Assembly: GCA_021776655.1 (NCBI GenBank) | Contig: JAJFFK010000023.1 | Coordinates: 124,001-188,000 of the forward strand | Direction of reading: 5' to 3' | DNA: 64,000 nucleotides | Origin: Henriciella sp. | GTDB taxonomy: Bacteria > Pseudomonadota > Alphaproteobacteria > Caulobacterales > Hyphomonadaceae | Shown here: positions 1-64,000 of the stretch, one piece after another | Position numbering within the stretch: the first letter of the stretch is position 1 | Layout of the letters: every line of letters begins with the position of its first letter | Notes under the pieces: model-generated | The model's database searches: none | What the model was told of the DNA's origin: nothing | Seen by the model: the letters and a program-made list of their open reading frames with translations, nothing else | Program-made: the position numbers and the translations under genes

Positions 1-2690
1 AAGCTACCAAAGGCCGACACCGAGGTCGCATAATCACCAAAGAAATTATGCTCATAACCAACCAAGGCTGTGAAGCGATGAGTGATATTAAAATTCGATG
101 TCGCCAATTCTTCAGCCTGTGGGTTGAAGAAGGCGCGGCTAGTATAGTTAGAGAACGCAACCGAGCTGGGCATTGGCTGAACATCTTTGGCATCATTGTA
201 GGCATAGCCCAGTGACCAGTCGACACCATTATCATACTCTTTGGCCACGCTAAGCGACGCTGTGAATGAGCGATTGGATGTATCTTTCGCGTTGGTCAGA
301 ACAAAGCTGTCGAGACGCGGACTGGTGAATATCGGATAGCCTTGAGCGTTCGTCCCGATCTGATCCAAATCACCGCGTTGGATAATTGCCGAGTTCTCAC
401 CGCGTGAAACCAGAACATCAGCATTTACAACATATTCACCGCCCAGGAACCCGGGCGCTTCAAATTCAGGTACCCATGTCGCGCCGAGAGCAAACTTCCA
501 TTCTGATGGCAGCTTGAAATCCGGATCGAGATAGCTCAGCTCGAAATTTGATCCAGTGCCGGTTGCAACAGCATCCGCCAAGCCTTGTGGAACCGCGTAA
601 CCAGCGGTGTTTGGAACACCATCTTCAGCTTGAACATAAGTCAGACCGAATAGTGAAGTCGAGCCATCTTCGAGACCGAGACTACGACCGCCGGCCCCAA
701 ATTGCAGGACATTGTTGCCTGAAAAGGTATTTGACAGCCAGACAGTTGGATCACCGCCAGAATAGCGACCAATGCCGCCACGAAAATTCAAATTGTCCGA
801 GGCGTCATATGTGAATGCCAAACGTGGCTGCAACAGGCCTTCGCCATCAAGGTTCTGCGAGTTTGAGAAACCATAATCGGCAACGAATTGCGGATTCTCA
901 CCTGGCGCATCATTTGTTGTGTAGAAATCATAACGCAGTCCCAGGATCACATCGAGTTTTGGAGTAAGCGCGAATTCATCCTGCAAGTACAAAGTGTTGA
1001 CGACGGAGGTAAACTCAGCTGCCGCGTCTGCAGGATTGCCAGACGGCGCATTATTGTGATCGATATTTGACGCAAATCCGAGACGGAAGTTTTCAATCGC
1101 ACTCCGGCCAAAATCGTCTTCGAAATCGATCTCGGTATCAACATGCTGAACGAACAGGTTGAAGATTTCGGTCTCTTCGCGCTCGTAACCGAAGGTCAGG
1201 CTATGTTCGTTGTACTGATAGAAACCCTTAAATGCGAGATTGAAGATCGTATAGTCAAGCTCGTTCGCCTGCCGACTGTCATCGCTACCAATATAGACAT
1301 CGACATCATCAGTCTCGATTGTGATCTCACCAAAGTCAGTCCCGCCAATAGATGCAACTCGCGGATCAACATCAACGTATCCGACGCGGATTTCAGTTGA
1401 GAAATTGTTGGTCCAGTCAGAGAAGAGCTGGCCGACATATTGGTTCAACTCGGTTCCACGCTCGTACAGGTGGTTGGAGAATTCGAACTCGTCGAGATCA
1501 CCATCTGACTCAACTGTGTTGAAGCCATCATTATAGTTATAGGTAAACGCCGCGCGGTGATTCTGGTTGATATTCCAGTCCAGCTTGATCAGCAGTTTTT
1601 CATCATTATTGTCGAAGCTTGATGGCGTCTCGCCTGGATCATACTGATAGATGGTCCGGGCGATATCGAGGATTTCGTCAAGCTCTGCTTGGGTAATATT
1701 GACCTCGTTAATCGCGCCAGAGCCAAGTGGACCACGGTCAAATGTGTTTGCGCCTTCGAGCTTCTCATAGGCCACCGAGATGAACAATTTGTCTTTGATA
1801 ATCGGCCCGGCGATCTGAATACCATAGCGAATTTCGTCGAAGTCGGCGAGAACGATATCCTGGCCTTCGAGGCTGTCGCCTTGCCAATCATCGCTGGTAT
1901 AATCGATGAATGCGCTACCGTGGAATTCATTGGTACCTGACTTGGTCACCGCATTGATATTACAAGCGGTAAAGCCGCCATACTCAACATCGAATGGCGC
2001 AAGCTCAATTGCAACTTGCTGGATCGCGTCGAATGGGAAGGGCTGACGCTCGGTTGGATAGCCATTTGAGTTCAGACCAAAGCCATCGTTCAAACGCACA
2101 CCATCCAGGGTCAGTGAATTGAAGCGAGGGTTCTTACCGGCACACTGGACCGGGTTGATGTCACCACGGCTTTCATCAACATAGACGCGCGGGTCAAGCC
2201 GCAGAACATCAGTGATATTGCGGTTGATAACCGGCACTGTTTCAAGCGTATCCAGCCCAAATGTGGCGCTTGGTCCAACTGCGGTCTGCATTACATCGGA
2301 AATATTTGCCGTTACGACCACAGTGTCGAGCGTGCGGGTCGCATCAGCGGTCAGCGCGAAGTCAAGATTGGTCGCATCACTCAGAAACAGTCCGATATTC
2401 TCGACCGTCTGGCCCTGGAACGCATCATTCGTAACGCTGACAATATATCCGTTTGTGACCGGAAGGCCGCGGATCGAGTAACTGCCGTTTGCGCCGCTTG
2501 TCGTGCTGCGCGTCAGACCGGTCAGCGGGTTGGAAATGGTTACGGTTGCGCCTTGGACGGCCGCGCCCGTTTCATTTGTGACTTGTCCGCGAACGCTTGA
2601 CGTTGTCACTTGCGCTTCTGCAGGTGCGACGATGGCTGCGGCCATAATGGAGGCGGCGGCGACCCCCGATAGTAGTTTCCAGTTGGACAT
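1..2690 (-). CDS. Oar-like TonB-dependent receptor (partial, C-terminus off window)
   Basis: Outer-membrane receptor expected to take up a substrate using TonB energy; the ligand cannot be read from sequence. From ATG at 2690, preceded by a purine-rich GAGGGGAAA, the minus strand stays open to the window edge (896 codons), so the barrel end is missing. Residues 1-26 form a signal peptide ending AEA. About 30-110 resemble a carboxypeptidase-regulatory-like beta-sandwich (VRGQVTNETGAAVQGATV). A plug domain follows, with TLDGVRLNDGF and the typical plug motif NAVTKSGTNEFHG, then barrel-like sequence rich in aromatic and polar alternation. Two cysteines near 183 and 243 lie within the plug and could form a disulfide. 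It is divergent from the GT39 gene, with about 208 bp between them. Oar-like receptors of this build are common in Caulobacterales and relatives. Confidence 0.9.
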   Translation of the reverse strand, partial: MSNWKLLSGVAAASIMAAAIVAPAEAQVTTSSVRGQVTNETGAAVQGATVTISNPLTGLTRSTTSGANGSYSIRGLPVTNGYIVSVTNDAFQGQTVENIGLFLSDATNLDFALTADATRTLDTVVVTANISDVMQTAVGPSATFGLDTLETVPVINRNITDVLRLDPRVYVDESRGDINPVQCAGKNPRFNSLTLDGVRLNDGFGLNSNGYPTERQPFPFDAIQQVAIELAPFDVEYGGFTACNINAVTKSGTNEFHGSAFIDYTSDDWQGDSLEGQDIVLADFDEIRYGIQIAGPIIKDKLFISVAYEKLEGANTFDRGPLGSGAINEVNITQAELDEILDIARTIYQYDPGETPSSFDNNDEKLLIKLDWNINQNHRAAFTYNYNDGFNTVESDGDLDEFEFSNHLYERGTELNQYVGQLFSDWTNNFSTEIRVGYVDVDPRVASIGGTDFGEITIETDDVDVYIGSDDSRQANELDYTIFNLAFKGFYQYNEHSLTFGYEREETEIFNLFVQHVDTEIDFEDDFGRSAIENFRLGFASNIDHNNAPSGNPADAAAEFTSVVNTLYLQDEFALTPKLDVILGLRYDFYTTNDAPGENPQFVADYGFSNSQNLDGEGLLQPRLAFTYDASDNLNFRGGIGRYSGGDPTVWLSNTFSGNNVLQFGAGGRSLGLEDGSTSLFGLTYVQAEDGVPNTAGYAVPQGLADAVATGTGSNFELSYLDPDFKLPSEWKFALGATWVPEFEAPGFLGGEYVVNADVLVSRGENSAIIQRGDLDQIGTNAQGYPIFTSPRLDSFVLTNAKDTSNRSFTASLSVAKEYDNGVDWSLGYAYNDAKDVQPMPSSVAFSNYTSRAFFNPQAEELATSNFNITHRFTALVGYEHNFFGDYATSVSAFGS

Positions 2691-2898
2691 GAGATTTCCC
2701 CTCGAAATGCCAGTTGATGTATTACAGAGCACACCTGCCTCGAAGCGAGTGAGCGCGCTACAGCCTCCCTATATGACGCGAATGTGACCGTCTCGACATG
2801 CTTGTATGCTGGCGTGGATTCAGTTAGTTGGCATTGCAAATGGGACACACTTTTAAGCTGACCCCCGCCTCGAAATTTGCCGTGAACGAGACACCTCA

Positions 2899-4467
2899 AT
2901 GACTTTCCGACGTCTGGCTGACAGATCAACCCGTATCGGAATCGTAATGATTTCAGGGCTGTTGCTCTTGCGACTCGCCATCGTCATGCTGTCGCCGCTG
3001 GAGCTCTATGCCGATGAGGCCCAGTATTGGCGCTGGGGAAGCCATCTCGACTGGGGATATTACTCAAAACCGCCAATGATTGCCTGGGTGATTCGGTTGA
3101 GCACCAGCTTGTTCGGCGATTCGGAATGGGCGATCCGTTTCTTCGCCCCAATTCTGCATAGCGTTTCGGCGTTTCTGTTGCTCTTGCTCTCTCGCCAGAT
3201 GTTCGGGCCGAAGGCTGGCCTGTACACCACAGTCGCCTATTTGCTGATGCCGGGCATCATCCTGTCATCGACGATCATCTCAACTGACGGTGTCCTGTTC
3301 CCGTTCTGGTGTCTGGCGCTGTATCTGTTCTGGCAGTTACGCGAAGGCCGGATCGGTTGGCGCGGTGCCCTCGGGCTCGGGCTCGCCATCGGGGCTGGCT
3401 TTCTGTCAAAGTATGCGATGATCTATTTCAGTTTCGCCATCGCCTTGACCGCTTTGATCGATCAGCCGACGCGCAAAGCCTTGCTCAGCTGGCGCGGCGG
3501 GCTTGTCGCGGCAACTGCGCTTGCAGTGATCAGTCCGCACCTGATCTGGAACGCGCTCAACTCATTTCAGACGGTCGGCCACACGCTGGACAATGCCAAT
3601 CTTGGCGGCCAGCTATTTAACCTTGAGCACGTGCCGAAATTCCTCGTCGACCAAATGGGGGTGTTTGGCCCGGTCAGTTTCATCGCGCTGCTCAGCGCTC
3701 TGATCTACAGGCGCTCCGGGCGCGCGCCAGAGGTCGCCAGCAAAGAGACCTGGCTCGCCTGTTTCATTGTCCCGGTTCTGATCATCATCCTGGTGCAAGC
3801 CGTGCTGTCGCGGGCGCACGCCAATTGGGCCGCGACCGCCTACCCCGCCGCATGCGTCTTGCTTGCCAGCTTGCTGACGCGTTCACCGCGATGGCGGCGT
3901 CCTTTCTGGGGCGGCATTGGCTTTCAGGTTGCGGTTGGTGTGGTCGCCACAGCGCTGTTACTCGGACCCGTCAGCTGGAGCGCCGCGACCGGCCGCGACA
4001 ATGATCTCAAACGGGTGCGCGGCTGGCAGGCGCTTGGCGATCAACTGGTCGCTGTTAGCGACCGCGTTCAGCCCAGCGCAATTCTGGTCGATGAACGCGA
4101 GGTCTGGCATGGCCTTGATTATTACACGCGCGGACGCCTCAACGCGCCGCTGATCCTGTGGCGCTATAATCCAGGTGCCAAGAGTTTTGCTGAAGCTGCG
4201 GCGATGACCGATGCGCTGGATGATAATGTTCTGGTTGCCTCTTATCGCTCGAACCGGCGCACCGCGATCAGGGCAGATTTCGCCCTCTGGCAAGCGGTCG
4301 GCCTGGTCGGCGTCGATCTTGGTCATCGTCCAAACGGATGCCCACTGCGCCGTGAGCTGCGCCTCTACCTTGCCAGCGATTACAATCAGCTGACCCGCGA
4401 TCAAGCCTGGCAAGACCGCTTCAAGGATCAGCACCTGAACCGCTTGCCGATCTGTCCAGAACGCTAA
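2899..4467 (+). CDS. GT39/PMT-family membrane glycosyltransferase
   Basis: Integral inner-membrane glycosyltransferase of the dolichyl-phosphate-mannose mannosyltransferase/ArnT clan, expected to move a sugar from a polyprenyl-phosphate donor to an acceptor on the periplasmic side. The 522-residue protein has many hydrophobic segments. Right after the first one it carries LYADEAQYW with D39-E40, the acidic pair typical of the first periplasmic loop in this clan, followed by YYSKPPMIAW. The C-terminal ~170 residues are soluble. The ATG at 2899 is used because the first membrane segment begins at about residue 13. Donor and acceptor are unknown; lipid A or a glycoprotein are possible. The gene is followed directly by a large palindromic repeat array, so it is probably transcribed alone. 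Confidence 0.85.
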   Translation: MTFRRLADRSTRIGIVMISGLLLLRLAIVMLSPLELYADEAQYWRWGSHLDWGYYSKPPMIAWVIRLSTSLFGDSEWAIRFFAPILHSVSAFLLLLLSRQMFGPKAGLYTTVAYLLMPGIILSSTIISTDGVLFPFWCLALYLFWQLREGRIGWRGALGLGLAIGAGFLSKYAMIYFSFAIALTALIDQPTRKALLSWRGGLVAATALAVISPHLIWNALNSFQTVGHTLDNANLGGQLFNLEHVPKFLVDQMGVFGPVSFIALLSALIYRRSGRAPEVASKETWLACFIVPVLIIILVQAVLSRAHANWAATAYPAACVLLASLLTRSPRWRRPFWGGIGFQVAVGVVATALLLGPVSWSAATGRDNDLKRVRGWQALGDQLVAVSDRVQPSAILVDEREVWHGLDYYTRGRLNAPLILWRYNPGAKSFAEAAAMTDALDDNVLVASYRSNRRTAIRADFALWQAVGLVGVDLGHRPNGCPLRRELRLYLASDYNQLTRDQAWQDRFKDQHLNRLPICPER

Positions 4468-5102
4468 GGCTCTGGTTTTGCCTCGCGCTAAGACGCTACG
4501 CGTCACGCGGGGCGAAGCGGGTTCCGTTCGCTGCGCGCCCCACGGGTGTCATGAATCGGGCTCAAGGCTCTGATTTTCTCCCGCGCTAAGCGCCTTGCGG
4601 CGCACGCGGGACAGCAGGTTCCGTATCGGGCTTCGCCCTCACATGAACCAGGCTCAGAGCTCTTCACGTCTCCGATGGCTCCGGGCTTGATCCGGAGTCT
4701 CATGCCACGGTGACCGAGAGCCTTGCGAGAGATCCCGGATCAAGTCCGGGACAATCGGGGTGAGGGGGCTGTGCTCTCCCATACCAAATTGTCATCCCGG
4801 AATTTGCGCCAGCAAATATCCGGGACCCAGGGAAGCCGTGCACTGGGTCCCGGATCGCTACGCGTCCGGGATGACAATGGAGGGTGAGGGAGAGAAAAAC
4901 AGCCCTGAGCCCGGTTCATGCGCGCAGCGCGGAACCTGCTGTCCCGCGTGGTGCGAAGCACCTTAGCGCGGGAGAAAACCAGAGCCCTGAGCTCGGTTCA
5001 TGTGGCAGCGCATAGCGCTGTCGCGGAACCCACTTCGCCTCGCGTCACCCGTCAGGGCGTTAGCGCGAGGCAAAACCTGAGCACCTTAGCGCGAGGCAAA
5101 AC
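4468..5102. repeat. Mosaic palindromic repeat array A (two inverted units, central 89-bp element, two direct units)
   Basis: The gene-free stretch between the GT39 and helicase genes is an array of palindromic repeats. Two units in one orientation (about 4468-4570 and 4570-4660) face two units in the other (about 4905-5000 and 5000-5102) around a central palindrome at 4789-4877. Each unit contains two stems whose tips differ: ACGC-TAC-GCGT (4493-4503), CGCC-TTGC-GGCG (4591-4602), GTGC-GAA-GCAC (4951-4961), CAGCGC-ATA-GCGCTG (5006-5020). The flanking boxes are conserved (CGGTTCATG, CGGAACC, TTAGCGCGGGAGAAAAC). Related arrays lie at 22778-23017 and 30338-30792. Short open frames here give repetitive peptides in several frames and are not believed to be genes. 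Confidence 0.85.
4789..4877. repeat. 89-bp central palindrome of array A
   Basis: Long imperfect palindrome beginning TTGTCATCCCGGA and ending TCCGGGATGACAA. It contains an inner arm CCGGGACCCAG facing CTGGGTCCCGG. Its left side hairpin is TTTGC-GCCA-GCAAA. A second 89-bp copy sits at 30488-30576, where the corresponding hairpin has a different sequence (CCGC-CCTT-GCGG) but still pairs. Confidence 0.85.
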
Positions 5103-5173
5103 AAACACCTCTCCCGCTTCTTCCTGCGATCAACCCTAGCCGCGCTGCCAAATCAAACTTAAATCCAGACCTA

Positions 5174-7966
5174 ATGTCCATCCTCAAAGCTATTCTCGGC
5201 CCGACCAATACCGGCAAGACCCATTACGCGCTGGAGCGGATGATGGGCCATGCCAGCGGCATGATCGGCCTGCCATTGCGGCTATTGGCGCGTGAGGTCT
5301 ATGACCGCGTCGTCGCTGCCAAGGGGGCGCGCGCTGTGGCGCTGGTCACGGGCGAGGAACGCATCGTTCCTGACCGGCCACGCTATTGGGTCTGCACGGT
5401 GGAATCGATGCCGACTGACATCCGTGTCGAATTTTTGGCGATTGATGAGATCCAGATCGCCGAGGACGCTGATCGCGGCCATGTTTTCACGGACCGGATC
5501 TTGCACGCGCGCGGGGCGCAGGAAACGCTTCTGCTTGGCGCGGAAACCATGCGTGAGGTCTTGCGCGAGCTTGATTTCGATATCGAGACCGACACCCGCG
5601 AGCGCTTCTCACAGCTGCATTATGCCGGGCTGAAGAAGATCACAAAATTACCCAAAAGAACCGCAATTGTCGCGTTCAGTGCTGAGAAAGTTTACGCCAT
5701 CGCCGAAGTGCTGCGCCGCCAGAAAGGTGGCAGCGCCGTGGTGATGGGCGGCCTTAGCCCGCGCACCCGCAATGCCCAGCTGGCCCTCTATCAATCGGGA
5801 GAAGTTGATTATCTGGTCGCCACGGACGCGATTGGCATGGGGCTAAATCTTGATATTGACCGGGTCGCTTTTGCCGGGCGGGCCAAGTTTGATGGTCGCC
5901 GCAATCGCTGGCTCAGCGCCGCCGAAATGGGTCAGATCGCCGGGCGGGCCGGACGCTTCCGCGAGGATGGCGCGTTCGGCGAGACCAATGATTGCCCGCC
6001 ATTTGAGGAGGATTTGATCCGCGCCATCGAACACCACCGCTACGATCCGGTGACCGATCTCAGCTGGCGCAATAGCGAGCTTGATTACCGCTCGATCAAG
6101 ACCCTGATTGCCAGCCTGTCGCGGCCCTCTCCGCATCCAGTTTTGCGCCAGAACCCGCACGGGCTTGATGAATGGGTGCTGCGCCGAATGGCCGAAGACG
6201 CGGGCATCGGTCCAGATATTCGCGGGCCTCGAAACGTGCGGCGACTATGGGATATTGCCTGCCTGCCAGATTTTCGCAAAGCCGGACATGAAGGCCATGG
6301 CCGCCTTGTCCTCGGCCTGGCGGAAACCCTGCACGACCCGGATGCGCGGCTTGGAAACACTGCACTGGAAGAGCGCCTGAAAGCGCTGGATAAGACGGTT
6401 GGCGATATTGGGTTACTGCAACAACGCCTGGCGATGATCCGCACCTGGACCTATGCCGCATTTCGCGACGATTGGCTTGAAAACCCGCAAATCTGGCGCG
6501 ACAGAACAAGGGCCATTGAAGACCGCCTGTCAGATGCGCTACACGAGGCCCTGACGGCGCGATTTGTTGATCGGCGCACTACAGCCCTGATGGCCGGGCT
6601 AAAAAGGGAAGATGTTTTGACCACAGACGTTTCAGACACTGGCGAAGTGACGATTGAAGGCCACGCCGTTGGCAAACTGACCGGCCTGACCTTTTCGCCA
6701 GAAACCAATGCCGCGACATTGGCAGGCAAGACCCTGCGCAATGCTGCCATCACAGCACTTGAACCGATCATTGCGCAGCGCCTGAAAGCGATTTCCGGGG
6801 CCGCCGAAAACGCACTCAGCATCAATCCAGAGGCGCAAATCATCTGGAATGAGGCGCCTGTCGCACATCTGGTCGCAGGACCACACTGGATCGCCCCAAG
6901 CGCGCAACTGCTCGGCGGCGAAAGCGCTGAGCAGCATCAGCAGGACGCCGCCTCGACGCGCCTGAATGAATGGCTCGGCACCGAGATTACCAAGCGCCTG
7001 CCAACCCATTTCAAGCTGAAATTCTCGCCCGATGAAACCGGCCTTGAAGGCCTCGCCCGTGGCCTCGCCTTTCGCTTGCTGGAAAGCGGCGCGGCAATTG
7101 ATACGCGCCAGGATGACCGCGCCCTGCAGCCCGGCCCGGATGACCGCGCCAAGCTGAAAGAGGCGGGTATCCGGTCTGGCCGTATCGCCGCGCACATACC
7201 CGATGCACAAAAGCCCGCGAGCCAGCGGCTGATCGCGGTTCTGCAAACGCTTGGCGATGGCCGGGAACGAAAGGTTGCGCCGGAAGGGGCAGGCTCTTTT
7301 GAACTCGATGGCAACTGGCCAGATGAAGATCTCGCCGCGCAAGGCTATTTGCGGTTCGGCAAGCGGGCGGTGCGCGCTGATCTCGCCGAACGTCTCGGTT
7401 GGGAACTCTCCAAACGCCGTAAAGACGCCGACAAGGCGACCTTTGAAGTGCCGCCAGACCTCGCCTCGATTGTGTCTTGCCCGCTGGATGATTTCCACAT
7501 CGTGCTGAAAGGCTTTGGCCTTGCCCCGGCGGAGAAGGACCTTGAAACCGGCACGATCAAACTCTGGCGCTTCCAATCGCGTGCCGTGCTTGAACAGCGC
7601 AAGGCTCAACGCGAAAATCGCACCCGCAGGCCGCAAGGCAAGCGTAACTCCAAACCGGGCGACGCACGCGGCCGGGGAAAACCGCACGGCGCAGGCAAGC
7701 GCAATCACCGGCCCGCCGCGCGTCAGCCTGATCCCGACAGTCCGTTCGCTGCGCTGGCCGCTTTACTGCCGCCGCCGCCGGCTGCTCCGGCTGCCAAGCC
7801 GAAGCGAAAACGCAAACCGAAGAAAAAACAGGCAAAGACACCCAGCACTGATCCAGCAGCTATCCCGCATGTTTCCCGCACGAATGCGGCAGGTATCGGG
7901 CCGGAAAAAACGCCGAAAATGCCCAAATCAGGCCCTGATGCGAAGCTCAACCCAAGCAATGAGTGA
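5174..7966 (+). CDS. SUV3-like ATP-dependent RNA helicase
   Basis: Superfamily 2 helicase related to mitochondrial SUV3, expected to unwind structured RNA in the cytoplasm, probably in RNA turnover or ribosome-related work. Walker A is GPTNTGKT at residues 9-16. A DEIQ-type Walker B follows near residue 94 (DEIQIAEDADRGH). The second RecA domain has ATDAIGMGLNLD and the arginine-finger motif QIAGRAGRF. About residues 800-930 are low complexity and very rich in K, R, P and A, probably a disordered RNA-binding tail. The 930-residue length suits the alphaproteobacterial branch of the family. Its stop codon overlaps the start of the S4-domain gene (ATG at 7959, TGA at 7964-7966), which implies translational coupling. 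Confidence 0.88.
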   Translation: MSILKAILGPTNTGKTHYALERMMGHASGMIGLPLRLLAREVYDRVVAAKGARAVALVTGEERIVPDRPRYWVCTVESMPTDIRVEFLAIDEIQIAEDADRGHVFTDRILHARGAQETLLLGAETMREVLRELDFDIETDTRERFSQLHYAGLKKITKLPKRTAIVAFSAEKVYAIAEVLRRQKGGSAVVMGGLSPRTRNAQLALYQSGEVDYLVATDAIGMGLNLDIDRVAFAGRAKFDGRRNRWLSAAEMGQIAGRAGRFREDGAFGETNDCPPFEEDLIRAIEHHRYDPVTDLSWRNSELDYRSIKTLIASLSRPSPHPVLRQNPHGLDEWVLRRMAEDAGIGPDIRGPRNVRRLWDIACLPDFRKAGHEGHGRLVLGLAETLHDPDARLGNTALEERLKALDKTVGDIGLLQQRLAMIRTWTYAAFRDDWLENPQIWRDRTRAIEDRLSDALHEALTARFVDRRTTALMAGLKREDVLTTDVSDTGEVTIEGHAVGKLTGLTFSPETNAATLAGKTLRNAAITALEPIIAQRLKAISGAAENALSINPEAQIIWNEAPVAHLVAGPHWIAPSAQLLGGESAEQHQQDAASTRLNEWLGTEITKRLPTHFKLKFSPDETGLEGLARGLAFRLLESGAAIDTRQDDRALQPGPDDRAKLKEAGIRSGRIAAHIPDAQKPASQRLIAVLQTLGDGRERKVAPEGAGSFELDGNWPDEDLAAQGYLRFGKRAVRADLAERLGWELSKRRKDADKATFEVPPDLASIVSCPLDDFHIVLKGFGLAPAEKDLETGTIKLWRFQSRAVLEQRKAQRENRTRRPQGKRNSKPGDARGRGKPHGAGKRNHRPAARQPDPDSPFAALAALLPPPPAAPAAKPKRKRKPKKKQAKTPSTDPAAIPHVSRTNAAGIGPEKTPKMPKSGPDAKLNPSNE

Positions 7967-8252
7967 GACAAAAAACGTCGAGACGCGGGCGGATATATGG
8001 CTCTGGCGCGCCCGGTTCTTCAAAACGCGCGGGGCAGCTTCTGACTATATTTCCCGCAAGGGTATCCGCCTGACCAGACACGGTAAAACCCGCAAAACCA
8101 CCAAGCCGGGCGTACATCTTTTGCCCGGTGATATCCTGACATTCTACCGCGCAAAAGCCATTCAGACCGTCGAATTTCTGTCCCCCGGAACCCGGCGCGG
8201 CCCGAGTGCAGAAGCACAAACCCTTTACAGGGATGCAGCGCCGAGCGAATAA
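7959..8252 (+). CDS. S4-domain RNA-binding protein, Hsp15-like
   Basis: Small basic RNA-binding protein (97 residues) of the Hsp15/S4 class. In other bacteria Hsp15 binds stalled 50S subunits that carry a nascent chain. The S4 fold covers about residues 10-60, with the family pattern RADIWLWRARFFKTR at the start and GDILTF at the end. The ATG at 7959 is chosen because S4 homology begins a few residues later; the same frame is open far upstream, but that part lies inside the helicase gene. The start overlaps the helicase stop, so the two are probably co-translated, which links helicase and S4 protein to one RNA or ribosome process. Confidence 0.87.
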   Translation: MSETKNVETRADIWLWRARFFKTRGAASDYISRKGIRLTRHGKTRKTTKPGVHLLPGDILTFYRAKAIQTVEFLSPGTRRGPSAEAQTLYRDAAPSE

Positions 8253-8257
8253 GGCTG

Positions 8258-8719
8258 ATGGCAGGATTTTTCTCCAAGCTTTTCGGTTCATCTCAGCCTG
8301 CACCGCCGGTCCGTGATCTTGATCCATACGAAGCTGCAGCAGCGCTTCTGGTTGAGGCGGCGCTCGCCGATGGTATCTACGCCAATCTGGAAAGCGACAT
8401 GATCGCTGAAATTCTGGTGTCCAGTTTTGCGATGGATGCTGACCGCGCCGACGCCGTCTTGAAGCGCGGCGAGGATCTGGCCGAGACCGCCACCGACACC
8501 CATGCTTTGACCCGGCATGTGAAAACATTGCCCGCCCATGAGCGCGCCCGTATAATTGAGGGATTGTATAGAGTCTCTTTAGCTGATGGCGAGGCCTGCA
8601 AGTTCGAGGATGCCTTCATCCGCCATGTTGCAAGCCTGCTGCACATTGACGATATCACCCGGGTGCGCGCTCGAAAGCGCGCCGAACAAATTGCCGGTAA
8701 ACTGTACACGCCTTCCTGA
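8258..8719 (+). CDS. TerB-like helical protein
   Basis: Cytoplasmic protein of 153 residues resembling the TerB/DjlA N-terminal fold. Two repeats have the family pattern of an acidic metal-binding helix start: LVEAALADGIYANLE near residue 30, and GLYRVSLADGEACKFED near residue 105. TerB-fold proteins occur in tellurite resistance clusters and also as stand-alone proteins of unknown role. No other ter gene is present, so tellurite resistance should not be assumed. It starts 5 bp after the S4 gene and lies 67 bp before FdxA, in one directional run. Confidence 0.75.
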   Translation: MAGFFSKLFGSSQPAPPVRDLDPYEAAAALLVEAALADGIYANLESDMIAEILVSSFAMDADRADAVLKRGEDLAETATDTHALTRHVKTLPAHERARIIEGLYRVSLADGEACKFEDAFIRHVASLLHIDDITRVRARKRAEQIAGKLYTPS

Positions 8720-8786
8720 TCAGGATTGACTTCGCGGCCTGGCCTCGCCATTTGCTGGCCTGCAATAAGAATGACGAAGGCCATAC

Positions 8787-9128
8787 ATGACTTACATCGT
8801 GCTGGATGCATGCATCCGCTGCAAATATATGGACTGCGTAGAGGTCTGTCCGGTAGATTGTTTCTATGAGGGCGAGAACATGCTCGTCATCGATCCGGAT
8901 GAATGTATCGATTGCGGCGTCTGTGAGCCTGAATGTCCGGTCGAAGCGATCAAGCCGGACACCGAAGATGATCCAGATGCAAAATGGCTGAAACTGAATA
9001 CTGATTTTGCCAAAATCTGGCCGAATATAACCTTGATGAAAGAGCCCCCTGCCGACCGCGAAGATTTCACGCAGGAAACTGGAAAGCTGGCAAAATACTT
9101 CAGTGAAAAGCCCGGAACTGGCGATTAA
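8787..9128 (+). CDS. fdxA: Seven-iron ferredoxin FdxA ([3Fe-4S][4Fe-4S])
   Basis: Low-potential electron carrier of 113 residues. The N-terminal cluster motif is [17 protein letters not shown] (C9, C12, C17, C21, C25). The second motif [12 protein letters not shown] lies near residue 40. The extra spacing in the first motif is typical of seven-iron ferredoxins of the Azotobacter FdI type. The C-terminal half, with the DAKWLKLN segment, is also family-typical. Redox partners are not indicated locally. Gene order helicase - S4 - FdxA - CarD is one I recall from many alphaproteobacteria. Confidence 0.95.
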
Positions 9129-9149
9129 TACCAATTGCAAACACAGCTC

Positions 9150-9178
9150 TTGAGAATAGTTGTAAATTCTGTTATATT
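9150..9178 (+). promoter_or_regulatory. Sigma-70-type promoter for carD
   Basis: TTGAGA (9150-9155), a 17-base spacer, then TATATT (9173-9178). It lies about 100 bp upstream of the carD start, in a patch much richer in A and T than the neighbouring genes. Confidence 0.6.
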
Positions 9179-9198
9179 GTCCGTGACAACCATACATG

Positions 9199-9253
9199 CG
9201 AGCCATGCGAATTGTCGGTATCTGTTTCCTACAGACATCGGCTTCATGGCTCG
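9199..9253 (+). promoter_or_regulatory. Nested hairpin in the carD leader
   Basis: A perfect 9-bp outer stem (CGAGCCATG at 9199-9207 with CATGGCTCG at 9245-9253) encloses an inner stem (TCTGT at 9221-9225 with ACAGA at 9231-9235). It lies between the predicted promoter and the carD start, so it would be in the mRNA leader. No T-run follows, so it is not a classical terminator. Confidence 0.5.
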
Positions 9254-9277
9254 TTTGCGTAGAAAAAGGGTCTGTAT

Positions 9278-9799
9278 ATGGCTAAATCAGAAACAACAAC
9301 GAAACTGGATTTCAAGGCAGACCAGAAGGTCGTCTATCCTGCACATGGCGTCGGGACCGTCACCAGCGTCGACGAACAACACGTCGCCGGCATGACCCTC
9401 GAAGTTTATGTGGTTTCGTTTGACCAAGATAAAATGATCCTGCGGGTGCCGACCAATCGCGCCGTGGCCTCTGGTATGCGGGCTCTGGCAGACACGCCGC
9501 TGGTCGACGACGCACTACGGACACTGGGCGGCAAAGCCCGGATCAAGCGGACCATGTGGTCGCGCCGGGCACAGGAATATGAAGCCAAGATCAATTCTGG
9601 CGACCTTATTTCGATTGCTGAAGTTGTCCGCGATCTGCATCGGCTTGAGGACCAACCAGAGCAATCTTACTCCGAGCGTCAACTCTATGAAAACGCGCTC
9701 GACCGTATGGCCCGCGAACTGGCTGCGGTTGAAAGCATCGACCATGATGCCGCCATGGACCGGCTGGCCCGCTCTTTGGCAAAGAAGAAAGCTGCCTGA
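9278..9799 (+). CDS. carD: CarD/CdnL-family transcription regulator
   Basis: Binds the RNA polymerase beta subunit and stabilises open complexes, especially at rRNA and growth-related promoters. In Caulobacter the homologue CdnL supports growth and the stringent response. The protein has 173 residues. The RNAP-interaction domain (about 10-70) includes VVYPAHGVGTV. The helical DNA-binding domain (about 75-165) includes MWSRRAQEYEAKINSGD and the YSERQLYE segment typical of the family. It has its own promoter and a structured leader upstream, and a terminator at 9841-9867, so it is probably a single-gene unit. Confidence 0.93.
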   Translation: MAKSETTTKLDFKADQKVVYPAHGVGTVTSVDEQHVAGMTLEVYVVSFDQDKMILRVPTNRAVASGMRALADTPLVDDALRTLGGKARIKRTMWSRRAQEYEAKINSGDLISIAEVVRDLHRLEDQPEQSYSERQLYENALDRMARELAAVESIDHDAAMDRLARSLAKKKAA

Positions 9800-9840
9800 A
9801 AGGGTGACGTTGAAGACGACGAGTAATGTCTAAAAGAAAG

Positions 9841-9867
9841 GCCCTGCCGGACGGTGGGGCTTTTTTT
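9841..9867 (+). terminator. Rho-independent terminator after carD
   Basis: GCCCTGCC pairs with GGTGGGGC (two wobble pairs) around a GGAC loop at 9841-9860, followed directly by seven T residues. Confidence 0.75.
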
Positions 9868-9890
9868 ATGCGGTGTGTTTGACGCGGCGA

Positions 9891-9919
9891 CTTGCACGCC
9901 CACACCTTCCTTCCCACAT
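9891..9919 (+). promoter_or_regulatory. Possible heat-shock (sigma-32) promoter for clpB
   Basis: CTTGCA at 9891-9896 and CCCACAT at 9913-9919 are separated by 16 bases, about 100 bp before clpB. This resembles the CTTG...CCCCAT-type heat-shock promoter of Caulobacter relatives. clpB is normally heat-shock controlled, which supports the reading, but the match is partial. Confidence 0.4.
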
Positions 9920-10018
9920 CCAGAATATCGAGGTTGCTGCTGAGCGGGACCTCATCGACCAAACCTGCGCGACATGAGTTGGCGGGAGACTTCATCTGCC
10001 TTGGAAAGGGGATACGAT

Positions 10019-12637
10019 ATGGATTTTGAAACTTATACGGAACGGGCGCAAGCGATCCTGCAAACGGCGCAGACCAGCGCTCTGGCCAGCGGGCATCAAC
10101 AATTTCTGCCTGAACATATTCTCAAAGCAATACTGGATGATCGCGACCAACTTGGCGTCAATCTGATCCGCGCTGCCGGTGGCCAACCCGAGCGCGTGAT
10201 TCAGCTCAATGACGAGGCTCTGCGCGCCATCCCGAAAGTCAGTGGTGGTAGCGGCGGCCTGCGGCTCGATCAAAGCACCGCCAAATTGTTCACCTACGCA
10301 CAATCGGCTGCAAAGACAGCTGGCGACAGCTTTGTCACAGTCGAGCGTATCTTAATCGCGCTAACCGCCTTGTCTGGCTCAAAAACCGCAGATGCTTTGC
10401 GCTCAGGGGGTGTACAAACAGCCGCCCTGGAAGCTGCGATCAAGCAGCTTCGCCAAGGTCGCACTGCCGACACAGCGACCGCAGAAGACGGCTATGAAGC
10501 CTTGAAGAAATACACCCGCGACCTGACCGCCGACGCGCGATCTGGCAAACTTGATCCGGTGATTGGCCGCGATGAAGAGATCCGTCGCACCATGCAAGTC
10601 CTGTCGCGACGCACCAAGAATAACCCGGTCCTGATTGGCGAACCGGGCGTCGGCAAGACGGCGATTGCCGAGGGGTTGGCTTTGCGTATCATTGATGGCG
10701 ACGTGCCTGAAAGTCTGAAAGACAAACGCCTGCTTGCCCTCGACATGGGCGCGCTGATCGCTGGGGCGAAGTTTCGCGGCGAGTTTGAAGAACGTCTCAA
10801 AGCGGTTCTGAAAGAAGTTGAACAGGCTGAAGGCGGCGTCGTTCTCTTCATTGATGAAATGCACACACTGGTCGGCGCGGGCAAAGCCGACGGCGCGATG
10901 GATGCGTCCAACCTGATCAAGCCTGCTCTGGCGCGCGGCGAATTGCATTGTTTGGGCGCTACCACGCTGGATGAGTACCGCAAATATGTTGAAGGCGATG
11001 CCGCGCTCGCGCGCCGCTTCATGGCGACCTATGTCGAAGAGCCAACTGTTGAGGACACGATCTCAATCCTGCGCGGACTGAAAGGTCGCTACGAGGCCCA
11101 TCATGGCGTGCGGATCTCTGACAGCGCGCTTGTGTCGGCAGCGACCCTGTCAAACCGCTATATTACCGACAGATTTTTGCCCGATAAAGCCATCGACCTG
11201 ATGGATGAAGCGGCGTCGCGTCTGCGTATGCAAGTCGATTCCAAACCGGAAGAACTGGACGAGATTGACCGGCGCTTATTACAACTCAAGATCGAAGCGG
11301 AGGCTCTCAAAAAAGAGAAAGACACCGCGTCCAAGGACCGTTTGAAAACGATCGAGGGTGAGATTGCCGATCTGCAAACCCATTCTGACGAGCTGACCAC
11401 GACTTGGGCGGCAGAGAAAGAACGCCTGAAAGGCGCGGCCAGCGCCAAGGACGAGCTTGACCGCGCGTTTGCAGAGATGGCCGAGGCGCAGCGGGTTGGC
11501 GATCTGCAAACGGCGTCGGAGCTGCGTTATGCCACCATTCCCGCTTTGGAAAAACAAATCGCCGAGGTTGAATTTGGCGATGACGGCGATGATCAGGGTC
11601 TGGTCTCTGAGATTGTCCGGCCGGATCATATCGCTGGCGTGGTCAGCAAATGGACCGGCATTCCGGTCGACAAGATGCTCGAGGGTGAGCGTGACAAGCT
11701 ATTGCGTATGGAAGACGCCTTGCGCGCCCGCGTCGTCGGTCAGGAAGACGCTCTGCATGCGGTATCCAACGCCGTGCGCCGGGCTCGCGCAGGCCTGCAG
11801 GATCCCAACCGCCCGATCGGTTCCTTTCTGTTTGTTGGCCCAACCGGGGTCGGCAAGACCGAGCTGACCAAGGCATTGGCCGAGTTCATGTTCGATGATG
11901 ACAGCGCGGTGCTACGTCTCGACATGTCTGAGTTTCAGGAGAAACATTCCGTCGCTCGCCTGATCGGCGCGCCGCCAGGCTATGTCGGCTATGATCAGGG
12001 CGGGGTCTTAACCGAAAGCGTGCGTCGGCGCCCGTATCAGGTCGTCTTGTTTGATGAGGTCGAAAAGGCACATCCCGATCTGTTCAACGTCTTGCTGCAA
12101 GTGCTTGATGATGGCCGCCTGACCGACGGACAGGGCCGCACGGTGGATTTCAAGAATACGATTATCATCATGACGTCGAACCTTGGCGCAGAGGCTCTGG
12201 CGAGCGGCGATGAAGGTGACCTCAGCGCCGCGCAGACGGAGGCCGTGATGGCCGCGATCCGCGCGCATTTCCGGCCAGAATTCATCAATCGGATCGATGA
12301 AACAGTGTTCTTCAAACGGCTTGGGCGCAGCGAGATCGATCATATTGTCGATATTCAGATGGCGCGCCTCGATCAACTTCTGGCCGAACGCAAGCTGTCA
12401 ATCAGTCTGTCAGAAGCAGCCCGCAACTGGCTTGCAGATCGGGGGTATGATCCGATCTATGGTGCGCGCCCGCTCAAGCGAGTGATCCAGCGCGAATTGC
12501 AGGACCCACTTGCACGACTATTACTTGAAGGCGCCGTCCACGACGGATCAGACATCAAGGTCGATGTCGACGCCGACAGACTGACGATTAACGGCGTTCC
12601 AAGCGACATCGTGAAAGGCGCAGCTGCCTTGCATTAA
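10019..12637 (+). CDS. clpB: ClpB protein disaggregase (Hsp100)
   Basis: Hexameric AAA+ chaperone that pulls polypeptides out of aggregates together with DnaK. Start ATG at 10019 gives [11 protein letters not shown], the usual ClpB beginning, with AAGGGG upstream; a longer frame from 9974 is less likely. The 872 residues contain a Clp-N double repeat (1-145), AAA-1 with GEPGVGKT and the DEMHT Walker B, a coiled-coil middle domain (about 400-520) that marks ClpB rather than ClpA, AAA-2 with GPTGVGKT, and the C-terminal small domain (YGARPLKR). No ClpS- or ClpP-binding signature was seen. Downstream the M23 peptidase gene converges, only 3 bp away. Confidence 0.97.
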
Positions 12638-12640
12638 GCG

Positions 12641-13972
12641 CTAAAGCGCAGACGGAACGCTGGCCACCAAGACGGCTGTCTCCGCCTCGCTATCTGTCAG
12701 ATTGCGGATCGCATCTATGCCGTCACGCGCACTAACAAATGCTTCGAGAATATCCGGTGCCATGGCGAGCTTGCGCCCGGTCGGCAGTTTCAGGCGCATG
12801 GCGTTAACCGCCTTGCCTCTGACATAGACTTCGTAATGCAAGTGCGGCCCGGTTGACGCGCCGGTTGAGCCGACATAGCCGATGACATCGCCCTGACGCA
12901 CACGCCGCCCGGCTCTCGCGCCGCGCCCGAAACGCGACAGGTGCGCGTAGGCTGTCTTGTAGCCATTGGCATGGCGGATGCGGACATAATTACCATACCC
13001 GCCATAGCGGTTGGCCCGCTCGACTGTTCCGTGTCCGGCGGCATAGACCGGCGTCCCTCTTGGCGCGGCAAAGTCCGTGCCCTTGTGCAAGCGCGTATAG
13101 CCGCTGATCGGATGGCGACGGCGGCCAAAAGATGAGGATAGGCGCGCGCCATTAATCGGCGTCTTCATCAGGAACTTTGTCGCGCTTTCGCCATTATATT
13201 GGAAATAGTCGGTGACATTTTCATCTGGCGTGGTGAAGCGATAGAACGCCTTTTTCACCGCTTTGCCATTCAGCGCCGCATATAGAACATTGCCGCGACT
13301 GATCACCGTACCACGCTCATCGCGCATCACATCAAACACAATCTCGAACGTATCGCCGGGATGCACTTCGCGCTGAAAGTCGACATCGTAAGCAAATACT
13401 TGCGCGAAATCGACAACCTGCTGGTCGCCCGCGCCCAGGTCACGGGCCTGATTATACAGGCTGGTTTCGATCACGCCGCTAACCACTTGCGGGACAGATG
13501 TCAGGCGCGACATCATCTCGACCGCAAAGAATTCGTCGTCGCCGCGTCGCTTCGTCAGCAAGTGGCGGCCCGGTTCGGGCTCAAGCGACAAGGCGGTCAA
13601 CCTGTCGCCGTCCATATGTAACGAGATCTGCAAACCTGGTCGCACACGGCGCGCATCAAGATATTCAGGCGCGGTCAGGCTGTTCAAAGCCCGCGCGCCA
13701 TCGACGGTCGGAATATCCAGCCGGTCCATCAGGCCGGACAGGGTTTCACCGCGCCGCAATTTCGCGTCAATCCGGGTGAGTGCAGGCCCTTGCCCAAAAA
13801 CCTCCGGATCAATTGGCAATGATGCTAATGTTGCGGCCGCAACGATGTCCACCGGAGCCTGTGATAGAGGCATGGCTTCACGCAAAACGAACCCGCCAAT
13901 GATCGCCGCGCCCGCAAACCCGCACAATAAAGCCAGACTTCGCATTCCGAGTGAGGGTGTGGCGATACTCAT
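12641..13972 (-). CDS. M23 peptidoglycan DD-endopeptidase (OapA/LysM-like plus LytM)
   Basis: Periplasmic metallo-endopeptidase expected to cut peptidoglycan cross-links during growth or division, like MepM. A single membrane anchor or signal lies near residues 12-30. About 65-150 form an opacity-associated-protein A/LysM-like module (GETLSGLMDRLDIP). The C-terminal LytM domain has zinc ligands in HKGTDFAAP and in GPHLHYEV. ATG at 13972 (MSIATPSLG) is preferred over 13993 because GGAG lies 5 bases upstream of it. The protein has about 443 residues. It is divergent from ydbH, sharing a ~140-bp promoter region. Confidence 0.88.
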   Translation of the reverse strand: MSIATPSLGMRSLALLCGFAGAAIIGGFVLREAMPLSQAPVDIVAAATLASLPIDPEVFGQGPALTRIDAKLRRGETLSGLMDRLDIPTVDGARALNSLTAPEYLDARRVRPGLQISLHMDGDRLTALSLEPEPGRHLLTKRRGDDEFFAVEMMSRLTSVPQVVSGVIETSLYNQARDLGAGDQQVVDFAQVFAYDVDFQREVHPGDTFEIVFDVMRDERGTVISRGNVLYAALNGKAVKKAFYRFTTPDENVTDYFQYNGESATKFLMKTPINGARLSSSFGRRRHPISGYTRLHKGTDFAAPRGTPVYAAGHGTVERANRYGGYGNYVRIRHANGYKTAYAHLSRFGRGARAGRRVRQGDVIGYVGSTGASTGPHLHYEVYVRGKAVNAMRLKLPTGRKLAMAPDILEAFVSARDGIDAIRNLTDSEAETAVLVASVPSAL

Positions 13973-14116
13973 CAGTTCTCCGATCGTCCACAATTGATGT
14001 GAACCAAGACTCGCAATCGGCGTGTGCAGCCTATATTCATGTACGCGGCGATATTGACCAGAAAGACATTAATTTGAGGTTCTCATATATGACAAGTCTA
14101 CAGGTCGAACATTTAC

Positions 14117-17100
14117 ATGTCTTTTCAGTCATCTAACGGCCCTGCATCACAGCAAGACAGGCCTTTCTGGCGGCGATTTCGGATCACCGCAGCGCTGGTT
14201 TTTGGCCTCATTCTGGTGCTCGCCCTGGGGCTCTGGTTTGCCCGAAAACCAATCGCGACACGGATGGTCAATCAGTGGTGCCAGCAGCATGACCTGACCT
14301 GCCTGTTCGAGATCGACCAGTTGACGTTTACCGACGCGAACCTGCGCAATATTGCAGTGTCTGGCCCGCATATTGAGAACCTCCTGGACGCGCGTTCCGT
14401 GTCGATCCAATTCAAATGGCAACGCCTTTTCTCTCCCGTGCTCACTGAGATTTTGGTCACCGAGCCGTCGCTGCGCGCTGATTTCGATGGCACACAATTC
14501 ACGCTCGACGGCCTCGAAACCCTGTTCACCGCAAACCGTGCCGAGACCGGCACCGCTCTGCCGACATTCAGGATAACCGATGGGCGCTTGACCCTCACCA
14601 CACCTGCCGGTCAGCTTGGTGGGATATTCGCTGTGACAGGAATGCCGGGCTCAGAGCTTAATGCTGAGCTGGTTCTTGCGCCCGCAAACCTGCGCTCAGG
14701 TGACGATGTATTGGAGTTACAGGCCGGTTCACTCAAACTGGTTCAATCCGGCGCTCAAATCGATGGCAAGCTTGATTTGGCCATCGGCGCGTTAACACTT
14801 GGCACGCTTCACGCTAAAAATCTGAACGCAAATGCGCAGATCAAAGGGGCAGAGCAGATCGATTTGGATTGGCAGATCGAGTTTGAGGGCCTGAACCGCG
14901 GGGACGTGTTTAGCCTGGGCCAAACAACCGCAAATGGCGACCTGCGCTTAAACGCGCCCCTGGCGCAGATACCGACCGATCTTGACGCGGTTGAGACCGT
15001 CACGGCGCACGGCCAGACGCGCAGGGCAGCCTTGTATGATTACCATGCTGAAACTGTGACATTTGAACTGGCGGTCGACCGACCCAGCCCAGGACAGCTC
15101 GGCCTGCGCACGGCAGCCGAGATCACCAAGGCGAGCAGCCCCAAGTTTCGCGCCGATCTCATGACGTTGGAATTTGATGGCAAACTAGACAGTCAACAGA
15201 CATCACTTTTCGGCACCGGAAAGATCTTTCTGTCAGACGGCGCACTGACTTCAGAGTTCAGCCAGACACTGCTCGCAAACTTGCCCGAAAGCAGCGCAAT
15301 TCAGGCCCATACCGCACAATTGCGCACCGCCCTGCGTGAGGCGTTTTCGGGCTTCACCACTGCCGCTGAGTTTCGCCTTGATGCAACATCGCTCCGTGAT
15401 TGGCAGCTCATCTTTCCGCAAGCTCTCGCGCTGCAAAGTCGGTCGGGCGCGTCGGCTTCCCTCACCCCGGTCAATGCACGTCCCGCCCTTGTCTTGGCGC
15501 CAGGCATGGCAGAGATCGCAGGCATAATCGCACTGGACGGCGCTGGCCTGCCTGATCTCGATGCCGATATACGCCTGTTAAAGATCGATGGGACCGACCT
15601 CAGCTTGCAAATTGGTGGCCTGGAGATCCAGCCTTGGCAAGCCGGAGCAACGCGGTTTTCTGCAGAACTCAATCGGTTCAACCTCGAAAGCACACCTGAT
15701 CAACTCGCCATCACGGCGGTTGGTGAGGTCCGTGTCGACGGCCAATTGGGCCGAATTTCGCTCACCGATACGCGGCTATTTGGCGGCATAGATGCCATCA
15801 AGGATGCTTCAAACTGGCGGGTCCAGACACCGGACCAAGCCTGCCTTGGCCTTCAGATTGGCGGCGCAAAGATCAGCAGCAATCTAGCGCTGGGTGCTCT
15901 GGCGCTGAATATCTGCCCGGAGAATGGCCGGTTCATTCAACAGACGGCAGCTGGCGCACACGGCCGCGTATTGCTTGGCGATATCGTTTTGCCATTTTCA
16001 GGAACCGATATTTCCGGAGACTCGAAGTTCGATCAGGCGACCCTCGAATGGTCCACCGGTAACGCAATTGATTTTCAGATTGATGCAGACGCGCTCGACT
16101 TTTCCATGCTGATTGGGGATCGCTCATTGAAACTGGCCGCCGCATCGCCGCGTGCCGGACTGACCTTTGGCCGGCAAACCAGGCTGCGGGCAAATGTCGG
16201 CCAGTCAACCCTCGCCGGCGATCTCATTCCAGCAAATGTCGGCATCGGCCAAGCCGAGTTTGCTGGGCAGTTTGGGCAAGCGGGATTTACCGGAGAGGCG
16301 GTGATGGACAATGTTGAGGCCACCGACACCCTTGATGACCCGCGCTACCAGCCTTTGCGGGCTGACCTTGCCGCGCAATTTGCCGGACCTAATATCACTC
16401 TGACCGGTCCGATACGGCTCGCCAGTTCCCGGCAAGTCATCGCTGACGCGGCATTGAGTATGGACTTGCTGGCCTTGGATGGCACGGCTCAGATCACCTC
16501 TCGATTGCTGACATTTACACGCGAGGGACTGCAGCCAAAGGCCTTGTCAGACCTTGTGCGCGGCGTTCTCTCAAACGGTCGCGGTAGCTTATCTGGACTT
16601 GCCGATTTCAGCATTATCGGCGGGGCGGTCACGGGCACAGCGCAGATCGAGGCCACAGATTTCGGCTTTGATACGCTACGGCTTGGGGCGATTGATGGCA
16701 TCAATGGCAGCCTGTATTTCAGCGACTTGTTGGCCCTGACCACGCCGCTGGGGCAGCGCATGACAATTGCCAGTATGAACCCTGGAATACCGCTTCAAGA
16801 TGGTGAAATCACGTTTCAGATCGTCACCGGCGAGCGGGTCGAAATCGCTGCCGCCCACTGGCCCTTCGGGGGCGGCAGTCTCAATTTGACACCCGCGACC
16901 TGGACCATTGCCGGGCTCAGCGACACGCTTGTGATCAATGCCAGACAGCTTGAATTGGCCAATTTGATTGACCTCTTCTCGCTGCCGGATATCGCCGCTG
17001 ACGGCACCCTGTCGGGGACATTCCCAATCGAGTTCAAGAACGGTATCGCCCTGATCAAACAGGCAAGATTTGCCGTCGACCGCGATGGTGGAACTCTGGC

Positions 17101-17419
17101 TTATACTGGCAATGCTGCGGCGCAGGTGGGCGCTGGCGACGAACGCGTCAATGCCGCCTTCACGGCCTTAAGTGATTTTCACTTCAAAATTCTCGAAGTC
17201 GGCATTGACGGCAACTTGGTAGATGATGTGACCATGTCCGTGCGGTTGCTCGGCCAAAATCCGGACAATTATGGCGGCGCCGAGTTTGATTTCAGGATTT
17301 CCATCGCGGCCAAATTCGCACAATTGATCCGTTCGAGCCGCCGCTCTGCCAGTATTAGCTGGCTTGCCGATGTGATTGCGCTTGATCCTGAACCCGAAAC
17401 AGACGAGCCATTCAATTGA
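14117..17419 (+). CDS. ydbH: YdbH-family AsmA-like inter-membrane lipid transport protein
   Basis: Very large protein (1100 residues) with one N-terminal membrane anchor (about 26-46, VFGLILVLALGLWFARKP) and a long beta-rich periplasmic body with repeated LSLDG/ALAG-type strands, as in AsmA-like bridge proteins. In E. coli YdbH acts redundantly with TamB and YhdP to move phospholipids between inner and outer membranes. The identification is strengthened by the next two genes, which match its known partners YnbE and YdbL in the same order. The C-terminal ~200 residues (LNLTPATW...) are the most conserved part of the family. It begins 143 bp from the divergent M23 gene. Confidence 0.88.
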   Translation: MSFQSSNGPASQQDRPFWRRFRITAALVFGLILVLALGLWFARKPIATRMVNQWCQQHDLTCLFEIDQLTFTDANLRNIAVSGPHIENLLDARSVSIQFKWQRLFSPVLTEILVTEPSLRADFDGTQFTLDGLETLFTANRAETGTALPTFRITDGRLTLTTPAGQLGGIFAVTGMPGSELNAELVLAPANLRSGDDVLELQAGSLKLVQSGAQIDGKLDLAIGALTLGTLHAKNLNANAQIKGAEQIDLDWQIEFEGLNRGDVFSLGQTTANGDLRLNAPLAQIPTDLDAVETVTAHGQTRRAALYDYHAETVTFELAVDRPSPGQLGLRTAAEITKASSPKFRADLMTLEFDGKLDSQQTSLFGTGKIFLSDGALTSEFSQTLLANLPESSAIQAHTAQLRTALREAFSGFTTAAEFRLDATSLRDWQLIFPQALALQSRSGASASLTPVNARPALVLAPGMAEIAGIIALDGAGLPDLDADIRLLKIDGTDLSLQIGGLEIQPWQAGATRFSAELNRFNLESTPDQLAITAVGEVRVDGQLGRISLTDTRLFGGIDAIKDASNWRVQTPDQACLGLQIGGAKISSNLALGALALNICPENGRFIQQTAAGAHGRVLLGDIVLPFSGTDISGDSKFDQATLEWSTGNAIDFQIDADALDFSMLIGDRSLKLAAASPRAGLTFGRQTRLRANVGQSTLAGDLIPANVGIGQAEFAGQFGQAGFTGEAVMDNVEATDTLDDPRYQPLRADLAAQFAGPNITLTGPIRLASSRQVIADAALSMDLLALDGTAQITSRLLTFTREGLQPKALSDLVRGVLSNGRGSLSGLADFSIIGGAVTGTAQIEATDFGFDTLRLGAIDGINGSLYFSDLLALTTPLGQRMTIASMNPGIPLQDGEITFQIVTGERVEIAAAHWPFGGGSLNLTPATWTIAGLSDTLVINARQLELANLIDLFSLPDIAADGTLSGTFPIEFKNGIALIKQARFAVDRDGGTLAYTGNAAAQVGAGDERVNAAFTALSDFHFKILEVGIDGNLVDDVTMSVRLLGQNPDNYGGAEFDFRISIAAKFAQLIRSSRRSASISWLADVIALDPEPETDEPFN

Positions 17420-17467
17420 CGTTCAGATCAAATGCCTCATCTAGATAGTCTAATCGGAGTCCTGTGA

Positions 17468-17656
17468 ATGACACGTACCCTTCCTGCGACGCTTGCGCTG
17501 ATAACCATCATTGCGGCTTGTACGCCGACGCTAAAGATCGTCGCACCGGACAAGCCGATAGAGATCAACCTCAATGTCACGATCGAACAGGAAGTGCGCG
17601 TCATCCTCGACAAGGAAGTCGATGATCTGATCGCAAACAACCCCGATCTGTTTTAG
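17468..17656 (+). CDS. ynbE: YnbE-family outer-membrane lipoprotein
   Basis: Lipoprotein of 62 residues. Signal peptide 1-17 is followed by a lipobox ending IIAAC with C18 as the lipidation site. The short mature part has KPIEINLNVTIEQEV, the family hallmark. In E. coli YnbE is an outer-membrane lipoprotein that pairs with YdbH by beta-strand addition to complete the lipid bridge. Located 48 bp after ydbH and 13 bp before ydbL, clearly one operon. Confidence 0.9.
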   Translation: MTRTLPATLALITIIAACTPTLKIVAPDKPIEINLNVTIEQEVRVILDKEVDDLIANNPDLF

Positions 17657-17669
17657 GAGCTGGCCCATC

Positions 17670-18023
17670 ATGACTTTATTCATACGTACCTGTCTCACCC
17701 TGTTCATGCTCGCTGGCCTGGCTGGTCTGGTCACGCCGCCAGCCTCGGCTGGTGACCCCCAAATCGAAGCTGCTCAGGGGCAAGGCGTCGTTGGCGAACG
17801 CATTGATGGCTATCTCGGGATTGTTGACGGCAATGTCGACCCAGCTTTGCGTCGCAAGCTGAACGAGATCAATAATATGCGCCGGGCCCTGTATGATCGC
17901 ACCGCCCGCGACACTGGCACGACAACCGCGCAAGTGGCGCGCGTGACTGGCGAAAAGCAGATCGCAAAAGCAGGGCCAGGCGAATATGTCATGCTTGAAG
18001 ATGGCGGCTGGACACAAAAATAA
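17670..18023 (+). CDS. ydbL: YdbL-family periplasmic protein (DUF1318)
   Basis: Small periplasmic protein of 117 residues. The signal peptide covers about 1-27 and ends PASA. The mature part matches DUF1318: EAAQGQGVVGERIDGYLG, then NEINNMRRALYDRTA, and GEYVMLEDGGW at the end. In E. coli YdbL is thought to modulate the YdbH-YnbE interaction. Third gene of the ydbH-ynbE-ydbL operon, with a GGAGC-like ribosome site just before ATG. Confidence 0.9.
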   Translation: MTLFIRTCLTLFMLAGLAGLVTPPASAGDPQIEAAQGQGVVGERIDGYLGIVDGNVDPALRRKLNEINNMRRALYDRTARDTGTTTAQVARVTGEKQIAKAGPGEYVMLEDGGWTQK

Positions 18024-18033
18024 ATCCCAAACT

Positions 18034-18270
18034 ATGCGCAAAACTGTTCTGATCATCCTCGCCGCGACCATCACCCTGATCGCAACATTTACAGGCGTCG
18101 GCTATTTGTGGTCCCAATCCGGCTTGCACCTCGGTTTGCATGGCTGGATTGCCTATGGCTTGGGCTGCTTTGCCAGCATCGCCCTGTCGATCGGGTTATT
18201 CTATCTCACATTCAGGAGTTCGCGCTCTGGACATGACGACTTGGTAAGCCGCGAGTTTGAAGGCGATTAG
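18034..18270 (+). CDS. Small two-span membrane protein, function unknown
   Basis: 78-residue protein with two hydrophobic segments (about 3-23, VLIILAATITLIATF; about 32-55, GWIAYGLGCFASIALSIGLFY) and a short charged tail rich in D and E. The ATG at 18034, 10 bp after the ydbL stop, is chosen over a longer frame starting inside ydbL. It is probably co-transcribed with ydbHEL, but nothing in the sequence shows a role in lipid transport. I do not recognise a family. Confidence 0.7.
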   Translation: MRKTVLIILAATITLIATFTGVGYLWSQSGLHLGLHGWIAYGLGCFASIALSIGLFYLTFRSSRSGHDDLVSREFEGD

Positions 18271-18329
18271 ACCGCGCCAAGGGCAAACGAATCGGATAGG
18301 CTGGCAAGGTGAAATCCTGAGGGTCTGAT

Positions 18330-18971
18330 ATGATTGAACCGTCCCGCCTTGCTGCGCTGATCGCGTCGCGCATTTGCCATGACCTGGTATCGCCTGTTGC
18401 CTCGGTCAATTCAGCGCTCGAGCTACTTGAAGAGCCGATTGATCCTGAAATGAAGACGCAAGCCCAGCAATTGCTGGTCAGCGGCGCCGAATCGGCGGCG
18501 GCGCGCATTCAATTGCTGCGCTACGCCTTTGGCTCGGCTGGCCTGTCTGATAGCGGCGCTGATCGCCATGAGGTCAAGCAGATTGTCGAAAGTTTCATGA
18601 ATGGCCACAAGCCTAGTGTCGATTGGGATATTCAAGCCGACCAATTCAGCTATGGCCACGCGCGCGTCTTGATGAATCTGGTCATCATGGCCACTGCCGC
18701 CATTCCCCGGGGCGGGGTTATCACGCTGAAAATACACAATGAAGGCAACATGATAACCGTCACTGCAAATAGCCGCGGCCCGCGCGCGAAGCTGACCGAG
18801 TTCACCCGCGCGGCGGTTGATGGCGGGACCCCTGAAGAGGGTTGGTCGGCGCGAACAATCCAGCCGCTATTTACCAAAATGGTCATCGATGATCTTGGTG
18901 GACGGTTAAGCGCGCTCGAGGCTGAAGAAAACATCACCTTCATTGCGAGTGGTCTTCGCGCCATTAGCTAG
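18330..18971 (+). CDS. chpT: Histidine phosphotransferase ChpT
   Basis: Relays phosphate from the hybrid kinase CckA to CtrA and CpdR in the alphaproteobacterial cell-cycle/motility circuit. The phospho-acceptor is H17 in ICHDLVSPV, the expected DHp-like helix motif. A second helix follows (ARIQLLRYAFG), and the C-terminal half is a degenerate ATPase-like domain with no nucleotide-binding boxes, as in Caulobacter ChpT. Length is 213 residues. CheY-like and CheR genes follow. The stop codon sits inside a perfect 16-bp inverted repeat. Confidence 0.93.
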   Translation: MIEPSRLAALIASRICHDLVSPVASVNSALELLEEPIDPEMKTQAQQLLVSGAESAAARIQLLRYAFGSAGLSDSGADRHEVKQIVESFMNGHKPSVDWDIQADQFSYGHARVLMNLVIMATAAIPRGGVITLKIHNEGNMITVTANSRGPRAKLTEFTRAAVDGGTPEEGWSARTIQPLFTKMVIDDLGGRLSALEAEENITFIASGLRAIS

Positions 18972-19013
18972 GGTGTGAACCCAACTGACTTGTGCTTTTG
19001 GGTTCACACCCTA
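18969..19013. promoter_or_regulatory. Perfect 16-bp inverted repeat overlapping the chpT stop
   Basis: TAGGGTGTGAACCCAA (18969-18984) and its exact reverse complement (18998-19013) flank a 13-base loop. The TAG stop of chpT forms the first three bases of the left arm. No T-run follows. It could be a factor-dependent terminator, an mRNA 3'-end stabiliser, or an operator for the receiver gene. Confidence 0.75.
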
Positions 19014-19026
19014 ACCTGCTGTTAAG
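19011..19026 (-). promoter_or_regulatory. CtrA-like binding box
   Basis: The minus strand reads CTTAACAGCAGGTTAG, that is TTAA-N7-TTAG, one base from the CtrA consensus TTAA-N7-TTAA. It lies about 50 bp upstream of the receiver gene and abuts the inverted repeat. Confidence 0.4.
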
Positions 19027-19075
19027 CATCCGTCGGGCATAACAGAAACCATATGCAACCTGTTTGTGGTGGACT

Positions 19076-19441
19076 ATGAAACACTGTTTAATCGTTGATG
19101 ACAGCCGCGTTGTGCGAACTGTCGCTGGCCGGATCGTAAAAGACCTGTCTTTCGAAACGTCGGAAGCTGGGGACGGCGCACAGGCCTTGGCCCAGTGCCG
19201 CGAAAAAATGCCCGATGCGATCCTGCTCGACTGGAATATGCCCGTGATGAACGGCCTCGACTTTCTACGCGCACTGCGCCGCGAAGAAGGTGGTAAAGAC
19301 CCCGTTATCTTGTTCTGTACCAATGAAAATGATGCCGAGCACATCGCCGAAGCGATCCGGTCAGGGGCAAATGAGTACATCATGAAGCCGTTCGATGCGG
19401 ACATTATTGAAAGTAAATTTTCAGAAGTCGGTCTGATCTGA
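19076..19441 (+). CDS. CheY-like single-domain response regulator
   Basis: Stand-alone receiver domain of 121 residues without an output domain. Acidic pocket D8-D9, phospho-acceptor D52 (LLDWNMP), switch threonine T82 (FCTNEND) and K104 (IMKPF) are all present, so it should be phosphorylatable. The start MKHCLIVDD at ATG 19076 is preferred over a GTG/ATG slightly upstream because receiver homology begins immediately. Its place between chpT and cheR suggests either a chemotaxis/motility target or a ChpT partner. It cannot be assigned to CpdR or DivK from sequence alone. Confidence 0.9.
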   Translation: MKHCLIVDDSRVVRTVAGRIVKDLSFETSEAGDGAQALAQCREKMPDAILLDWNMPVMNGLDFLRALRREEGGKDPVILFCTNENDAEHIAEAIRSGANEYIMKPFDADIIESKFSEVGLI

Positions 19442-19507
19442 AGCCTTTCTTAAGATTGTCGCCGTTTCTAGTAACCTTTGACACGATTTAGGGCTGGTCG
19501 ATACGAC

Positions 19508-20347
19508 ATGCAGGACACGACTTTCAACGAGATCGCCGATTTGGCGCTGCGCTATACGGGCCAGGCCTTCAAGGCCTCAAAGGCCTATCTGATGGAAGCC
19601 CGTCTGAGCACGATCAGTCGGCGCGAAGGTTTTGCCACGCTTGACGATCTTGCTCATTGCCTCAGGGCGCGCCCGAACCCACGCTTTGAAAAAGAAATCG
19701 CCGCCGCATTAACCGGCAAGCTCACAGGCTTTTTTGGCGACCGTGACCTGCTCGAGCGGATTGTCACCCATGCCTTGCCGGAGCGGCTGAAACAGTCCAA
19801 AACCGGACGGCTTCGGGTCTGGTGTGCCGGTGTATCAACTGGCGAAGAAGCCTATTCCCTGGCCCTGCGATTATCTGAACTGACCGATACAGCCTTGGCC
19901 AGTGCCGAGATTGAAATTATCGCCACTGATATCTCAGACGATTGCCTGGCAACGGCAAAGGCGGGAACTTATGGCCATTTCGAGGTTCAGAAAGGCCTGT
20001 CGATCCATCGCTTGATGAAGAATTTCATGCGTCTGGAATCCGGCCAATGGGAAATTTCGCAAGCCTTGCGTGCGCCTGTTACGTTCAAGCCGCACAATCT
20101 GATTGAAGAGGCAGGTGGTCTCGGTCATTTCGATATCATCCTGTGCCGAAATGTCCTGTCAGACATGACCCCGAACATGCGCACCAAGGCCGCAGGCCAC
20201 ATCGCCGCGCAACTGTTGCCCGGCGGCCTGATGTTCTCATCTTCAACCGAAACACTGACCGGGCTGGTCGAGGGTCTGAACCCATCCCGTGATGTGCGCG
20301 CGGCGTACGCGCGAAATGGCAATGACGGGGCCGTAGAAGCCGCCTGA
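19508..20347 (+). CDS. cheR: CheR-type protein-glutamate methyltransferase
   Basis: SAM-dependent enzyme that methylates glutamates of chemoreceptors. Of 279 residues, about 1-75 are the helical CheR N-domain and the rest the Rossmann domain. The SAM loop is CAGVSTGEEAYSLA, followed by ATDISDDCLATAK and ILCRNVLSDM, all family signatures. ATG at 19508 is preferred to an upstream TTG at 19478. It lies 66 bp after the receiver gene in the same direction. No receptors or CheB are in the window, so the receptor partner is elsewhere or the enzyme works outside classical chemotaxis. Confidence 0.92.
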   Translation: MQDTTFNEIADLALRYTGQAFKASKAYLMEARLSTISRREGFATLDDLAHCLRARPNPRFEKEIAAALTGKLTGFFGDRDLLERIVTHALPERLKQSKTGRLRVWCAGVSTGEEAYSLALRLSELTDTALASAEIEIIATDISDDCLATAKAGTYGHFEVQKGLSIHRLMKNFMRLESGQWEISQALRAPVTFKPHNLIEEAGGLGHFDIILCRNVLSDMTPNMRTKAAGHIAAQLLPGGLMFSSSTETLTGLVEGLNPSRDVRAAYARNGNDGAVEAA

Positions 20348-20369
20348 TATCCGTGCTAATCGCTGGCGC

Positions 20370-21032
20370 ATGAAAATTGGCTTCATCCTGTTCCCAAATG
20401 TCACGCAGCTGGATTTTACCGGCCCGTTGCAAATTTTGCATCGCTTGCCGGGCGCAACCACGGTGATCATCGCCAAATCAGCCGCGCCTGTGGCCAGCGA
20501 TTGCGGTCTCGGGCTGATGCCGACCCATACATTCGATACAGCACCAGACCTCGACATGATTTGTGTGCCGGGTGGGTTTGGTGTGGTTGAAGCGCTTGGC
20601 GACACTGAGACAATGGATTTTGTCCGTCAGACAGGTGGGGCGGCGGCCTATGTCACCTCGGTGTGCACTGGGGCGTTGATCCTTGGCGGTGCGGGCTTGC
20701 TCAAGGGCAAACAAGCCACCACCCATTGGGCTTATACCGATCTTTTACCCATCTTCGGCGCTACGCATGTCCCAGGCCGGGTAGTACGCGATGGCAATAC
20801 GTTTACCGGCGGCGGGGTCACAGCTGGGATCGATTTCGCCCTGACCGTGCTCAAGGAACTTGCCGGTCAACGCACCGCCGAGGCTGTGCAGCTAGGGTTG
20901 GAATATAACCCATCGCCGCCGACCCAGACCGGCCATCCAGACATTGCGCCAGCCAAGCTCACCGCCGCAATGCGGGCGCGTTACGCTGAACCTGTCGCCA
21001 CCACTCGCACAGCACTCCAACGCCTGCTCTAA
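20370..21032 (+). CDS. DJ-1/PfpI-superfamily protein, isonitrile-hydratase-like
   Basis: Cytoplasmic protein of 220 residues with the class-I amidotransferase-like fold. The nucleophile elbow is TSVCTGALILG, with the cysteine near residue 97. The start MKIGFILFPNVTQLDFTGP and the late GGGVTAGIDFAL segment are typical of the isonitrile hydratase InhA and of the N-domain of GlxA/AraC-type regulators. No HTH domain follows, so it is not a GlxA regulator. The substrate is unknown; family members also include glyoxalase- and chaperone-like proteins. It starts 22 bp after cheR. Confidence 0.82.
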   Translation: MKIGFILFPNVTQLDFTGPLQILHRLPGATTVIIAKSAAPVASDCGLGLMPTHTFDTAPDLDMICVPGGFGVVEALGDTETMDFVRQTGGAAAYVTSVCTGALILGGAGLLKGKQATTHWAYTDLLPIFGATHVPGRVVRDGNTFTGGGVTAGIDFALTVLKELAGQRTAEAVQLGLEYNPSPPTQTGHPDIAPAKLTAAMRARYAEPVATTRTALQRLL

Positions 21033-21094
21033 TAATTTACTTGCCGAACACCGCGACGTCAGGCAGGTTCCCCTCATTTAGGGAGGATAATATT

Positions 21095-21499
21095 ATGGGC
21101 ATGATGGAAGCAGTTAAAATGTTTTTTGCACGCTACACAGACTTTGAAGGACGCTCATCGCGAGCAGAATATTGGTGGGTGTTTCTATTCCAGTTTCTGG
21201 TGGTCATTGCCGCCTATATAGGTATGGGCCTTGCTTTTGTTATTGGGCTACCCGCCCTCTCAATCATTTTCATGATCGCCATGGTGCTTTACTTCCTTGC
21301 CGCACTCGTTCCGGGCATTGCTGTGATAGTACGGCGCCTTCACGACACAGATCGCTCGGGTTGGTGGTACTTTATCGGCTTAGTCCCACTGATCGGCGGT
21401 ATCATCTTGCTGATTTTCTTTTGTAATTCCGGTACCAAGGGTGCCAACCGGTTTGGCGATGACCCATATGGCGGTGTTGATCCGGGTGTGTTCGAATAG
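21095..21499 (+). CDS. DUF805 inner-membrane protein
   Basis: 134-residue membrane protein of the DUF805 family (YhaH/YhaI-like), function unknown. Features include the N-terminal FEGRSSRAEYWW, three to four hydrophobic segments, IAVIVRRLHDTDRSGWW in the middle, and the C-terminal GTKGANRFGDDP motif. The ATG at 21095 follows a strong GGGAGGA at about 12 bases, so it beats the longer frame from 21041. Confidence 0.9.
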   Translation: MGMMEAVKMFFARYTDFEGRSSRAEYWWVFLFQFLVVIAAYIGMGLAFVIGLPALSIIFMIAMVLYFLAALVPGIAVIVRRLHDTDRSGWWYFIGLVPLIGGIILLIFFCNSGTKGANRFGDDPYGGVDPGVFE

Positions 21500-21524
21500 A
21501 CCACCGCTCTCAAAATCACATCAC

Positions 21525-21550
21525 AAAGCCGGGCCATCGTGTCCGGCTTT
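21525..21550. terminator. Probable terminator after the DUF805 gene
   Basis: AAAGCCGG (21525-21532) and CCGGCTTT (21543-21550) form a perfect 8-bp stem with a 10-base loop. The T-run is only three bases, so it may be weak or bidirectional. Confidence 0.5.
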
Positions 21551-21589
21551 GCTGATTCAAGGCGCGTGCATCTTTAGCCACGCTCTGCT

Positions 21590-22765
21590 ATGGGCCAGCC
21601 GATGAAGACCGAGCTTGATCTGTCGCGGCGTCCAGACGCGCCTGCCTTGCCCGCCTCGCTGGCTGGCCTGTCGCTGCCTGCGCTGAAACAGGCGATGCTG
21701 GATTTTGGTGTCGCGGAGACACAGACCGGGATGCGGGCCAAGCAACTGCGCCGCTGGCTGCACCATATCGGCACGCGCGAGTTTGCCGACATGACCGATC
21801 TCAGCAAGGAGCTGCGCGCCGAGCTAACCCACGCCTTCACACTCGACCGGCCGGATATCACCGAGCACAAGGTCTCGGTTGACGGTACCCAGAAATGGCT
21901 TGTGCGATTTGCCCCCGGCGTGGAGGGCGAGAGCGTCTATATCCCTGCCGTCAGCAAGACCGGGGCGCTATGTGTGTCCAGCCAAGTTGGCTGCACGCTC
22001 AATTGTACGTTCTGCCATACCGGCACGCAGAAACTGGTGCGCAATCTGACGGCGCAGGAAATCGTCTCTCAAGTGATGATTGCCCGCGACGGATTAGGCG
22101 AATGGCCGGCCTCAGCCGAAGGGCGTCAGCTGACCAATATCGTGTTCATGGGCATGGGCGAGCCTTTGTACAATCTCGATAATGTCGCCGAGGCGATCGA
22201 CACGTTGAGCGATGGCGAGGGCATGTGTATCGGGCGTCGCCGGATCACGGTGTCGACCGCCGGGATCGCGCCGAAAATTCCTGAACTAGGCGCGCGCACC
22301 GGCGCGATGCTGGCCATCTCGCTGCACGCCGTGCGCGATGATCTGCGTGATGAACTGGTGCCGATCAACCGCAAATATGATCTACAGACCCTGTTCGAGG
22401 CGATCCGCGCCTATCCGGGCCTGAACAATTCCAAACGGGTGACGTTTGAATATGTCATGCTGAAAGGGATTAATGACAGCCCTGCCGAAGCACACGATCT
22501 GGTCAAACTACTCAAGGGTGTCCCCGCCAAGATCAACCTGATCCCGTTCAATCCGTGGCCCAACAGCCCGTATGAATGCTCCGATTGGAACGTGATCGAA
22601 GCCTTTGCCGCCATCGTCAACCGCGCCGGTTATGCCAGCCCAATCCGCACTCCGCGAGGCCGCGATATCTTCGCCGCCTGCGGCCAGTTACGCTCCGAGA
22701 GTATCAAAAAATCCGCCGCCGAAAAACGCCGCGAAGCCCTGGCCGAGCAAGCAGCGCAGAGCTAG
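21590..22765 (+). CDS. rlmN: 23S rRNA (adenine-2503-C2)-methyltransferase RlmN
   Basis: Radical-SAM enzyme that methylates A2503 of 23S rRNA and A37 of some tRNAs. The iron-sulfur motif is C135-TLN-C139-TF-C142. Other hallmarks are [30 protein letters not shown], and near the C-terminus [15 protein letters not shown], whose cysteine matches the methyl-carrier position. Length is 391 residues. ATG at 21590 is used; an in-frame ATG four codons later is an alternative. Repeat array B follows directly. Confidence 0.96.
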
Positions 22766-22777
22766 GCGGGCTGCCCG

Positions 22778-23017
22778 GAGCCGGGCTCAGGGCTCTGGTT
22801 TTGTCTTGCGCTATCGCCCTGCGGGCGACGCAAGACGAAGCGGGTTCCGCGACAGCGCTTTGCGCTGCGCATGAACCAAGCTCAGGGCTGTTTGCCACAA
22901 AAACCGGACATGCCGAATACAAAACAGTCTTGAACTTGGTTCATCGGACGAGCGCAGCGAGGATCGGGAACCCGCTTCGCGAAGCGTGCCCCGAAGGGGC
23001 TTAGCGCGTCGCAAAAC
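22778..23017. repeat. Mosaic palindromic repeat array B
   Basis: One unit in each orientation, between the convergent rlmN and rusA-like genes. It carries variable hairpins CGCCC-TGC-GGGCG (22815-22827), CAGCGC-TTT-GCGCTG (22853-22867) and one with CCCC-GAA-GGGG (from about 22989), between the same boxes as arrays A and C (GGGCTCAGGGCTCTGG, CGGGTTCCG, CATGAACC). The centre contains a short CCGGACATGCCGAA segment that also occurs, inverted, in array C. Confidence 0.8.
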
Positions 23018-23027
23018 AAGTCCGCCG

Positions 23028-23384
23028 CTAATCCAGCGCGGCGACGCGCATATAGATGCCTTCGTGCGCAGCCGAGCGGCGCTCAACCAGCAGGCGGGCG
23101 ACCTGGTGATCATCGACAAAGACGTTGCCAGTAACACTATCAAGCAAAGCCTTGGCAAGATTATCCAGATCCATCCATGGCGCATCGCCCGTATAGTCCA
23201 TGATGATATGGACCTGATAATCGCCCTGGCCGGGGTGCAGGGACGGGAAGTCCTTGCGGAAAAACTCACGTAGCAGCGTCTTGTAATATTTCGCCTGTGT
23301 GGTCAGGCCAGCACAGCGAATTTCCAGCGCGCCGTCTTGGGTTAGTCGCCCCTGCACCTTGCCCGCCTTGATCCAGTCAGCCAC
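23028..23384 (-). CDS. RusA-like endonuclease-fold protein
   Basis: 118-residue protein resembling RusA Holliday-junction resolvases. It has the acidic pattern PWMDLDNLAKALLDSV followed by FVDDHQVARL, which matches the family's D-x-DN-x2-K-x3-D...DD arrangement of metal-binding aspartates. RusA is usually phage-encoded; here it sits in a core context, its GTG start only 3 bp after the ferrochelatase stop. It may resolve branched DNA, or have a diverged role. No phage genes are adjacent. Confidence 0.7.
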   Translation of the reverse strand: MADWIKAGKVQGRLTQDGALEIRCAGLTTQAKYYKTLLREFFRKDFPSLHPGQGDYQVHIIMDYTGDAPWMDLDNLAKALLDSVTGNVFVDDHQVARLLVERRSAAHEGIYMRVAALD

Positions 23385-23387
23385 GCG

Positions 23388-24398
23388 CTACTCAACCCAT
23401 CCGGCCAACTCACGACGCACAGTATTCTCAAGCACATCAATCGCGGCGTCGCTGTCATTCAGGCATGGCACGATTGAATAATCCGTGCCGCCCGCCGCGT
23501 GGAATTGTGCCTTGCCTTTGATCGCCAGCTCCTCAAGCGTTTCAAGACAGTCAGAGAAAAAAGCCGGTGACGCCACAACCAGCTTTGTCGCGCCCTGCCC
23601 GGCCAGCGCCGCAAGCGTCTTGTCAGTATAAGGCTGCAACCATTCAGTTCGGCCAAACCGGCTTTGAAATGTCGTCAGCAGGAAATCACTGTCCCAGCCA
23701 AGCGCCCCCCCAACCAGGCGCGAGGTCTCAAGACAATGGCGGTCATACGGATCGCCCCTGTCGCAATAGGCTTTGGGAATACCGTGATAGGACATCACCA
23801 CCCGATCCGGCGCGAAATCGAGAGCCTCAATATGTGTCCTGATCGACCCGGCCAGGGCCTTGATATAGGCGGGGCGGTGATAGAAAGCCGGGGCAGTGCG
23901 CAGTGCAGGCTGTTTGCGCAAGGTCTTCAACGCCGCAAACACACGGTCATAGACGGCGCCCGTCGTCGTGGCAGAATATTGCGGGTAGAGCGCGAGGACG
24001 AAGATGCGGTCACACCCGGCCTCTGTCAGCGCCGCAATCTTGCTGGCGATAGACGGCTTGCCATAGGTCATCGCGAAATCAACCATGACGCTGCCACTGC
24101 CGATCCGCGCGGCGAGCCGCTCTGCCTGCGCCTTGGTATAGACCAGTAGCGGCGAGCCTTCGCGGGTCCATATCTGGCGATAAGCATGCGCCGCTTTGCT
24201 CGACCGGACCGTCAGGACCGGGCCATGCAGGAGCGGCTGCCACAGCCAGCGCGGCAACTCGATCACCCGCCGGTCGGACAGAAACTCGGCCAGATACCGC
24301 CGCACGGACCAGGTGTCGGGGCCGTCTGGCGTGCCGAGATTGACCAACAGAACGCCAATTTTGCTGTGCTCAGCAGCTTGCATATGCAGGTCAGTCAT
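23388..24398 (-). CDS. hemH: Ferrochelatase HemH
   Basis: Inserts ferrous iron into protoporphyrin IX, the last step of heme synthesis; cytoplasmic or membrane-associated. The 336 residues begin with the family motif GVLLVNLGTPDGPD. The metal-binding histidine lies in VVMSYHGIPKAY, and the conserved acidic loop is SDCLETLEE. Several cysteines are present, but I cannot assign an iron-sulfur cluster from them. It forms a tight pair with the downstream RusA-like gene. Confidence 0.95.
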   Translation of the reverse strand: MTDLHMQAAEHSKIGVLLVNLGTPDGPDTWSVRRYLAEFLSDRRVIELPRWLWQPLLHGPVLTVRSSKAAHAYRQIWTREGSPLLVYTKAQAERLAARIGSGSVMVDFAMTYGKPSIASKIAALTEAGCDRIFVLALYPQYSATTTGAVYDRVFAALKTLRKQPALRTAPAFYHRPAYIKALAGSIRTHIEALDFAPDRVVMSYHGIPKAYCDRGDPYDRHCLETSRLVGGALGWDSDFLLTTFQSRFGRTEWLQPYTDKTLAALAGQGATKLVVASPAFFSDCLETLEELAIKGKAQFHAAGGTDYSIVPCLNDSDAAIDVLENTVRRELAGWVE

Positions 24399-24516
24399 CG
24401 GCGGGCTCTTTCAACTCACCCTGCATAGACGAAAACCCCGCGAAACAAACCGCCGACATGCCGATGAGGCAATTCAGCGCCGCCTCTGCTTTCAGACTTG
24501 CGCCTTGACCCCGCCA

Positions 24517-24927
24517 TCAACCAAGACGGCGGTCAGAAGCCTTGATCGCAATATCATTGATGCTAGCACAGCGTGTCCGCATCAAGCCTGCCTCGTCAAA
24601 TTCCCACATCTCATTGCCATGGCTACGCCACCACTGGCCTTCGCTGTCGTGCCATTCATAGGTGAAGCGCACAGCGATGCGATTATCAGTGAACGCCCAC
24701 AGATCCTTAACCAGACAATACGCTTGCTCTTTGGCCCATTTGCGTTTCAGGAAGTCCTTGATCGCTTCGCGCCCGACCAGAAACTCATCGCGATTGCGCC
24801 ACTCACTGTCTGGCGTATAGGCCAGTGCGATCCGCTCAGGATCTTTTGTGTTCCAGGCGTCTTCTGCGGCTTGCACCTTGGCCAGGGCGGTTTCCCGCGT
24901 GAACGGGGGAAGCGGAGGACGGGTCAT
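24517..24927 (-). CDS. DUF1348 NTF2/SnoaL-fold protein, C-terminally short
   Basis: 136-residue protein of the DUF1348 family (NTF2-like fold, function unknown). Motifs include [31 protein letters not shown] and [20 protein letters not shown] (split by a space), all family-typical. Relatives are usually about 150-155 residues and end with a W-P-x-GRRP segment after NDI; here the frame stops right after [14 protein letters not shown]. The missing tail suggests recent truncation or a diverged end. It is followed by ~120 bp without a gene before hemH. Confidence 0.8.
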
Positions 24928-24957
24928 GCTATGTGTCTTTCAGTATAGGTCCTGACC

Positions 24958-25377
24958 CTAGGCTTTGGGGAAAAGCATTTCAGGGTTCATCATTGTCTTG
25001 ATCTCGAGCACGTTATTATTCGGATCGGCGATGAAGAAGGTCTCTTGCTCGTATTTGTCACCTTTGAAGCGGCGATAGGGTTCATCGATATAGGCGAGGC
25101 CCGCAGCGGCGATACGGGTTTTGACAGCGTCAAAGTCTTCCTGGGTCAGATGAACCCCGAAATGGGGGACGAGCACCGCGCCCATCTCTACATCGTGGCG
25201 GACGACTGGCATCTGCTCTTCGCTCTGATGCAAAGTCAGCTCATTGCCCCAGAAATTGACATCGACCCAGCGCCCCTCTTCGCTATTACCAAGGGTGCAA
25301 CCGAGAACATCGGTGTAAAACGTCACGGTCCTGTTGAGATCGCCAGCCGGAATGGCGAGGTGTACAATAGCAGACAT
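24958..25377 (-). CDS. VOC-family (glyoxalase/dioxygenase fold) protein
   Basis: 139-residue single-domain protein of the vicinal-oxygen-chelate superfamily. It starts MSAIVHLAIPAGDLNRTVTF with a histidine at a metal-ligand position, has LTLHQSEEQ in the second module, and ends in FFIADPNNNVLEIKT with the expected glutamate ligand. Substrate unknown. It runs in the same direction as the DUF1348 gene 30 bp further on and may be co-transcribed. Confidence 0.85.
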   Translation of the reverse strand: MSAIVHLAIPAGDLNRTVTFYTDVLGCTLGNSEEGRWVDVNFWGNELTLHQSEEQMPVVRHDVEMGAVLVPHFGVHLTQEDFDAVKTRIAAAGLAYIDEPYRRFKGDKYEQETFFIADPNNNVLEIKTMMNPEMLFPKA

Positions 25378-25455
25378 GGATCATTCCTGTTTAGTTTCGT
25401 TTGAAACTAAATAGAGGCAATAAGGGGGCTGAGGGAAGGGCCACGGTGTGAGAGT

Positions 25456-25710
25456 TTACGAGGCTGATGACGTCGCATTAGTCGCCGGGTCACCCGCGAT
25501 CTGTTCTTGCACCCCATATGGCGTGTAGACATAGCGATCACTCCACGCCCCGCCAGACGACGCCATCGCGATGACATGGCCGAGCCGGTTGGCGTGGTAG
25601 AAGTGCACCGCCCCATCATCACGGATCATCGCCACACGCTGGTCCACACCCGGCCCCGGGATGTAGCGTATGGTGATCACACCCGAAGCATCCGCCTCAG
25701 CAATCTCCAT
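25456..25710 (-). pseudogene. RHS/YD-repeat core remnant
   Basis: An 84-codon open frame reads as a fragment of an RHS-repeat core: PGPGVDQRVAMIRDDG, then YHANRLGHVIAMASSGG and RYVYTPYGVQEQ. Full RHS proteins have over a thousand residues and continue with a TGRRYD-type motif; this frame stops just before that point, and no further RHS sequence is recognisable on either side. It is therefore best read as debris of a polymorphic-toxin or RHS gene. The start at 25710 is arbitrary. Confidence 0.65.
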
Positions 25711-25912
25711 AGCACTTAAGGCACTGTCAGGACGGCAAGTTCGATAGTCTGAATGGAACCCGGCCAGCGGGCTTCATCAGGGCCAGCGGTCATATCCACC
25801 ACGCAAACAGGCCGGACACATGACCGCATCCCGTCAGATCAGAATCATCTCGATTTTACTCTTGCACAACCGGGGCCGTCCACACATGACAGTACCTGTC
25901 GACAGTGCCTGA

Positions 25913-26206
25913 CTAAGCCAGTTCAACACGCAACTCACGACCAAGAATGCGGGCTGCGCGGCTCAGAGTTTCAAGCTTCACCTGATCATTTTCCGGATCC
26001 AGCAGCCGGTCAAGCTGGCTGCGGCTGGTCTTCATTTGCGCAGCCATTTTGACCTTGGAGAGAGATTGTTTCTCCATCTCCTGAGCGATCTGCCATGCGA
26101 TGACACGCTTGATCGCTCCAGCCTGCACCTCCTCATGGATGCCGTCTTCTTTCAGGAAGTCATCGAACGTGGAGCCGATCCCGGCCTTGGTTTTTGCTTT
26201 GCTCAT
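25913..26206 (-). CDS. HigA-type antitoxin (XRE HTH)
   Basis: 97-residue DNA-binding antitoxin. Helix-turn-helix in the second half: SLSKVKMAAQMKTSRSQLDR, followed by LETLSRAARILGRELRVEL. It should neutralise the toxin encoded just upstream and repress the shared promoter. ATG at 26206 has AAGGAG upstream and overlaps the toxin stop codon by 4 bp (ATGA), a coupling usual in these modules. Order toxin-antitoxin points to the HigBA class. Confidence 0.85.
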   Translation of the reverse strand: MSKAKTKAGIGSTFDDFLKEDGIHEEVQAGAIKRVIAWQIAQEMEKQSLSKVKMAAQMKTSRSQLDRLLDPENDQVKLETLSRAARILGRELRVELA

Positions 26207-26556
26207 TTTCCGATCTCCTTCTTTCGTGTTTTGGCGAGGTCTAAGTCCGCCTTCGGTGTTTTTTGGGTCTTCTTGATAAACCCGTGCAAGAGGATCATCT
26301 GGCCATCCTCGATGCAAAATAGAACCCGCGCGATACGTTTGCCCGGCAGATGACTGCGCACTTCATGCAGGCCATTTCCCATTGCCTTGCTTGCCGGCAT
26401 GCCTACCGGCCAGCCATATTCTACAGTGGCGATATCCGTTCCGATGATCTTGCGGGCCTCATCGCTGACATCTTCCTTGAGCCAGTCCCGCACCGGCTCA
26501 TTGCCGGATGCAGCTTGGTAGAACACAGCCTGTATTTTCTTCGCTGTGTCTGCCAA
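26203..26556 (-). CDS. HigB/RelE-family toxin (Gp49-like)
   Basis: 117-residue protein of the phage-derived Gp49-like/HigB family, which in studied members cuts mRNA at the ribosome. Typical features are the N-terminal AVFYQAASGNEPVRDWL, a central GLHEVRSHLPGKRIARVLFC, and the C-terminal ILLHGFIKKTQKTPKADLDLA with basic residues that serve as catalytic or RNA-binding residues. First gene of the two-gene module; promoter and operator lie directly upstream. Confidence 0.87.
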   Translation of the reverse strand: MADTAKKIQAVFYQAASGNEPVRDWLKEDVSDEARKIIGTDIATVEYGWPVGMPASKAMGNGLHEVRSHLPGKRIARVLFCIEDGQMILLHGFIKKTQKTPKADLDLAKTRKKEIGK

Positions 26557-26581
26557 CTAGCTTCGTCTTTCTCGTGGAGCA

Positions 26582-26606
26582 TGTACCATTTACGGTACAA
26601 TGTCAA
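26582..26606 (-). promoter_or_regulatory. Promoter and operator of the HigBA-type module
   Basis: On the minus strand, a perfect TTGACA -35 box (26601-26606) is followed by the inverted repeat TGTACC-N6-GGTACA (26582-26599), which fills the spacer. This is the layout expected for autorepression by the HTH antitoxin. Confidence 0.6.
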
Positions 26607-26708
26607 GACGTTTGTTGTTGCTGTCTGGCGATTCGGGTTGGCATTAGACTGATGGGGTGGACGGCCCCAACCAACGCCATGGCGATGACAGGATTGAACA
26701 AGAAGGGC

Positions 26709-26795
26709 TGGTACCTGTGGTCGGAATCGAACCGACACTCTCATAAGAGAACGGGATTTTGAATCCCGCGCGTCTACCAATTCCGCCACACAGGC
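26709..26795 (-). tRNA. tRNA-Leu (anticodon CAA)
   Basis: 87 bases including the encoded CCA end (26709-26711). Acceptor GCCTGTG pairs with CACAGGT, with a G-T pair at the tip. The anticodon arm CGGGA-TTCAAAA-TCCCG places CAA at 34-36. A long variable arm (class II) and the T-loop GGTTCGATTCC are present. It is the only RNA gene seen in the window and borders the RHS/HigBA accessory patch. Confidence 0.95.
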
Positions 26796-26943
26796 CCGGG
26801 TTTGGGCAGGCGTTGCACTAGCCCAGTCTTGGCGCTCTGCCAAGCCGTATCATTCACTTGCCGCCGGTCATTTTGGCCGGGCCTGACCCAAGGTCTGGCC
26901 CTCGGGCTTTTCCCCTGCCGAAAACACCGCTAACGCTTATGCC

Positions 26944-27549
26944 ATGACCCAAACCGGCGCGCCGCGCACATTTCTACAGTCGCTCGAGACGATGGCAGAC
27001 GAGGCCCCCGAGGAGGGCCTGTCCCTCAAGGCCATCTTCGACCGGCTTGATGAGCGCGCCTTTGGGGCTGGGCTGTTCATTCTGGCGCTGCCGTGCAGCA
27101 TCCCGTTTCTTTACGGCGTGCCACAGATTGTTTCACTGCCAATGATGGTGCTGACCCTGCAAATGCTGGCTGGGCGCGACGAGCCCTGGCTGCCGGAAAA
27201 GTTTGGCGCCCGCAAGATCGACAAGCAGGGCCTCTCGCGTACTTCAAGATTTGGCCGCAAGTGGTTTGGCTGGCTCGAACGGATCTCGCACCCAAGATTG
27301 CTGTGGATCACGGGCAGAGGCATGGATCAGGTCCTGGCCCTGTTCATGACCGTGTTCTGCGCCTCGATCCTGTTGCCATTTCCATTGACCAATACTGTGC
27401 CGGGTATTGCTGTTGCGATCATGGCGTTTGGACTGATGTCGCGCGATGGTCTTCTGGTCATCCTGGGCTGGCTTTTGGGATCGGCCTGGATCGCCATGCT
27501 GGTCACCGGGTCGACCTGGATCATTACGTCTTTGAAGGCCCTGATCTAG
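26944..27549 (+). CDS. ExoD-family membrane protein
   Basis: 201-residue inner-membrane protein of the ExoD family, named after a Rhizobium gene affecting exopolysaccharide production and alkaline tolerance; the molecular function is unknown. Typical features are LKAIFDRLDERAFGAGLFILAL, then SIPFLYGVPQIVSLPMM, and a later LPFPLTNTVPGIAVAIMAFGL. Four hydrophobic segments are visible in the C-terminal two thirds. It is followed at 86 bp by dsbB. Confidence 0.88.
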   Translation: MTQTGAPRTFLQSLETMADEAPEEGLSLKAIFDRLDERAFGAGLFILALPCSIPFLYGVPQIVSLPMMVLTLQMLAGRDEPWLPEKFGARKIDKQGLSRTSRFGRKWFGWLERISHPRLLWITGRGMDQVLALFMTVFCASILLPFPLTNTVPGIAVAIMAFGLMSRDGLLVILGWLLGSAWIAMLVTGSTWIITSLKALI

Positions 27550-27634
27550 GCGCGAGGCCGCGCGCCGGTGCCGCATGGACAGGCCGGTCGCCATCGCCGA
27601 GTGTCAGGGGTCTCCCAGACAGGACTTGGCCACA

Positions 27635-28162
27635 ATGTTCGACCGTTTCGACCCGTTACTGACAAGCTGGCGCTGGCCTGTGCTGGCGCTTGTCGCCGCT
27701 TTGGCAATGCTCGGGACGGCGCATGGGTTTGAGCATTTCGCCTATCTGTTGCCCTGCCCGCTCTGCTTGCGTCAGCGTGAGGTCTATTGGGCGACTGTCG
27801 CCGTCACCCTGACCGCGCTTGTCGTCTGGCGCGTTCGCCCGAACCGGCGGTTCATGTTGGCCTTCAATGTCATGATCGGTTTGATTTTCCTGACCGGATG
27901 TGTTGTTGCTGCGTATCATGCCGGGGTCGAGTGGAAGTTCTGGCCCGCCCCAACCGGATGCACCGGCGACGCTGTCGACATTGGCGCGATTGATTTCAGC
28001 GATCTGAACGCGCGCCATGCCGTCTCGTCTTGTGATGAGGCACCATGGACCTGGCTGGGCCTGTCAATGGCCGGTTGGAACGCGGTCGTGTCCATGTTCC
28101 TGGCCCTGATCAGCTTCCGCGCTGCGAGCCTTCACCGCGCCCGGCCGATCGGCACGGCTTAA
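27635..28162 (+). CDS. dsbB: Disulfide bond formation protein DsbB
   Basis: Four-span inner-membrane quinone-linked oxidase that re-oxidises DsbA. The first redox pair is in LLPCPLCLRQR at the start of span 2. The second periplasmic pair is formed by cysteines in TGCTGDAVD and VSSCDEAPW. ATG at 27635 (MFDRFDPLL) gives 175 residues, the usual family size; the longer frame from 27575 lacks support. Its end overlaps by 4 bp the end of the convergent DUF3429 gene. No dsbA is in the window. Confidence 0.92.
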   Translation: MFDRFDPLLTSWRWPVLALVAALAMLGTAHGFEHFAYLLPCPLCLRQREVYWATVAVTLTALVVWRVRPNRRFMLAFNVMIGLIFLTGCVVAAYHAGVEWKFWPAPTGCTGDAVDIGAIDFSDLNARHAVSSCDEAPWTWLGLSMAGWNAVVSMFLALISFRAASLHRARPIGTA

Positions 28163-28608
28163 GCTGATAGAAAGAACGCGGCAGCCAGGCTCGCCAGTGC
28201 CCCAATCGTTGGCCACAGGCGCAGACGCCGATACCAGATCGGCATCTCACCCGACAGCGCATCCAGCGAATAATAGAACACCAAGGCTGCCATCATCCCG
28301 ACAAACACCAACCGGTCTGGCCAGTTGAAATAGGCGATAACCAGGCCCCAGCCCATCAGAACACCAAAGGTCGATGGCGCAAGCTCGCCAAATCTTGGCT
28401 TGTCCCGGCGCGTCATCTCCGCGCCCCAGCGTATGCCGCCGAGAAAACTGACCACCAGCGCAGCATAAACGATCAGCCAGATGCCAGCTGTATTTGCCTG
28501 CGCGGGATCATCGCGCCAGACAATCATCGCGCCAGCCGAAACGAAAAACGGAATCAACCCGGCTGTCGTCAATGCGAGAGGAGCTTGTGGAGTCTTTAAT
28601 TTATACAT
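28159..28608 (-). CDS. DUF3429 membrane protein
   Basis: 149-residue protein with four to five hydrophobic segments, matching DUF3429 (function unknown): LTTAGLIPFFVSA at the start, and a middle SFLGGIRWGAEMTR that is the family signature. It is convergent with dsbB and overlaps its last 4 bp. It is divergent from the next membrane-protein gene, which starts 59 bp beyond its start. Confidence 0.85.
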   Translation of the reverse strand: MYKLKTPQAPLALTTAGLIPFFVSAGAMIVWRDDPAQANTAGIWLIVYAALVVSFLGGIRWGAEMTRRDKPRFGELAPSTFGVLMGWGLVIAYFNWPDRLVFVGMMAALVFYYSLDALSGEMPIWYRRLRLWPTIGALASLAAAFFLSA

Positions 28609-28667
28609 CGCAATCTACCTTCACGACATTCATCGCATATCAATTTCACCATGTTATTAACACGACC

Positions 28668-29270
28668 ATGCCAAGACGACTGATCACTTTATTGATTGCG
28701 TTATATGCAATCGCCTTTGCCTTTGGAGCAATGGCAGCGATCCGCTGGCCGAGCCTGATGCTGCTGGCGACCTTGATGCTCGAAGAGCAGCCAATGGCTG
28801 GGCTGGAAAACATCGACTGGCGACAAATCGGAATTGTCTATGGCGCGCCTTATTTCCTGGCCGCTTTATGCCTGTACGCCTCGGCAATAAGTCTTAACAA
28901 GCGCCGCAAAGGCGCGATGGCCTGGTATCTGATGGGCTGTATCGCAGGCTTTCCATGCGTGTTTCTGGTCGATTTTGAAGCCGGGTGGTGGCGTGATCCC
29001 AGCATTGGCGAGGGCGGGGTCGCCGGAGCGGCAGCAGCTGCTATCTTGCTCGCAATTGCGGTTTGGAACCTGCGGCGGCGGCGTCGAAAGCTGGTCAAAG
29101 CAGTGCAACCTCAACCGGCTGCAGCCGAGGCGATCATTGCCCCCCCGCCCGTCGAGCCAAAACCCAAGCGCACCCGTGTCTATCGTCCCGTGCCGGCCGC
29201 AATTGCCCGCCAACGCGCCCACTTTGCTGCCGAAGGGCGTCGTATGCTCGAGCGGCAAAGGCGGCGCTAG
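28668..29270 (+). CDS. Membrane protein with basic cytoplasmic tail, function unknown
   Basis: 200-residue protein with about four hydrophobic segments: ITLLIALYAIAFAFGAMAA at the start, APYFLAALCLYASAI, then a G/C-containing span, and AGAAAAAILLAIAVW. A tail rich in R, K, P and A (about 130-200) follows the last span. ATG at 28668 is preferred over a frame that begins inside the divergent gene, because the hydrophobic start follows it directly. I do not recognise a family. The tail composition suggests nucleic-acid or membrane-surface contact, which is only inference. Confidence 0.65.
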   Translation: MPRRLITLLIALYAIAFAFGAMAAIRWPSLMLLATLMLEEQPMAGLENIDWRQIGIVYGAPYFLAALCLYASAISLNKRRKGAMAWYLMGCIAGFPCVFLVDFEAGWWRDPSIGEGGVAGAAAAAILLAIAVWNLRRRRRKLVKAVQPQPAAAEAIIAPPPVEPKPKRTRVYRPVPAAIARQRAHFAAEGRRMLERQRRR

Positions 29271-29286
29271 AGCGCTTTCAGGTTTC

Positions 29287-29335
29287 GCGCCAAAGCGCGC
29301 GTCCGGTCGCAAGCGCGACCCGGCGCTCATGCGCC
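29287..29335. repeat. Three consecutive 4-base-loop hairpins
   Basis: GCGC-CAAA-GCGC (29287-29298), GGTCGC-AAGC-GCGACC (29305-29320) and GGCGC-TCAT-GCGCC (29322-29335) follow one another within 49 bases, just after the stop at 29270. Each stem is perfect and the stems are unrelated in sequence. It recalls the variable hairpins of arrays A-C but lacks their conserved boxes. Confidence 0.6.
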
Positions 29336-29496
29336 GCGCCCGTGCAGGCTCTTGCGCATGCAAGACATAGCTGTGAGCGAAAACGCCGCTAAGCCGATTT
29401 ATTCAAGTCAAACTCGATCAAATTTCATCGACTGACTTCACCGACTGATCAGGTCAAACTGTTAGATACATGGTTCGTGAACACCGGGAGATCGAC

Positions 29497-29895
29497 ATGG
29501 ATGTGAAGAAAGCCGCTGGCTTTGCCCTCGGATTGGTAGGCGCCGTCCTGATGTGGCAAACCGGCATTGCATTGGCCCAGTATTTCCACGCCAATGGCAC
29601 AGCACAATTCAGCCTGCTGCTGTTTGATCCGCAGCATTCGCTGCGAATGATCAGTGCCATGGCCGCCTTCCTGGCGGGCTTGGCTGCCCTGACTGAACGC
29701 GAAGGCGGGGCCTGGTTATCCGGCTTTGCAGCCGCGTTGTTACTGCTTGAAACATTAGCCTTGTTAGGCGGTCATGGATCGGTCTTCGCTTGGCAGAGTG
29801 AGGCGGTCTATCTGATCATCCTGACCAGCCTGTTTCTCACCATGGTCGTGGCAAAGAACACAGGCCGCCGGCAATCAGACCCCGTACCAACCTGA
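29497..29895 (+). CDS. Four-span small membrane protein, function unknown
   Basis: 132-residue protein with hydrophobic segments near 8-25, 48-65, 78-95 and 100-118. ATG at 29497 has GGGAG 7 bases upstream. No family recognised. Its layout (span, aromatic stretch, LLFDPQHSLRMISAMAAF, spans) resembles the next gene product, which has LFEPPSGILQLAGSAL at the same place, so the two may be distant tandem paralogues. Confidence 0.65.
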   Translation: MDVKKAAGFALGLVGAVLMWQTGIALAQYFHANGTAQFSLLLFDPQHSLRMISAMAAFLAGLAALTEREGGAWLSGFAAALLLLETLALLGGHGSVFAWQSEAVYLIILTSLFLTMVVAKNTGRRQSDPVPT

Positions 29896-29964
29896 TCGGC
29901 GCGTAATAAACTTGCGAAGCTCGTCAAGTTAGGGCTTCATGGGTAGCGAGTAGGGAGTAAACCG

Positions 29965-30330
29965 ATGGTGTTACGGCGACTGGCAGCTTTGGTCATATTT
30001 GGCATCGGGGCATTCCTGCTCTACCGCGTGGTTGATGCCGCTAGCGCCTATTCTGCGCGCGGCGGGGACTTTGCAGGTTATCTGTTTGAGCCGCCGAGCG
30101 GGATATTGCAGCTGGCCGGGTCAGCCTTGATGGTGGTTGGCGGGCTGCTTGGCGCGCTACGGATCAAGGGCGGTGCAATCACCGGGCTGGTCGGATCACT
30201 GATCATTGCGGCTTTAGGCGCACTTCTGCTCAGCTCGACATCCGACATCCAGGTCGGATTGGACGAAGCGCTGTACGCGATGGCTGGTATTTTGCTGAGC
30301 TTTTTGATCCTGACCCTGCGCCGGGTCTGA
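29965..30330 (+). CDS. Small membrane protein, possible paralogue of the upstream gene
   Basis: 121-residue protein with four hydrophobic segments (about 4-22, 48-64, 72-89, 103-117) and little soluble sequence. No family recognised. It follows the preceding membrane-protein gene by 69 bp. The conserved arrangement LFEP...LAGSALMVVGGLLGAL resembles its neighbour's LFDP...AFLAGLAAL. Repeat array C begins 7 bp after its stop. Confidence 0.65.
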   Translation: MVLRRLAALVIFGIGAFLLYRVVDAASAYSARGGDFAGYLFEPPSGILQLAGSALMVVGGLLGALRIKGGAITGLVGSLIIAALGALLLSSTSDIQVGLDEALYAMAGILLSFLILTLRRV

Positions 30331-30337
30331 ATTTTAC

Positions 30338-30792
30338 GAGGCTTTGTCTTGCCCCGCGCTAAGACGCTTCGCGTCACGCGGTGCGAAGCGGGTTCCGTAT
30401 CGGGCTTCGCCCTCACCCACGGGTGTCATGAACCGGGCTCAGGGCTGTTTTGTGTTCGGCATGTCCGGTCTCTGGGCTACACTCACCTTGTCATCCCGGA
30501 ATCCGCCCTTGCGGATATCCGGGACCCAGGGACGCTTTGCACTGGGTCCCGGATCGCTTCGCGTCCGGGATGACAAAGCTAAAGAGGGAGAGAAAAACAG
30601 CCCTGAGCCCGGTTCATGTGAGCGGCAAAGCCGCGATACGGAACCTGCTGTCCCGCGTGGTGCGAAGCACCTTAGCGCGGGAGAAAACCAGAGCCCTGAG
30701 CCCGGTTCATGACACCCGTGGGCGCGGAGGCGAAGCCGGAGCGGGTGACCCGCTTGGCGAAGCGTGCCCGTCAGGGCTTAGCTTCGCAAAAT
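30338..30792. repeat. Mosaic palindromic repeat array C
   Basis: One inverted unit, a central 89-bp palindrome (30488-30576) and two direct units fill most of the gene-free region before lpdA. Variable hairpins include ACGC-TTC-GCGT in the first unit and GCGGC-AAA-GCCGC (30622-30634); GTGC-GAA-GCAC is shared with array A. Conserved boxes (CCGGTTCATG, CGGAACCTGCTGTCCCGCG, TTAGCGCGGGAGAAAAC) are almost identical to array A. From 30793 to 30917 I see only the short lpdA leader. Short open frames inside the array are judged spurious. Confidence 0.85.
30488..30576. repeat. 89-bp central palindrome of array C
   Basis: Second copy of the TTGTCATCCCGGA...TCCGGGATGACAA palindrome (the other is at 4789-4877), of equal length. 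The internal hairpin is CCGC-CCTT-GCGG where the other copy has TTTGC-GCCA-GCAAA. Confidence 0.85.
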
Positions 30793-30917
30793 CAAAGCAC
30801 AAGGCTTGGAGAAAACACCTTGTTTCAGAATCACACCGTAAAAGGGTGGATTTGCGCAGGTTTGGAACTTAGATTACAGGCCAAACCAGCAAGCTTTTCA
30901 AACAGGTGAAATCGACC

Positions 30918-32321
30918 ATGGCAGAACCCTTTGATGTCGTCATAATCGGCGGTGGCCCCGGCGGCTATAATTGTGCTATTCGGGCCGGCCAACTGGGTTT
31001 GAAAACCGTCTGTGTCGAAATGGCGGAGACGCTTGGCGGCACCTGCCTGAATGTCGGCTGTATTCCGTCCAAGGCCCTACTGCATGCCTCAGAAGCCTTT
31101 GCCGCTGCAAAAAATGATTTCCCGGCCATGGGCATCAAGACCGGTAAGCTTGACGTCGATCTCGATCAGATGATGGCGCAAAAGGCCGAGACTGTTAAAG
31201 GCCTGACCCAGGGCGTCGCCTTTTTGCTCAAGAAGAACAAGGTGACCCATATTCAGGGCAAGGGACAAATAACCGGGCCCGGTAAAGTGACCGTCACTGA
31301 CGCCGATGGCAAAACCCAGACCCTCGACACCAAGCATATTGTCATCGCCACCGGATCGCAGCCTTCCACCCTGCCCGGCATCGAGATTGACGAGGAACGG
31401 ATCGTCACCAATACCGGCGCGCTGAGCCTGAAAGCGATCCCGAAAAAGCTGGTCCTGATCGGCGCTGGCGTGATCGGCCTCGAAATGGGTCAGGTCTGGT
31501 CGCGGCTTGGCGCGGATGTGACGGTGATTGAATATCTCGACCGCATCCTGCCCGGCACCGACAATGAGGTGGCCAGAGAAGCGCGGAAAATCTTCAAGCA
31601 ACAAGGTCTGACTTTCAAACTGAGCACCAAGGTCACCGGCGTTGAAAAACTCAAAACCAAGCTCAAAGTGACAACCGAGCCTGCCAAAGGCGGCGCGGCC
31701 GAAACCCTCGACGCCGATATCGTCATCGTCGCGATTGGCCGGCAGCCTTATACTGAAGGCCTCGGACTGGAAAGTGTTGGCGGCAAGACGGACCGGCGCG
31801 GGGTTATTGAGACCACCAATCATTTCACCGTCGCCCCCGGCGTCTGGGCGATTGGCGACTGTATTGAAGGCCCGATGCTCGCCCACAAGGCCGAGGATGA
31901 TGGCGCAGCAGTGGCCGAACTGATCGCGGGCAAAGCCGGACATGTCGATTACAATCTGGTCCCCGGCGTGGTCTATACCAATCCGGAAATTGCCTCAGTC
32001 GGCCAAACCGAAGAGCAACTCAAAGACGCCGGCATCAACTACAAGAAGGGCAAGTTTCCCTTCATGGCCAATTCCCGTGCCCGGACCAATCATGAGACGC
32101 TCGGCTTTGTGAAAATCCTCACCGAGGAAGGCACTGACCGGATTCTTGGCGCGCATATGATCGGCGCTGGCGTCGGTGAAATGATTGGCGAGATTTGTGT
32201 CGCGATGGAATTTGGCGCCTCATCTGAAGATATCGCGCGCACCTGTCACGCGCACCCAACCAAGTCAGAGGCGATCCGGCAAGCCGCGATGGGGGTCGAA
32301 GGCTGGACCATGCAAATGTGA
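30918..32321 (+). CDS. lpdA: Dihydrolipoyl dehydrogenase (E3)
   Basis: Flavoprotein that re-oxidises lipoamide in pyruvate, 2-oxoglutarate and glycine-cleavage complexes. FAD-binding motif VVIIGGGPGGYNCAI at the start; redox disulfide GGTC43-LNVG-C48; NAD-binding LIGAGVIGLEMG; second FAD motif GVWAIGDCIEGPMLAHKAEDDG; catalytic HAHPTKSE near the C-terminus. Length 467. ATG at 30918 is preferred to the GTG at 30906, since AGGTGA lies upstream of it and the family begins there. No E1/E2 genes are beside it. Confidence 0.96.
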   Translation: MAEPFDVVIIGGGPGGYNCAIRAGQLGLKTVCVEMAETLGGTCLNVGCIPSKALLHASEAFAAAKNDFPAMGIKTGKLDVDLDQMMAQKAETVKGLTQGVAFLLKKNKVTHIQGKGQITGPGKVTVTDADGKTQTLDTKHIVIATGSQPSTLPGIEIDEERIVTNTGALSLKAIPKKLVLIGAGVIGLEMGQVWSRLGADVTVIEYLDRILPGTDNEVAREARKIFKQQGLTFKLSTKVTGVEKLKTKLKVTTEPAKGGAAETLDADIVIVAIGRQPYTEGLGLESVGGKTDRRGVIETTNHFTVAPGVWAIGDCIEGPMLAHKAEDDGAAVAELIAGKAGHVDYNLVPGVVYTNPEIASVGQTEEQLKDAGINYKKGKFPFMANSRARTNHETLGFVKILTEEGTDRILGAHMIGAGVGEMIGEICVAMEFGASSEDIARTCHAHPTKSEAIRQAAMGVEGWTMQM

Positions 32322-32416
32322 CCTGATCTGGTAAGAAAAGCCAAAACAGAGGACTTGCACCACGCCGCTATCAAGCGCTCATCATACACTGATCCAACAC
32401 TTATAAGGCGCAGATC

Positions 32417-33028
32417 ATGCAATCAAAAAGCCTGTTTTCGACCCTGGTTCATGGCGCAACTCTGCCCGCCGAAGCGGTGATTGACGACCTGGAATCGGCC
32501 TGCTGGATGCTCGAAGATGGCGACACAGCCGGGCAGGACTGGTGCGCGGCAGAAGGCTATCCCGGCTATACATCTTACGCCTCTTTGAACGACCTGCAAA
32601 CCCGCGCGACAGCCTTTGCTGATCTGGTGCAAGTACTTGATATAGAAGCAAAAATCATTGCCGAAAAGCTGCACTGGGATCTCGGCACCGCGCAGCTCCA
32701 GTGTGACAGTCTTTGGGTCAATATCCTTGGCGAGGGCGGCGCTCATTCAGGCCATATTCACCCCAATAGCGTCCTGTCCGGTACGGTCTATATCGCCATG
32801 CCAGAGCGCGCCGGACGCCTGAAAATAGAAGACCCGCGCTTACCCTTGATGATGGCCGCACCCAAGCTCAAACCCGATGCGTCGGACGATCGGAAACGGT
32901 TCCATTATATTGAGCCAAAACAAGGTGATATACTGATCTGGGAGAGCTGGCTACGCCATGAAGTGACGGCAAACCAGAGCGAAGATCCACGCATCTCAAT
33001 CAGCTTCAACTACTCGTTGAACGACTGA
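32417..33028 (+). CDS. Putative 2OG-Fe(II) oxygenase, TIGR02466 type
   Basis: 203-residue protein of the TIGR02466 family, placed in the 2-oxoglutarate/Fe(II) dioxygenase clan. The iron-binding region is GAHSGHIHPNSVLSGTVYI. The C-terminal strand is WESWLRHEVTANQ...RISISFNYSL, where H and R match the distal ligand and 2OG-binding positions. Substrate unknown. It stands alone between lpdA and a convergent secreted-protein gene. Confidence 0.78.
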   Translation: MQSKSLFSTLVHGATLPAEAVIDDLESACWMLEDGDTAGQDWCAAEGYPGYTSYASLNDLQTRATAFADLVQVLDIEAKIIAEKLHWDLGTAQLQCDSLWVNILGEGGAHSGHIHPNSVLSGTVYIAMPERAGRLKIEDPRLPLMMAAPKLKPDASDDRKRFHYIEPKQGDILIWESWLRHEVTANQSEDPRISISFNYSLND

Positions 33029-33031
33029 GAT

Positions 33032-33649
33032 CTACTCAATCCGAATTACATTATAGCTGTGTTTTGAGGCGTCATCAAAGCGGATGCGAATGGCTCCGGT
33101 CATTGACCGTTTCACAACAGCGCCTGCAGGAAGCGTCGGCGGCGCGGTGATTTCCTCGACCCGAATTTGCCGCCAAACATGGCCGTCAGATGTCGTAAAG
33201 AAATGCCGTCCCACCTTGTTTCGCTGAATGCGAGTGACAGAGACCGGGAATGAATTTGGTTGCTTTTCTCTATTCCCATCCGAGCCAAGCTTCAGGCTGA
33301 TACTTGGGACCCACGAGGGCAGAAGCCGTCGCCGTCCTGGCTCATCTACAGCCTCCGCCGATGCGGTTTGAACAGCCTCACTCGAACTCTCAGCTACGGC
33401 TGGTTCAGCCGTCGCGACAACAGTTGGCGGACTGACAACCGCAACTTCAGGTGCGGCCACAGGGGCAGAAAGCGCCTGTGAAACCTGCGCAGCTGCCGCT
33501 TCATAGCAGGCCAGCTTTTCCGTCGGATCCGTCAGCGTTTGACATGCAACGACGCCCTCCGAAGCGGAGCGAACATCCTGCGCACTAGCGGCTCCAATCG
33601 CGACTGAACTCAATGCAAACGCTGCGGCAAACCGTGTTACAAGTTTCAT
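33032..33649 (-). CDS. Secreted hypothetical protein with CYE motif
   Basis: About 205 residues. Signal peptide 1-23 ends ASA. It is followed by VVACQTLTDPTEKLACYEAAA, a cysteine-pair pattern (C..L.D...RLACYD-like) seen in many small periplasmic proteins. A long A/V/P/S-rich linker comes next, then a C-terminal domain (about 125-205) with NSFPVSVTRIQRNKVGRHFF and GHVWRQIRVEEI, probably a small beta domain. ATG at 33649 is preferred over the GTG before it. The gene ends 3 bp from the convergent TIGR02466 gene. Function unknown. Confidence 0.75.
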   Translation of the reverse strand: MKLVTRFAAAFALSSVAIGAASAQDVRSASEGVVACQTLTDPTEKLACYEAAAAQVSQALSAPVAAPEVAVVSPPTVVATAEPAVAESSSEAVQTASAEAVDEPGRRRLLPSWVPSISLKLGSDGNREKQPNSFPVSVTRIQRNKVGRHFFTTSDGHVWRQIRVEEITAPPTLPAGAVVKRSMTGAIRIRFDDASKHSYNVIRIE

Positions 33650-33792
33650 CACTATCTCACTACCCGTTACAACAGCCTCTTATTAAGCACCCACGCGCCT
33701 TCGCGCCAAGCAAGAAACGCTGCTTGACGAAAGTGTTACATTCGTTCACCGCAACCAGCATATTCGAAAACATCAAAATGAAGACCCCTCCC

Positions 33793-34326
33793 ATGGACAT
33801 GAGAAAAATCAAAACCGGCGAAAACCCGCCTGACGACATCAATGTAATCGTTGAGGTCCCGCTTGGCGGCGACCCAATTAAATATGAGATTCACAAAGAT
33901 TCCGGTGCCATGTTTGTTGATCGTTATCTGTACACAGAAATGCGCTATCCGTGTAATTACGGCTTCGTTCCGCACACGTTGAGCCTTGATGGCGATGCGA
34001 TCGATGTCATGGTTGTCGGCAACCGCCCGCTAGTACCGGGATGCGTTGTGCGCGCCCGCCCGGTTGGCGTCCTGATGATGACTGACGATAAGGGCCCAGA
34101 CGAGAAAATCCTGGCTGTGCCACACCCTAATTTGACAGCCTATTACGACAAGATCGCGACCTATCACGATCTGCCAAATATCCTGGTCGATAAGATCACG
34201 CACTTCTTCACCCACTATAAGGACCTCGAAAAAGGCAAGTGGAGTAATGTCGAAGGTTGGGCCGGTATCGAGAAAGCGAGAGAATTGATCGCAACCGCAG
34301 TGGACCGCGCGCCCAGCGCCGATTGA
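33793..34326 (+). CDS. ppa: Inorganic pyrophosphatase (family I)
   Basis: Cytoplasmic enzyme that hydrolyses pyrophosphate and pulls biosynthetic reactions forward. 177 residues. The start MDMRKIKTGENPPDDINV matches the family N-terminus; an in-frame ATG at 33778 is an alternative, and neither has a clear ribosome site. The active-site signature DGDAIDVMVV is present, as is the metal-binding YPCNYGFVPHT region and KWSNVEGW near the end. It stands in front of kdsA, whose pathway consumes CTP and releases pyrophosphate at the KdsB step. Confidence 0.93.
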   Translation: MDMRKIKTGENPPDDINVIVEVPLGGDPIKYEIHKDSGAMFVDRYLYTEMRYPCNYGFVPHTLSLDGDAIDVMVVGNRPLVPGCVVRARPVGVLMMTDDKGPDEKILAVPHPNLTAYYDKIATYHDLPNILVDKITHFFTHYKDLEKGKWSNVEGWAGIEKARELIATAVDRAPSAD

Positions 34327-34365
34327 GTTTGATGCGTGCGGCGCAGCAACAGGAGGACACCCGAT

Positions 34366-35214
34366 ATGACCACACATTCTTTGGCGGCTTTCAACTGGGC
34401 AATCGGAACCGGCCAGCCGCTCGGCGTGATCGCTGGGGTGAACGTATTGGAAAGCCGCGATCTGGCTTTCACGGTTGCCACGCAGCTCAAATCTGTCTGC
34501 CAGGAACTGGGCTTGCCTTTTGCGTTCAAGGCGAGTTTTGACAAGGCGAACCGCTCCTCAATCACCTCTTATCGCGGGCCAGGCCTTGAGCCGGGGTTGG
34601 AGATATTGCGGGCGATCAAGGCCGACCTGAATATACCGATATGCACCGATCTGCACGAGATTGAGCAGGTCGAGCCGGTCGCGGCCGTCGCCGATATTGT
34701 TCAGATACCAGCCTTTCTTTGTCGCCAAACTGATTTAGTCGTGGCCGTCGCCAAAGCGACGTCGGCGCAAGGCGGGATCGTACAAGTCAAAAAAGCGCAG
34801 TTTCTGGCCCCCTGGGACACCAGCAATATCGTCGCAAAAATCGCCGAAGCAGCGCCGGATGCGCGGGTCATTCTGTGTGAGCGTGGCACCAGTTTTGGTT
34901 ACAATAATCTGATTGTGGATATGCTTGGGATCGAACAGATGAAGTCACTTGGTTGTCCAGTGACGATTGATGCGACCCATGCTGTACAACTGCCTGGCGC
35001 TGACCCACGCACGGCCGGTGCCTCCACCGGCGGACGCCGCGACGGGGTTTCGGTCATCGCCCGTTCGGCCATTGCCGCTGGTGCAGATGGTGTTTTCCTC
35101 GAGTTTCACACCGATCCTGATAAAGCACTATGCGACGGACCTAGCTGCCTCCCCTTGAGCGCCGCGAAACCATTATTGAGTGACCTCAAAGCCATCCATC
35201 AGATTGTCCAGTGA
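34366..35214 (+). CDS. kdsA: 3-deoxy-8-phosphooctulonate synthase KdsA
   Basis: Condenses PEP with arabinose 5-phosphate to Kdo-8-phosphate, the first committed Kdo step for LPS inner core. 282 residues. Family motifs: FKASFDKANRSS, GLEPGLEILRAIKADL, then the substrate loop VQVKKAQFLAPWD, CERGTSFGYNNLIVDM and DATHAVQLPG. AGGAGG sits 10 bases before ATG 34366, fixing the start. The stop overlaps a possible GTG start of the histidine phosphatase, indicating an operon. Confidence 0.96.
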   Translation: MTTHSLAAFNWAIGTGQPLGVIAGVNVLESRDLAFTVATQLKSVCQELGLPFAFKASFDKANRSSITSYRGPGLEPGLEILRAIKADLNIPICTDLHEIEQVEPVAAVADIVQIPAFLCRQTDLVVAVAKATSAQGGIVQVKKAQFLAPWDTSNIVAKIAEAAPDARVILCERGTSFGYNNLIVDMLGIEQMKSLGCPVTIDATHAVQLPGADPRTAGASTGGRRDGVSVIARSAIAAGADGVFLEFHTDPDKALCDGPSCLPLSAAKPLLSDLKAIHQIVQ

Positions 35215-35225
35215 GCCCTCAGGCG

Positions 35226-35843
35226 ATGACCAGAACCGTCTATATCGTTCGCCATGGCAATACGTTTGACAAGGGTGATGTGGTCACCCGTGTTGGTGCG
35301 CGTACGGACCTGCCTTTGTCGCGCTCAGGGCGAATTCAAGTTGCAAAGCTCGCAAGCCACCTCGCCGATCTTGGCCTCAACTTCACCCGCGTTCTCTCAA
35401 GTCCCCTTAGCCGCACCCTGCAAACGGCCGAGGCCGTCATTTCGGCGCAGGATAGCGGTGCCGGTATTGAGCTTTGCGAGTTTCTTCGCGAAATTGATTA
35501 CGGCATAGATGAGAACCGACCCGAAGCAGAAGTGATCGCTAGAATAGGCCGAAATGCGCTTGATCTGTGGGAACAATCCGCAGTGGTTCCTGAAGGATGG
35601 AAGTTGGATACGGTGCGGCTTATCCAGGCGTGGAGGTCCTGTTTCAAACACATCGCGTCGAGCCCAAAATCAGGTCCAGCACTGATTGTCACGTCGAACG
35701 GCATTGCGCGGTTTGCGCTGCAACTCGCCAGCCAAGATGGCCATGCAGGCCATGCGCTCAAACTCGCAACTGCGGCTTATGGGGTGCTGGATATCAGCGC
35801 CGACGGCAACGTCACCGTACGCGACTGGAATTGCCGCGCTTAG
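35226..35843 (+). CDS. Histidine-phosphatase-fold protein in the Kdo block
   Basis: About 205 residues of the phosphoglycerate-mutase-like superfamily. The phospho-acceptor histidine is in VYIVRHGNT, and the arginine and acid positions are in LSSPLSRTLQTAE and REIDYG. The usual second catalytic histidine (S-H-G) is replaced: the sequence reads VTSNGIARF at 35688-35714. ATG 35226 is used; a GTG at 35211 overlapping the kdsA stop is equally possible. Its place between kdsA and kdsB suggests action on Kdo-8-phosphate in place of KdsC, but that is inference. Confidence 0.82.
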   Translation: MTRTVYIVRHGNTFDKGDVVTRVGARTDLPLSRSGRIQVAKLASHLADLGLNFTRVLSSPLSRTLQTAEAVISAQDSGAGIELCEFLREIDYGIDENRPEAEVIARIGRNALDLWEQSAVVPEGWKLDTVRLIQAWRSCFKHIASSPKSGPALIVTSNGIARFALQLASQDGHAGHALKLATAAYGVLDISADGNVTVRDWNCRA

Positions 35844-35844
35844 A

Positions 35845-36468
35845 TCAGGTATCGACCACTTCAAAAACCCCGGTCTTTGGATTGCGCCAATGTAACTCGC
35901 CACTGCCTATTGCAAACCAGCTGCCATGCAGGGCCAAATCCCCTGCTTCGACGGCGGATCGAACAAATGAAAACGTCATCAGATTGGCGATTGATTGCTC
36001 CACTCCGGCCAATTCAAGCTGGGTTTGAGCATCCTTTGGTTGTCGCGAGAGCACTTCATTGCGTGCCGTATCAAGCAGTTTTACCCAAGGCGCTAAAAAC
36101 TCTCCCGCCGCTTCACTATCTACGGCCGCCAATGACGCTGCAATGCCGCCGCACCCGCCATGCCCCATAACAATTATATGCTTTACTTTCAGTATTGTAA
36201 CGGCGAATTCAAGCGCCGCACTCACGCCGTGCAAACCAGCGCTATTCTCATACGGTGGCACAAGATTGGCGACATTTCGCACCACAAATAATTGGCCAGG
36301 AGCGGCGCAAAATATCTCGGCAGGCTCGGCCCGGCTATCGGCGCAGGCAATGATCATGACATCGGGGTTCTGACCCTCACCCAGACTGCGATACAAGTCG
36401 ACTTGTTCGCGGTAGAGTCCTCTGCGAAACTTTCGATAGCCTTGTATCAAATCACTCGGTGAGCGCAT
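35845..36468 (-). CDS. Beta-class carbonic anhydrase
   Basis: Zinc enzyme interconverting CO2 and bicarbonate. 207 residues from ATG 36468, which has GGAGATCG upstream. Zinc ligands C42, H103 and C106 occur in IIACADSRAEP and MGHGGCGG, with the D44-R46 dyad present. VRNVANLVPPY is also typical. It converges on the Kdo-block phosphatase gene with 1 bp between stops, and is divergent from the TetR gene. Confidence 0.94.
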   Translation of the reverse strand: MRSPSDLIQGYRKFRRGLYREQVDLYRSLGEGQNPDVMIIACADSRAEPAEIFCAAPGQLFVVRNVANLVPPYENSAGLHGVSAALEFAVTILKVKHIIVMGHGGCGGIAASLAAVDSEAAGEFLAPWVKLLDTARNEVLSRQPKDAQTQLELAGVEQSIANLMTFSFVRSAVEAGDLALHGSWFAIGSGELHWRNPKTGVFEVVDT

Positions 36469-36592
36469 TTTCGATCTCCATAGGGGGGACTCAGCCACCG
36501 GTTAAGGCTATCAGGGCGAACTGCAATTGAAAAGGACGAACGATCCGTACCGTGTTAATCAATTGGCGAGTAATTTCGATGACATCAAAGAT

Positions 36593-37180
36593 ATGACTGA
36601 AACAAAAGCAAAAAGCCGTTCGGCACCCCGCCGTAGCGAAGAATCACGGGCCGCGATCCTGTCGGCCACGCGAGAAGAGCTGGCAGAGAGCGGATGGCGC
36701 AAATTCAGTGTCGACAAAGTGTCACGGCGCGCCAAAGCCTCGAAACAGACCATTTATCGCTGGTGGCCTGCTATTGGCAACATGTGTGTCGAAGCGGCTC
36801 TTGATCTTGTACCCGCCCGCAAAGAACAGGGCCGTGATCCAGCCGAGCGCATTGCTGACCTGCTGAGCCCGATTGAGGAAGCGATTTGCACTGGATCTGG
36901 CCACGCCGTGTTTCGCGGCGCGATCATGGCAGCTAGCGATGACAAGGATGCCGGGGAAACCTGGCGCGCATGGTTACGCGATAATATTCGTTCGCCGCTT
37001 CGCCTGATCCTGGCTGAAGTGGCCACCAAGAACATTATCCGCCGTGACTATGATCTCGAAAAAGCCGTGGATACGCTGATGGGGCCAATATGGAACCGCG
37101 TTCTGATTCTGCGTGCACCCCTCCCCGAAGGGTTCAGCAAAGGTCAGGCCGTTCTGTTGCTCAAACAGTTCAGTCAGTGA
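36593..37180 (+). CDS. TetR-family transcription regulator
   Basis: 195-residue repressor-type regulator. N-terminal HTH about 20-65: SRAAILSATREELAESGW, then FSVDKVSRRAKASKQTIYRWW, the TetR helix pattern. The C-terminal ligand domain resembles the TetR_C_16/AcrR-like class and gives no ligand. ATG 36593 is preferred to a TTG at 36527. It lies between divergent carbonic anhydrase and downstream kdsB, so either could be its target. Confidence 0.9.
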   Translation: MTETKAKSRSAPRRSEESRAAILSATREELAESGWRKFSVDKVSRRAKASKQTIYRWWPAIGNMCVEAALDLVPARKEQGRDPAERIADLLSPIEEAICTGSGHAVFRGAIMAASDDKDAGETWRAWLRDNIRSPLRLILAEVATKNIIRRDYDLEKAVDTLMGPIWNRVLILRAPLPEGFSKGQAVLLLKQFSQ

Positions 37181-37216
37181 ACCTCTAACTCTGCCAAGAC
37201 TTAAGGTTTGCGTCCG

Positions 37217-38026
37217 ATGAACACTTTGATTGTCATCCCTTCGCGGTACGCATCGAGCCGTTTTCCACAAAAACCTCTACATCTCATCGCCGGGAAATCC
37301 TTGCTTGCACGGGTCGCAGATATCGCACAGGCGGCCTGCTTGGGGCACGCCAATCGGCAATACGTTATCGCTACGGATCACGTCGACATCGAGCGCCATG
37401 CGCATGAGATCGGCGTGCCCGTCGTGATGACGGACCCGACGCTTCCATCTGGAACGGACCGCGCCCTTGCGGCGGCTGATCTGATCGCTCCCGATGCTGA
37501 TTTCATCGTCAATTTGCAAGGCGACACACCGTTCACGCCAGCGGCGTATATTGATGCGATCATCAGCGCTGGGCAACAAAGCGAGCACGATCTCGTCACC
37601 CCGATCGTTCAACTCTCATGGGCTGATCTGGACGAGGTACGTGACCGCAAAGCAACCGCGCCTTTCTCGGGCACGACGTGTATTGTCCGCAGCGATGACG
37701 AAGCTCTGTGGTTCTCAAAGGCGATCATTCCAAGTCTTCGCGGTGAAGACGCGCTACGTGAACGGTCGCAACTTTCACCGGTTTGGCGTCATATCGGGCT
37801 TTACGGCTATCGCCGCGACGCGCTGCAACGCTTTGTAGCGCTGCCTGAAGGCCACTATGAGGCACTGGAAGGGCTTGAACAGTTACGGTTTCTCGAAAAC
37901 GGGATGCGTATCAAAGCTGTCAAAGTCGCGCCATCGCCAAACGCAATGTGGGGTATCGATACACCAGAAGATGCCGTCCACGCCGAAGAATTGATCCGCA
38001 AACATGGCGACCCACAGCAAAGCTGA
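37217..38026 (+). CDS. kdsB: CMP-Kdo synthetase KdsB
   Basis: 3-deoxy-manno-octulosonate cytidylyltransferase, activates Kdo with CTP. 269 residues. N-terminal VIPSRYASSRFPQKPL, the nucleotide-binding signature, then VMTDPTLPSGTDRALAA, NLQGDTPF with the metal-binding D, and HIGLYGYRRDAL. ATG 37217 is chosen over a TTG 9 bases upstream. With KdsA and the phosphatase it forms a Kdo block that is interrupted by the carbonic anhydrase and TetR genes. Confidence 0.95.
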   Translation: MNTLIVIPSRYASSRFPQKPLHLIAGKSLLARVADIAQAACLGHANRQYVIATDHVDIERHAHEIGVPVVMTDPTLPSGTDRALAAADLIAPDADFIVNLQGDTPFTPAAYIDAIISAGQQSEHDLVTPIVQLSWADLDEVRDRKATAPFSGTTCIVRSDDEALWFSKAIIPSLRGEDALRERSQLSPVWRHIGLYGYRRDALQRFVALPEGHYEALEGLEQLRFLENGMRIKAVKVAPSPNAMWGIDTPEDAVHAEELIRKHGDPQQS

Positions 38027-38038
38027 CCTCTTTCAGTG

Positions 38039-38060
38039 CGGATTGGCAGCGCTCAATCCG
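38039..38060. terminator. Possible terminator hairpin after kdsB
   Basis: CGGATTG (38039-38045) and CAATCCG (38054-38060) form a 7-bp stem with an 8-base loop 12 bp after the kdsB stop. No T-run. The right-arm sequence CTCAATCCGAC recurs at 38117-38127. Confidence 0.35.
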
Positions 38061-38188
38061 ACACGGTCAATCTGTTTAGTTAAGGTATTTCCGTAAGTTA
38101 GACGAAGGCACAGCGTCTCAATCCGACCGAGTTGCGGTCTCTTCCATAGTTTCCCCAACCTTGGAATACCCAATCTGGAGAGACAAAT

Positions 38189-39535
38189 ATGGATACGTCC
38201 GCGCGCCTGAACCTGCCCTTTCTTCTGCCCAATCAGGCACAAAAGCATGTGACGGTGAACGAAAGTCTGCAACGCCTCGATACTCTAGTGCAGTTATCGG
38301 TGATTTCAATGGTGCTGACTGCGCCGCCGCCAGCGAGTAGCGAAGGCGACATATACATCCTTCCTGCTGGTGTTCTCAGCGGCGCGTGGAGCGGGGCTAC
38401 AGGAGGGCAAATCGCCGCCCTGCAAGACGCAGCATGGTCCTACGTCACGCCCGGCGAGGGCTGGATCTGCTATGATCAAGAAACAGGCCAGTCGTTTCGG
38501 TTCCTGGCCGGCGTCTGGGTCGCCAGTACACCCGTCAACGGGGCGACTGAGCTCGGCATCAATACAAGCGCCGATCCGGTCAATCGATTGGCGGTCAAGT
38601 CAGATGCGGAATTGCTCAGTCATGATGACGTGACCCCTGGGTCAGGCAATGCCCGAAAAATCATCAATAAAGCTGACGCAGCAGCCACTGCCTCTACGGT
38701 GTTCCAGAGTGGGTTTACGGGACACGCCGAGATTGGATTACTCGGCAATAATGATCTCTCCTTTCAGGTCTCTCAGGATGGGATTTCACAGCTAACCTGC
38801 GCTCAATTCGATGCCGATACCGGCGCCGCAACCTTTCCAGGCGGCCAGTTACATCAAGCAAGCAGTGCCTTCACCCGACAAATCCTGCCAACACCTGGCG
38901 GCAATGGGGTCGATTCAATCTATCGTGTAGAAACACTTCGTGCCCAAAACCCCAGAAGTTACACAATCGCCTCCATCGCCGGCGATACAATCACGATGAC
39001 CATCGCCTCGGCTGATCAGATGATCAAAGCCAGCTATATGCAAGGGGTCGCCATGGTCCGCATATGGAACCTGTCCAAGTCACCAATTGAGCCCGCCTGG
39101 ATCATTAACTCTGTTGATACGTCATCGCTGCAAATGCGCACCTCTACCGAAATAAGTGGATGGCAGGTCGGGGACACGATCCAGTTTGGCGATCCAACCA
39201 GCGAGACGCCCAACCGCGTCATTGCGGTCGATGTCAGCCCAATGATGATTTCATTGTTCGGTACGGCCTTCTACCAATCAGGAGCGATTGTGAAGATGGC
39301 TGCCCTCGCTGGCAGCGGAGTTGAAGCTGGCATCGAAATATCGCCTGACGGCTTATCAGGGTCATTTGTGGGAACCCGAGGATATGCTGCACAATCTTCG
39401 CCCCAAGCACAATTCATTATCCCCAATAACACGCCATCGCCAGTCTCATCTTCAAATTTGCTCTTCATTCGAGAATTGGATCTTGGGGGAAATGTCGGGA
39501 TATCTCATGTCTCGATTAACGCGTTTCTGGTTTGA
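38189..39535 (+). CDS. DUF2793 phage-tail-like protein
   Basis: 448-residue protein whose first ~95 residues match DUF2793: RLNLPFLLPNQAQKHVTVNE, then EGDIYILPAGVLSGAWSG and AGVWV. This domain is found in prophage and gene-transfer-agent tail regions and in stand-alone alphaproteobacterial genes. The remaining ~300 residues are rich in S, T, G, Q and beta-type sequence without cysteines, like a tail-fibre or adhesin shaft. GGAGAGAC precedes ATG. No signal peptide. It stands at the left border of the polysaccharide locus without other phage genes. Confidence 0.75.
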   Translation: MDTSARLNLPFLLPNQAQKHVTVNESLQRLDTLVQLSVISMVLTAPPPASSEGDIYILPAGVLSGAWSGATGGQIAALQDAAWSYVTPGEGWICYDQETGQSFRFLAGVWVASTPVNGATELGINTSADPVNRLAVKSDAELLSHDDVTPGSGNARKIINKADAAATASTVFQSGFTGHAEIGLLGNNDLSFQVSQDGISQLTCAQFDADTGAATFPGGQLHQASSAFTRQILPTPGGNGVDSIYRVETLRAQNPRSYTIASIAGDTITMTIASADQMIKASYMQGVAMVRIWNLSKSPIEPAWIINSVDTSSLQMRTSTEISGWQVGDTIQFGDPTSETPNRVIAVDVSPMMISLFGTAFYQSGAIVKMAALAGSGVEAGIEISPDGLSGSFVGTRGYAAQSSPQAQFIIPNNTPSPVSSSNLLFIRELDLGGNVGISHVSINAFLV

Positions 39536-39609
39536 CAGAATCCGGGGAGTAACTATCCCAATCAACACGGCCAAACTCAACCCGGCCGACAATAGCGGAG
39601 TCGTCAATC

Positions 39610-40491
39610 ATGAAGCTATTGATCATCGGCGCGACGGGCCAGATGGCACATGCCTTCAGCCAGACCCGGCACCCAGATACAGACATCATATGCATGGGAC
39701 GAGCGAAACTCGACATCTCGTCCCCGTCACAAATTGCCAATAGGTTAGACCAAATCAAACCAGATCTAGTGATCAATACAGCTGCCTACACAGATGTTGA
39801 TCGCGCCGAGCAGGAGCCAGAGAAAGCCTATCAACTGAACGCAGACGGCGCGCGCGATATCGCGATTGAGACAGAGCGGCTGAGTTGCCCAATAATCCAA
39901 CTTTCAACCGATTATGTGTTCGATGGGATCGTGAGCACAGACTATTCAGAGGCCGATGCAACTGCCCCGCTAAATACTTATGGTGCGTCAAAACTGGCGG
40001 GCGAGAAAGCCGTTATCGCCGCGAACCCCAAACACCTGATCATCCGAACCTCGTGGATTTACAGCCCCATCGGAAAAAATTTCGTGAAGACCATGCTACG
40101 GCTAGCCAGAACCAAAGACAGGATCGAAGTCGTTGAAGACCAATTTGGTCGTCCCACCTCAGCAAGTGATCTGGCCACAGCTTTGGTGCAGATTTCCAAG
40201 ACCGTTCTCAACTCGCAAGCAGATGTAAGGGGCATCTATCACTTGGCCGGTTCGGGTTCAGCCTCTTGGGCTGACTTTGCATCAGCGATATTCAGCGATA
40301 GCCAAGCCCTTGATGGCCCCAGCGCCAGCGTTCATCCGATCAAGACCGCCAATTTCCCGACACCTGCGCGTCGCCCACTGCGTGCGGTTCTGGATTGCGG
40401 CAAAGCTGAAGCCGTGTTTGGCGTTACGTTGCCGCCATGGCGAAGCGGGCTCAAACAATGCGTGCAAGACTTACTCGGATCAGATACGTAA
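39610..40491 (+). CDS. rfbD: dTDP-4-dehydrorhamnose reductase RfbD
   Basis: NADPH-dependent SDR enzyme giving dTDP-L-rhamnose, the last step of the pathway. 293 residues: MKLLIIGATGQMAHAF nucleotide-binding start, NTAAYTDVDRAE, STDYVFDG, YGASKLAGE with the catalytic Y-x3-K, and RPLRAVLD near the end. GGAG lies about 11 bases before ATG. The other rhamnose genes rfbA and rfbB are ~20 kb away at 60-62 kb; no rfbC is seen in the window. Confidence 0.93.
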   Translation: MKLLIIGATGQMAHAFSQTRHPDTDIICMGRAKLDISSPSQIANRLDQIKPDLVINTAAYTDVDRAEQEPEKAYQLNADGARDIAIETERLSCPIIQLSTDYVFDGIVSTDYSEADATAPLNTYGASKLAGEKAVIAANPKHLIIRTSWIYSPIGKNFVKTMLRLARTKDRIEVVEDQFGRPTSASDLATALVQISKTVLNSQADVRGIYHLAGSGSASWADFASAIFSDSQALDGPSASVHPIKTANFPTPARRPLRAVLDCGKAEAVFGVTLPPWRSGLKQCVQDLLGSDT

Positions 40492-40531
40492 TAACAGCTC
40501 ACATCCCGTTGAGCCTGTTAGTTTCAGAAAA

Positions 40532-41824
40532 TCAGCGGTCGCCAGCCGCAATAACCGTCAAGCGGCCAGCCATCGCGGCACCAATCCGCTTCGGGTTTCC
40601 CCATTTGGCCATCTTGTTGAAGGCGGCATTGGCCGTGCGGCCTCTCAACTCGGCGTCCTGCGCCACTAAGAGCATTTGATCGCGTGCCGAGTCTGGAAAC
40701 ACATCTGCCCATTGCGCTGTCTCATCATCATACACGCCATACTTATCTCGACACGGGACCAGCGCTGACTCGACTAAAAAGCTGGTTGTAGCGTCGGTAA
40801 AATCCATATTTCCAGACCAGTTTGTTACGATCACAGGCTTGCCCAATGCCATAGCTTCAGCGAGCACAAGCCCAAATCCTTCTGCCCGGTGCAGCGAGAT
40901 AATGGCATCAGCAGCTTGCAGCAGCTCCCATCGTTTTTGCTCGCTTAGCGAAACATCCAGCAGCTCGATATTGGTTGCATCCTCCATCGCAAATCGCAAA
41001 TCGGCAGATGCCTGAGGGTCCCGCTCAAGGTTGCGGGTCTTGATGACCAGGTGCCGCGACGGATCATCTCCAAAAGCTGACTTGAAGGCCGCAATTGCTG
41101 CAAATGGATTTTTGCGCTGCAAAGATGACATCGAATCGGCCATTGTCAGGAACACAAATGTATCGTCTTGCCAGCCAAACTGGCCTCTGTCGGTCTCGAC
41201 ATATTCAGGCGAGACGATGGCATGCGGAAACACATAGGTCTGTGGCGCGCGCTTATGCTGGCTTAAGGCGGCAGCGGAAAACTGGCTAATCGTCCACAAT
41301 TCGGAAATGAACGGAAAGGCCCGATGCCAGGTCTTTGGAAAACTTGGTAACTCCCAGGCCCAATACCCGATCGTGTACCAATTGCGACCTCGGCGCATAC
41401 CTAAATGCTGGAGTGCCGCGACGGTCTCCGGGCCATTGAGTTGAAGGATCAATATCCCTTCCTGAGCCATCGGCATCGATTGGCATTTGATGTCGGGAAC
41501 CATGTCAATGCTGGCTAGCTTGTCCGACAGATCAACGGCGATCGGCGACAATCCAGCCGCCTGTAACGCGCGGTATGTCGATCTGGCCGCCTCTCCGATA
41601 CCGTTGGCCGTGCTGAACAGTCCCGCGACGACCAGCGGCGTCTGCGGATCAGCAGGCCTGTATTGGGCCGGGCGAGCCAGCAACTGACGGCCATAGGCGC
41701 TCTGCAATCCCGGTCCAAGTATTTTCCAGAACCGCAACCGCGCGCCCTCTGGCAACAGCTTCCAGATACGCCGCGCGCGGGCAAGAAGCGCCAACCTCTC
41801 TGATTGCTTGTGCGGCTCGCTCAC
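40532..41824 (-). CDS. GT4-type glycosyltransferase
   Basis: 430-residue GT-B enzyme. The N-half has VAGLFSTANGIGEAARS, a glycine-rich start of the acceptor domain. The C-half has FVFLTMADSMSSLQRKNP, then ADAIISLHRAEGFGLVLAEAMALGKPVIVTNWSGN, i.e. the E-x7-E donor-binding motif of GT4. It likely adds a sugar to the surface polysaccharide on the cytoplasmic side. Its start overlaps the stop of the GT2 gene upstream by 4 bp. Donor unknown. Confidence 0.87.
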   Translation of the reverse strand: MSEPHKQSERLALLARARRIWKLLPEGARLRFWKILGPGLQSAYGRQLLARPAQYRPADPQTPLVVAGLFSTANGIGEAARSTYRALQAAGLSPIAVDLSDKLASIDMVPDIKCQSMPMAQEGILILQLNGPETVAALQHLGMRRGRNWYTIGYWAWELPSFPKTWHRAFPFISELWTISQFSAAALSQHKRAPQTYVFPHAIVSPEYVETDRGQFGWQDDTFVFLTMADSMSSLQRKNPFAAIAAFKSAFGDDPSRHLVIKTRNLERDPQASADLRFAMEDATNIELLDVSLSEQKRWELLQAADAIISLHRAEGFGLVLAEAMALGKPVIVTNWSGNMDFTDATTSFLVESALVPCRDKYGVYDDETAQWADVFPDSARDQMLLVAQDAELRGRTANAAFNKMAKWGNPKRIGAAMAGRLTVIAAGDR

Positions 41825-42690
41825 TGGATCATGCCGCGCAGACGAGCCAGTTGATGGTCATCAAAACAATCGGCGACCTCATCAATCAAAGCGCTGGCAT
41901 GTGCCTCAAACTCACCCGAGGCGGCGGTTTTTTGAAAGTCCGTTCGAACATCTTCAAGATAAGTCACCAACCAGTGCTCGACCCCTCGGCCAAGATAATT
42001 CCTGGCCAGCCGAACGCCCTCTACAGCCACTGTGCGGCGCAGGTTCTGCGTAATGCACGCATCATGCAGTCGTGATTTGGCCTGCAACGCATCAACAAAC
42101 CCAATCCGTTCTGGAAATGCCGCGAAGGCCCGCAGCCAAAAATCATAATCGAATGATGTCTTCTGACTTTCATCCAATTGGCCAAGCAATGTCAGCATCG
42201 GCGTTTTGAAGAAAACCGTTGGCTGACAAATAAAACAGCCAACCTCAAACCCTTGCAACCCGACGCGAGGCTCCAGGGTTGGATACGGTCCGATGAATTG
42301 GTCGTCTGCATCTATGTGTTCACCATGGCCATAGCACATGATCCAATTGGGATGCTCGGATAAAGCCTGCCGGGCGCGGTCAATCGCGCCATCGGCGTAT
42401 ACATCATCGGAGTTCAACCAGCCAACAATCTGACCACGAACTTGCGAAAAGGCTTTGTTCAAGGCATCGGCAGGCCCGGTGTCTGGTTGCGATGACCAGA
42501 TCAGTTGGTCATATTGCGCCGCCTTGTCGCGCAGGATATCCAGCGTACCGTCGGTTGAACCACCATCAGCAATGATCAGTTCAATATCCAAATCAGAACC
42601 CGCAAACACGCTGTCGATTGACCGGCCAATAAATTCAGCCTGATTGAAGGACGGCATGACGATTGAGACGAGTGTATTTGGTTGGGTCAT
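41821..42690 (-). CDS. GT2-family glycosyltransferase
   Basis: 289-residue GT-A enzyme. VSIVMPSFNQAEFIGRSIDSV at the start, ELIIADGGSTDGTLDIL with the first nucleotide-binding aspartates, and GWLNSDDVYADGAI with the DxD-like metal motif. Soluble, with no evident membrane span. Overlaps the GT4 gene by 4 bp and follows the sulfotransferase gene by 9 bp, so the three form one minus-strand operon. Confidence 0.9.
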   Translation of the reverse strand: MTQPNTLVSIVMPSFNQAEFIGRSIDSVFAGSDLDIELIIADGGSTDGTLDILRDKAAQYDQLIWSSQPDTGPADALNKAFSQVRGQIVGWLNSDDVYADGAIDRARQALSEHPNWIMCYGHGEHIDADDQFIGPYPTLEPRVGLQGFEVGCFICQPTVFFKTPMLTLLGQLDESQKTSFDYDFWLRAFAAFPERIGFVDALQAKSRLHDACITQNLRRTVAVEGVRLARNYLGRGVEHWLVTYLEDVRTDFQKTAASGEFEAHASALIDEVADCFDDHQLARLRGMIQ

Positions 42691-42699
42691 ATCACTGAC

Positions 42700-43839
42700 T
42701 TAACCGGAACCGGCGCGAAACCAACGCCGTAACTGCCTGACAAAGCGAACCGGTCCCGACTGGGGCAGCCAAGTCCGCCGCCACAGATCCATGGTGATTT
42801 CGACAGCGTCTGAATAGTCAGGCTCTAGCGGTTCGGCGGTTTCAGGATAATCAGAAAAATCTTCAGAAAAAAGTGGCGCGGGATAATCCGGAAATGCCAT
42901 CTGACGAAGCCGTTCATTGGTTTCCGAAAACTGTTGATAAAATGCCTGCGCCCGCGCGCGTGAAATTGGATAATATTGCCCGGCATAGCGCTCCGATATC
43001 TCGCGTACCAACGCACTTCTCGCCGGATCGCTCATATCACCCGGTGTGACCGGGTATGTCTGGTTCAAGGCCTGTAGAAACTGAAATCCCTGCCGGTTCA
43101 GAGATCGGTTCACTATTTCGGACGGTTTGTGCGGTCCAGGGATTGCGGCGCTGTTGCAGAAATCAGAAACAAGGTCATTCTTGGCCCAACTCGTCGGATC
43201 GTACAGCCGTGCCGTAATTGTCCCTTCGCCGAACACTGCTTCCCAGTTCTCATACAATTTGTCATAGGCGAAATAGGCTGGCGGAGCATTCACGCCGCTG
43301 TTCACATCTGCCTCTGACAGGGCCACTGATGATTTCAAACGCGTCGACTGGAATGATACAGCCAACTGGTCCTGGCGCCTGAAATAGACAATGATTTCAA
43401 ACACCTCGACCCAGTCTTCGAGTAATTCTTTTAGCGCTTCAATCATTTTGAGGCCATGCAGGCGACTGTGGAAATGCTCGCTTGAAAGTACCAAAGTGTC
43501 GGTCTTTGGATATTGATCAAATTCAGCCTGAAGATCGCTGATCAGCTGTTGTCTAAACACGGTTTGCCCGGCTGCATCCTCGATTCCAAATGTCCGGCCA
43601 AGGTCCTGCTTCCAGGCCTGATGATGGACCGCGGCGACAAATTCCCATTGTGAAGAATGATGACAGCCAGCCGACTTGGGATACAAGACACCATGCCCTC
43701 TCAAGTTCTGACGGGCATTGATCAGGTAATTTTGGATCGCAGTTGAGCCGGTTTTCTCAGTCCCGATATGCAGAATGCACCGCTTGAACTGGCGTTTGCC
43801 AGCGCTGGATTTAGACCGCTGCAAGGGCGCATCATTCAT
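42700..43839 (-). CDS. Sulfotransferase-family protein
   Basis: 379-residue protein with the PAPS-binding 5'-phosphosulfate loop in ILHIGTEKTGSTAIQNYL near residue 25 and a second, 3'-phosphate-type segment VYFRRQDQLAVSFQST near 155. This supports sulfate transfer from PAPS, presumably to a glycan made by the neighbouring glycosyltransferases. GGGAG precedes ATG. First gene of the sulfotransferase-GT2-GT4 run. The C-terminal ~80 residues are acidic and then basic with no recognised domain. Confidence 0.82.
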   Translation of the reverse strand: MNDAPLQRSKSSAGKRQFKRCILHIGTEKTGSTAIQNYLINARQNLRGHGVLYPKSAGCHHSSQWEFVAAVHHQAWKQDLGRTFGIEDAAGQTVFRQQLISDLQAEFDQYPKTDTLVLSSEHFHSRLHGLKMIEALKELLEDWVEVFEIIVYFRRQDQLAVSFQSTRLKSSVALSEADVNSGVNAPPAYFAYDKLYENWEAVFGEGTITARLYDPTSWAKNDLVSDFCNSAAIPGPHKPSEIVNRSLNRQGFQFLQALNQTYPVTPGDMSDPARSALVREISERYAGQYYPISRARAQAFYQQFSETNERLRQMAFPDYPAPLFSEDFSDYPETAEPLEPDYSDAVEITMDLWRRTWLPQSGPVRFVRQLRRWFRAGSG

Positions 43840-43981
43840 ACAACATACTCCCCATCTTCGGGCGCAGAGATCTTTGCGCTTTGTATGGTTTCACTCAACT
43901 GCCCCAAACTTCAGTTTTGATAGATTAACTTGAACCGGGTTTAGATTCCTAGCCAATTATGCATCGCTATGGCTGAATTCG

Positions 43982-44953
43982 TTACCGTTCCGACGCCCGC
44001 TCCACATTCGCATTATACCAGACATACGCGTCCTGAAGGCCGTCACGCAGAGATATCCCAGCCGTCCAGCCAAGCGCGGCCAGTCGTGAGACATCCATCA
44101 GCTTGCGCGGCGTTCCATCCGGCTTCGAGGAATCAAACTCCAAGGTGCCTTCAAAACCAACCACTTCAGCAATCGTTTCAGCCAGTTCCCGAATACTGCA
44201 ATCGACCCCTGTACCGACATTGATGTGCGACAGCATCGGGTCGGTATGTTTGTCATAAGTCGCTTTCTCCAGCGCCATAACATGCAGGCTAGCGTCGGCC
44301 ATATCGTCAACGTGCAGAAACTCACGCTTTGGCGTGCCGCTGCCCCAAACCGTCACGCTCGCGTCGCAATCGCGCTTTGCTTCGTGAAACCGACGCAGCA
44401 AAGCCGGAACAACGTGGCTGTTTTCGGGGTGAAAATTGTCGAAAGGCCCGTACAGGTTGGTTGGCATGACGCTGCGATAGTCACGACCATATTGTCGGTT
44501 ATAGCTCTCACACAGCTTGATCCCGGCAATCTTGGCGATCGCGTAAGGCTCATTTGTTGGCTCCAACGTGCCGGTTAGCAGCGACGTCTCCTGCATCGGC
44601 TGGTCGGCAAGCTTCGGATAGATGCAGGACGACCCAAGAAAGAGCAGCCGCTGAACGCCCGATACATGCGCGGCATGGATAATATTCGCCTCAATCATCA
44701 GGTTCTGATACAGGAATTCAGCCGGATACGTGTTGTTGGCATGGATACCGCCAACCTTTGCCGCCGCTAGATAGACCTGATCAATCGCCTCACTCTCAAA
44801 CAAGCGCCCAACCGCCGCTAGATCCAGCAGGTCCAACTCTTGCCGAGTTCGCAAAATCAGTCGGCAATCGCCGCGCGCCTGAAGATGCCGAACGATTGCC
44901 GACCCAACCATGCCGCGATGTCCAGCTACGAAAATTGTTGGCTGATCTGCCAT
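43982..44953 (-). CDS. fcl: GDP-L-fucose synthase (Fcl/WcaG)
   Basis: Bifunctional epimerase/reductase converting GDP-4-keto-6-deoxymannose to GDP-L-fucose. 323 residues: [18 protein letters not shown] nucleotide-binding start, [17 protein letters not shown] with the catalytic Ser/Cys region, [14 protein letters not shown] with Y-x3-K, and [17 protein letters not shown]. It follows gmd by 11 bp, so the two act and are expressed together. Confidence 0.95.
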
Positions 44954-44964
44954 ATACCGCCCGC

Positions 44965-46083
44965 CTAGTTCTCAACCGCGACAGGCGCATCAAACCCATG
45001 CGCCTTCAACAACGCATGTTGGCGCGCTTGCGCGAGATCACTGGCCACCATTTCAGCGCACATCTCCTCAACCGAAATTTCCGGCACCCAGCCAAGCTTC
45101 TCTTTTGCTTTTGACGGATCACCAAGCAGCGTTTCCACTTCGGCGGGGCGAAAATAGCGCGGATCAACGGCAACGATAACATCACCAACCGAAACGGCTG
45201 GTGCCTTGTCACCTGACACCGCCTCAACAATCGCCTTCTCCGCCAAGCCGTCACCCTCGAACCGCAGGGTGAGGCCAAGCTCAGCCGCGCTCAGTTTTAT
45301 GAAATCACGCACCGAAATCTGTTTGCCCGTCGCAATGACAAAGTCGTCAGCGACATCCTGTTGCAGCATCATCCACTGCATACGGACATAATCCTTGGCG
45401 TGGCCCCAATCGCGCAGAGCATCCATGTTGCCGAGATACAGACAATCTTGGAGGCCTTGTGAGATATTGCAGAGCGCGCGCGTGATTTTGCGCGTTACAA
45501 ACGTCTCGCCGCGACGTGGGCTCTCATGATTGAACAGGATGCCATTGCACGCGTACATGCCATAAGCTTCGCGATAATTCACCGTAATCCAATAGGCATA
45601 CATTTTCGCGACCGCATACGGGCTGCGCGGATAGAACGGCGTCGTTTCTTTTTGCGGCGTTTCCTGAACCAGGCCGTACAGCTCGGACGTCGAGGCTTGG
45701 TAGAACCGCGTTTTCTGTTCCAGACCCAGCAAGCGGATCGCCTCAAGCAAACGCAGCGTTCCCAAAGCATCGACATCAGCGGTATATTCTGGCGACTCAA
45801 AACTGACCGCGACATGGCTCTGCGCGCCGAGATTATAAACTTCGTCTGGCTGAACCTCTTGCAGAATACGCGTCAGGTTCGAAGAATCGGTCAGGTCACC
45901 ATAGTGCAAGACAAAGCGCTGATGCTCTGCATGTGGATCTTCATAGATGTGATCCAGGCGCTGCGTATTAAAAGACGACGCTCGGCGCTTAAGCCCGTGA
46001 ACCTCATACCCCTTCTCAAGGAGAAGCTCCGCCAAATAAGAGCCATCTTGGCCAGTAGTGCCGGTGATAAGTGCGCGTTTCAT
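44965..46083 (-). CDS. gmd: GDP-mannose 4,6-dehydratase
   Basis: NADP-dependent SDR enzyme making GDP-4-keto-6-deoxy-D-mannose, precursor of GDP-L-fucose and GDP-rhamnose-type sugars. 372 residues: [19 protein letters not shown] start, [33 protein letters not shown] with the catalytic tyrosine and lysine, [25 protein letters not shown] lies before ATG. Substrate GDP-mannose would come from the ManC-AGE fusion at 57859-60030. Divergent from sqdB across 192 bp. Confidence 0.96.
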
Positions 46084-46275
46084 GTACTCTTCCCGTTTTT
46101 CGGCCGCCTACGACAAGCTTTGACTAAATCCAGCGACTAATTCAATCCACCAGCCTCACTTATATTCTCTCGATAATAGTGAAAAATCCCAACCTTATTC
46201 ACGCGCAACATATATGCCTCTTGAAAAAACAGTCGAGCCGCTTAATGCAATTCATGTGACACGATGGAGAGTTTG

Positions 46276-47436
46276 ATGTCTAAGGTTTTAGTGCTTGGTG
46301 GTGATGGATTCTGTGGTTGGCCGACGGCACTACACTTATCCAGACGGGGTCATGATGTGACCATTGTGGATAATCTATCCAGGCGAAAGATTGACATCGA
46401 ACTGGAAGTCGAAAGTCTGACCCCGATACGACCTCTCGGCGAACGTTTACTTGCCTGGAAGGACGTTTCTGGCAAGACAATCAAGTTTGAAAACTTCACT
46501 GTCGGCGAAAACTACCATCGCCTTCTAACATTGATTACAGAAGAAAAACCAGACGCCATAATTCACTTCGCCGAACAGCGGGCTGCCCCTTATTCAATGA
46601 AGTCCAGTTGGCACAAGCGGTATACAGTCTCTAATAATCTTAATGCCACTAATGACGTTCTTGCCGCTATTGTTGAGTCAGGTTTGGATACTCATCTTAT
46701 TCACCTGGGGACAATGGGCGTATACGGGTATGGTACTGCCGGAATGAAAATCCCTGAAGGTTATCTCAAGGTGCATATTGAGACTGAGCACGGGCTCACT
46801 GAACAAGAAATCCTGTACCCAGCAAACCCTGGCTCCATTTATCACATGACTAAGACTCAGGACCAGCTCTTCTTTCACTTCTACAATAAGAATGACGGCG
46901 TAAAAATTACTGACCTGCATCAAGGTATAGTTTGGGGCACCCAAACGGAAGAAACGCAGATGGATGAGCGCTTGATGAACCGATTCGATTACGATGGAGA
47001 CTATGGAACAGTTCTAAATCGGTTTGTAATGCAAGCTGCCGTAAACTATCCATTGACAGTCCACGGGACTGGTGGCCAAACGCGGGCCTTTATTCATATA
47101 CAGGATACCTGCCGCTGCATCGAGTTGGCGCTCAACTCACCACCTAAAGCAGGCTCACGTGTGAATATACTTAATCAAATGACCGAGACCCATCGGGTGC
47201 GAGAACTTGCCGAACTGATTGCCGAACAAACAGGTGCCGAGATCGCATTCATAGACAATCCGCGTAACGAGGCGGACGAGAATGAACTTCATGTCGAGAA
47301 TGATCGGTTTCTAGGGATGGGCTTAAAGCCAATTACGCTTAGCGAGGGCTTGCTTGGAGAAGTAAAAGAGATCGCGGAACGCTATTCCGATAGATGTGAT
47401 AAGACAAAAATTCCGTGCGTCTCGACTTGGTCATAG
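46276..47436 (+). CDS. sqdB: UDP-sulfoquinovose synthase SqdB
   Basis: SDR enzyme that joins sulfite to UDP-glucose to give UDP-sulfoquinovose, the donor for sulfolipid and, in a few organisms, sulfoquinovose-containing glycans. 386 residues. [19 protein letters not shown] and [20 protein letters not shown] are family-specific. The catalytic trio is T146 (LGTMGVYG), Y189 and K193 (IYHMTK), matching T145/Y182/K186 of plant SQD1. ATG 46276 has GGAG upstream; an ATG at 46264 is an alternative. The next gene makes sulfite. No SqdX/SqdC/SqdD sulfolipid glycosyltransferase was recognised nearby. Confidence 0.92.
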
Positions 47437-47478
47437 ACGCATCGGACGCGAAAAATTGTAGAGGCTAGGTATAAAACC

Positions 47479-48219
47479 GTGCAGACAGGCTTACGACAAG
47501 ATCTTTCTGAAAAGGCTTCGGCTTTGAACGAAAAGCTTGCATCGGAGTCTGCTGAAGACATTTTGGATCATTGCTGCAATCAGGTTTTCTCAGGCCGGAT
47601 AGGTTTGATTTCGTCATTTGGTGCCGAATCAGCCGTCCTGCTATCATTGGCGATGAAGGTACGATCAGATTTGCCGGTTATTTTCCTCGACACTCACAAG
47701 CATTTTTCCGAGACTTTAGAATATGTCTCCACCTTACGCGACAGTCTGTCTATTGAAACGTTGACAATTACCCGCCCACGGGGGGCAGAGATCGAAGCTT
47801 TAGATGCACACGGTTTGCTGCACCAAACAGACTCAGATTCCTGCTGCCACATAAGAAAAACCCTTCCTATGGTGCGAGCCTTAAACCCTTACGACGCGTG
47901 GATTACAGGGCGAAAACGCTTTCAAACCGCAAATCGAGAACAGCTAGAGATTGTGGAAGTGCAGGAGGGATGGTTGAAGATCAACCCTTTAGCAGCTTGG
48001 GCCGCAAGTGACGTATTCGCATACGCCAAGGAACTCAACTTGCCACCACATCCTCTCGTGGCCCACGGATTTCGCTCCATTGGTTGTGAACCATGTACAG
48101 TCGCTGTCTCAGCTGATGGTGATTCACGCGCGGGACGCTGGCAGGACCAGGATAAAACAGAATGTGGAATACATATTGTAGATGGGAAAGTCATACGTGA
48201 AAGGAAATCGTCTAGCTAA
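47479..48219 (+). CDS. cysH: Iron-sulfur APS/PAPS reductase (CysH)
   Basis: Reduces adenylyl-sulfate or PAPS to sulfite. 246 residues from a GTG start. The nucleotide-binding loop is ISSFGAESAVLL; the [4Fe-4S] cysteines are C122-C123 (DSCCHIRK) and C203/C206 (GCEPC), which point to the APS-reductase-like form; the catalytic cysteine is C229 in KTECGIH. It lies 42 bp after sqdB, which needs sulfite, so this copy is probably dedicated to UDP-sulfoquinovose synthesis rather than to cysteine. Substrate preference (APS or PAPS) is not certain. Confidence 0.92.
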   Translation: MQTGLRQDLSEKASALNEKLASESAEDILDHCCNQVFSGRIGLISSFGAESAVLLSLAMKVRSDLPVIFLDTHKHFSETLEYVSTLRDSLSIETLTITRPRGAEIEALDAHGLLHQTDSDSCCHIRKTLPMVRALNPYDAWITGRKRFQTANREQLEIVEVQEGWLKINPLAAWAASDVFAYAKELNLPPHPLVAHGFRSIGCEPCTVAVSADGDSRAGRWQDQDKTECGIHIVDGKVIRERKSSS

Positions 48220-48419
48220 ACTTGAGCCTATGGGGCAGGTACACATTTGCTTTCCATCTGGGCACTGCATAAGAATAAATGCAACTGATACTGCTTTATC
48301 CTTTGTAGAAAACGTGCGCTCCAACTCGAAAAATTCTGTGACTATAGGAAGTACATAGCGAGGCACAGAACATTCGAATTAAGTTTAGCGGATCATCTGC
48401 AATGTAGGGAATCTTATGA

Positions 48420-49514
48420 ATGACAATAAATGTTCTTAACTCCAATTTCTGGAAAGAGTTCAACAACGCCATAAATTTATCACCGACCCGCACCCAAGAT
48501 AAACTTGTCATATTGGGGGAGCTATACAGAAACTGTCAGCGGCTAGAGAAAGATGAAATTGTCAAGTCGAAACGCCTAGAGTTCCTTTCCCGGACGATGG
48601 AACTCATCGGTGGCAGCAATTATCACTCACAAGAAGACTTGGACATCGCAGCAGCAGACATGAAGATATTTTCTATGCTGTCCGAATTGAAACCAGCCTA
48701 CGCCATTGGAGTTGAGAATAAGATGGATTTTGGTATTATTGTGTTTGGGCACACTAGAACGGAAGAGTTAGAAAACACTCTGACCAGTCTAGAGCGGCAA
48801 AACGCTCTCGCGTTTACTGAGGTTTGGTTTGACGGTGACCAAGGAAATCAAACACTAAAGAATCGGATAGAAAGCGCCGTTGGTATCGCTTCAAATTTCC
48901 CCGTCAAACAAATCCATTACCAACGCGGAAATTTTGGATTCCGAAAAATGATCCTGACAGCACTACTTGATATGTCTCGCCGATATAACAATATCCTGAT
49001 TCTCGAAGATGATTGTTTCCCAACCCGAGATGCAGTTAGCGTATTTAGACAAGAGCTCGATATTATTAGAGATGATCCAGGCATCTTCTCCGTTTATGGC
49101 GCTCATTTCTCAATGCCATCGGAGCAGCCATTGTGCTCTAGATTCCAAGGTTGGGGTTGGGCAACAACCAGCGAGAAACTAACACCCATACTTAGAATGT
49201 TAGTTGCTTGTTACTCCTTAAGTGAAGCTGCTTATCTCGCGTTCGTAAGCAGCGCTCTGAATGACGAGGTCATTGAGCGACTCGAAGTTACTCCAGGTCG
49301 TCAACCGAGTTCAACACTGAAGTTTTTCTTCGCATGGGATGAAACCCTTGCGCTTTTAACAGCGATGCGAAATCAATTCCACAAACCTACTCCGAAGCAA
49401 GTGGTTTATAATTGTGGTTTAGGTGATAACTCCACGCATTTCCCGGACAAGCCCCGGTTTCGAAATGCTCCGTTCAACATGATCTCACCTTCCGAAGCCT
49501 GGTCAGTCTTTTAA
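48420..49514 (+). CDS. GT-A-fold glycosyltransferase, GNT-I-like
   Basis: 364-residue enzyme. N-terminal ~95 residues are helical and without recognised domain. The catalytic part starts MDFGIIVFGHTRTEELENTL, then ILILEDDCFPTRDAVSVF with an E-D-D metal motif and RFQGWGWATT, an arrangement reminiscent of GT13 (GNT-I) and related bacterial transferases. It ends CGLGDNSTHF. ATG 48420 (AGGGA ~10 bases upstream) overlaps a tiny out-of-frame ATG at 48416. The 200 bp before it hold no supported gene. AT-rich codon usage. Followed by a GT-B gene after 2 bp. Confidence 0.75.
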   Translation: MTINVLNSNFWKEFNNAINLSPTRTQDKLVILGELYRNCQRLEKDEIVKSKRLEFLSRTMELIGGSNYHSQEDLDIAAADMKIFSMLSELKPAYAIGVENKMDFGIIVFGHTRTEELENTLTSLERQNALAFTEVWFDGDQGNQTLKNRIESAVGIASNFPVKQIHYQRGNFGFRKMILTALLDMSRRYNNILILEDDCFPTRDAVSVFRQELDIIRDDPGIFSVYGAHFSMPSEQPLCSRFQGWGWATTSEKLTPILRMLVACYSLSEAAYLAFVSSALNDEVIERLEVTPGRQPSSTLKFFFAWDETLALLTAMRNQFHKPTPKQVVYNCGLGDNSTHFPDKPRFRNAPFNMISPSEAWSVF

Positions 49515-49516
49515 CA

Positions 49517-50731
49517 ATGCGGATTGTTATAGCAGACCCTTCACTCAATAATAAAATGGGGCACCATTACGCCCTGACACACCGAATTTCTGAAGCTTGC
49601 GCCAGTCAAGGACATCATGTGGTCTGGGCCACTCACCATAGTTTTACTACCCAAAGTCGGGATGTCCCCTATTCGACATACCCACTCTTCAGTCATACAA
49701 TGTATGATCGGTATGATCCAAAAACGAAGTCGAAACTTCCAATAGATTTGGATGAGATTCTAGCTAACGATATTTTCAAATTATCTAAACTCCTCGACCT
49801 AGGGTCTGACGATATCCTCTATTTTCACACCGGTTACGGCGACCTCTTTCGAGCGTATACGAATATCATATCAAAAAGCACCAGCTACAATTGGCCCGTT
49901 ACGCACATTTGCACCCCTTATGATTTAACAACAATGCCAGCCCAAGACGCAACTGTACCGCTTGACCCAATATTTGAAGCGCTCGTTAACTTGCCACAAA
50001 CGAATATGAACCTGTTTCTTTGGGCAGAAACGGATTTACTAACGGAACATTTCAACAATCGCTTTGGGGCCGCTTTCCAGTGCCTAGCTTTGCCGCCAAC
50101 TGGCATGGACAGCAAGAATGAGGCACCATTCGAGAAAAATAACCTTTATGTTATTTCGTATCTAGGAGCGGCCCGTGAAGAAAAAGGCTTTCATTTTCTG
50201 CCAGACATTGTGCAACAAATTTGGAACAGCGCTGACCGAGACAGCGTCAAATTCTTTATCCAATGCACGCCCCAAAAAATTGGCTACAATTCGACTATTA
50301 CAGCCGCGCTCGAAAATTTGAGTAGGTATCCTGATAGTTTTGTTAAACTAGAAAGGTCGTCGCTATCTGAAACCCAGTATTTCGGCGCACTGTCAAACAC
50401 CGATCTTCTGTTATTACTGTACAATCAAGACAGTTACAAGATACGGGGTTCCGGCATAGCCGTGGAATCGATTTGTGCTGCAGTGCCATATTTAACTTTC
50501 ACAAATACTTTCTGCGCACACCTTATCAGTACTGGGGGAGGTGTAGTTATTGATCGAGTTGAAGGCTTAGCACAGGTTGTTCAGAACTGTATTCGGAACA
50601 AAAATATTCTAAAAATCTCTAGCGAAGCCAGAAAGCAAACTTTTCTGCAGAACCATAGCCAAGTGAAGTATGCTAGCCTTCTGACTTCTGGGCATCTCGC
50701 CCGAACCAAATCTCTCAACCTTCTTGATTGA
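49517..50731 (+). CDS. GT-B-fold glycosyltransferase
   Basis: 404-residue protein. N-domain MRIVIADPSLNNKMGHHYALT with a GHH loop; the C-domain starts YVISYLGAAREEKGFHFLPDI and ends with IRGSGIAVESICAAVPYLTFTN, the acidic donor-binding region as in GT1/GT4. Family-level assignment only. Two bp after the preceding glycosyltransferase stop, so translationally coupled. Clearly AT-rich, with A/T-ending codons. Confidence 0.75.
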   Translation: MRIVIADPSLNNKMGHHYALTHRISEACASQGHHVVWATHHSFTTQSRDVPYSTYPLFSHTMYDRYDPKTKSKLPIDLDEILANDIFKLSKLLDLGSDDILYFHTGYGDLFRAYTNIISKSTSYNWPVTHICTPYDLTTMPAQDATVPLDPIFEALVNLPQTNMNLFLWAETDLLTEHFNNRFGAAFQCLALPPTGMDSKNEAPFEKNNLYVISYLGAAREEKGFHFLPDIVQQIWNSADRDSVKFFIQCTPQKIGYNSTITAALENLSRYPDSFVKLERSSLSETQYFGALSNTDLLLLLYNQDSYKIRGSGIAVESICAAVPYLTFTNTFCAHLISTGGGVVIDRVEGLAQVVQNCIRNKNILKISSEARKQTFLQNHSQVKYASLLTSGHLARTKSLNLLD

Positions 50732-50742
50732 GGTGGAGAGGT

Positions 50743-51636
50743 CTAAGTTCGCTTAAACATGCCTGCAAACGGATGTTCAGTTTCGACGTTCACACACGTG
50801 ATTTCGGACATTGGATAAGGTGCGTGTACGATACGGGCTACATAAGGCGATGCCAAACCCTCAAACAATTTTGCCGAACTTGCTCGATCTCGTATTGAGA
50901 CTGTATCGTCCATCTCGCGACGATATTCATCGAAATGACCTGCTGTCAGCTGCCCAGAGTGTGAACGAAATGCCGCAAGTGGATAGTCTAACGTAACAGG
51001 CACCGCAATTTCTGCAAACCGGCGCCAGAGATTCCAATCCCCAGCCATCTGAAAGCAGCGAAACTCATTTCCTAAGTCGATCTGATTCAGCAATGATTGT
51101 CTAAAAAATGTGCCTTCCTGCTGCAGAAACGGCCAGTGCATTCCATCACAGAGACCTGCTTTCACAACTTCTTGAGGGAATCGAATATTCCGCAATCCAC
51201 TGTACATGCCATTTTTGTTTACCGACGTCGTCCCAATCAGCCATGCCAGCTCCTCTTGTTCAAAGAGATCAGATAATTTGCTTAGAATTTGAAAGACGCC
51301 CAAATTGATCCAATCATCTGAATTAATCCAGCCAACAAATGCTTCATCAGGAGCACTTAAGACTCCGAAGGCTTTATAGAGAGCATCATACATACCTCGG
51401 TCCGACTCTCTTGAAAATGTGAAACAGATATTCCTGCAGCGTTTCGGAAAGTAACCGCCATCAATTAAGGTTTGCCAGTGTTTAAGCTTGTGCCAAGTAC
51501 CATCATTAGATCCACCATCCTGGATATGATAGCGAATATTAAAATCGCCCTCTTGGGCGATTACGCTTAAAATTGTTGTATCAATCGTTTCTTCTGAATT
51601 GAAAGTCGGCGTAGCAATATAAACTGTATCCGACAT
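50743..51636 (-). CDS. GT2-family glycosyltransferase
   Basis: 297-residue GT-A enzyme: VYIATPTFNSEETIDTTILS, YHIQDGGSNDGTWHKLK with the uridine-binding aspartates, and FVGWINSDDWINLGVF with the metal motif. The C-terminal part (MHWPFLQQEGTFFRQSLL) resembles the GT2 at 41821-42690. Convergent with the GT-B gene (11 bp apart). AT-rich. Confidence 0.87.
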   Translation of the reverse strand: MSDTVYIATPTFNSEETIDTTILSVIAQEGDFNIRYHIQDGGSNDGTWHKLKHWQTLIDGGYFPKRCRNICFTFSRESDRGMYDALYKAFGVLSAPDEAFVGWINSDDWINLGVFQILSKLSDLFEQEELAWLIGTTSVNKNGMYSGLRNIRFPQEVVKAGLCDGMHWPFLQQEGTFFRQSLLNQIDLGNEFRCFQMAGDWNLWRRFAEIAVPVTLDYPLAAFRSHSGQLTAGHFDEYRREMDDTVSIRDRASSAKLFEGLASPYVARIVHAPYPMSEITCVNVETEHPFAGMFKRT

Positions 51637-51693
51637 ATCTTAATCCACCCAGAGAACAGCTACGGTTGTTATATATACTAAAGGCCCCAGTCT

Positions 51694-52458
51694 TTAATTC
51701 ATGACTCGATTGAGAGGAAACCAATAATCAAAATCAACGCCACCCGAATTCTGTGCCGTGCGGAGCGGCGACAGGCTCGGCGTTCGCTCCAATATACTCT
51801 CATGCACGAAAATTAGATCCACCTGCCATAACGCATCATCGTAATAACAAAGCTCGGTAATATCAAAAAGCTTTAATCCAAGCTCTCGAAGCATGCTAAT
51901 ACGTTGAAATATAGTTGATACGGGCGCCTCAATAGCAACAATTGCGGCCTTAGATAGCACCCTTCCACCGCCTCTAATAATCTTCTCTTCAACGCCATCA
52001 ACATCAATTTTGACGATGTAGGTAAACGGCTTGAGTGCACCTTCGGGAAAGGTTTCATCTAAGGTGGACACTGTAACTGAATCAATTCCGAGTAGGTTTT
52101 GCTTTTCGTCATCTCGTTCTGGAAGAATTTGAGTATGTGTAACATTGCCGGAATGGTTGTTCGACAGCTTATGAAGAAACATCACATTGGATGTATCCGA
52201 CAGCGCTATTGGGTATAGGCGATGGCGGATATCTCGTTGCTCATAATTACGCAAAAGCATACTATGGTATTCAGTTGCAGGTTCAATAAGGTGATGAAAG
52301 CTCTCAGCGGCAGCTGCAACAAGGTAGTCAGTCAAACCCTGAACGCCGACGTCTATTACATCGTCAAATAATTCAGGTAAATCTCTTTTTATTCGCATCA
52401 AGCTGTCCACTGCGCGCGGGCGACGAAGCGATATTGTGTTACTAAGTCTAGATTCCAA
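51694..52458 (-). CDS. FkbM-family methyltransferase
   Basis: 254-residue SAM-dependent methyltransferase of the FkbM type, usually O-methylating sugars or glycans. VIDVGVQGLTDYL is the (atypical) SAM motif I, HLIEPATEYHSML follows, and YIVKIDVDGVEEKIIRGG is the family's diagnostic DVDG/DVEG segment. The frame starts at a TTG (52458) with AGGTGA upstream; an internal ATG at 52398 is an alternative. AT-rich. Confidence 0.82.
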   Translation of the reverse strand: MESRLSNTISLRRPRAVDSLMRIKRDLPELFDDVIDVGVQGLTDYLVAAAAESFHHLIEPATEYHSMLLRNYEQRDIRHRLYPIALSDTSNVMFLHKLSNNHSGNVTHTQILPERDDEKQNLLGIDSVTVSTLDETFPEGALKPFTYIVKIDVDGVEEKIIRGGGRVLSKAAIVAIEAPVSTIFQRISMLRELGLKLFDITELCYYDDALWQVDLIFVHESILERTPSLSPLRTAQNSGGVDFDYWFPLNRVMN

Positions 52459-52560
52459 AGCATTTCACCTAATAATTATTCAACCAAAGAGATTTTTGTA
52501 GAAATCAAACCTCGATTCAAAAGATTCTTGTAACAAGCCATACCCGAAGCAACAAACTAC

Positions 52561-53511
52561 TTACACACTCGGCGCAACCCCTGAATACCCCAAAACAGAG
52601 CATAATGGTAAATATGATGGCGCACGCTCAATCTCAAGCTGAATTTCGGGGCCTCCTGACCGACGCTGATGAATCATGATATTCTGATTATCTCGTCGGC
52701 CGCTATCGCCTGAAAATCTGAAGCTTCCATAAGCCTGCTCGAAACCATCAAAATAGTCTAAGTGTAATGCAGTGCATATTCTTTTCATGCACTTTTTCGG
52801 ATCAATTACTAAATCCTCATATTTGTACAAATCCACGTCTTTGTAATCATTTAAAAACACAAGGTACCGCCTACAATATTCTTCGAAACTTGGCGGTTCG
52901 AAATAGGCATTCCATCCTAATGTAATCATGGAAAGCCAGCTATCGATGGGATCGCGAACGGTGACAATCGATCGAATTGAAAATCTTGATCTGACGAGTT
53001 CACATAAAGTGGGCGTTTCAGCAACGATCTCTCCCGTCAGGTAATGGCTGTGAGAGTGATCTCTGAGGACGATATTACGACCGATCATCCATTGCTCTTC
53101 GCGTAGAACTTCCAGATCACCCAAGAATAGTTTCGCCACCAGGTCTGAGGAGATATCCCTATCCCCCTGACGCACAAGAGAGATTATGTCTGTAGGCGTG
53201 AAGGTCGAGCTTCCACTATTGACCCGCGGCATTGTGCTGTGAAGATCGATCTCATTCAGTAATAAGACATTTGCCATGGAGGCAATACATTTGGCAAATA
53301 ATGTACCTCCGGTACAGGAAAAATGATGCACAGTCCTAATTGCCTCATCGTCCAGCAAATTAGATGTTTGTGCCAGATTCAGTGCAGTATTGATATGCGC
53401 GTCAACGCGCCTTTGAGCAACTTTTCGCAAGCCCTTTCCGGTACGCGCCTCGGTCGCCAAACCCAAAGCGTTGTCAACATGATACGCCGCCAAGATCGAC
53501 CGCTTATTCAT
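52561..53511 (-). CDS. Sulfotransferase-family protein
   Basis: 316-residue protein. The PAPS loop is VHHFSCTGGTLFAKCIASM near residue 55, and the second phosphate site is RSIVTVRDPIDSWLSMI near 190. YKYEDLVIDPKKCMKRIC follows, all in the order of sulfotransferases. Likely target is the exported glycan. The ATG at 53511 overlaps the upstream gene's stop (ATGAATAA); two more ATG codons lie just upstream. It forms a tight pair with the coiled-coil gene before it. Confidence 0.8.
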   Translation of the reverse strand: MNKRSILAAYHVDNALGLATEARTGKGLRKVAQRRVDAHINTALNLAQTSNLLDDEAIRTVHHFSCTGGTLFAKCIASMANVLLLNEIDLHSTMPRVNSGSSTFTPTDIISLVRQGDRDISSDLVAKLFLGDLEVLREEQWMIGRNIVLRDHSHSHYLTGEIVAETPTLCELVRSRFSIRSIVTVRDPIDSWLSMITLGWNAYFEPPSFEEYCRRYLVFLNDYKDVDLYKYEDLVIDPKKCMKRICTALHLDYFDGFEQAYGSFRFSGDSGRRDNQNIMIHQRRSGGPEIQLEIERAPSYLPLCSVLGYSGVAPSV

Positions 53512-54508
53512 CATCATCACCGGTCTTCTTGCCCACAGTCTTGGTGGAATCATCGCTCTCGGTGAGGGCTATTTGCGCCGCCAGCAATTGCGCTTCAATC
53601 TTTTTGATAATGTCGGCTTGGCCCTTGTATGATTTTGCCAGTGACTTGTACCGAGTGCGTAAGTCCTGCAGATTATTATCACTCAACTGTTGTTGGCTTT
53701 TAGCGTCCGTTACGCGTTGGATCGTCTCCTCGCGGCGGGAGACTTCCTCGGCAAGTTCATCGTCAGATCGGTCTTTCTGGAGTTGAAGCCTGTCAATTTC
53801 GGCTTGTCGCTTGGCCAGCTCCTTATCTGACCTACTATCCAAGATGCTCAAATTTTCCTGAAGGGTTGTTTTCCAATCCTTGACATAAACGGTCCGGGCT
53901 ATTGCCGGATGGCGGGTTGAAAGCTGCGCATAGGCGATGAAGCTATAGCTGAACATGCGTGCGTCTTGAATGTCCTTACTGTACTGGCAAAGCGTTGCGT
54001 TCTCGCCAACCTCAAGCACCGAATGTGCAATGACAACATCAACACTTTGCAGGCACTGATCCGCACCCTTCATAATCTCAGGTGCCGCCACAGTATTCAA
54101 GAACATCCAGTTTGCACAAATCCCCTGTGCAGAGACGAACGCATCCAAGGTCGAGGTTTGAACGGGACACTCATCGATTGTTGCGATATTCTGCCAGATC
54201 GATTGCAGGTTCTCCGGTTTGATCAGACCGGATTCGGTTGGGAGGCTGGCTGTGTAATATTGGCTTTTGCATCCATCCGGTGACAGCACAACCTGGTTCA
54301 CACTCAGATTATCAGATTGCTGCAAATTGAATTTTTCAACCCGCGCTTCGTCGCCATCAGCGAAGGTTAGCACAACCGCGCCCAAGTCCGAATAGAACTG
54401 CACCTGCGCGTCAAAACAGGCACCAATCTGTAACAGACTGGTGATCGGGAACAGCACAGCCAGGTCAGCCAGGAGGTTTTTCTCGTCTGGCGTTGGCAAT
54501 TGGCTCAT
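53504..54508 (-). CDS. FkbM-like domain plus long coiled coil
   Basis: 334-residue protein. Residues ~10-215 resemble a degenerate FkbM/SAM fold: SLLQIGACFDAQVQFYSDLG, LTFADGDEARVEKF, WMFLNTVAAPEIMKGADQCL. The C-part ~219-318 is a continuous charged heptad stretch (KELAKRQAEIDRLQLQKDRS onward) expected to form a coiled coil, then a short acidic tail. The SAM-binding glycine motif is weak, so catalysis is uncertain. Overlaps the downstream sulfotransferase gene. Divergent from the exporter operon that starts at 54731. Confidence 0.65.
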   Translation of the reverse strand: MSQLPTPDEKNLLADLAVLFPITSLLQIGACFDAQVQFYSDLGAVVLTFADGDEARVEKFNLQQSDNLSVNQVVLSPDGCKSQYYTASLPTESGLIKPENLQSIWQNIATIDECPVQTSTLDAFVSAQGICANWMFLNTVAAPEIMKGADQCLQSVDVVIAHSVLEVGENATLCQYSKDIQDARMFSYSFIAYAQLSTRHPAIARTVYVKDWKTTLQENLSILDSRSDKELAKRQAEIDRLQLQKDRSDDELAEEVSRREETIQRVTDAKSQQQLSDNNLQDLRTRYKSLAKSYKGQADIIKKIEAQLLAAQIALTESDDSTKTVGKKTGDDDE

Positions 54509-54678
54509 TGTCTACTTCCGCTTGGTATTCCTGATAAACTCAACCGAGCTAATAAGACCGCTATTGCGCCTCATTCAGCACGTTCTGCATTGTCGGTTCC
54601 TTTAGCCATGTCAACCATCCGCCCCGCGACAAGGTGCGTCGACTCTAGAACAGTTAAAAGAGTAGACCCTGCTGATAT

Positions 54679-54719
54679 CCAAGGCTAGTTAGGGGCCTCT
54701 AAGCGTAGAATAGCCTTGG
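54679..54719. promoter_or_regulatory. 9-bp inverted repeat before the exporter operon
   Basis: CCAAGGCTA (54679-54687) and TAGCCTTGG (54711-54719) are perfect reverse complements, 23 bases apart, ending 11 bp before ATG 54731. It could be an operator or a leader hairpin that controls the coiled-coil/ABC-exporter operon. Confidence 0.45.
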
Positions 54720-54730
54720 GACGAAACAGT

Positions 54731-56266
54731 ATGACAATCCTTTTGACATGCGGCCTGCAACGAACCTGGTGCGAGTTTGTGCAGGACCGACTGTCCAGTA
54801 TGGGCATTCAGGACCCAATCGAGGCCGCGAAAACCGCGTTCACACCGCACATGCTAACCAAGAAGATGTGCGCGGCCCACAAACTTTCACTCACGTCCAG
54901 CAGCGACATAGATCAAGCAGCCCCCGGCAAGGCCTGGCAAATAGCAGCCGCTGACATATTTATGGCAAATGCTGAGAACGGCACATGGGGATGGTCAGAC
55001 CCGCGAAACATCTACTTTCTTGAATTTTGGCGTGACTTCGATCCGCTTTGTAAGTTCGTGCTGGTTTATGGCTCGCCCGCCCAAAGCCTCGCCTGCAGTT
55101 TAGCGACAGAAGATTTTCAAGCGGACGATATCCAAGAGCACCTCAGCCAATGGGTCAGCTATCACGAGCAATTGCTACGCTTCTATCAGGCCAACCGCGA
55201 CCACAGCCTTTTGATCAAGATCGACAAGTTTGAGGACACAGCCGCCGATGTAACCGAACTTCTGGCGAAACAATTGGACCTCGAACCGCGCCTTCTGAAT
55301 GATAGCGCAATGCGCGAGATATCACCCATTTTGGCGCTGATCGCTGACAAATTACTCGCCGCCAACGATCTTGAACAGGCCCTTTACACGGAGCTGGAAA
55401 GCTCAGCCGACCTTCCCGGCAATGAGCTGGAAGACAACACCGCCATCATGCCGCAACACGCCTACAAGGAGTTTCTGGCCGCGCGAGTGACAGCTGATTC
55501 AGATCAACAGAAATCTTCTGAAATCGAGAATTTGCAAACTCAGATCAATCAATTGACTCAAAACCTGTCGGACGCTGAGACCGCCGCATCCGACAATAAC
55601 CTGACCGATGACCTGACAAATCAGAATGAACTTCTGATGCTGCAACTGCATCAAGTCCAAGAAGAATTAGAGCTGTATTTCGGGAAGTATCAGGACCTGA
55701 AGACCAAGTCTGACACAGCCAAAGAGCCTGCTTCGGAAGTCAAAAAAGCCACCAACATCGCGGCAAGTTCAACGCCCATCGGTACTCCTTCAGATACTGT
55801 GGTCGACATGCGCTCTTATGTGAACGGCACAGGCTGGCATAGCCCGGAACAAGCCGGGCGCTGGGCCGGGCCAGACCGGATCAGTACGCTCAAATTGCCG
55901 GCCCTGGGGCAAGATCGCCACCAAATTGAAATCAAGATCGTGGATGCCATGAGCCTTGATATTGCCAAGAATGTCAGCCTCTCGCTTGATGGAAAACCTC
56001 TGACTGCCACAACTCAAATCCTCAGCGAACTGACCGGAACGCTCGCCCCGCTTCGCCGGATACGCGCGAACCTTCAAAAAGCCGATAAGCCATTTCCGAT
56101 GAAGGTGGTTGCGACCCTACCAACAGATGCCGACAGAGATAGTGAAGGCGAACACACACTTACCATCACTTGCCCGGAGACCGTTTCGCCGTCGCAGTTT
56201 GGCCAACCCGATACGCGCGCATTGTCGGTGTGCATCGAGTGCATCAAACTGATCAGGGTTACCTGA
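54731..56266 (+). CDS. Sulfotransferase-like domain - coiled coil - C-terminal beta domain
   Basis: 511-residue three-part protein. Residues 1-~230 follow the sulfotransferase layout (SDPRNIYFLEFWRDFDPLCKF, VLVYGSPAQSLACSL, WVSYHEQLLRFYQ), but the usual G-x-x-x-S-G-T phosphate loop is replaced by CGLQRTWCEF, so activity is uncertain. About 255-325 are coiled coil with NELLMLQLHQVQEELELYFG, a string I recall from other polysaccharide-locus proteins. About 358-511 form a beta-type domain (GTGWHSPEQAGRWAGPD...) that may bind glycan. The stop overlaps the ABC permease start by one base, tying it to export. ATG 54731 is preferred to TTG 54716. Confidence 0.65.
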   Translation: MTILLTCGLQRTWCEFVQDRLSSMGIQDPIEAAKTAFTPHMLTKKMCAAHKLSLTSSSDIDQAAPGKAWQIAAADIFMANAENGTWGWSDPRNIYFLEFWRDFDPLCKFVLVYGSPAQSLACSLATEDFQADDIQEHLSQWVSYHEQLLRFYQANRDHSLLIKIDKFEDTAADVTELLAKQLDLEPRLLNDSAMREISPILALIADKLLAANDLEQALYTELESSADLPGNELEDNTAIMPQHAYKEFLAARVTADSDQQKSSEIENLQTQINQLTQNLSDAETAASDNNLTDDLTNQNELLMLQLHQVQEELELYFGKYQDLKTKSDTAKEPASEVKKATNIAASSTPIGTPSDTVVDMRSYVNGTGWHSPEQAGRWAGPDRISTLKLPALGQDRHQIEIKIVDAMSLDIAKNVSLSLDGKPLTATTQILSELTGTLAPLRRIRANLQKADKPFPMKVVATLPTDADRDSEGEHTLTITCPETVSPSQFGQPDTRALSVCIECIKLIRVT

Positions 56267-57114
56267 TGGCAGATTCTGGTGCCCAGGAAGATTACAATTT
56301 GCATGAGGCTGTGACCGTTTATGAGCTGCGGCTCGGAACCGCTATCCGGGACATCACCGAGGGGCTGGCTATGTGGCGGGTCTGGATTGCCCTGTCATGG
56401 CATGAGTTTTCGAGCACCTACCGGCGCTCCCTGCTTGGCATAATGTGGGTCGTCCTGTCATTTGCTGGTTTTGTGTTTGTCAAAATCCTGATCTTCTCAT
56501 CCCTGCTGCAAACAGACAGCAACGGGTATTACGATACCTATCTGGTTCTGGGGTTTTTCATCTGGATGTATTTGCAGCAATCCATCAGCGCATCGCCTGA
56601 TGTATTTACCGCGGCAAAAGGGTGGATTAGAAGTGAGCCGCTACCCTTCTCTCTTTATATCTGGAAAAGCGTGATGCGGGAATTCTATAATCTCGCTCTC
56701 ACCTCAATCGTTGTTGTCATTGCTATCCTATATCTTGGTACACCACTGAAGAATGGTCTGCTCTATAGCTTGCTTGGCATCGCGTTCTTGTTGCTGAATG
56801 CATTCTCGATAAAACTTCTGCTTGGGGTTGTCAGCGCGCGGGTCAGAGACATTTCACATATGGTCAAGGCGATCATGATGCCGATGATGTTCCTGACCCC
56901 AATCTTCTGGATGCCATCTCAAATCGGCGATCTCATAAAGTATCTTTGGTGGAATCCAATGTATCATTATATCGAGATTTTCCGGGCCCCTTTGCTGGAA
57001 GGCGGCTTTCCAACCGCAAGCTGGATATATGTTGGAACCTTGTATTTGATCATGACAAGTCTGGGATTCTTGTCTTTCGCCCGATTCCGCCAACGTATCG
57101 TCTTCTGGTTCTAA
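56266..57114 (+). CDS. ABC-2-type polysaccharide export permease (Wzm/KpsM-like)
   Basis: 282-residue inner-membrane permease with six hydrophobic segments, expected to carry a lipid-linked polysaccharide across the inner membrane. The motif WHEFSSTYRRSLLGIMW before span 1 and MMFLTPIFWMPSQIGD, WNPMYHYIEIFRAPLLEG in the second half are typical of the family. The ATG (56266) shares its A with the preceding TGA. Followed after 4 bp by the ATPase gene. Confidence 0.9.
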   Translation: MADSGAQEDYNLHEAVTVYELRLGTAIRDITEGLAMWRVWIALSWHEFSSTYRRSLLGIMWVVLSFAGFVFVKILIFSSLLQTDSNGYYDTYLVLGFFIWMYLQQSISASPDVFTAAKGWIRSEPLPFSLYIWKSVMREFYNLALTSIVVVIAILYLGTPLKNGLLYSLLGIAFLLLNAFSIKLLLGVVSARVRDISHMVKAIMMPMMFLTPIFWMPSQIGDLIKYLWWNPMYHYIEIFRAPLLEGGFPTASWIYVGTLYLIMTSLGFLSFARFRQRIVFWF

Positions 57115-57118
57115 TAAC

Positions 57119-57847
57119 ATGGCTGATATCATCGCGACTGATCTGTGCGTACATTACCCCTTGACTGATGCGCCAAGCAACAGTGTGCGCAGCACACCAC
57201 CGCCTGAAAACCGCGTCGAGGTTGGCAATAAGAGCTATATTCTGGCCTTGCGAAACCTCAACTTTCACATCAAAAAGGGCCAGCGTGTTGGCCTCATTGG
57301 CCGCAATGGATCAGGGAAATCCACACTCCTGAGAGTCCTTGGTGGCATCTATGCGCCAACCGGAGGAATGCTCCAGACGAAGGGTAAAATTTCGTCCTTG
57401 TTCAACCTGAACCTTGGCATTCAGCCGGATATTTCGGGTCTCGAGAACATCGTTATCCGTGGCTTGGTCAAAGGCTGGTCGCGTAAACAGATACGCGAGA
57501 AAATGCCTGAAATAATCGATTTCAGCGAGCTTGAAAATGTCATTGATCTTCCGATACGCACCTATTCTGATGGCATGCGAATGCGGTTACTTTTTGCGAT
57601 TGCCACATCTTTCTCCCCGGAGATTCTTCTTCTGGATGAATGGATTGGCGCCGGTGATACAAACTTCCAAACCAAGGCCGCCAAGCGAATGAACAGCCTC
57701 GTCGAACGGGCTGGGATCACTGTGATCGCCAGCCACAATCGTAACCTGCTTAGAAAAGTCTGCGACCTGGGCATGTGGCTGGATGCCGGACGCATGCGCG
57801 CGTTTGGGCCGATCGACCAGGTTTACGAGCGAATGGATGGCGGTTGA
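57119..57847 (+). CDS. Polysaccharide export ABC ATPase (Wzt/KpsT-like, short form)
   Basis: 242-residue ATPase. Walker A GLIGRNGSGKST; LFNLNLGIQPDISGLENI, a signature of this subfamily; signature motif YSDGMRMRLLFAIA; Walker B EILLLDEWIGAGD; switch histidine ASHNRN. It lacks the ~150-residue C-terminal carbohydrate-binding domain that long Wzt proteins use to recognise finished chains, so export would be of the KpsT type or rely on another recognition protein. Partner of the permease just upstream. Confidence 0.92.
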   Translation: MADIIATDLCVHYPLTDAPSNSVRSTPPPENRVEVGNKSYILALRNLNFHIKKGQRVGLIGRNGSGKSTLLRVLGGIYAPTGGMLQTKGKISSLFNLNLGIQPDISGLENIVIRGLVKGWSRKQIREKMPEIIDFSELENVIDLPIRTYSDGMRMRLLFAIATSFSPEILLLDEWIGAGDTNFQTKAAKRMNSLVERAGITVIASHNRNLLRKVCDLGMWLDAGRMRAFGPIDQVYERMDGG

Positions 57848-57858
57848 TTGAACACGGC

Positions 57859-60030
57859 CTATGGCTCGATGAGCGCCGAAAATGCTGTTATAAGGTGATA
57901 TAGAATGCTGGCGGGTATCGCGGACACGCTGGCTTCTCCAGACCGGTCTGTCTCATCGAGCCAACCACCATCTGGTCCCCAGGTGAGGTATTTGTCCATA
58001 ATCGCTCTGAAACGGCTGTCATTTGAACCTGAGGCCGACACGCCAGGATGCAATAGATGTGCGCGGAACATTTCGAGTTGCGGCCATAGACGCCGCCCGT
58101 CATCTGCCGGATCGCCGCTTAATCTTGCTGTATTCAGAGCAAATCCACTCGCGGCATCCAGACCACTTTCATCTGCGCGGCGGATCAGTCGTCGACGCCA
58201 GCTAATCGTATCGTGACCGGTCAAGCGCTCATAATATGCCAGCAAATTCGCCCATTCATAATGATGACCCGGCTCAAAAACAGCCTCTTCGGAGGCCTGC
58301 AAATGTGTCCAGTCTGACTTAAATGTCTCACCCAGAAGATCACATTCAGGACGAAAGAACCTGGCCTCAAATAGCTGAACCACGTCAGTCGCAATTTTCA
58401 GAGCGCGGGCCTCGCCCGTTGCCGCATGTAGGGCCAACATCGCCTCAAGCATATGCATATGCGGGTTGGCCCGGCGCGGCGAAGCGCCAGAGAGGTTTTC
58501 AAGCCATCCGCCATATTGTGGATCTTTCAGCTCGGCCTCAATGAAATTAATCGCGTCGTGTGCAAGTTTCAGTGCAGTTTCATTCCCGGTCGCCTTGTAC
58601 GCCGCTGCACCGGCCAGAATGATAAATGCATGATCATAGAGATCCCGCTCCTCATCGACGATTTGCCCATTTTCATCCGCAACATGTATCCAGCCACCCT
58701 CGCGGTGGCGTAGCTGCGTGTCGAGATATTCGACACCCTTTGTCACCAGATATTCTGCCACAGATCGGTTTGGCCACCCCAGCTCTATACTGCGCGCAAA
58801 ACTGTAAACTTGCCGGGCCTGAACGCGAACACGCCGGTGAGCGACCGTATCGGCAACGCCGTCCAGGTCAAGTTGCTCGACAAATCCGCCACGCTCGCCA
58901 TCCCAGGCGCGCTGCCCCCAGACATCAAAGGCCGTCCATAGCCACGTCCGGGCTTGGTCGATCGTATCCGAAGATACGCCAATCCGGTCGCGATGCCCCT
59001 GTACCAGTTTGCCCAACGTCTTGACCGATTTGTGAGCCCCCATGGGCGCGACCATCACCGTATCGCCGGTTGCCACAATGATCAGATCACTCACGCCACT
59101 AACCGCCAGGACTGGCCCGGTCGATTTGGCATAAACGCCTTTGGTTTCAACCTGCACTGTCGGCCCCACACTCACAGATTGGCCTTCAGTTTCCGAGAAC
59201 AGATCCAGCAATGCCTGATAATCGCCAACATCACTCCAGCCCATTTCGAGCGGGACGACCTGGACATTTTCAGCCCGCTCCATAATCGCGTAATCAATTG
59301 AAATATCTGGTGCTTGCTTGAACGCGTCTGCGGCAAGCTTGATGGGATCATCTCTGTTTTGACCAAGCGCCGCGCGGACAGGCGGCAGAATATCTACGGC
59401 ATGCGCCTCCAACGCCGCCAGCATCACTCCAGCCTGGAACAGGAATATGCCAGCATTCCAATAATAATTTCCGTCATCCAGATAAGACTGGGCCGCAGCC
59501 AAAGGCGGTTTTTCGACGAAAGCCTCAACCTTCAAAATATCCGCGCCAGCTGGCGGTTGCGCCTTGATATACCCGTAACCCGTGGCGGGGAAAGACGGTT
59601 GAATTCCGAACGTGACCATCGCCCCGTCCTGCGCCGCCTTCGCACCGGTCGCAATCGCCCTCTGAAACGCATCTACATCCTTGATACTGTGGTCGGCTGA
59701 CAGGATCAGCAACAGATCATCAGGGTCCATTACCAGACAAGCGGCGGCGATTGCCGGGGCAGAGTTGCGGCCAAATGGTTCCAGGATCAGCCGAGCGCTG
59801 GGAACGGCCTGCTGTAATAATGAGTGGTGTTTAAGAGACCCGACCACAACTGCTTGCGCAAATTCCAGCCCAGCAACTCGGCTTCTGGAAAACCGATCAG
59901 CCGTTTCTGCAATCATGGACTTGTCAGACGTCAAAGCCAGGAACTGCTTCGGGTGCTGCGGTGTCGACAGAGGCCAGAGCCGCGTGCCCGCGCCACCACA
60001 CAAGATAACCGGGTGTATGAGGTCTGCCAT
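57859..60030 (-). CDS. Mannose-1-phosphate guanylyltransferase fused to AGE-family epimerase/isomerase
   Basis: 723-residue fusion. Residues 1-~345 are ManC-like: VILCGGAGTRLWPLSTPQHPKQ, FVEKPPLAAA, EMGWSDVGDY, making GDP-mannose from mannose 1-phosphate and GTP. About 360-723 are an (alpha/alpha)6-barrel of the N-acylglucosamine 2-epimerase/cellobiose epimerase/YihS family: QVYSFARSIELGW, HMHMLEAMLALHAATG, GHHYEWANLLAYY. This half replaces the cupin-type phosphomannose isomerase usually fused to ManC and may supply mannose 6-phosphate from fructose 6-phosphate. Product feeds Gmd/Fcl. Convergent with the Wzt-like gene. Confidence 0.88.
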   Translation of the reverse strand: MADLIHPVILCGGAGTRLWPLSTPQHPKQFLALTSDKSMIAETADRFSRSRVAGLEFAQAVVVGSLKHHSLLQQAVPSARLILEPFGRNSAPAIAAACLVMDPDDLLLILSADHSIKDVDAFQRAIATGAKAAQDGAMVTFGIQPSFPATGYGYIKAQPPAGADILKVEAFVEKPPLAAAQSYLDDGNYYWNAGIFLFQAGVMLAALEAHAVDILPPVRAALGQNRDDPIKLAADAFKQAPDISIDYAIMERAENVQVVPLEMGWSDVGDYQALLDLFSETEGQSVSVGPTVQVETKGVYAKSTGPVLAVSGVSDLIIVATGDTVMVAPMGAHKSVKTLGKLVQGHRDRIGVSSDTIDQARTWLWTAFDVWGQRAWDGERGGFVEQLDLDGVADTVAHRRVRVQARQVYSFARSIELGWPNRSVAEYLVTKGVEYLDTQLRHREGGWIHVADENGQIVDEERDLYDHAFIILAGAAAYKATGNETALKLAHDAINFIEAELKDPQYGGWLENLSGASPRRANPHMHMLEAMLALHAATGEARALKIATDVVQLFEARFFRPECDLLGETFKSDWTHLQASEEAVFEPGHHYEWANLLAYYERLTGHDTISWRRRLIRRADESGLDAASGFALNTARLSGDPADDGRRLWPQLEMFRAHLLHPGVSASGSNDSRFRAIMDKYLTWGPDGGWLDETDRSGEASVSAIPASILYHLITAFSALIEP

Positions 60031-60195
60031 AGTGAAATATTCCGTTTACCCAGCGTAGAAGCTACGCGCCTGCACAAGAACAGTCTGGCGAAGCTCCAGC
60101 GATTCTCCAAGCCCTAAGTGTTGTATGTACAGCCCCTTTCAATACATACGAAGCAAATGAGTCAAAAGCACAGTTGACGAAGCCAGGAAATGTAG

Positions 60196-60219
60196 GTCAG
60201 GACATTGCCTGACAGGAGG
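60196..60219 (+). promoter_or_regulatory. Hairpin abutting the rfbA ribosome site
   Basis: GTCAGG-ACATTG-CCTGAC (60196-60213) is directly followed by AGGAGG (60214-60219), 7 bp before ATG 60227. Folding could mask or present the ribosome site. Confidence 0.35.
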
Positions 60220-60226
60220 TTGCGTC

Positions 60227-61087
60227 ATGAAGGGTATTATTCTGGCTGGCGGCTTGGGGTCGCGCTTGCAACCGATTACGCTCGGCGTCTCGAAGCAGTT
60301 ACTGCCGGTCTATGACAAGCCGATGATTTACTATCCAATCAGCACGCTCATGCTCTCGGGCATCAAAGAGATATTGGTGATTACGACCGGCCAGTCGCAA
60401 CAGGAATTTAAACTCCTCCTGGGCGATGGGTCTGATTGGGGCATGTCATTCTCTTATGCCGTACAAGATGAACCGCGCGGACTGGCGGATGCCTTCCTGA
60501 TCGCAGAATCGTTTTTAAACGGCGAACCCTGTGCGCTCGCGCTTGGGGATAATCTGTTTCACGGGGCCGGGCTGACACAGATCCTGGAGGCTGCCAGCGC
60601 GCTAAGAACAGGCGCGACGGTACTCGCCTATAATGTCAACGACCCGCAGCGATATGGCATTATCGAGATGGCGGAGGATGGCCAAGCGGTATCGATAGAA
60701 GAAAAACCAACCGCGCCGAAAAGTGACTGGGCCGTTACCGGTCTGTATTTCTACGATCACCAAGTGGTTGAGATTGCCAAAGCCGTCAAACCGTCCAAGC
60801 GCGGCGAGATCGAAATCACCAGCGTCAACCAGGCCTATCTTGAGCAAGGCGAGCTGAATGTCGTCAAACTTCCGCGTGGCACAGCCTGGCTCGACGCCGG
60901 AACCTGTGACAGCCTCCTGGAAGCTTCGCACTTTGTCCAAACCCTGGAAAAACGCCAGAAATTCAAAATCGGCTGCCCTGAAGAAATCGCTTGGCGCCAA
61001 GGCTTTATCGATTCTGAACAGTTGCGGCGACTGTCAAACCGAACTGATAACGAGTATTATAACTATCTCAAAAGCCTTCTCGACTGA
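60227..61087 (+). CDS. rfbA: Glucose-1-phosphate thymidylyltransferase RfbA
   Basis: First enzyme of dTDP-rhamnose synthesis, glucose 1-phosphate + dTTP to dTDP-glucose. 286 residues: [20 protein letters not shown], then [20 protein letters not shown], the family signature, [11 protein letters not shown] with the metal-binding D, and [24 protein letters not shown] at 7 bp before ATG. Convergent with rfbB (3 bp between stops). Confidence 0.96.
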
Positions 61088-61090
61088 CAT

Positions 61091-62155
61091 TCATCTCGCA
61101 TCTTTTGTATCTGTCAGGCCCAGCCGCTGCCCGTGATACACACCCTGTCTCAGAGGTCCCCACCAGTCCTGGTTGTCGATATACCACTTGACCGTGCGCT
61201 TGAGGCCTGTGTCAAAACTTTGCTCTGCTCGCCAGCCCAATTCACCGGACAGCTTTGCGGCACTGATCGCATAGCGTTGATCATGGCCCGGTCGATCGGT
61301 AACAAACTTGATTAGGCCACGCCGCGCCGAGGCGGCCGGCAGCATCTGATCAAGAAGATCGCAAATCGTTTCGACAGTTTGCAGATTCGTACGCTCATTG
61401 CCGCCGCCAATATTGTACCTCTCACCCACACGCCCGTTTTGCGCGATCAGCATCAGCGCCTTGACGTGGTCATCGACATACAGCCAATCGCGAACATTGC
61501 TGCCATCCCCATAGACCGGCAAGTCGCAGTCATGCATGGCATTCAGAATTATCAAGGGAATGAGCTTTTCGGGGAACTGATACGGTCCATAATTGTTCGA
61601 ACAGTTGGAAAGTATCACGGGTAATCCGTAAGTTCGATGCCATGCAATTGCGAGATGGTCGGAGGCTGCCTTCGACGCCGAATAAGGTGAAGACGGATCG
61701 TACGGACTGGTTTCTTCAAACAGACCCTCTGATCCCAGCGATCCATAAACCTCATCGGTTGAAACATGCAGGAAACGAAACCTGTCGCGGCGCACACCCG
61801 GCAGTGCGTCCCAGTAGCGGCGCGCGGCTTCGAGCAATTGAAACGTTCCCATCACATTGGTCTCGATAAAATCGCGTGAGCCGGTGATTGAGCGATCGAC
61901 ATGGCTTTCCGCAGCCAGATGCATGACAAGGTCAGGTTGCTCATTCTCAAACACAGCGGCCATCGCCTCACCGTCGCAAATATCAAGTTTAAGCAACCTG
62001 TACTGCGGATGATCAGACACGGGTGCCAAAGAGTTCAAATTCGCCGCATAAGTCAGTTTATCAACAAGAGTGACGCTGGCATCCGTCTGCGTCAGGAGGT
62101 AGCGCGTCAGCGCTGACCCAATAAATCCGGCCCCGCCTGTCACCAGTATTTTCAT
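61091..62155 (-). CDS. rfbB: dTDP-glucose 4,6-dehydratase RfbB
   Basis: NAD-dependent SDR enzyme of the dTDP-rhamnose path. 354 residues from ATG 62155, which directly begins [21 protein letters not shown]; the upstream open frame lacks support. [38 protein letters not shown] with catalytic Y-x3-K and [16 protein letters not shown] are all family-typical. Convergent with rfbA and divergent from the GT2 gene. Confidence 0.96.
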
Positions 62156-62318
62156 CACCTGCTCTCCGCTTCCGCAATCGCGAACATCGCCTTCAGTCTC
62201 AAGATTTGTGTCGTAGGCGGTTGCAGGCAATTGTTCAACGAGATACGCCGAGCAAGAACTATTCACGGGGATCTATCCGATATTGTCACGCCCATCCCAC
62301 TTTCGAGCACAAGGCCGC

Positions 62319-63365
62319 ATGAACGCAGACCACCAACCCACGTATTCAGTGATCATCGCCAACTTCAATGGCGCCGATTATCTGTCCGGTGCGCTTGCCT
62401 CTCTTGCTGCCCAAACCGAACGTAACTTTGAAATATTCGTTGTCGACAATGCCAGCTCTGACGATTCCATGGCCTGTATCTCTGGCAAGTCTCTGACAGA
62501 TCAGCGCCTTCACGGACCTAATGGGGACGATACCGGCATCGCGCTTTACGTCCTGCAGCAGAGCGAAAATTTAGGCTTTGCAGCGGCAAATAATCTTGCA
62601 GCCCAGAAAGCCTCTGGCGACTGGTTGGTCCTGCTCAATCCGGATGCCGAGGCCTCGCCAACCTGGTTGGAAACTTTAGCCCAAGCGACCCAGCGTCATC
62701 CCGGTGTTTCAATGTTCGCATCAGCGCAGATTTGTATGCACGATCTGGATCGTCTGGACGGGGCTGGCGATGCGTATTCCGGCTACGGCATTCCATGGCG
62801 CGGTGGTTTTGGCCATCCGGTATCGACGCTGCCCCAAGAAGGAACCTGTTTTTCGCCCTGCGGCGCTGGCGCAATGATCCGCCGTGATGTGTATTTGCAG
62901 CACAATGGATTTGACGAGCGGTTCTTTTGCTATTGCGAAGATGTTGATCTTGGCTATCGAATGCGGCTTGCCGGAGAAACTTGCGTCTTCCTGCCTGATG
63001 CTGTGATCCAACATGCTGGCAGTGCAATCTCGGGCCACAAATCTGAGTTTTCGATGTTTCACGGCACCCGGAACCGATTGTGGACCTATGTCAAAAACAC
63101 ACCCCTACCGCTTCTAATTCTCACTCTTCCGCTGCATGTCACCATCGTTCTCGCCGTGCTTGTTCACAATTGGAACCAGCCGCATATCGGTGCCAGCTTG
63201 CGCGGCCTGAAGGCAGGCATAACCGGAATGGGGCCATTTCTGAGAGATCGCAAAGCCCTCGGCAAAGCCCGAAAGGCAAGCTTATTGCAACTGGCTGCCT
63301 CAATGCGCTGGAACCCGATTGCCATTCACCAGCGCAAACCTGACGTTCGCCCCTTCAAGACTTAG
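62319..63365 (+). CDS. GT2 glycosyltransferase, WbbL-like (possible rhamnosyltransferase)
   Basis: 348-residue GT-A enzyme: YSVIIANFNGADYLSGAL, FVVDNASSDDSM, LNPDAEASPTWL, then FCYCEDVDLGYRMRLAG with the ED acidic pair and HAGSAISG. This layout matches WbbL-type rhamnosyltransferases, plausible beside rfbA/rfbB, but the donor is not proven. A hydrophobic segment near 262-282 (LPLLILTLPLHVTIVLAVL) may anchor it to the membrane. ATG 62319 is preferred to a TTG upstream. Confidence 0.87.
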   Translation: MNADHQPTYSVIIANFNGADYLSGALASLAAQTERNFEIFVVDNASSDDSMACISGKSLTDQRLHGPNGDDTGIALYVLQQSENLGFAAANNLAAQKASGDWLVLLNPDAEASPTWLETLAQATQRHPGVSMFASAQICMHDLDRLDGAGDAYSGYGIPWRGGFGHPVSTLPQEGTCFSPCGAGAMIRRDVYLQHNGFDERFFCYCEDVDLGYRMRLAGETCVFLPDAVIQHAGSAISGHKSEFSMFHGTRNRLWTYVKNTPLPLLILTLPLHVTIVLAVLVHNWNQPHIGASLRGLKAGITGMGPFLRDRKALGKARKASLLQLAASMRWNPIAIHQRKPDVRPFKT

Positions 63366-63391
63366 CTTTCCGAAAACAGGACTGGACCTAT

Positions 63392-64000
63392 ATGAGCCTG
63401 ACCGCCGACATTCTCGCCCGCATCGCCCTGGATGCCGGTGCGCTCATCATGGATATTTATGCCACCGATTTTGACGTCGCCCGCAAGGATGACAGCTCTC
63501 CGGTAACTGAAGCTGATCAAAAGGCCGAAGCCCTGATCCTGGCGGCCCTGATGATTGCCGATCCTGATCTGCCTATCATCGCTGAAGAAGCCGCCGCCGC
63601 AGGCAATATTCCCGAGCATGGATCACGATTCGCGCTGGTTGATCCGCTCGATGGCACCAAGGAGTTCGTCAACAGAAGCGGCGAATTCACGGTCAATATC
63701 GGGATTATCGAAAACGGCAAACCGGTTATGGGCGTCGTTTATGCTCCAGCATTGAAGCGGTTATTCATTGCAGAAGACCCGCACACAGCCTGGCAAGCTG
63801 ATGTTGAACCGGGCGGTGATGTCCCACCTGCTGCTGCGCGCCGCGTGATGAAAATCCGCAAGGCCCCAGAAGCTGGACTGACGGCTATCGCTTCGAAATC
63901 CCACCGCTCGGATGCAACCAATGCCTTCCTCGAAAGCCAGACTATTGCCGAGATTATATCGGCTGGATCATCGCTCAAGTTTTGCTTGATTGCGGCGGGC
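63392..64000 (+). CDS. cysQ: 3'(2'),5'-bisphosphate nucleotidase CysQ (partial, runs off window)
   Basis: Removes the 3'-phosphate of PAP (or PAPS), recycling the by-product of sulfotransferases and PAPS reductase. 203 codons are visible; the C-terminus is outside the window. SPVTEADQKAEALIL, IIAEEA and VDPLDGTKEF with the metal-binding aspartates are the inositol-monophosphatase-fold signatures; SGEFTVNIGIIE and VVYAPAL follow. It starts 26 bp after the GT2 gene, at the end of a locus with two sulfotransferases and an APS/PAPS reductase, which makes PAP turnover its likely job. Confidence 0.93.
   Translation, partial: MSLTADILARIALDAGALIMDIYATDFDVARKDDSSPVTEADQKAEALILAALMIADPDLPIIAEEAAAAGNIPEHGSRFALVDPLDGTKEFVNRSGEFTVNIGIIENGKPVMGVVYAPALKRLFIAEDPHTAWQADVEPGGDVPPAAARRVMKIRKAPEAGLTAIASKSHRSDATNAFLESQTIAEIISAGSSLKFCLIAAG

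What the first reader, a model, noticed from the sequence alone, without database searches (positions are those of the whole stretch)
53504..57847. Possible coiled-coil ruler/terminator module beside a Wzt lacking its carbohydrate-binding domain
Two divergent genes next to the exporter encode modification-enzyme-like domains fused to long coiled coils: FkbM-like + coiled coil (53504-54508) and sulfotransferase-like + coiled coil + beta domain (54731-56266, overlapping the permease start). In E. coli O9a, WbdD (kinase/methyltransferase + coiled-coil ruler) ends the chain and the Wzt C-domain reads that end. Here Wzt has no such domain, while a beta domain is attached to the coiled-coil protein. 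Chain length and export recognition may be solved with a new arrangement based on sulfation.
Basis: inference. Interest (0 to 1): 0.68.

Follow-up and report, generated by a model that had tools for sequence, protein, structure and literature searches.

The report
Split coiled-coil scaffold beside polysaccharide exporter
Two paired proteins, each a worn-down enzyme head on a long helical rod and one of them ending in a sugar-binding-like domain, sit beside a sugar-chain exporter that lacks its own sugar-reading domain; relatives of the pair occur in other bacteria, which suggests a split version of the known machinery that finishes and hands over surface polysaccharides.

Summary
Gene A (53504-54508, -) is a methyltransferase-fold head plus a 110-residue helix. 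Gene B (54731-56266, +) is a sulfotransferase-fold head, about 95 residues of coiled coil and a beta domain whose nearest solved folds are CBM35 sugar-binding modules. B's stop overlaps the permease start by one base; Wzt (242 aa) has no C-terminal domain.

The interpretation needs changing. B's head lacks the PAPS-binding residues in 34 of 34 aligned relatives, and A's head has lost its SAM glycine motif in this clade. Both look like scaffolds; an intact sulfotransferase is the next gene (52561-53553). B and A are a conserved pair: 35 of 45 B rows have A within 1 kb, and the 17 exporter ATPases found within 6 kb are all short. In the family, beta domain and Wzt reading domain did not co-occur (0 of 6 genomes; P 0.04, weak).

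Most likely a split relative of the WbdD/O7 terminators, with the sugar-binding module on the rod protein instead of Wzt. Ruler function, terminal sulfation and binding are inferred. Matched rod lengths fail phylogenetic control. New variant of a known kind.

The parts
53504..54508 (-). Protein A, 334 aa: methyltransferase (FkbM-like) Rossmann head 1-211, coiled-coil helix 212-321, low-confidence tail
   Evidence: AF2 pLDDT 88.6; FkbM 2py6 Z 12.6, rmsd 3.3 over 167 residues, tRNA methyltransferases Z 13; no Pfam or NCBIfam family; SAM GxG lost in this clade
54731..56266 (+). Protein B, 511 aa: pseudo-sulfotransferase head 1-233, coiled coil 234-330 containing QLHQVQEELELYF near its end, beta domain 354-511
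   Evidence: AF2 pLDDT 85.4; TPST1 5wri Z 15.9, rmsd 3.6, 208 aligned; PAPS-binding residues missing
55790..56263 (+). C-terminal beta domain of B (residues 354-511), CBM35-like
   Evidence: Foldseek hits 4qb2, 2w1w, 2w47, 2vzp (CBM35) and 7ehg, E 6e-4 to 6e-3, TM by target 0.52-0.59; five invariant columns (W, E, W, D, R) in 19 aligned members; DUF7024 weakly in 2 of 19
52561..53553 (-). Protein C: sulfotransferase with both PAPS motifs intact (SCTGGT, VRDP..S), ORF overlapping the end of A
   Evidence: Sulfotransfer_3 E 4e-4, under its curated cut-off; motifs kept in 6 of 6 orthologues; next to A in the window, four other family genomes and the Robiginitomaculum locus
56266..57114 (+). Wzm, ABC-2 permease, start overlaps B's stop by one base
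   Evidence: ABC2_membrane 56.6 bits; galactan Wzm model 152 of 380 bits
57119..57847 (+). Wzt, 242 aa ATPase without C-terminal carbohydrate-binding domain
   Evidence: ABC_tran; galactan Wzt model 256 of 400 bits; no Wzt_C in the genome
54509..54730 (.). Intergenic region between the divergent genes A and B, presumably two promoters
   Evidence: sequence; promoters not analysed
51694..52458 (-). Ordinary FkbM methyltransferase downstream of C
   Evidence: PF05050 30.1 bits over cut-off 22.7; TIGR01444 54.3 over 37.7

Best explanation
A and B are the scaffold half of a split chain-finishing complex for a surface polysaccharide made in the cytoplasm and exported by Wzm-Wzt. Their degenerate enzyme heads and coiled coils hold the complex together (A and B probably pair with each other). 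The intact sulfotransferase C, and perhaps the FkbM methyltransferase beside it, does the chemistry, most likely a sulfate at or near the growing end. The CBM35-like domain on B binds the finished chain and brings it to a Wzm-Wzt that has no reading domain of its own. Shown here (by sequence and prediction): folds, coiled coils, loss of active-site motifs in A and B, intact motifs in C, conserved A-B pairing, linkage of the beta domain to CBD-less exporters, absence of Wzt_C. Inferred: A-B contact, ruler action, site of sulfation, sugar binding, delivery to the exporter.
For: Pair conservation: in 105 family genomes A and full-length B occur in the same five (own, G016, G019, G024, G055) and keep the order C-A divergent from B-wzm-wzt. 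Among B-head ORFs in the loci examined, 35 of 45 have A within 1 kb (34 of 44 without one duplicate genome). A and B head distances mirror each other, r 0.65 against a permutation maximum of 0.23, as expected for co-inheritance. Beta domain: of 7 strong hits in 398 order genomes 6 (own, G016, G019, G023, G055, G191) lie within a few kb of wzm/wzt; two further weak hits were not examined. G023 keeps the beta domain just upstream of wzm but on another head, and G191 has it as a small separate ORF. All 17 Wzt/KpsT-type ATPases found within 6 kb of B are 214-288 aa, while frames with Wzt_C in the family are mostly over 400 aa. Wzt_C occurs in 42 of 105 family genomes and in 0 of the 6 known to have the beta domain (P 0.042). 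In 5 of 7 sibling Wzt_C loci examined a protein of 902-2320 aa with a coil-like stretch stands within about 6 kb of wzt, which resembles WbdD or WbbB systems. A separately expressed CBD restores transport by CBD-truncated WzmWzt in vivo (PMC9445017, passages), so a CBD can act in trans. The Klebsiella O7 terminator carries a CBM beside its coiled coil (PMC11231755, section 11 part 1). An APS kinase is present, so PAPS can be made.
Against: Rod lengths of A and B correlate in raw data (Spearman 0.61, n 29) but not after phylogenetic contrasts (r 0.20, p 0.15), so pairing by rod is unproven. Exclusion of Wzt_C is weak (P 0.042; 0.147 at the curated cut-off; 0.072 in the genus), not independent of ancestry, and the whole family was not searched with the beta-domain profile. 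Only 21 of 45 B rows have the beta domain and 13 of 45 have C within 6 kb, so neither CBM nor sulfation is universal. G115 has A, B, C but no wzm/wzt in the 19.5 kb fetched. Ten of 45 B rows lack A within 1 kb, some at contig ends; G566 has a B-head ORF with no A in 19 kb. B is rare: 3 of 385 class genomes matched, one of them this genome. The CBM35 match comes from the whole-protein model, not from the domain alone.
Confidence: 0.45

Rival explanations
1. Export works as in Klebsiella O2a: no end cap is read, synthesis and export are coupled, and chain length follows stoichiometry. A, B and C are only a scaffold for decorating the chain (sulfation and other substituents) along its length.
For: Closest curated models of Wzm and Wzt are the galactan exporter pair, below cut-off; that transporter lacks a CBM and couples extension to export (PMC11231755, passages). 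C lies within 6 kb of only 13 of 45 B rows, so its product cannot be a universal cap. Sulfated capsules exported by ABC transporters, with sulfotransferase genes in the cluster, are described in marine Vibrio and Cobetia (PMC11641403, PMC11766843, passages).
Against: Does not explain why a CBM-like domain is kept next to the exporter even when its partner head is swapped or missing (G023, G191), nor the conserved coiled coils, which in the Klebsiella O-antigen systems reviewed mark chain termination (PMC11231755, passages).
Confidence: 0.3
2. A and B organise glycosyltransferases (a polymerase platform) in ABC-exported capsules and O antigens in general, and the beta domain is an anchor for the growing chain rather than an export signal.
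For: In one Methylococcaceae and one Chlorobiaceae locus a GT4 gene directly precedes B, in the first behind a Wzz-domain gene and an ABC permease and ATPase. The coil-end motif QVQEELE also occurs on proteins without a detected B head.
Against: In the window no glycosyltransferase is directly adjacent to A or B, and the order B-wzm-wzt is kept in five family genomes.
Confidence: 0.2
3. One reading: A and B are active modifying enzymes (methyltransferase and sulfotransferase) fused to rulers, ending the chain themselves.
For: Folds match; most of the A family aligned keeps the SAM GxG (24 of 28), so A may be active elsewhere; 16 of 34 B keep an SG pair in the first loop.
Against: 0 of 34 B proteins keep the Lys of KDPR (two of them have a gap there), the Arg of RHP at the aligned position (two have an Arg one place later) or SG(T/S) in the first loop; A in this clade lacks GxG.
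Confidence: 0.05

Closest known systems
WbdD of E. coli O9a with CBD-bearing Wzt
   Same: Enzyme-fold head on a coiled coil, acting with an ABC exporter of lipid-linked polysaccharide (PMC3482155, passages)
   Different: WbdD is an active kinase and methyltransferase in one chain, read by a CBD on Wzt; here the heads are degenerate, the likely enzyme is a separate sulfotransferase, Wzt has no CBD and the coil protein has a CBM-like domain
ORF6 terminator of Klebsiella O7
   Same: Terminator protein with a CBM-like domain next to the coiled coil (PMC11231755, section 11 part 1)
   Different: CBM (Ig-like) lies before the coil and glycosyltransferases follow it; the heads are active. Whether O7 Wzt has a CBD was not checked here
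Klebsiella O1/O2 galactan exporter Wzm-Wzt
   Same: Closest curated models; transporter without CBM (PMC11231755)
   Different: No coiled-coil scaffold or CBM protein is described for it in the passages seen
E. coli group 3 capsule clusters with putative methyltransferases bearing coiled coils (PMC13171606, one passage)
   Same: Methyltransferase-like proteins with coils of varying length in ABC-exported capsule loci
   Different: Sequence relation to A was not tested; no B-like partner is mentioned in the passage

Membership tests
WbdD-type chain terminator | Long coiled coil attached to an enzyme-fold head | tested here: met
   AF2 models and periodicity
WbdD-type chain terminator | Catalytically competent head on the coil protein | tested here: not met
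   PAPS motifs missing in B, SAM GxG missing in A of this clade; by motif only, activity not assayed
WbdD-type chain terminator | Cap read by a CBD on Wzt | tested here: not met
   Wzt 242 aa; no PF14524 match at E up to 0.001 in the genome
WbdD-type chain terminator | Coil length sets chain length; chain end carries the modification | not testable with these tools
   needs polysaccharide analysis
Sulfotransferase (B head) | Sulfotransferase fold | tested here: met
   TPST1 Z 15.9, rmsd 3.6, 208 residues
Sulfotransferase (B head) | PAPS 5' loop (SGT) and 3' Arg | tested here: not met
   0 of 34 rows with SG(T/S), or with Lys or Arg at the aligned sites; canonical relatives have RSGTS, KDPR, RHP or RDP
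FkbM methyltransferase (A head) | Fold and SAM glycine motif | tested here: inconclusive
   fold matches 2py6 Z 12.6; GxG in 24 of 28 relatives, absent in window A and its three closest; no Pfam FkbM hit
CBM35 (beta domain of B) | CBM35 fold | tested here: inconclusive
   Foldseek hits E 1.5e-3 to 6e-3 from the full model; no CBM35 Pfam match in any of 19 members at E up to 1
Wzt_C (PF14524) | Sequence match to the profile | tested here: not met
   0 of 19 beta domains match at E up to 1
Galactan-type CBD-less Wzm-Wzt | Curated score of NF050108 and NF050109 | tested here: not met
   256 of 400 and 152 of 380 bits: related, below cut-off

The most novel reading that the evidence does not exclude
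An undescribed, phylogenetically broad two-protein platform (pseudo-sulfotransferase rod plus methyltransferase-fold rod) finishes and presents ABC-exported polysaccharides, with the carbohydrate-reading module moved from Wzt to the rod protein, so that end recognition is done in trans and can be re-used with different enzymes.
Probability: 0.3. Interest if true: 0.78.

Novelty: new variant of a known kind. Interest (0 to 1): 0.58.

Why it matters
Some ABC exporters of capsules and O antigens have no reading domain, and how a finished chain is recognised there is in general not settled (my judgement). A conserved scaffold pair that carries a sugar-binding-like module beside such exporters gives a concrete, testable candidate, and would show that ruler, enzyme and reader can be separate, exchangeable parts.

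Tried and rejected
Matched coil lengths of A and B as proof of pairing: raw correlation only, gone after phylogenetic contrasts. Sulfotransferase activity of B and methyltransferase activity of A here: rejected on motif loss. Family look-ups of A and B in Pfam, NCBIfam and PHROGs: nothing over a curated cut-off; one PHROG of unknown function at E 2e-4 over B's coil region. Sequence search of the beta domain against PDB: one match, E 0.017, chance-like; of the B family: tyrosylprotein sulfotransferase only at E 0.3 to 0.4 and unrelated coils above it. Proteins with the coil-end motif but no B head, six scanned: Pfam found no enzyme domain. Wzt loci in G007, G010, G022 and G028 (44-52% identical Wzt): no A, B or beta domain in the stretches fetched, but the contigs of three end 0.5 to 3 kb beyond wzm. 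Wzt_C loci: seven were fetched out of the family's hits, all from the genus. L148 showed no clear coil protein near wzt (only a cut 182 aa ORF at the edge scored high), and in L149 my Wzt model found no ATPase, so 5 of 7 support the contrast; the 902 aa protein in L145 is cut by the end of the stretch, and only three of the five large proteins were scanned with Pfam. The coil score used there is an unnormalised heuristic of mine. In L040 the A ORF starts upstream of its likely start; one search used a shorter one. In seven paper searches no title, abstract start or passage that I saw describes the A-B pair; I read no paper whole, and most subscription papers are not held. Absence of Wzt CBD structures from the 50 Foldseek rows shown proves nothing.
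Full report
What is there. The window's genus holds assemblies named Henriciella (the contigs of G016, G024 and G019 recur by length under that name; same genus as the window). It is a polysaccharide island with Kdo synthesis (KdsA 34336, KdsB 37208), GDP-fucose genes (gmd 44965, fcl 43982), rhamnose genes, glycosyltransferases and ManC. The two genes of the finding are confirmed at their coordinates. A (53504-54508, minus) and B (54731-56266, plus) diverge from a 222 bp region. B runs into wzm with a TGATG overlap, then wzt. On the other side the ORF of A overlaps that of C, a sulfotransferase (52561-53553), followed by an ordinary FkbM methyltransferase (51694-52458).

Structure. A is a Rossmann methyltransferase-fold head plus a single 110-residue helix (FkbM 2py6 Z 12.6 with the longest aligned stretch, 167, of the 50 rows shown). 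B is a sulfotransferase-fold head (TPST1, Z 15.9, rmsd 3.6, 208 aligned), helices 234-288 and 293-330, a low-confidence linker, and a beta domain. The Foldseek matches to small CBM35 modules can only concern that beta domain (4qb2 E 1.5e-3, 2w1w 2.4e-3, 2w47 2.9e-3; also 7ehg 6e-4). It is a whole-model search, so the CBM35 likeness is not settled. By sequence the domain is unassigned; 2 of 19 members touch DUF7024, best E 0.0018. The coils show heptad-like periodicity in 33 of 39 A and 33 of 36 B sequences tested; for the window's own fixed segments it is borderline.

Active sites. Canonical sulfotransferases that the B head profile finds in the same order carry RSGTS, FKDPR and FRHP or FRDP. 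At the aligned places B has no Lys (0 of 34, two being gaps) and no Arg (0 of 34; in L071 and L073 an Arg sits one place later), and no SG(T/S) in the first 25 residues (0 of 34; 16 keep SG). The window's loop reads GLQRTWC. So B is best called a pseudo-sulfotransferase. A keeps GxG at the SAM loop in 24 of 28 relatives but not in the window and its three nearest, so A looks inactive in this clade and may be active elsewhere. C keeps SC(T/S)GGT and VR(D/H/N)P with the later Ser in 6 of 6 orthologues. The genome has an APS kinase in a 635-residue frame, so PAPS should be available.

Conservation. Among 105 family genomes, full-length B and A occur in the same five, the window's own included, each time with C beside A and wzm-wzt beside B. 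A scan of named genomes gave 52 loci, with records named Henriciella, Robiginitomaculum, Methylococcaceae, Accumulibacter, Gilvimarinus, Halomonas and Chlorobiaceae among others. In these plus L020, L032 and the window, 45 ORFs had a B head: 35 with A within 1 kb, 21 with the beta domain, 13 with C within 6 kb, and 17 with a Wzt- or KpsT-type ATPase within 6 kb, all 214-288 aa. L032 repeats the genome of L045. The pair is sparse: 3 of 385 class genomes matched the B profile, one being this genome, and the B-head ORF of G566 has no A in 19 kb. In a Methylococcaceae locus the order is Wzz-domain (KpsE-like) gene, ABC permease, ABC ATPase, GT4, B, A. Thus the pair also occurs with what look like capsule exporters. 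The coil of B carries a strongly conserved QLHQVQEELE-YF motif near its end, a likely docking site (inference).

The beta domain follows the exporter. In 398 order genomes 7 have a strong hit and 2 a weak one; 6 of the 7 lie near wzm/wzt, the seventh (G115) has none in 19.5 kb. In G023 it is fused to an MptE-like head with a hydrophobic stretch instead of the B head, still directly upstream of wzm, and that genome has no A; in G191 it is a 188 aa ORF about 1 kb from wzm. In the family, Wzt_C was found in 42 of 105 genomes (28 over the curated cut-off) but in none of the six known to have the beta domain. The chance of that is 0.042, 0.147 if only hits over the cut-off count, and 0.072 in the genus, without correction for ancestry. 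In 5 of 7 sibling Wzt_C loci fetched, a protein of 902-2320 aa with a coil-like stretch stands within about 6 kb of wzt; of three scanned, one starts with a methyltransferase domain and two carry glycosyltransferase domains. So within one family two solutions appear to exist: reader on Wzt with a large coil protein, or no reader on Wzt with B and A.

Mechanism. Known background: WbdD and its kin cap the chain, the coiled coil separates capping from polymerisation, and the CBD of Wzt reads the cap (PMC3482155 passages; PMC11231755 passages). In O7 a CBM-like domain lies next to the coil of the terminator, and in 2024 no other terminator was known to have one (PMC11231755, section 11 part 1). 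A CBD works in trans (PMC9445017 passages). The strongest alternative is O2a-like export without reading, with A, B and C decorating the chain; the transporter's closest curated relatives point there, and sulfated ABC-exported capsules are known in marine bacteria (PMC11641403, PMC11766843, passages). I put these at 0.45 and 0.3.

What failed. The idea that A and B have matched rod lengths looked good in raw data (Spearman 0.61, n 29) and failed the contrast test (r 0.20, p 0.15). Neither CBM nor sulfotransferase is universal in the wider family, so the core function is the A-B scaffold, and a sulfation-based cap is at most the local version.

Novelty. In seven paper searches nothing that I saw, listings and passages only, describes the pair. 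Coil-bearing putative methyltransferases in E. coli group 3 capsule clusters are mentioned in print (PMC13171606, one passage), so coils in such loci are not new. I file it as a new variant of a known kind.

Noticed in passing
window 46264-48219: A distant UDP-sulfoquinovose-synthase-like gene (333 of 575 bits) is followed by a PAPS reductase (255.9 bits over cut-off 154), a pairing that could supply sulfite for a sulfonated sugar.
   Followed up: partly
window 57859-60030: ManC-like mannose-1-phosphate guanylyltransferase with a mannose isomerase- or epimerase-like second half, 723 aa; conserved beside wzt in four other genomes of the genus.
   Followed up: no
L021:7940-9622: Beta domain of B on an MptE-like head with a hydrophobic stretch, just upstream of wzm, in place of B; no A in that genome.
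   Followed up: partly
L033:9055-9621: Beta domain in a small separate ORF about 1 kb from wzm, on the other strand.
   Followed up: partly
L052:9860-12898, L062:10001-12400: Long B proteins whose C-terminal part is a different region of roughly 300 residues in place of the beta domain; no domain match there for L062.
   Followed up: no
L077, L080, L081, L083, L088, L090: The coil-end motif QVQEELE occurs on proteins without a detected B head, including a cyanobacterium, suggesting a shared docking motif.
   Followed up: partly
window 38189-39535: A DUF2793 protein with homologues in sibling polysaccharide islands that carry Wzt_C.
   Followed up: no
L074:4343-6656: Two overlapping ORFs with B heads, the second with the coil motif before its head.
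   Followed up: no
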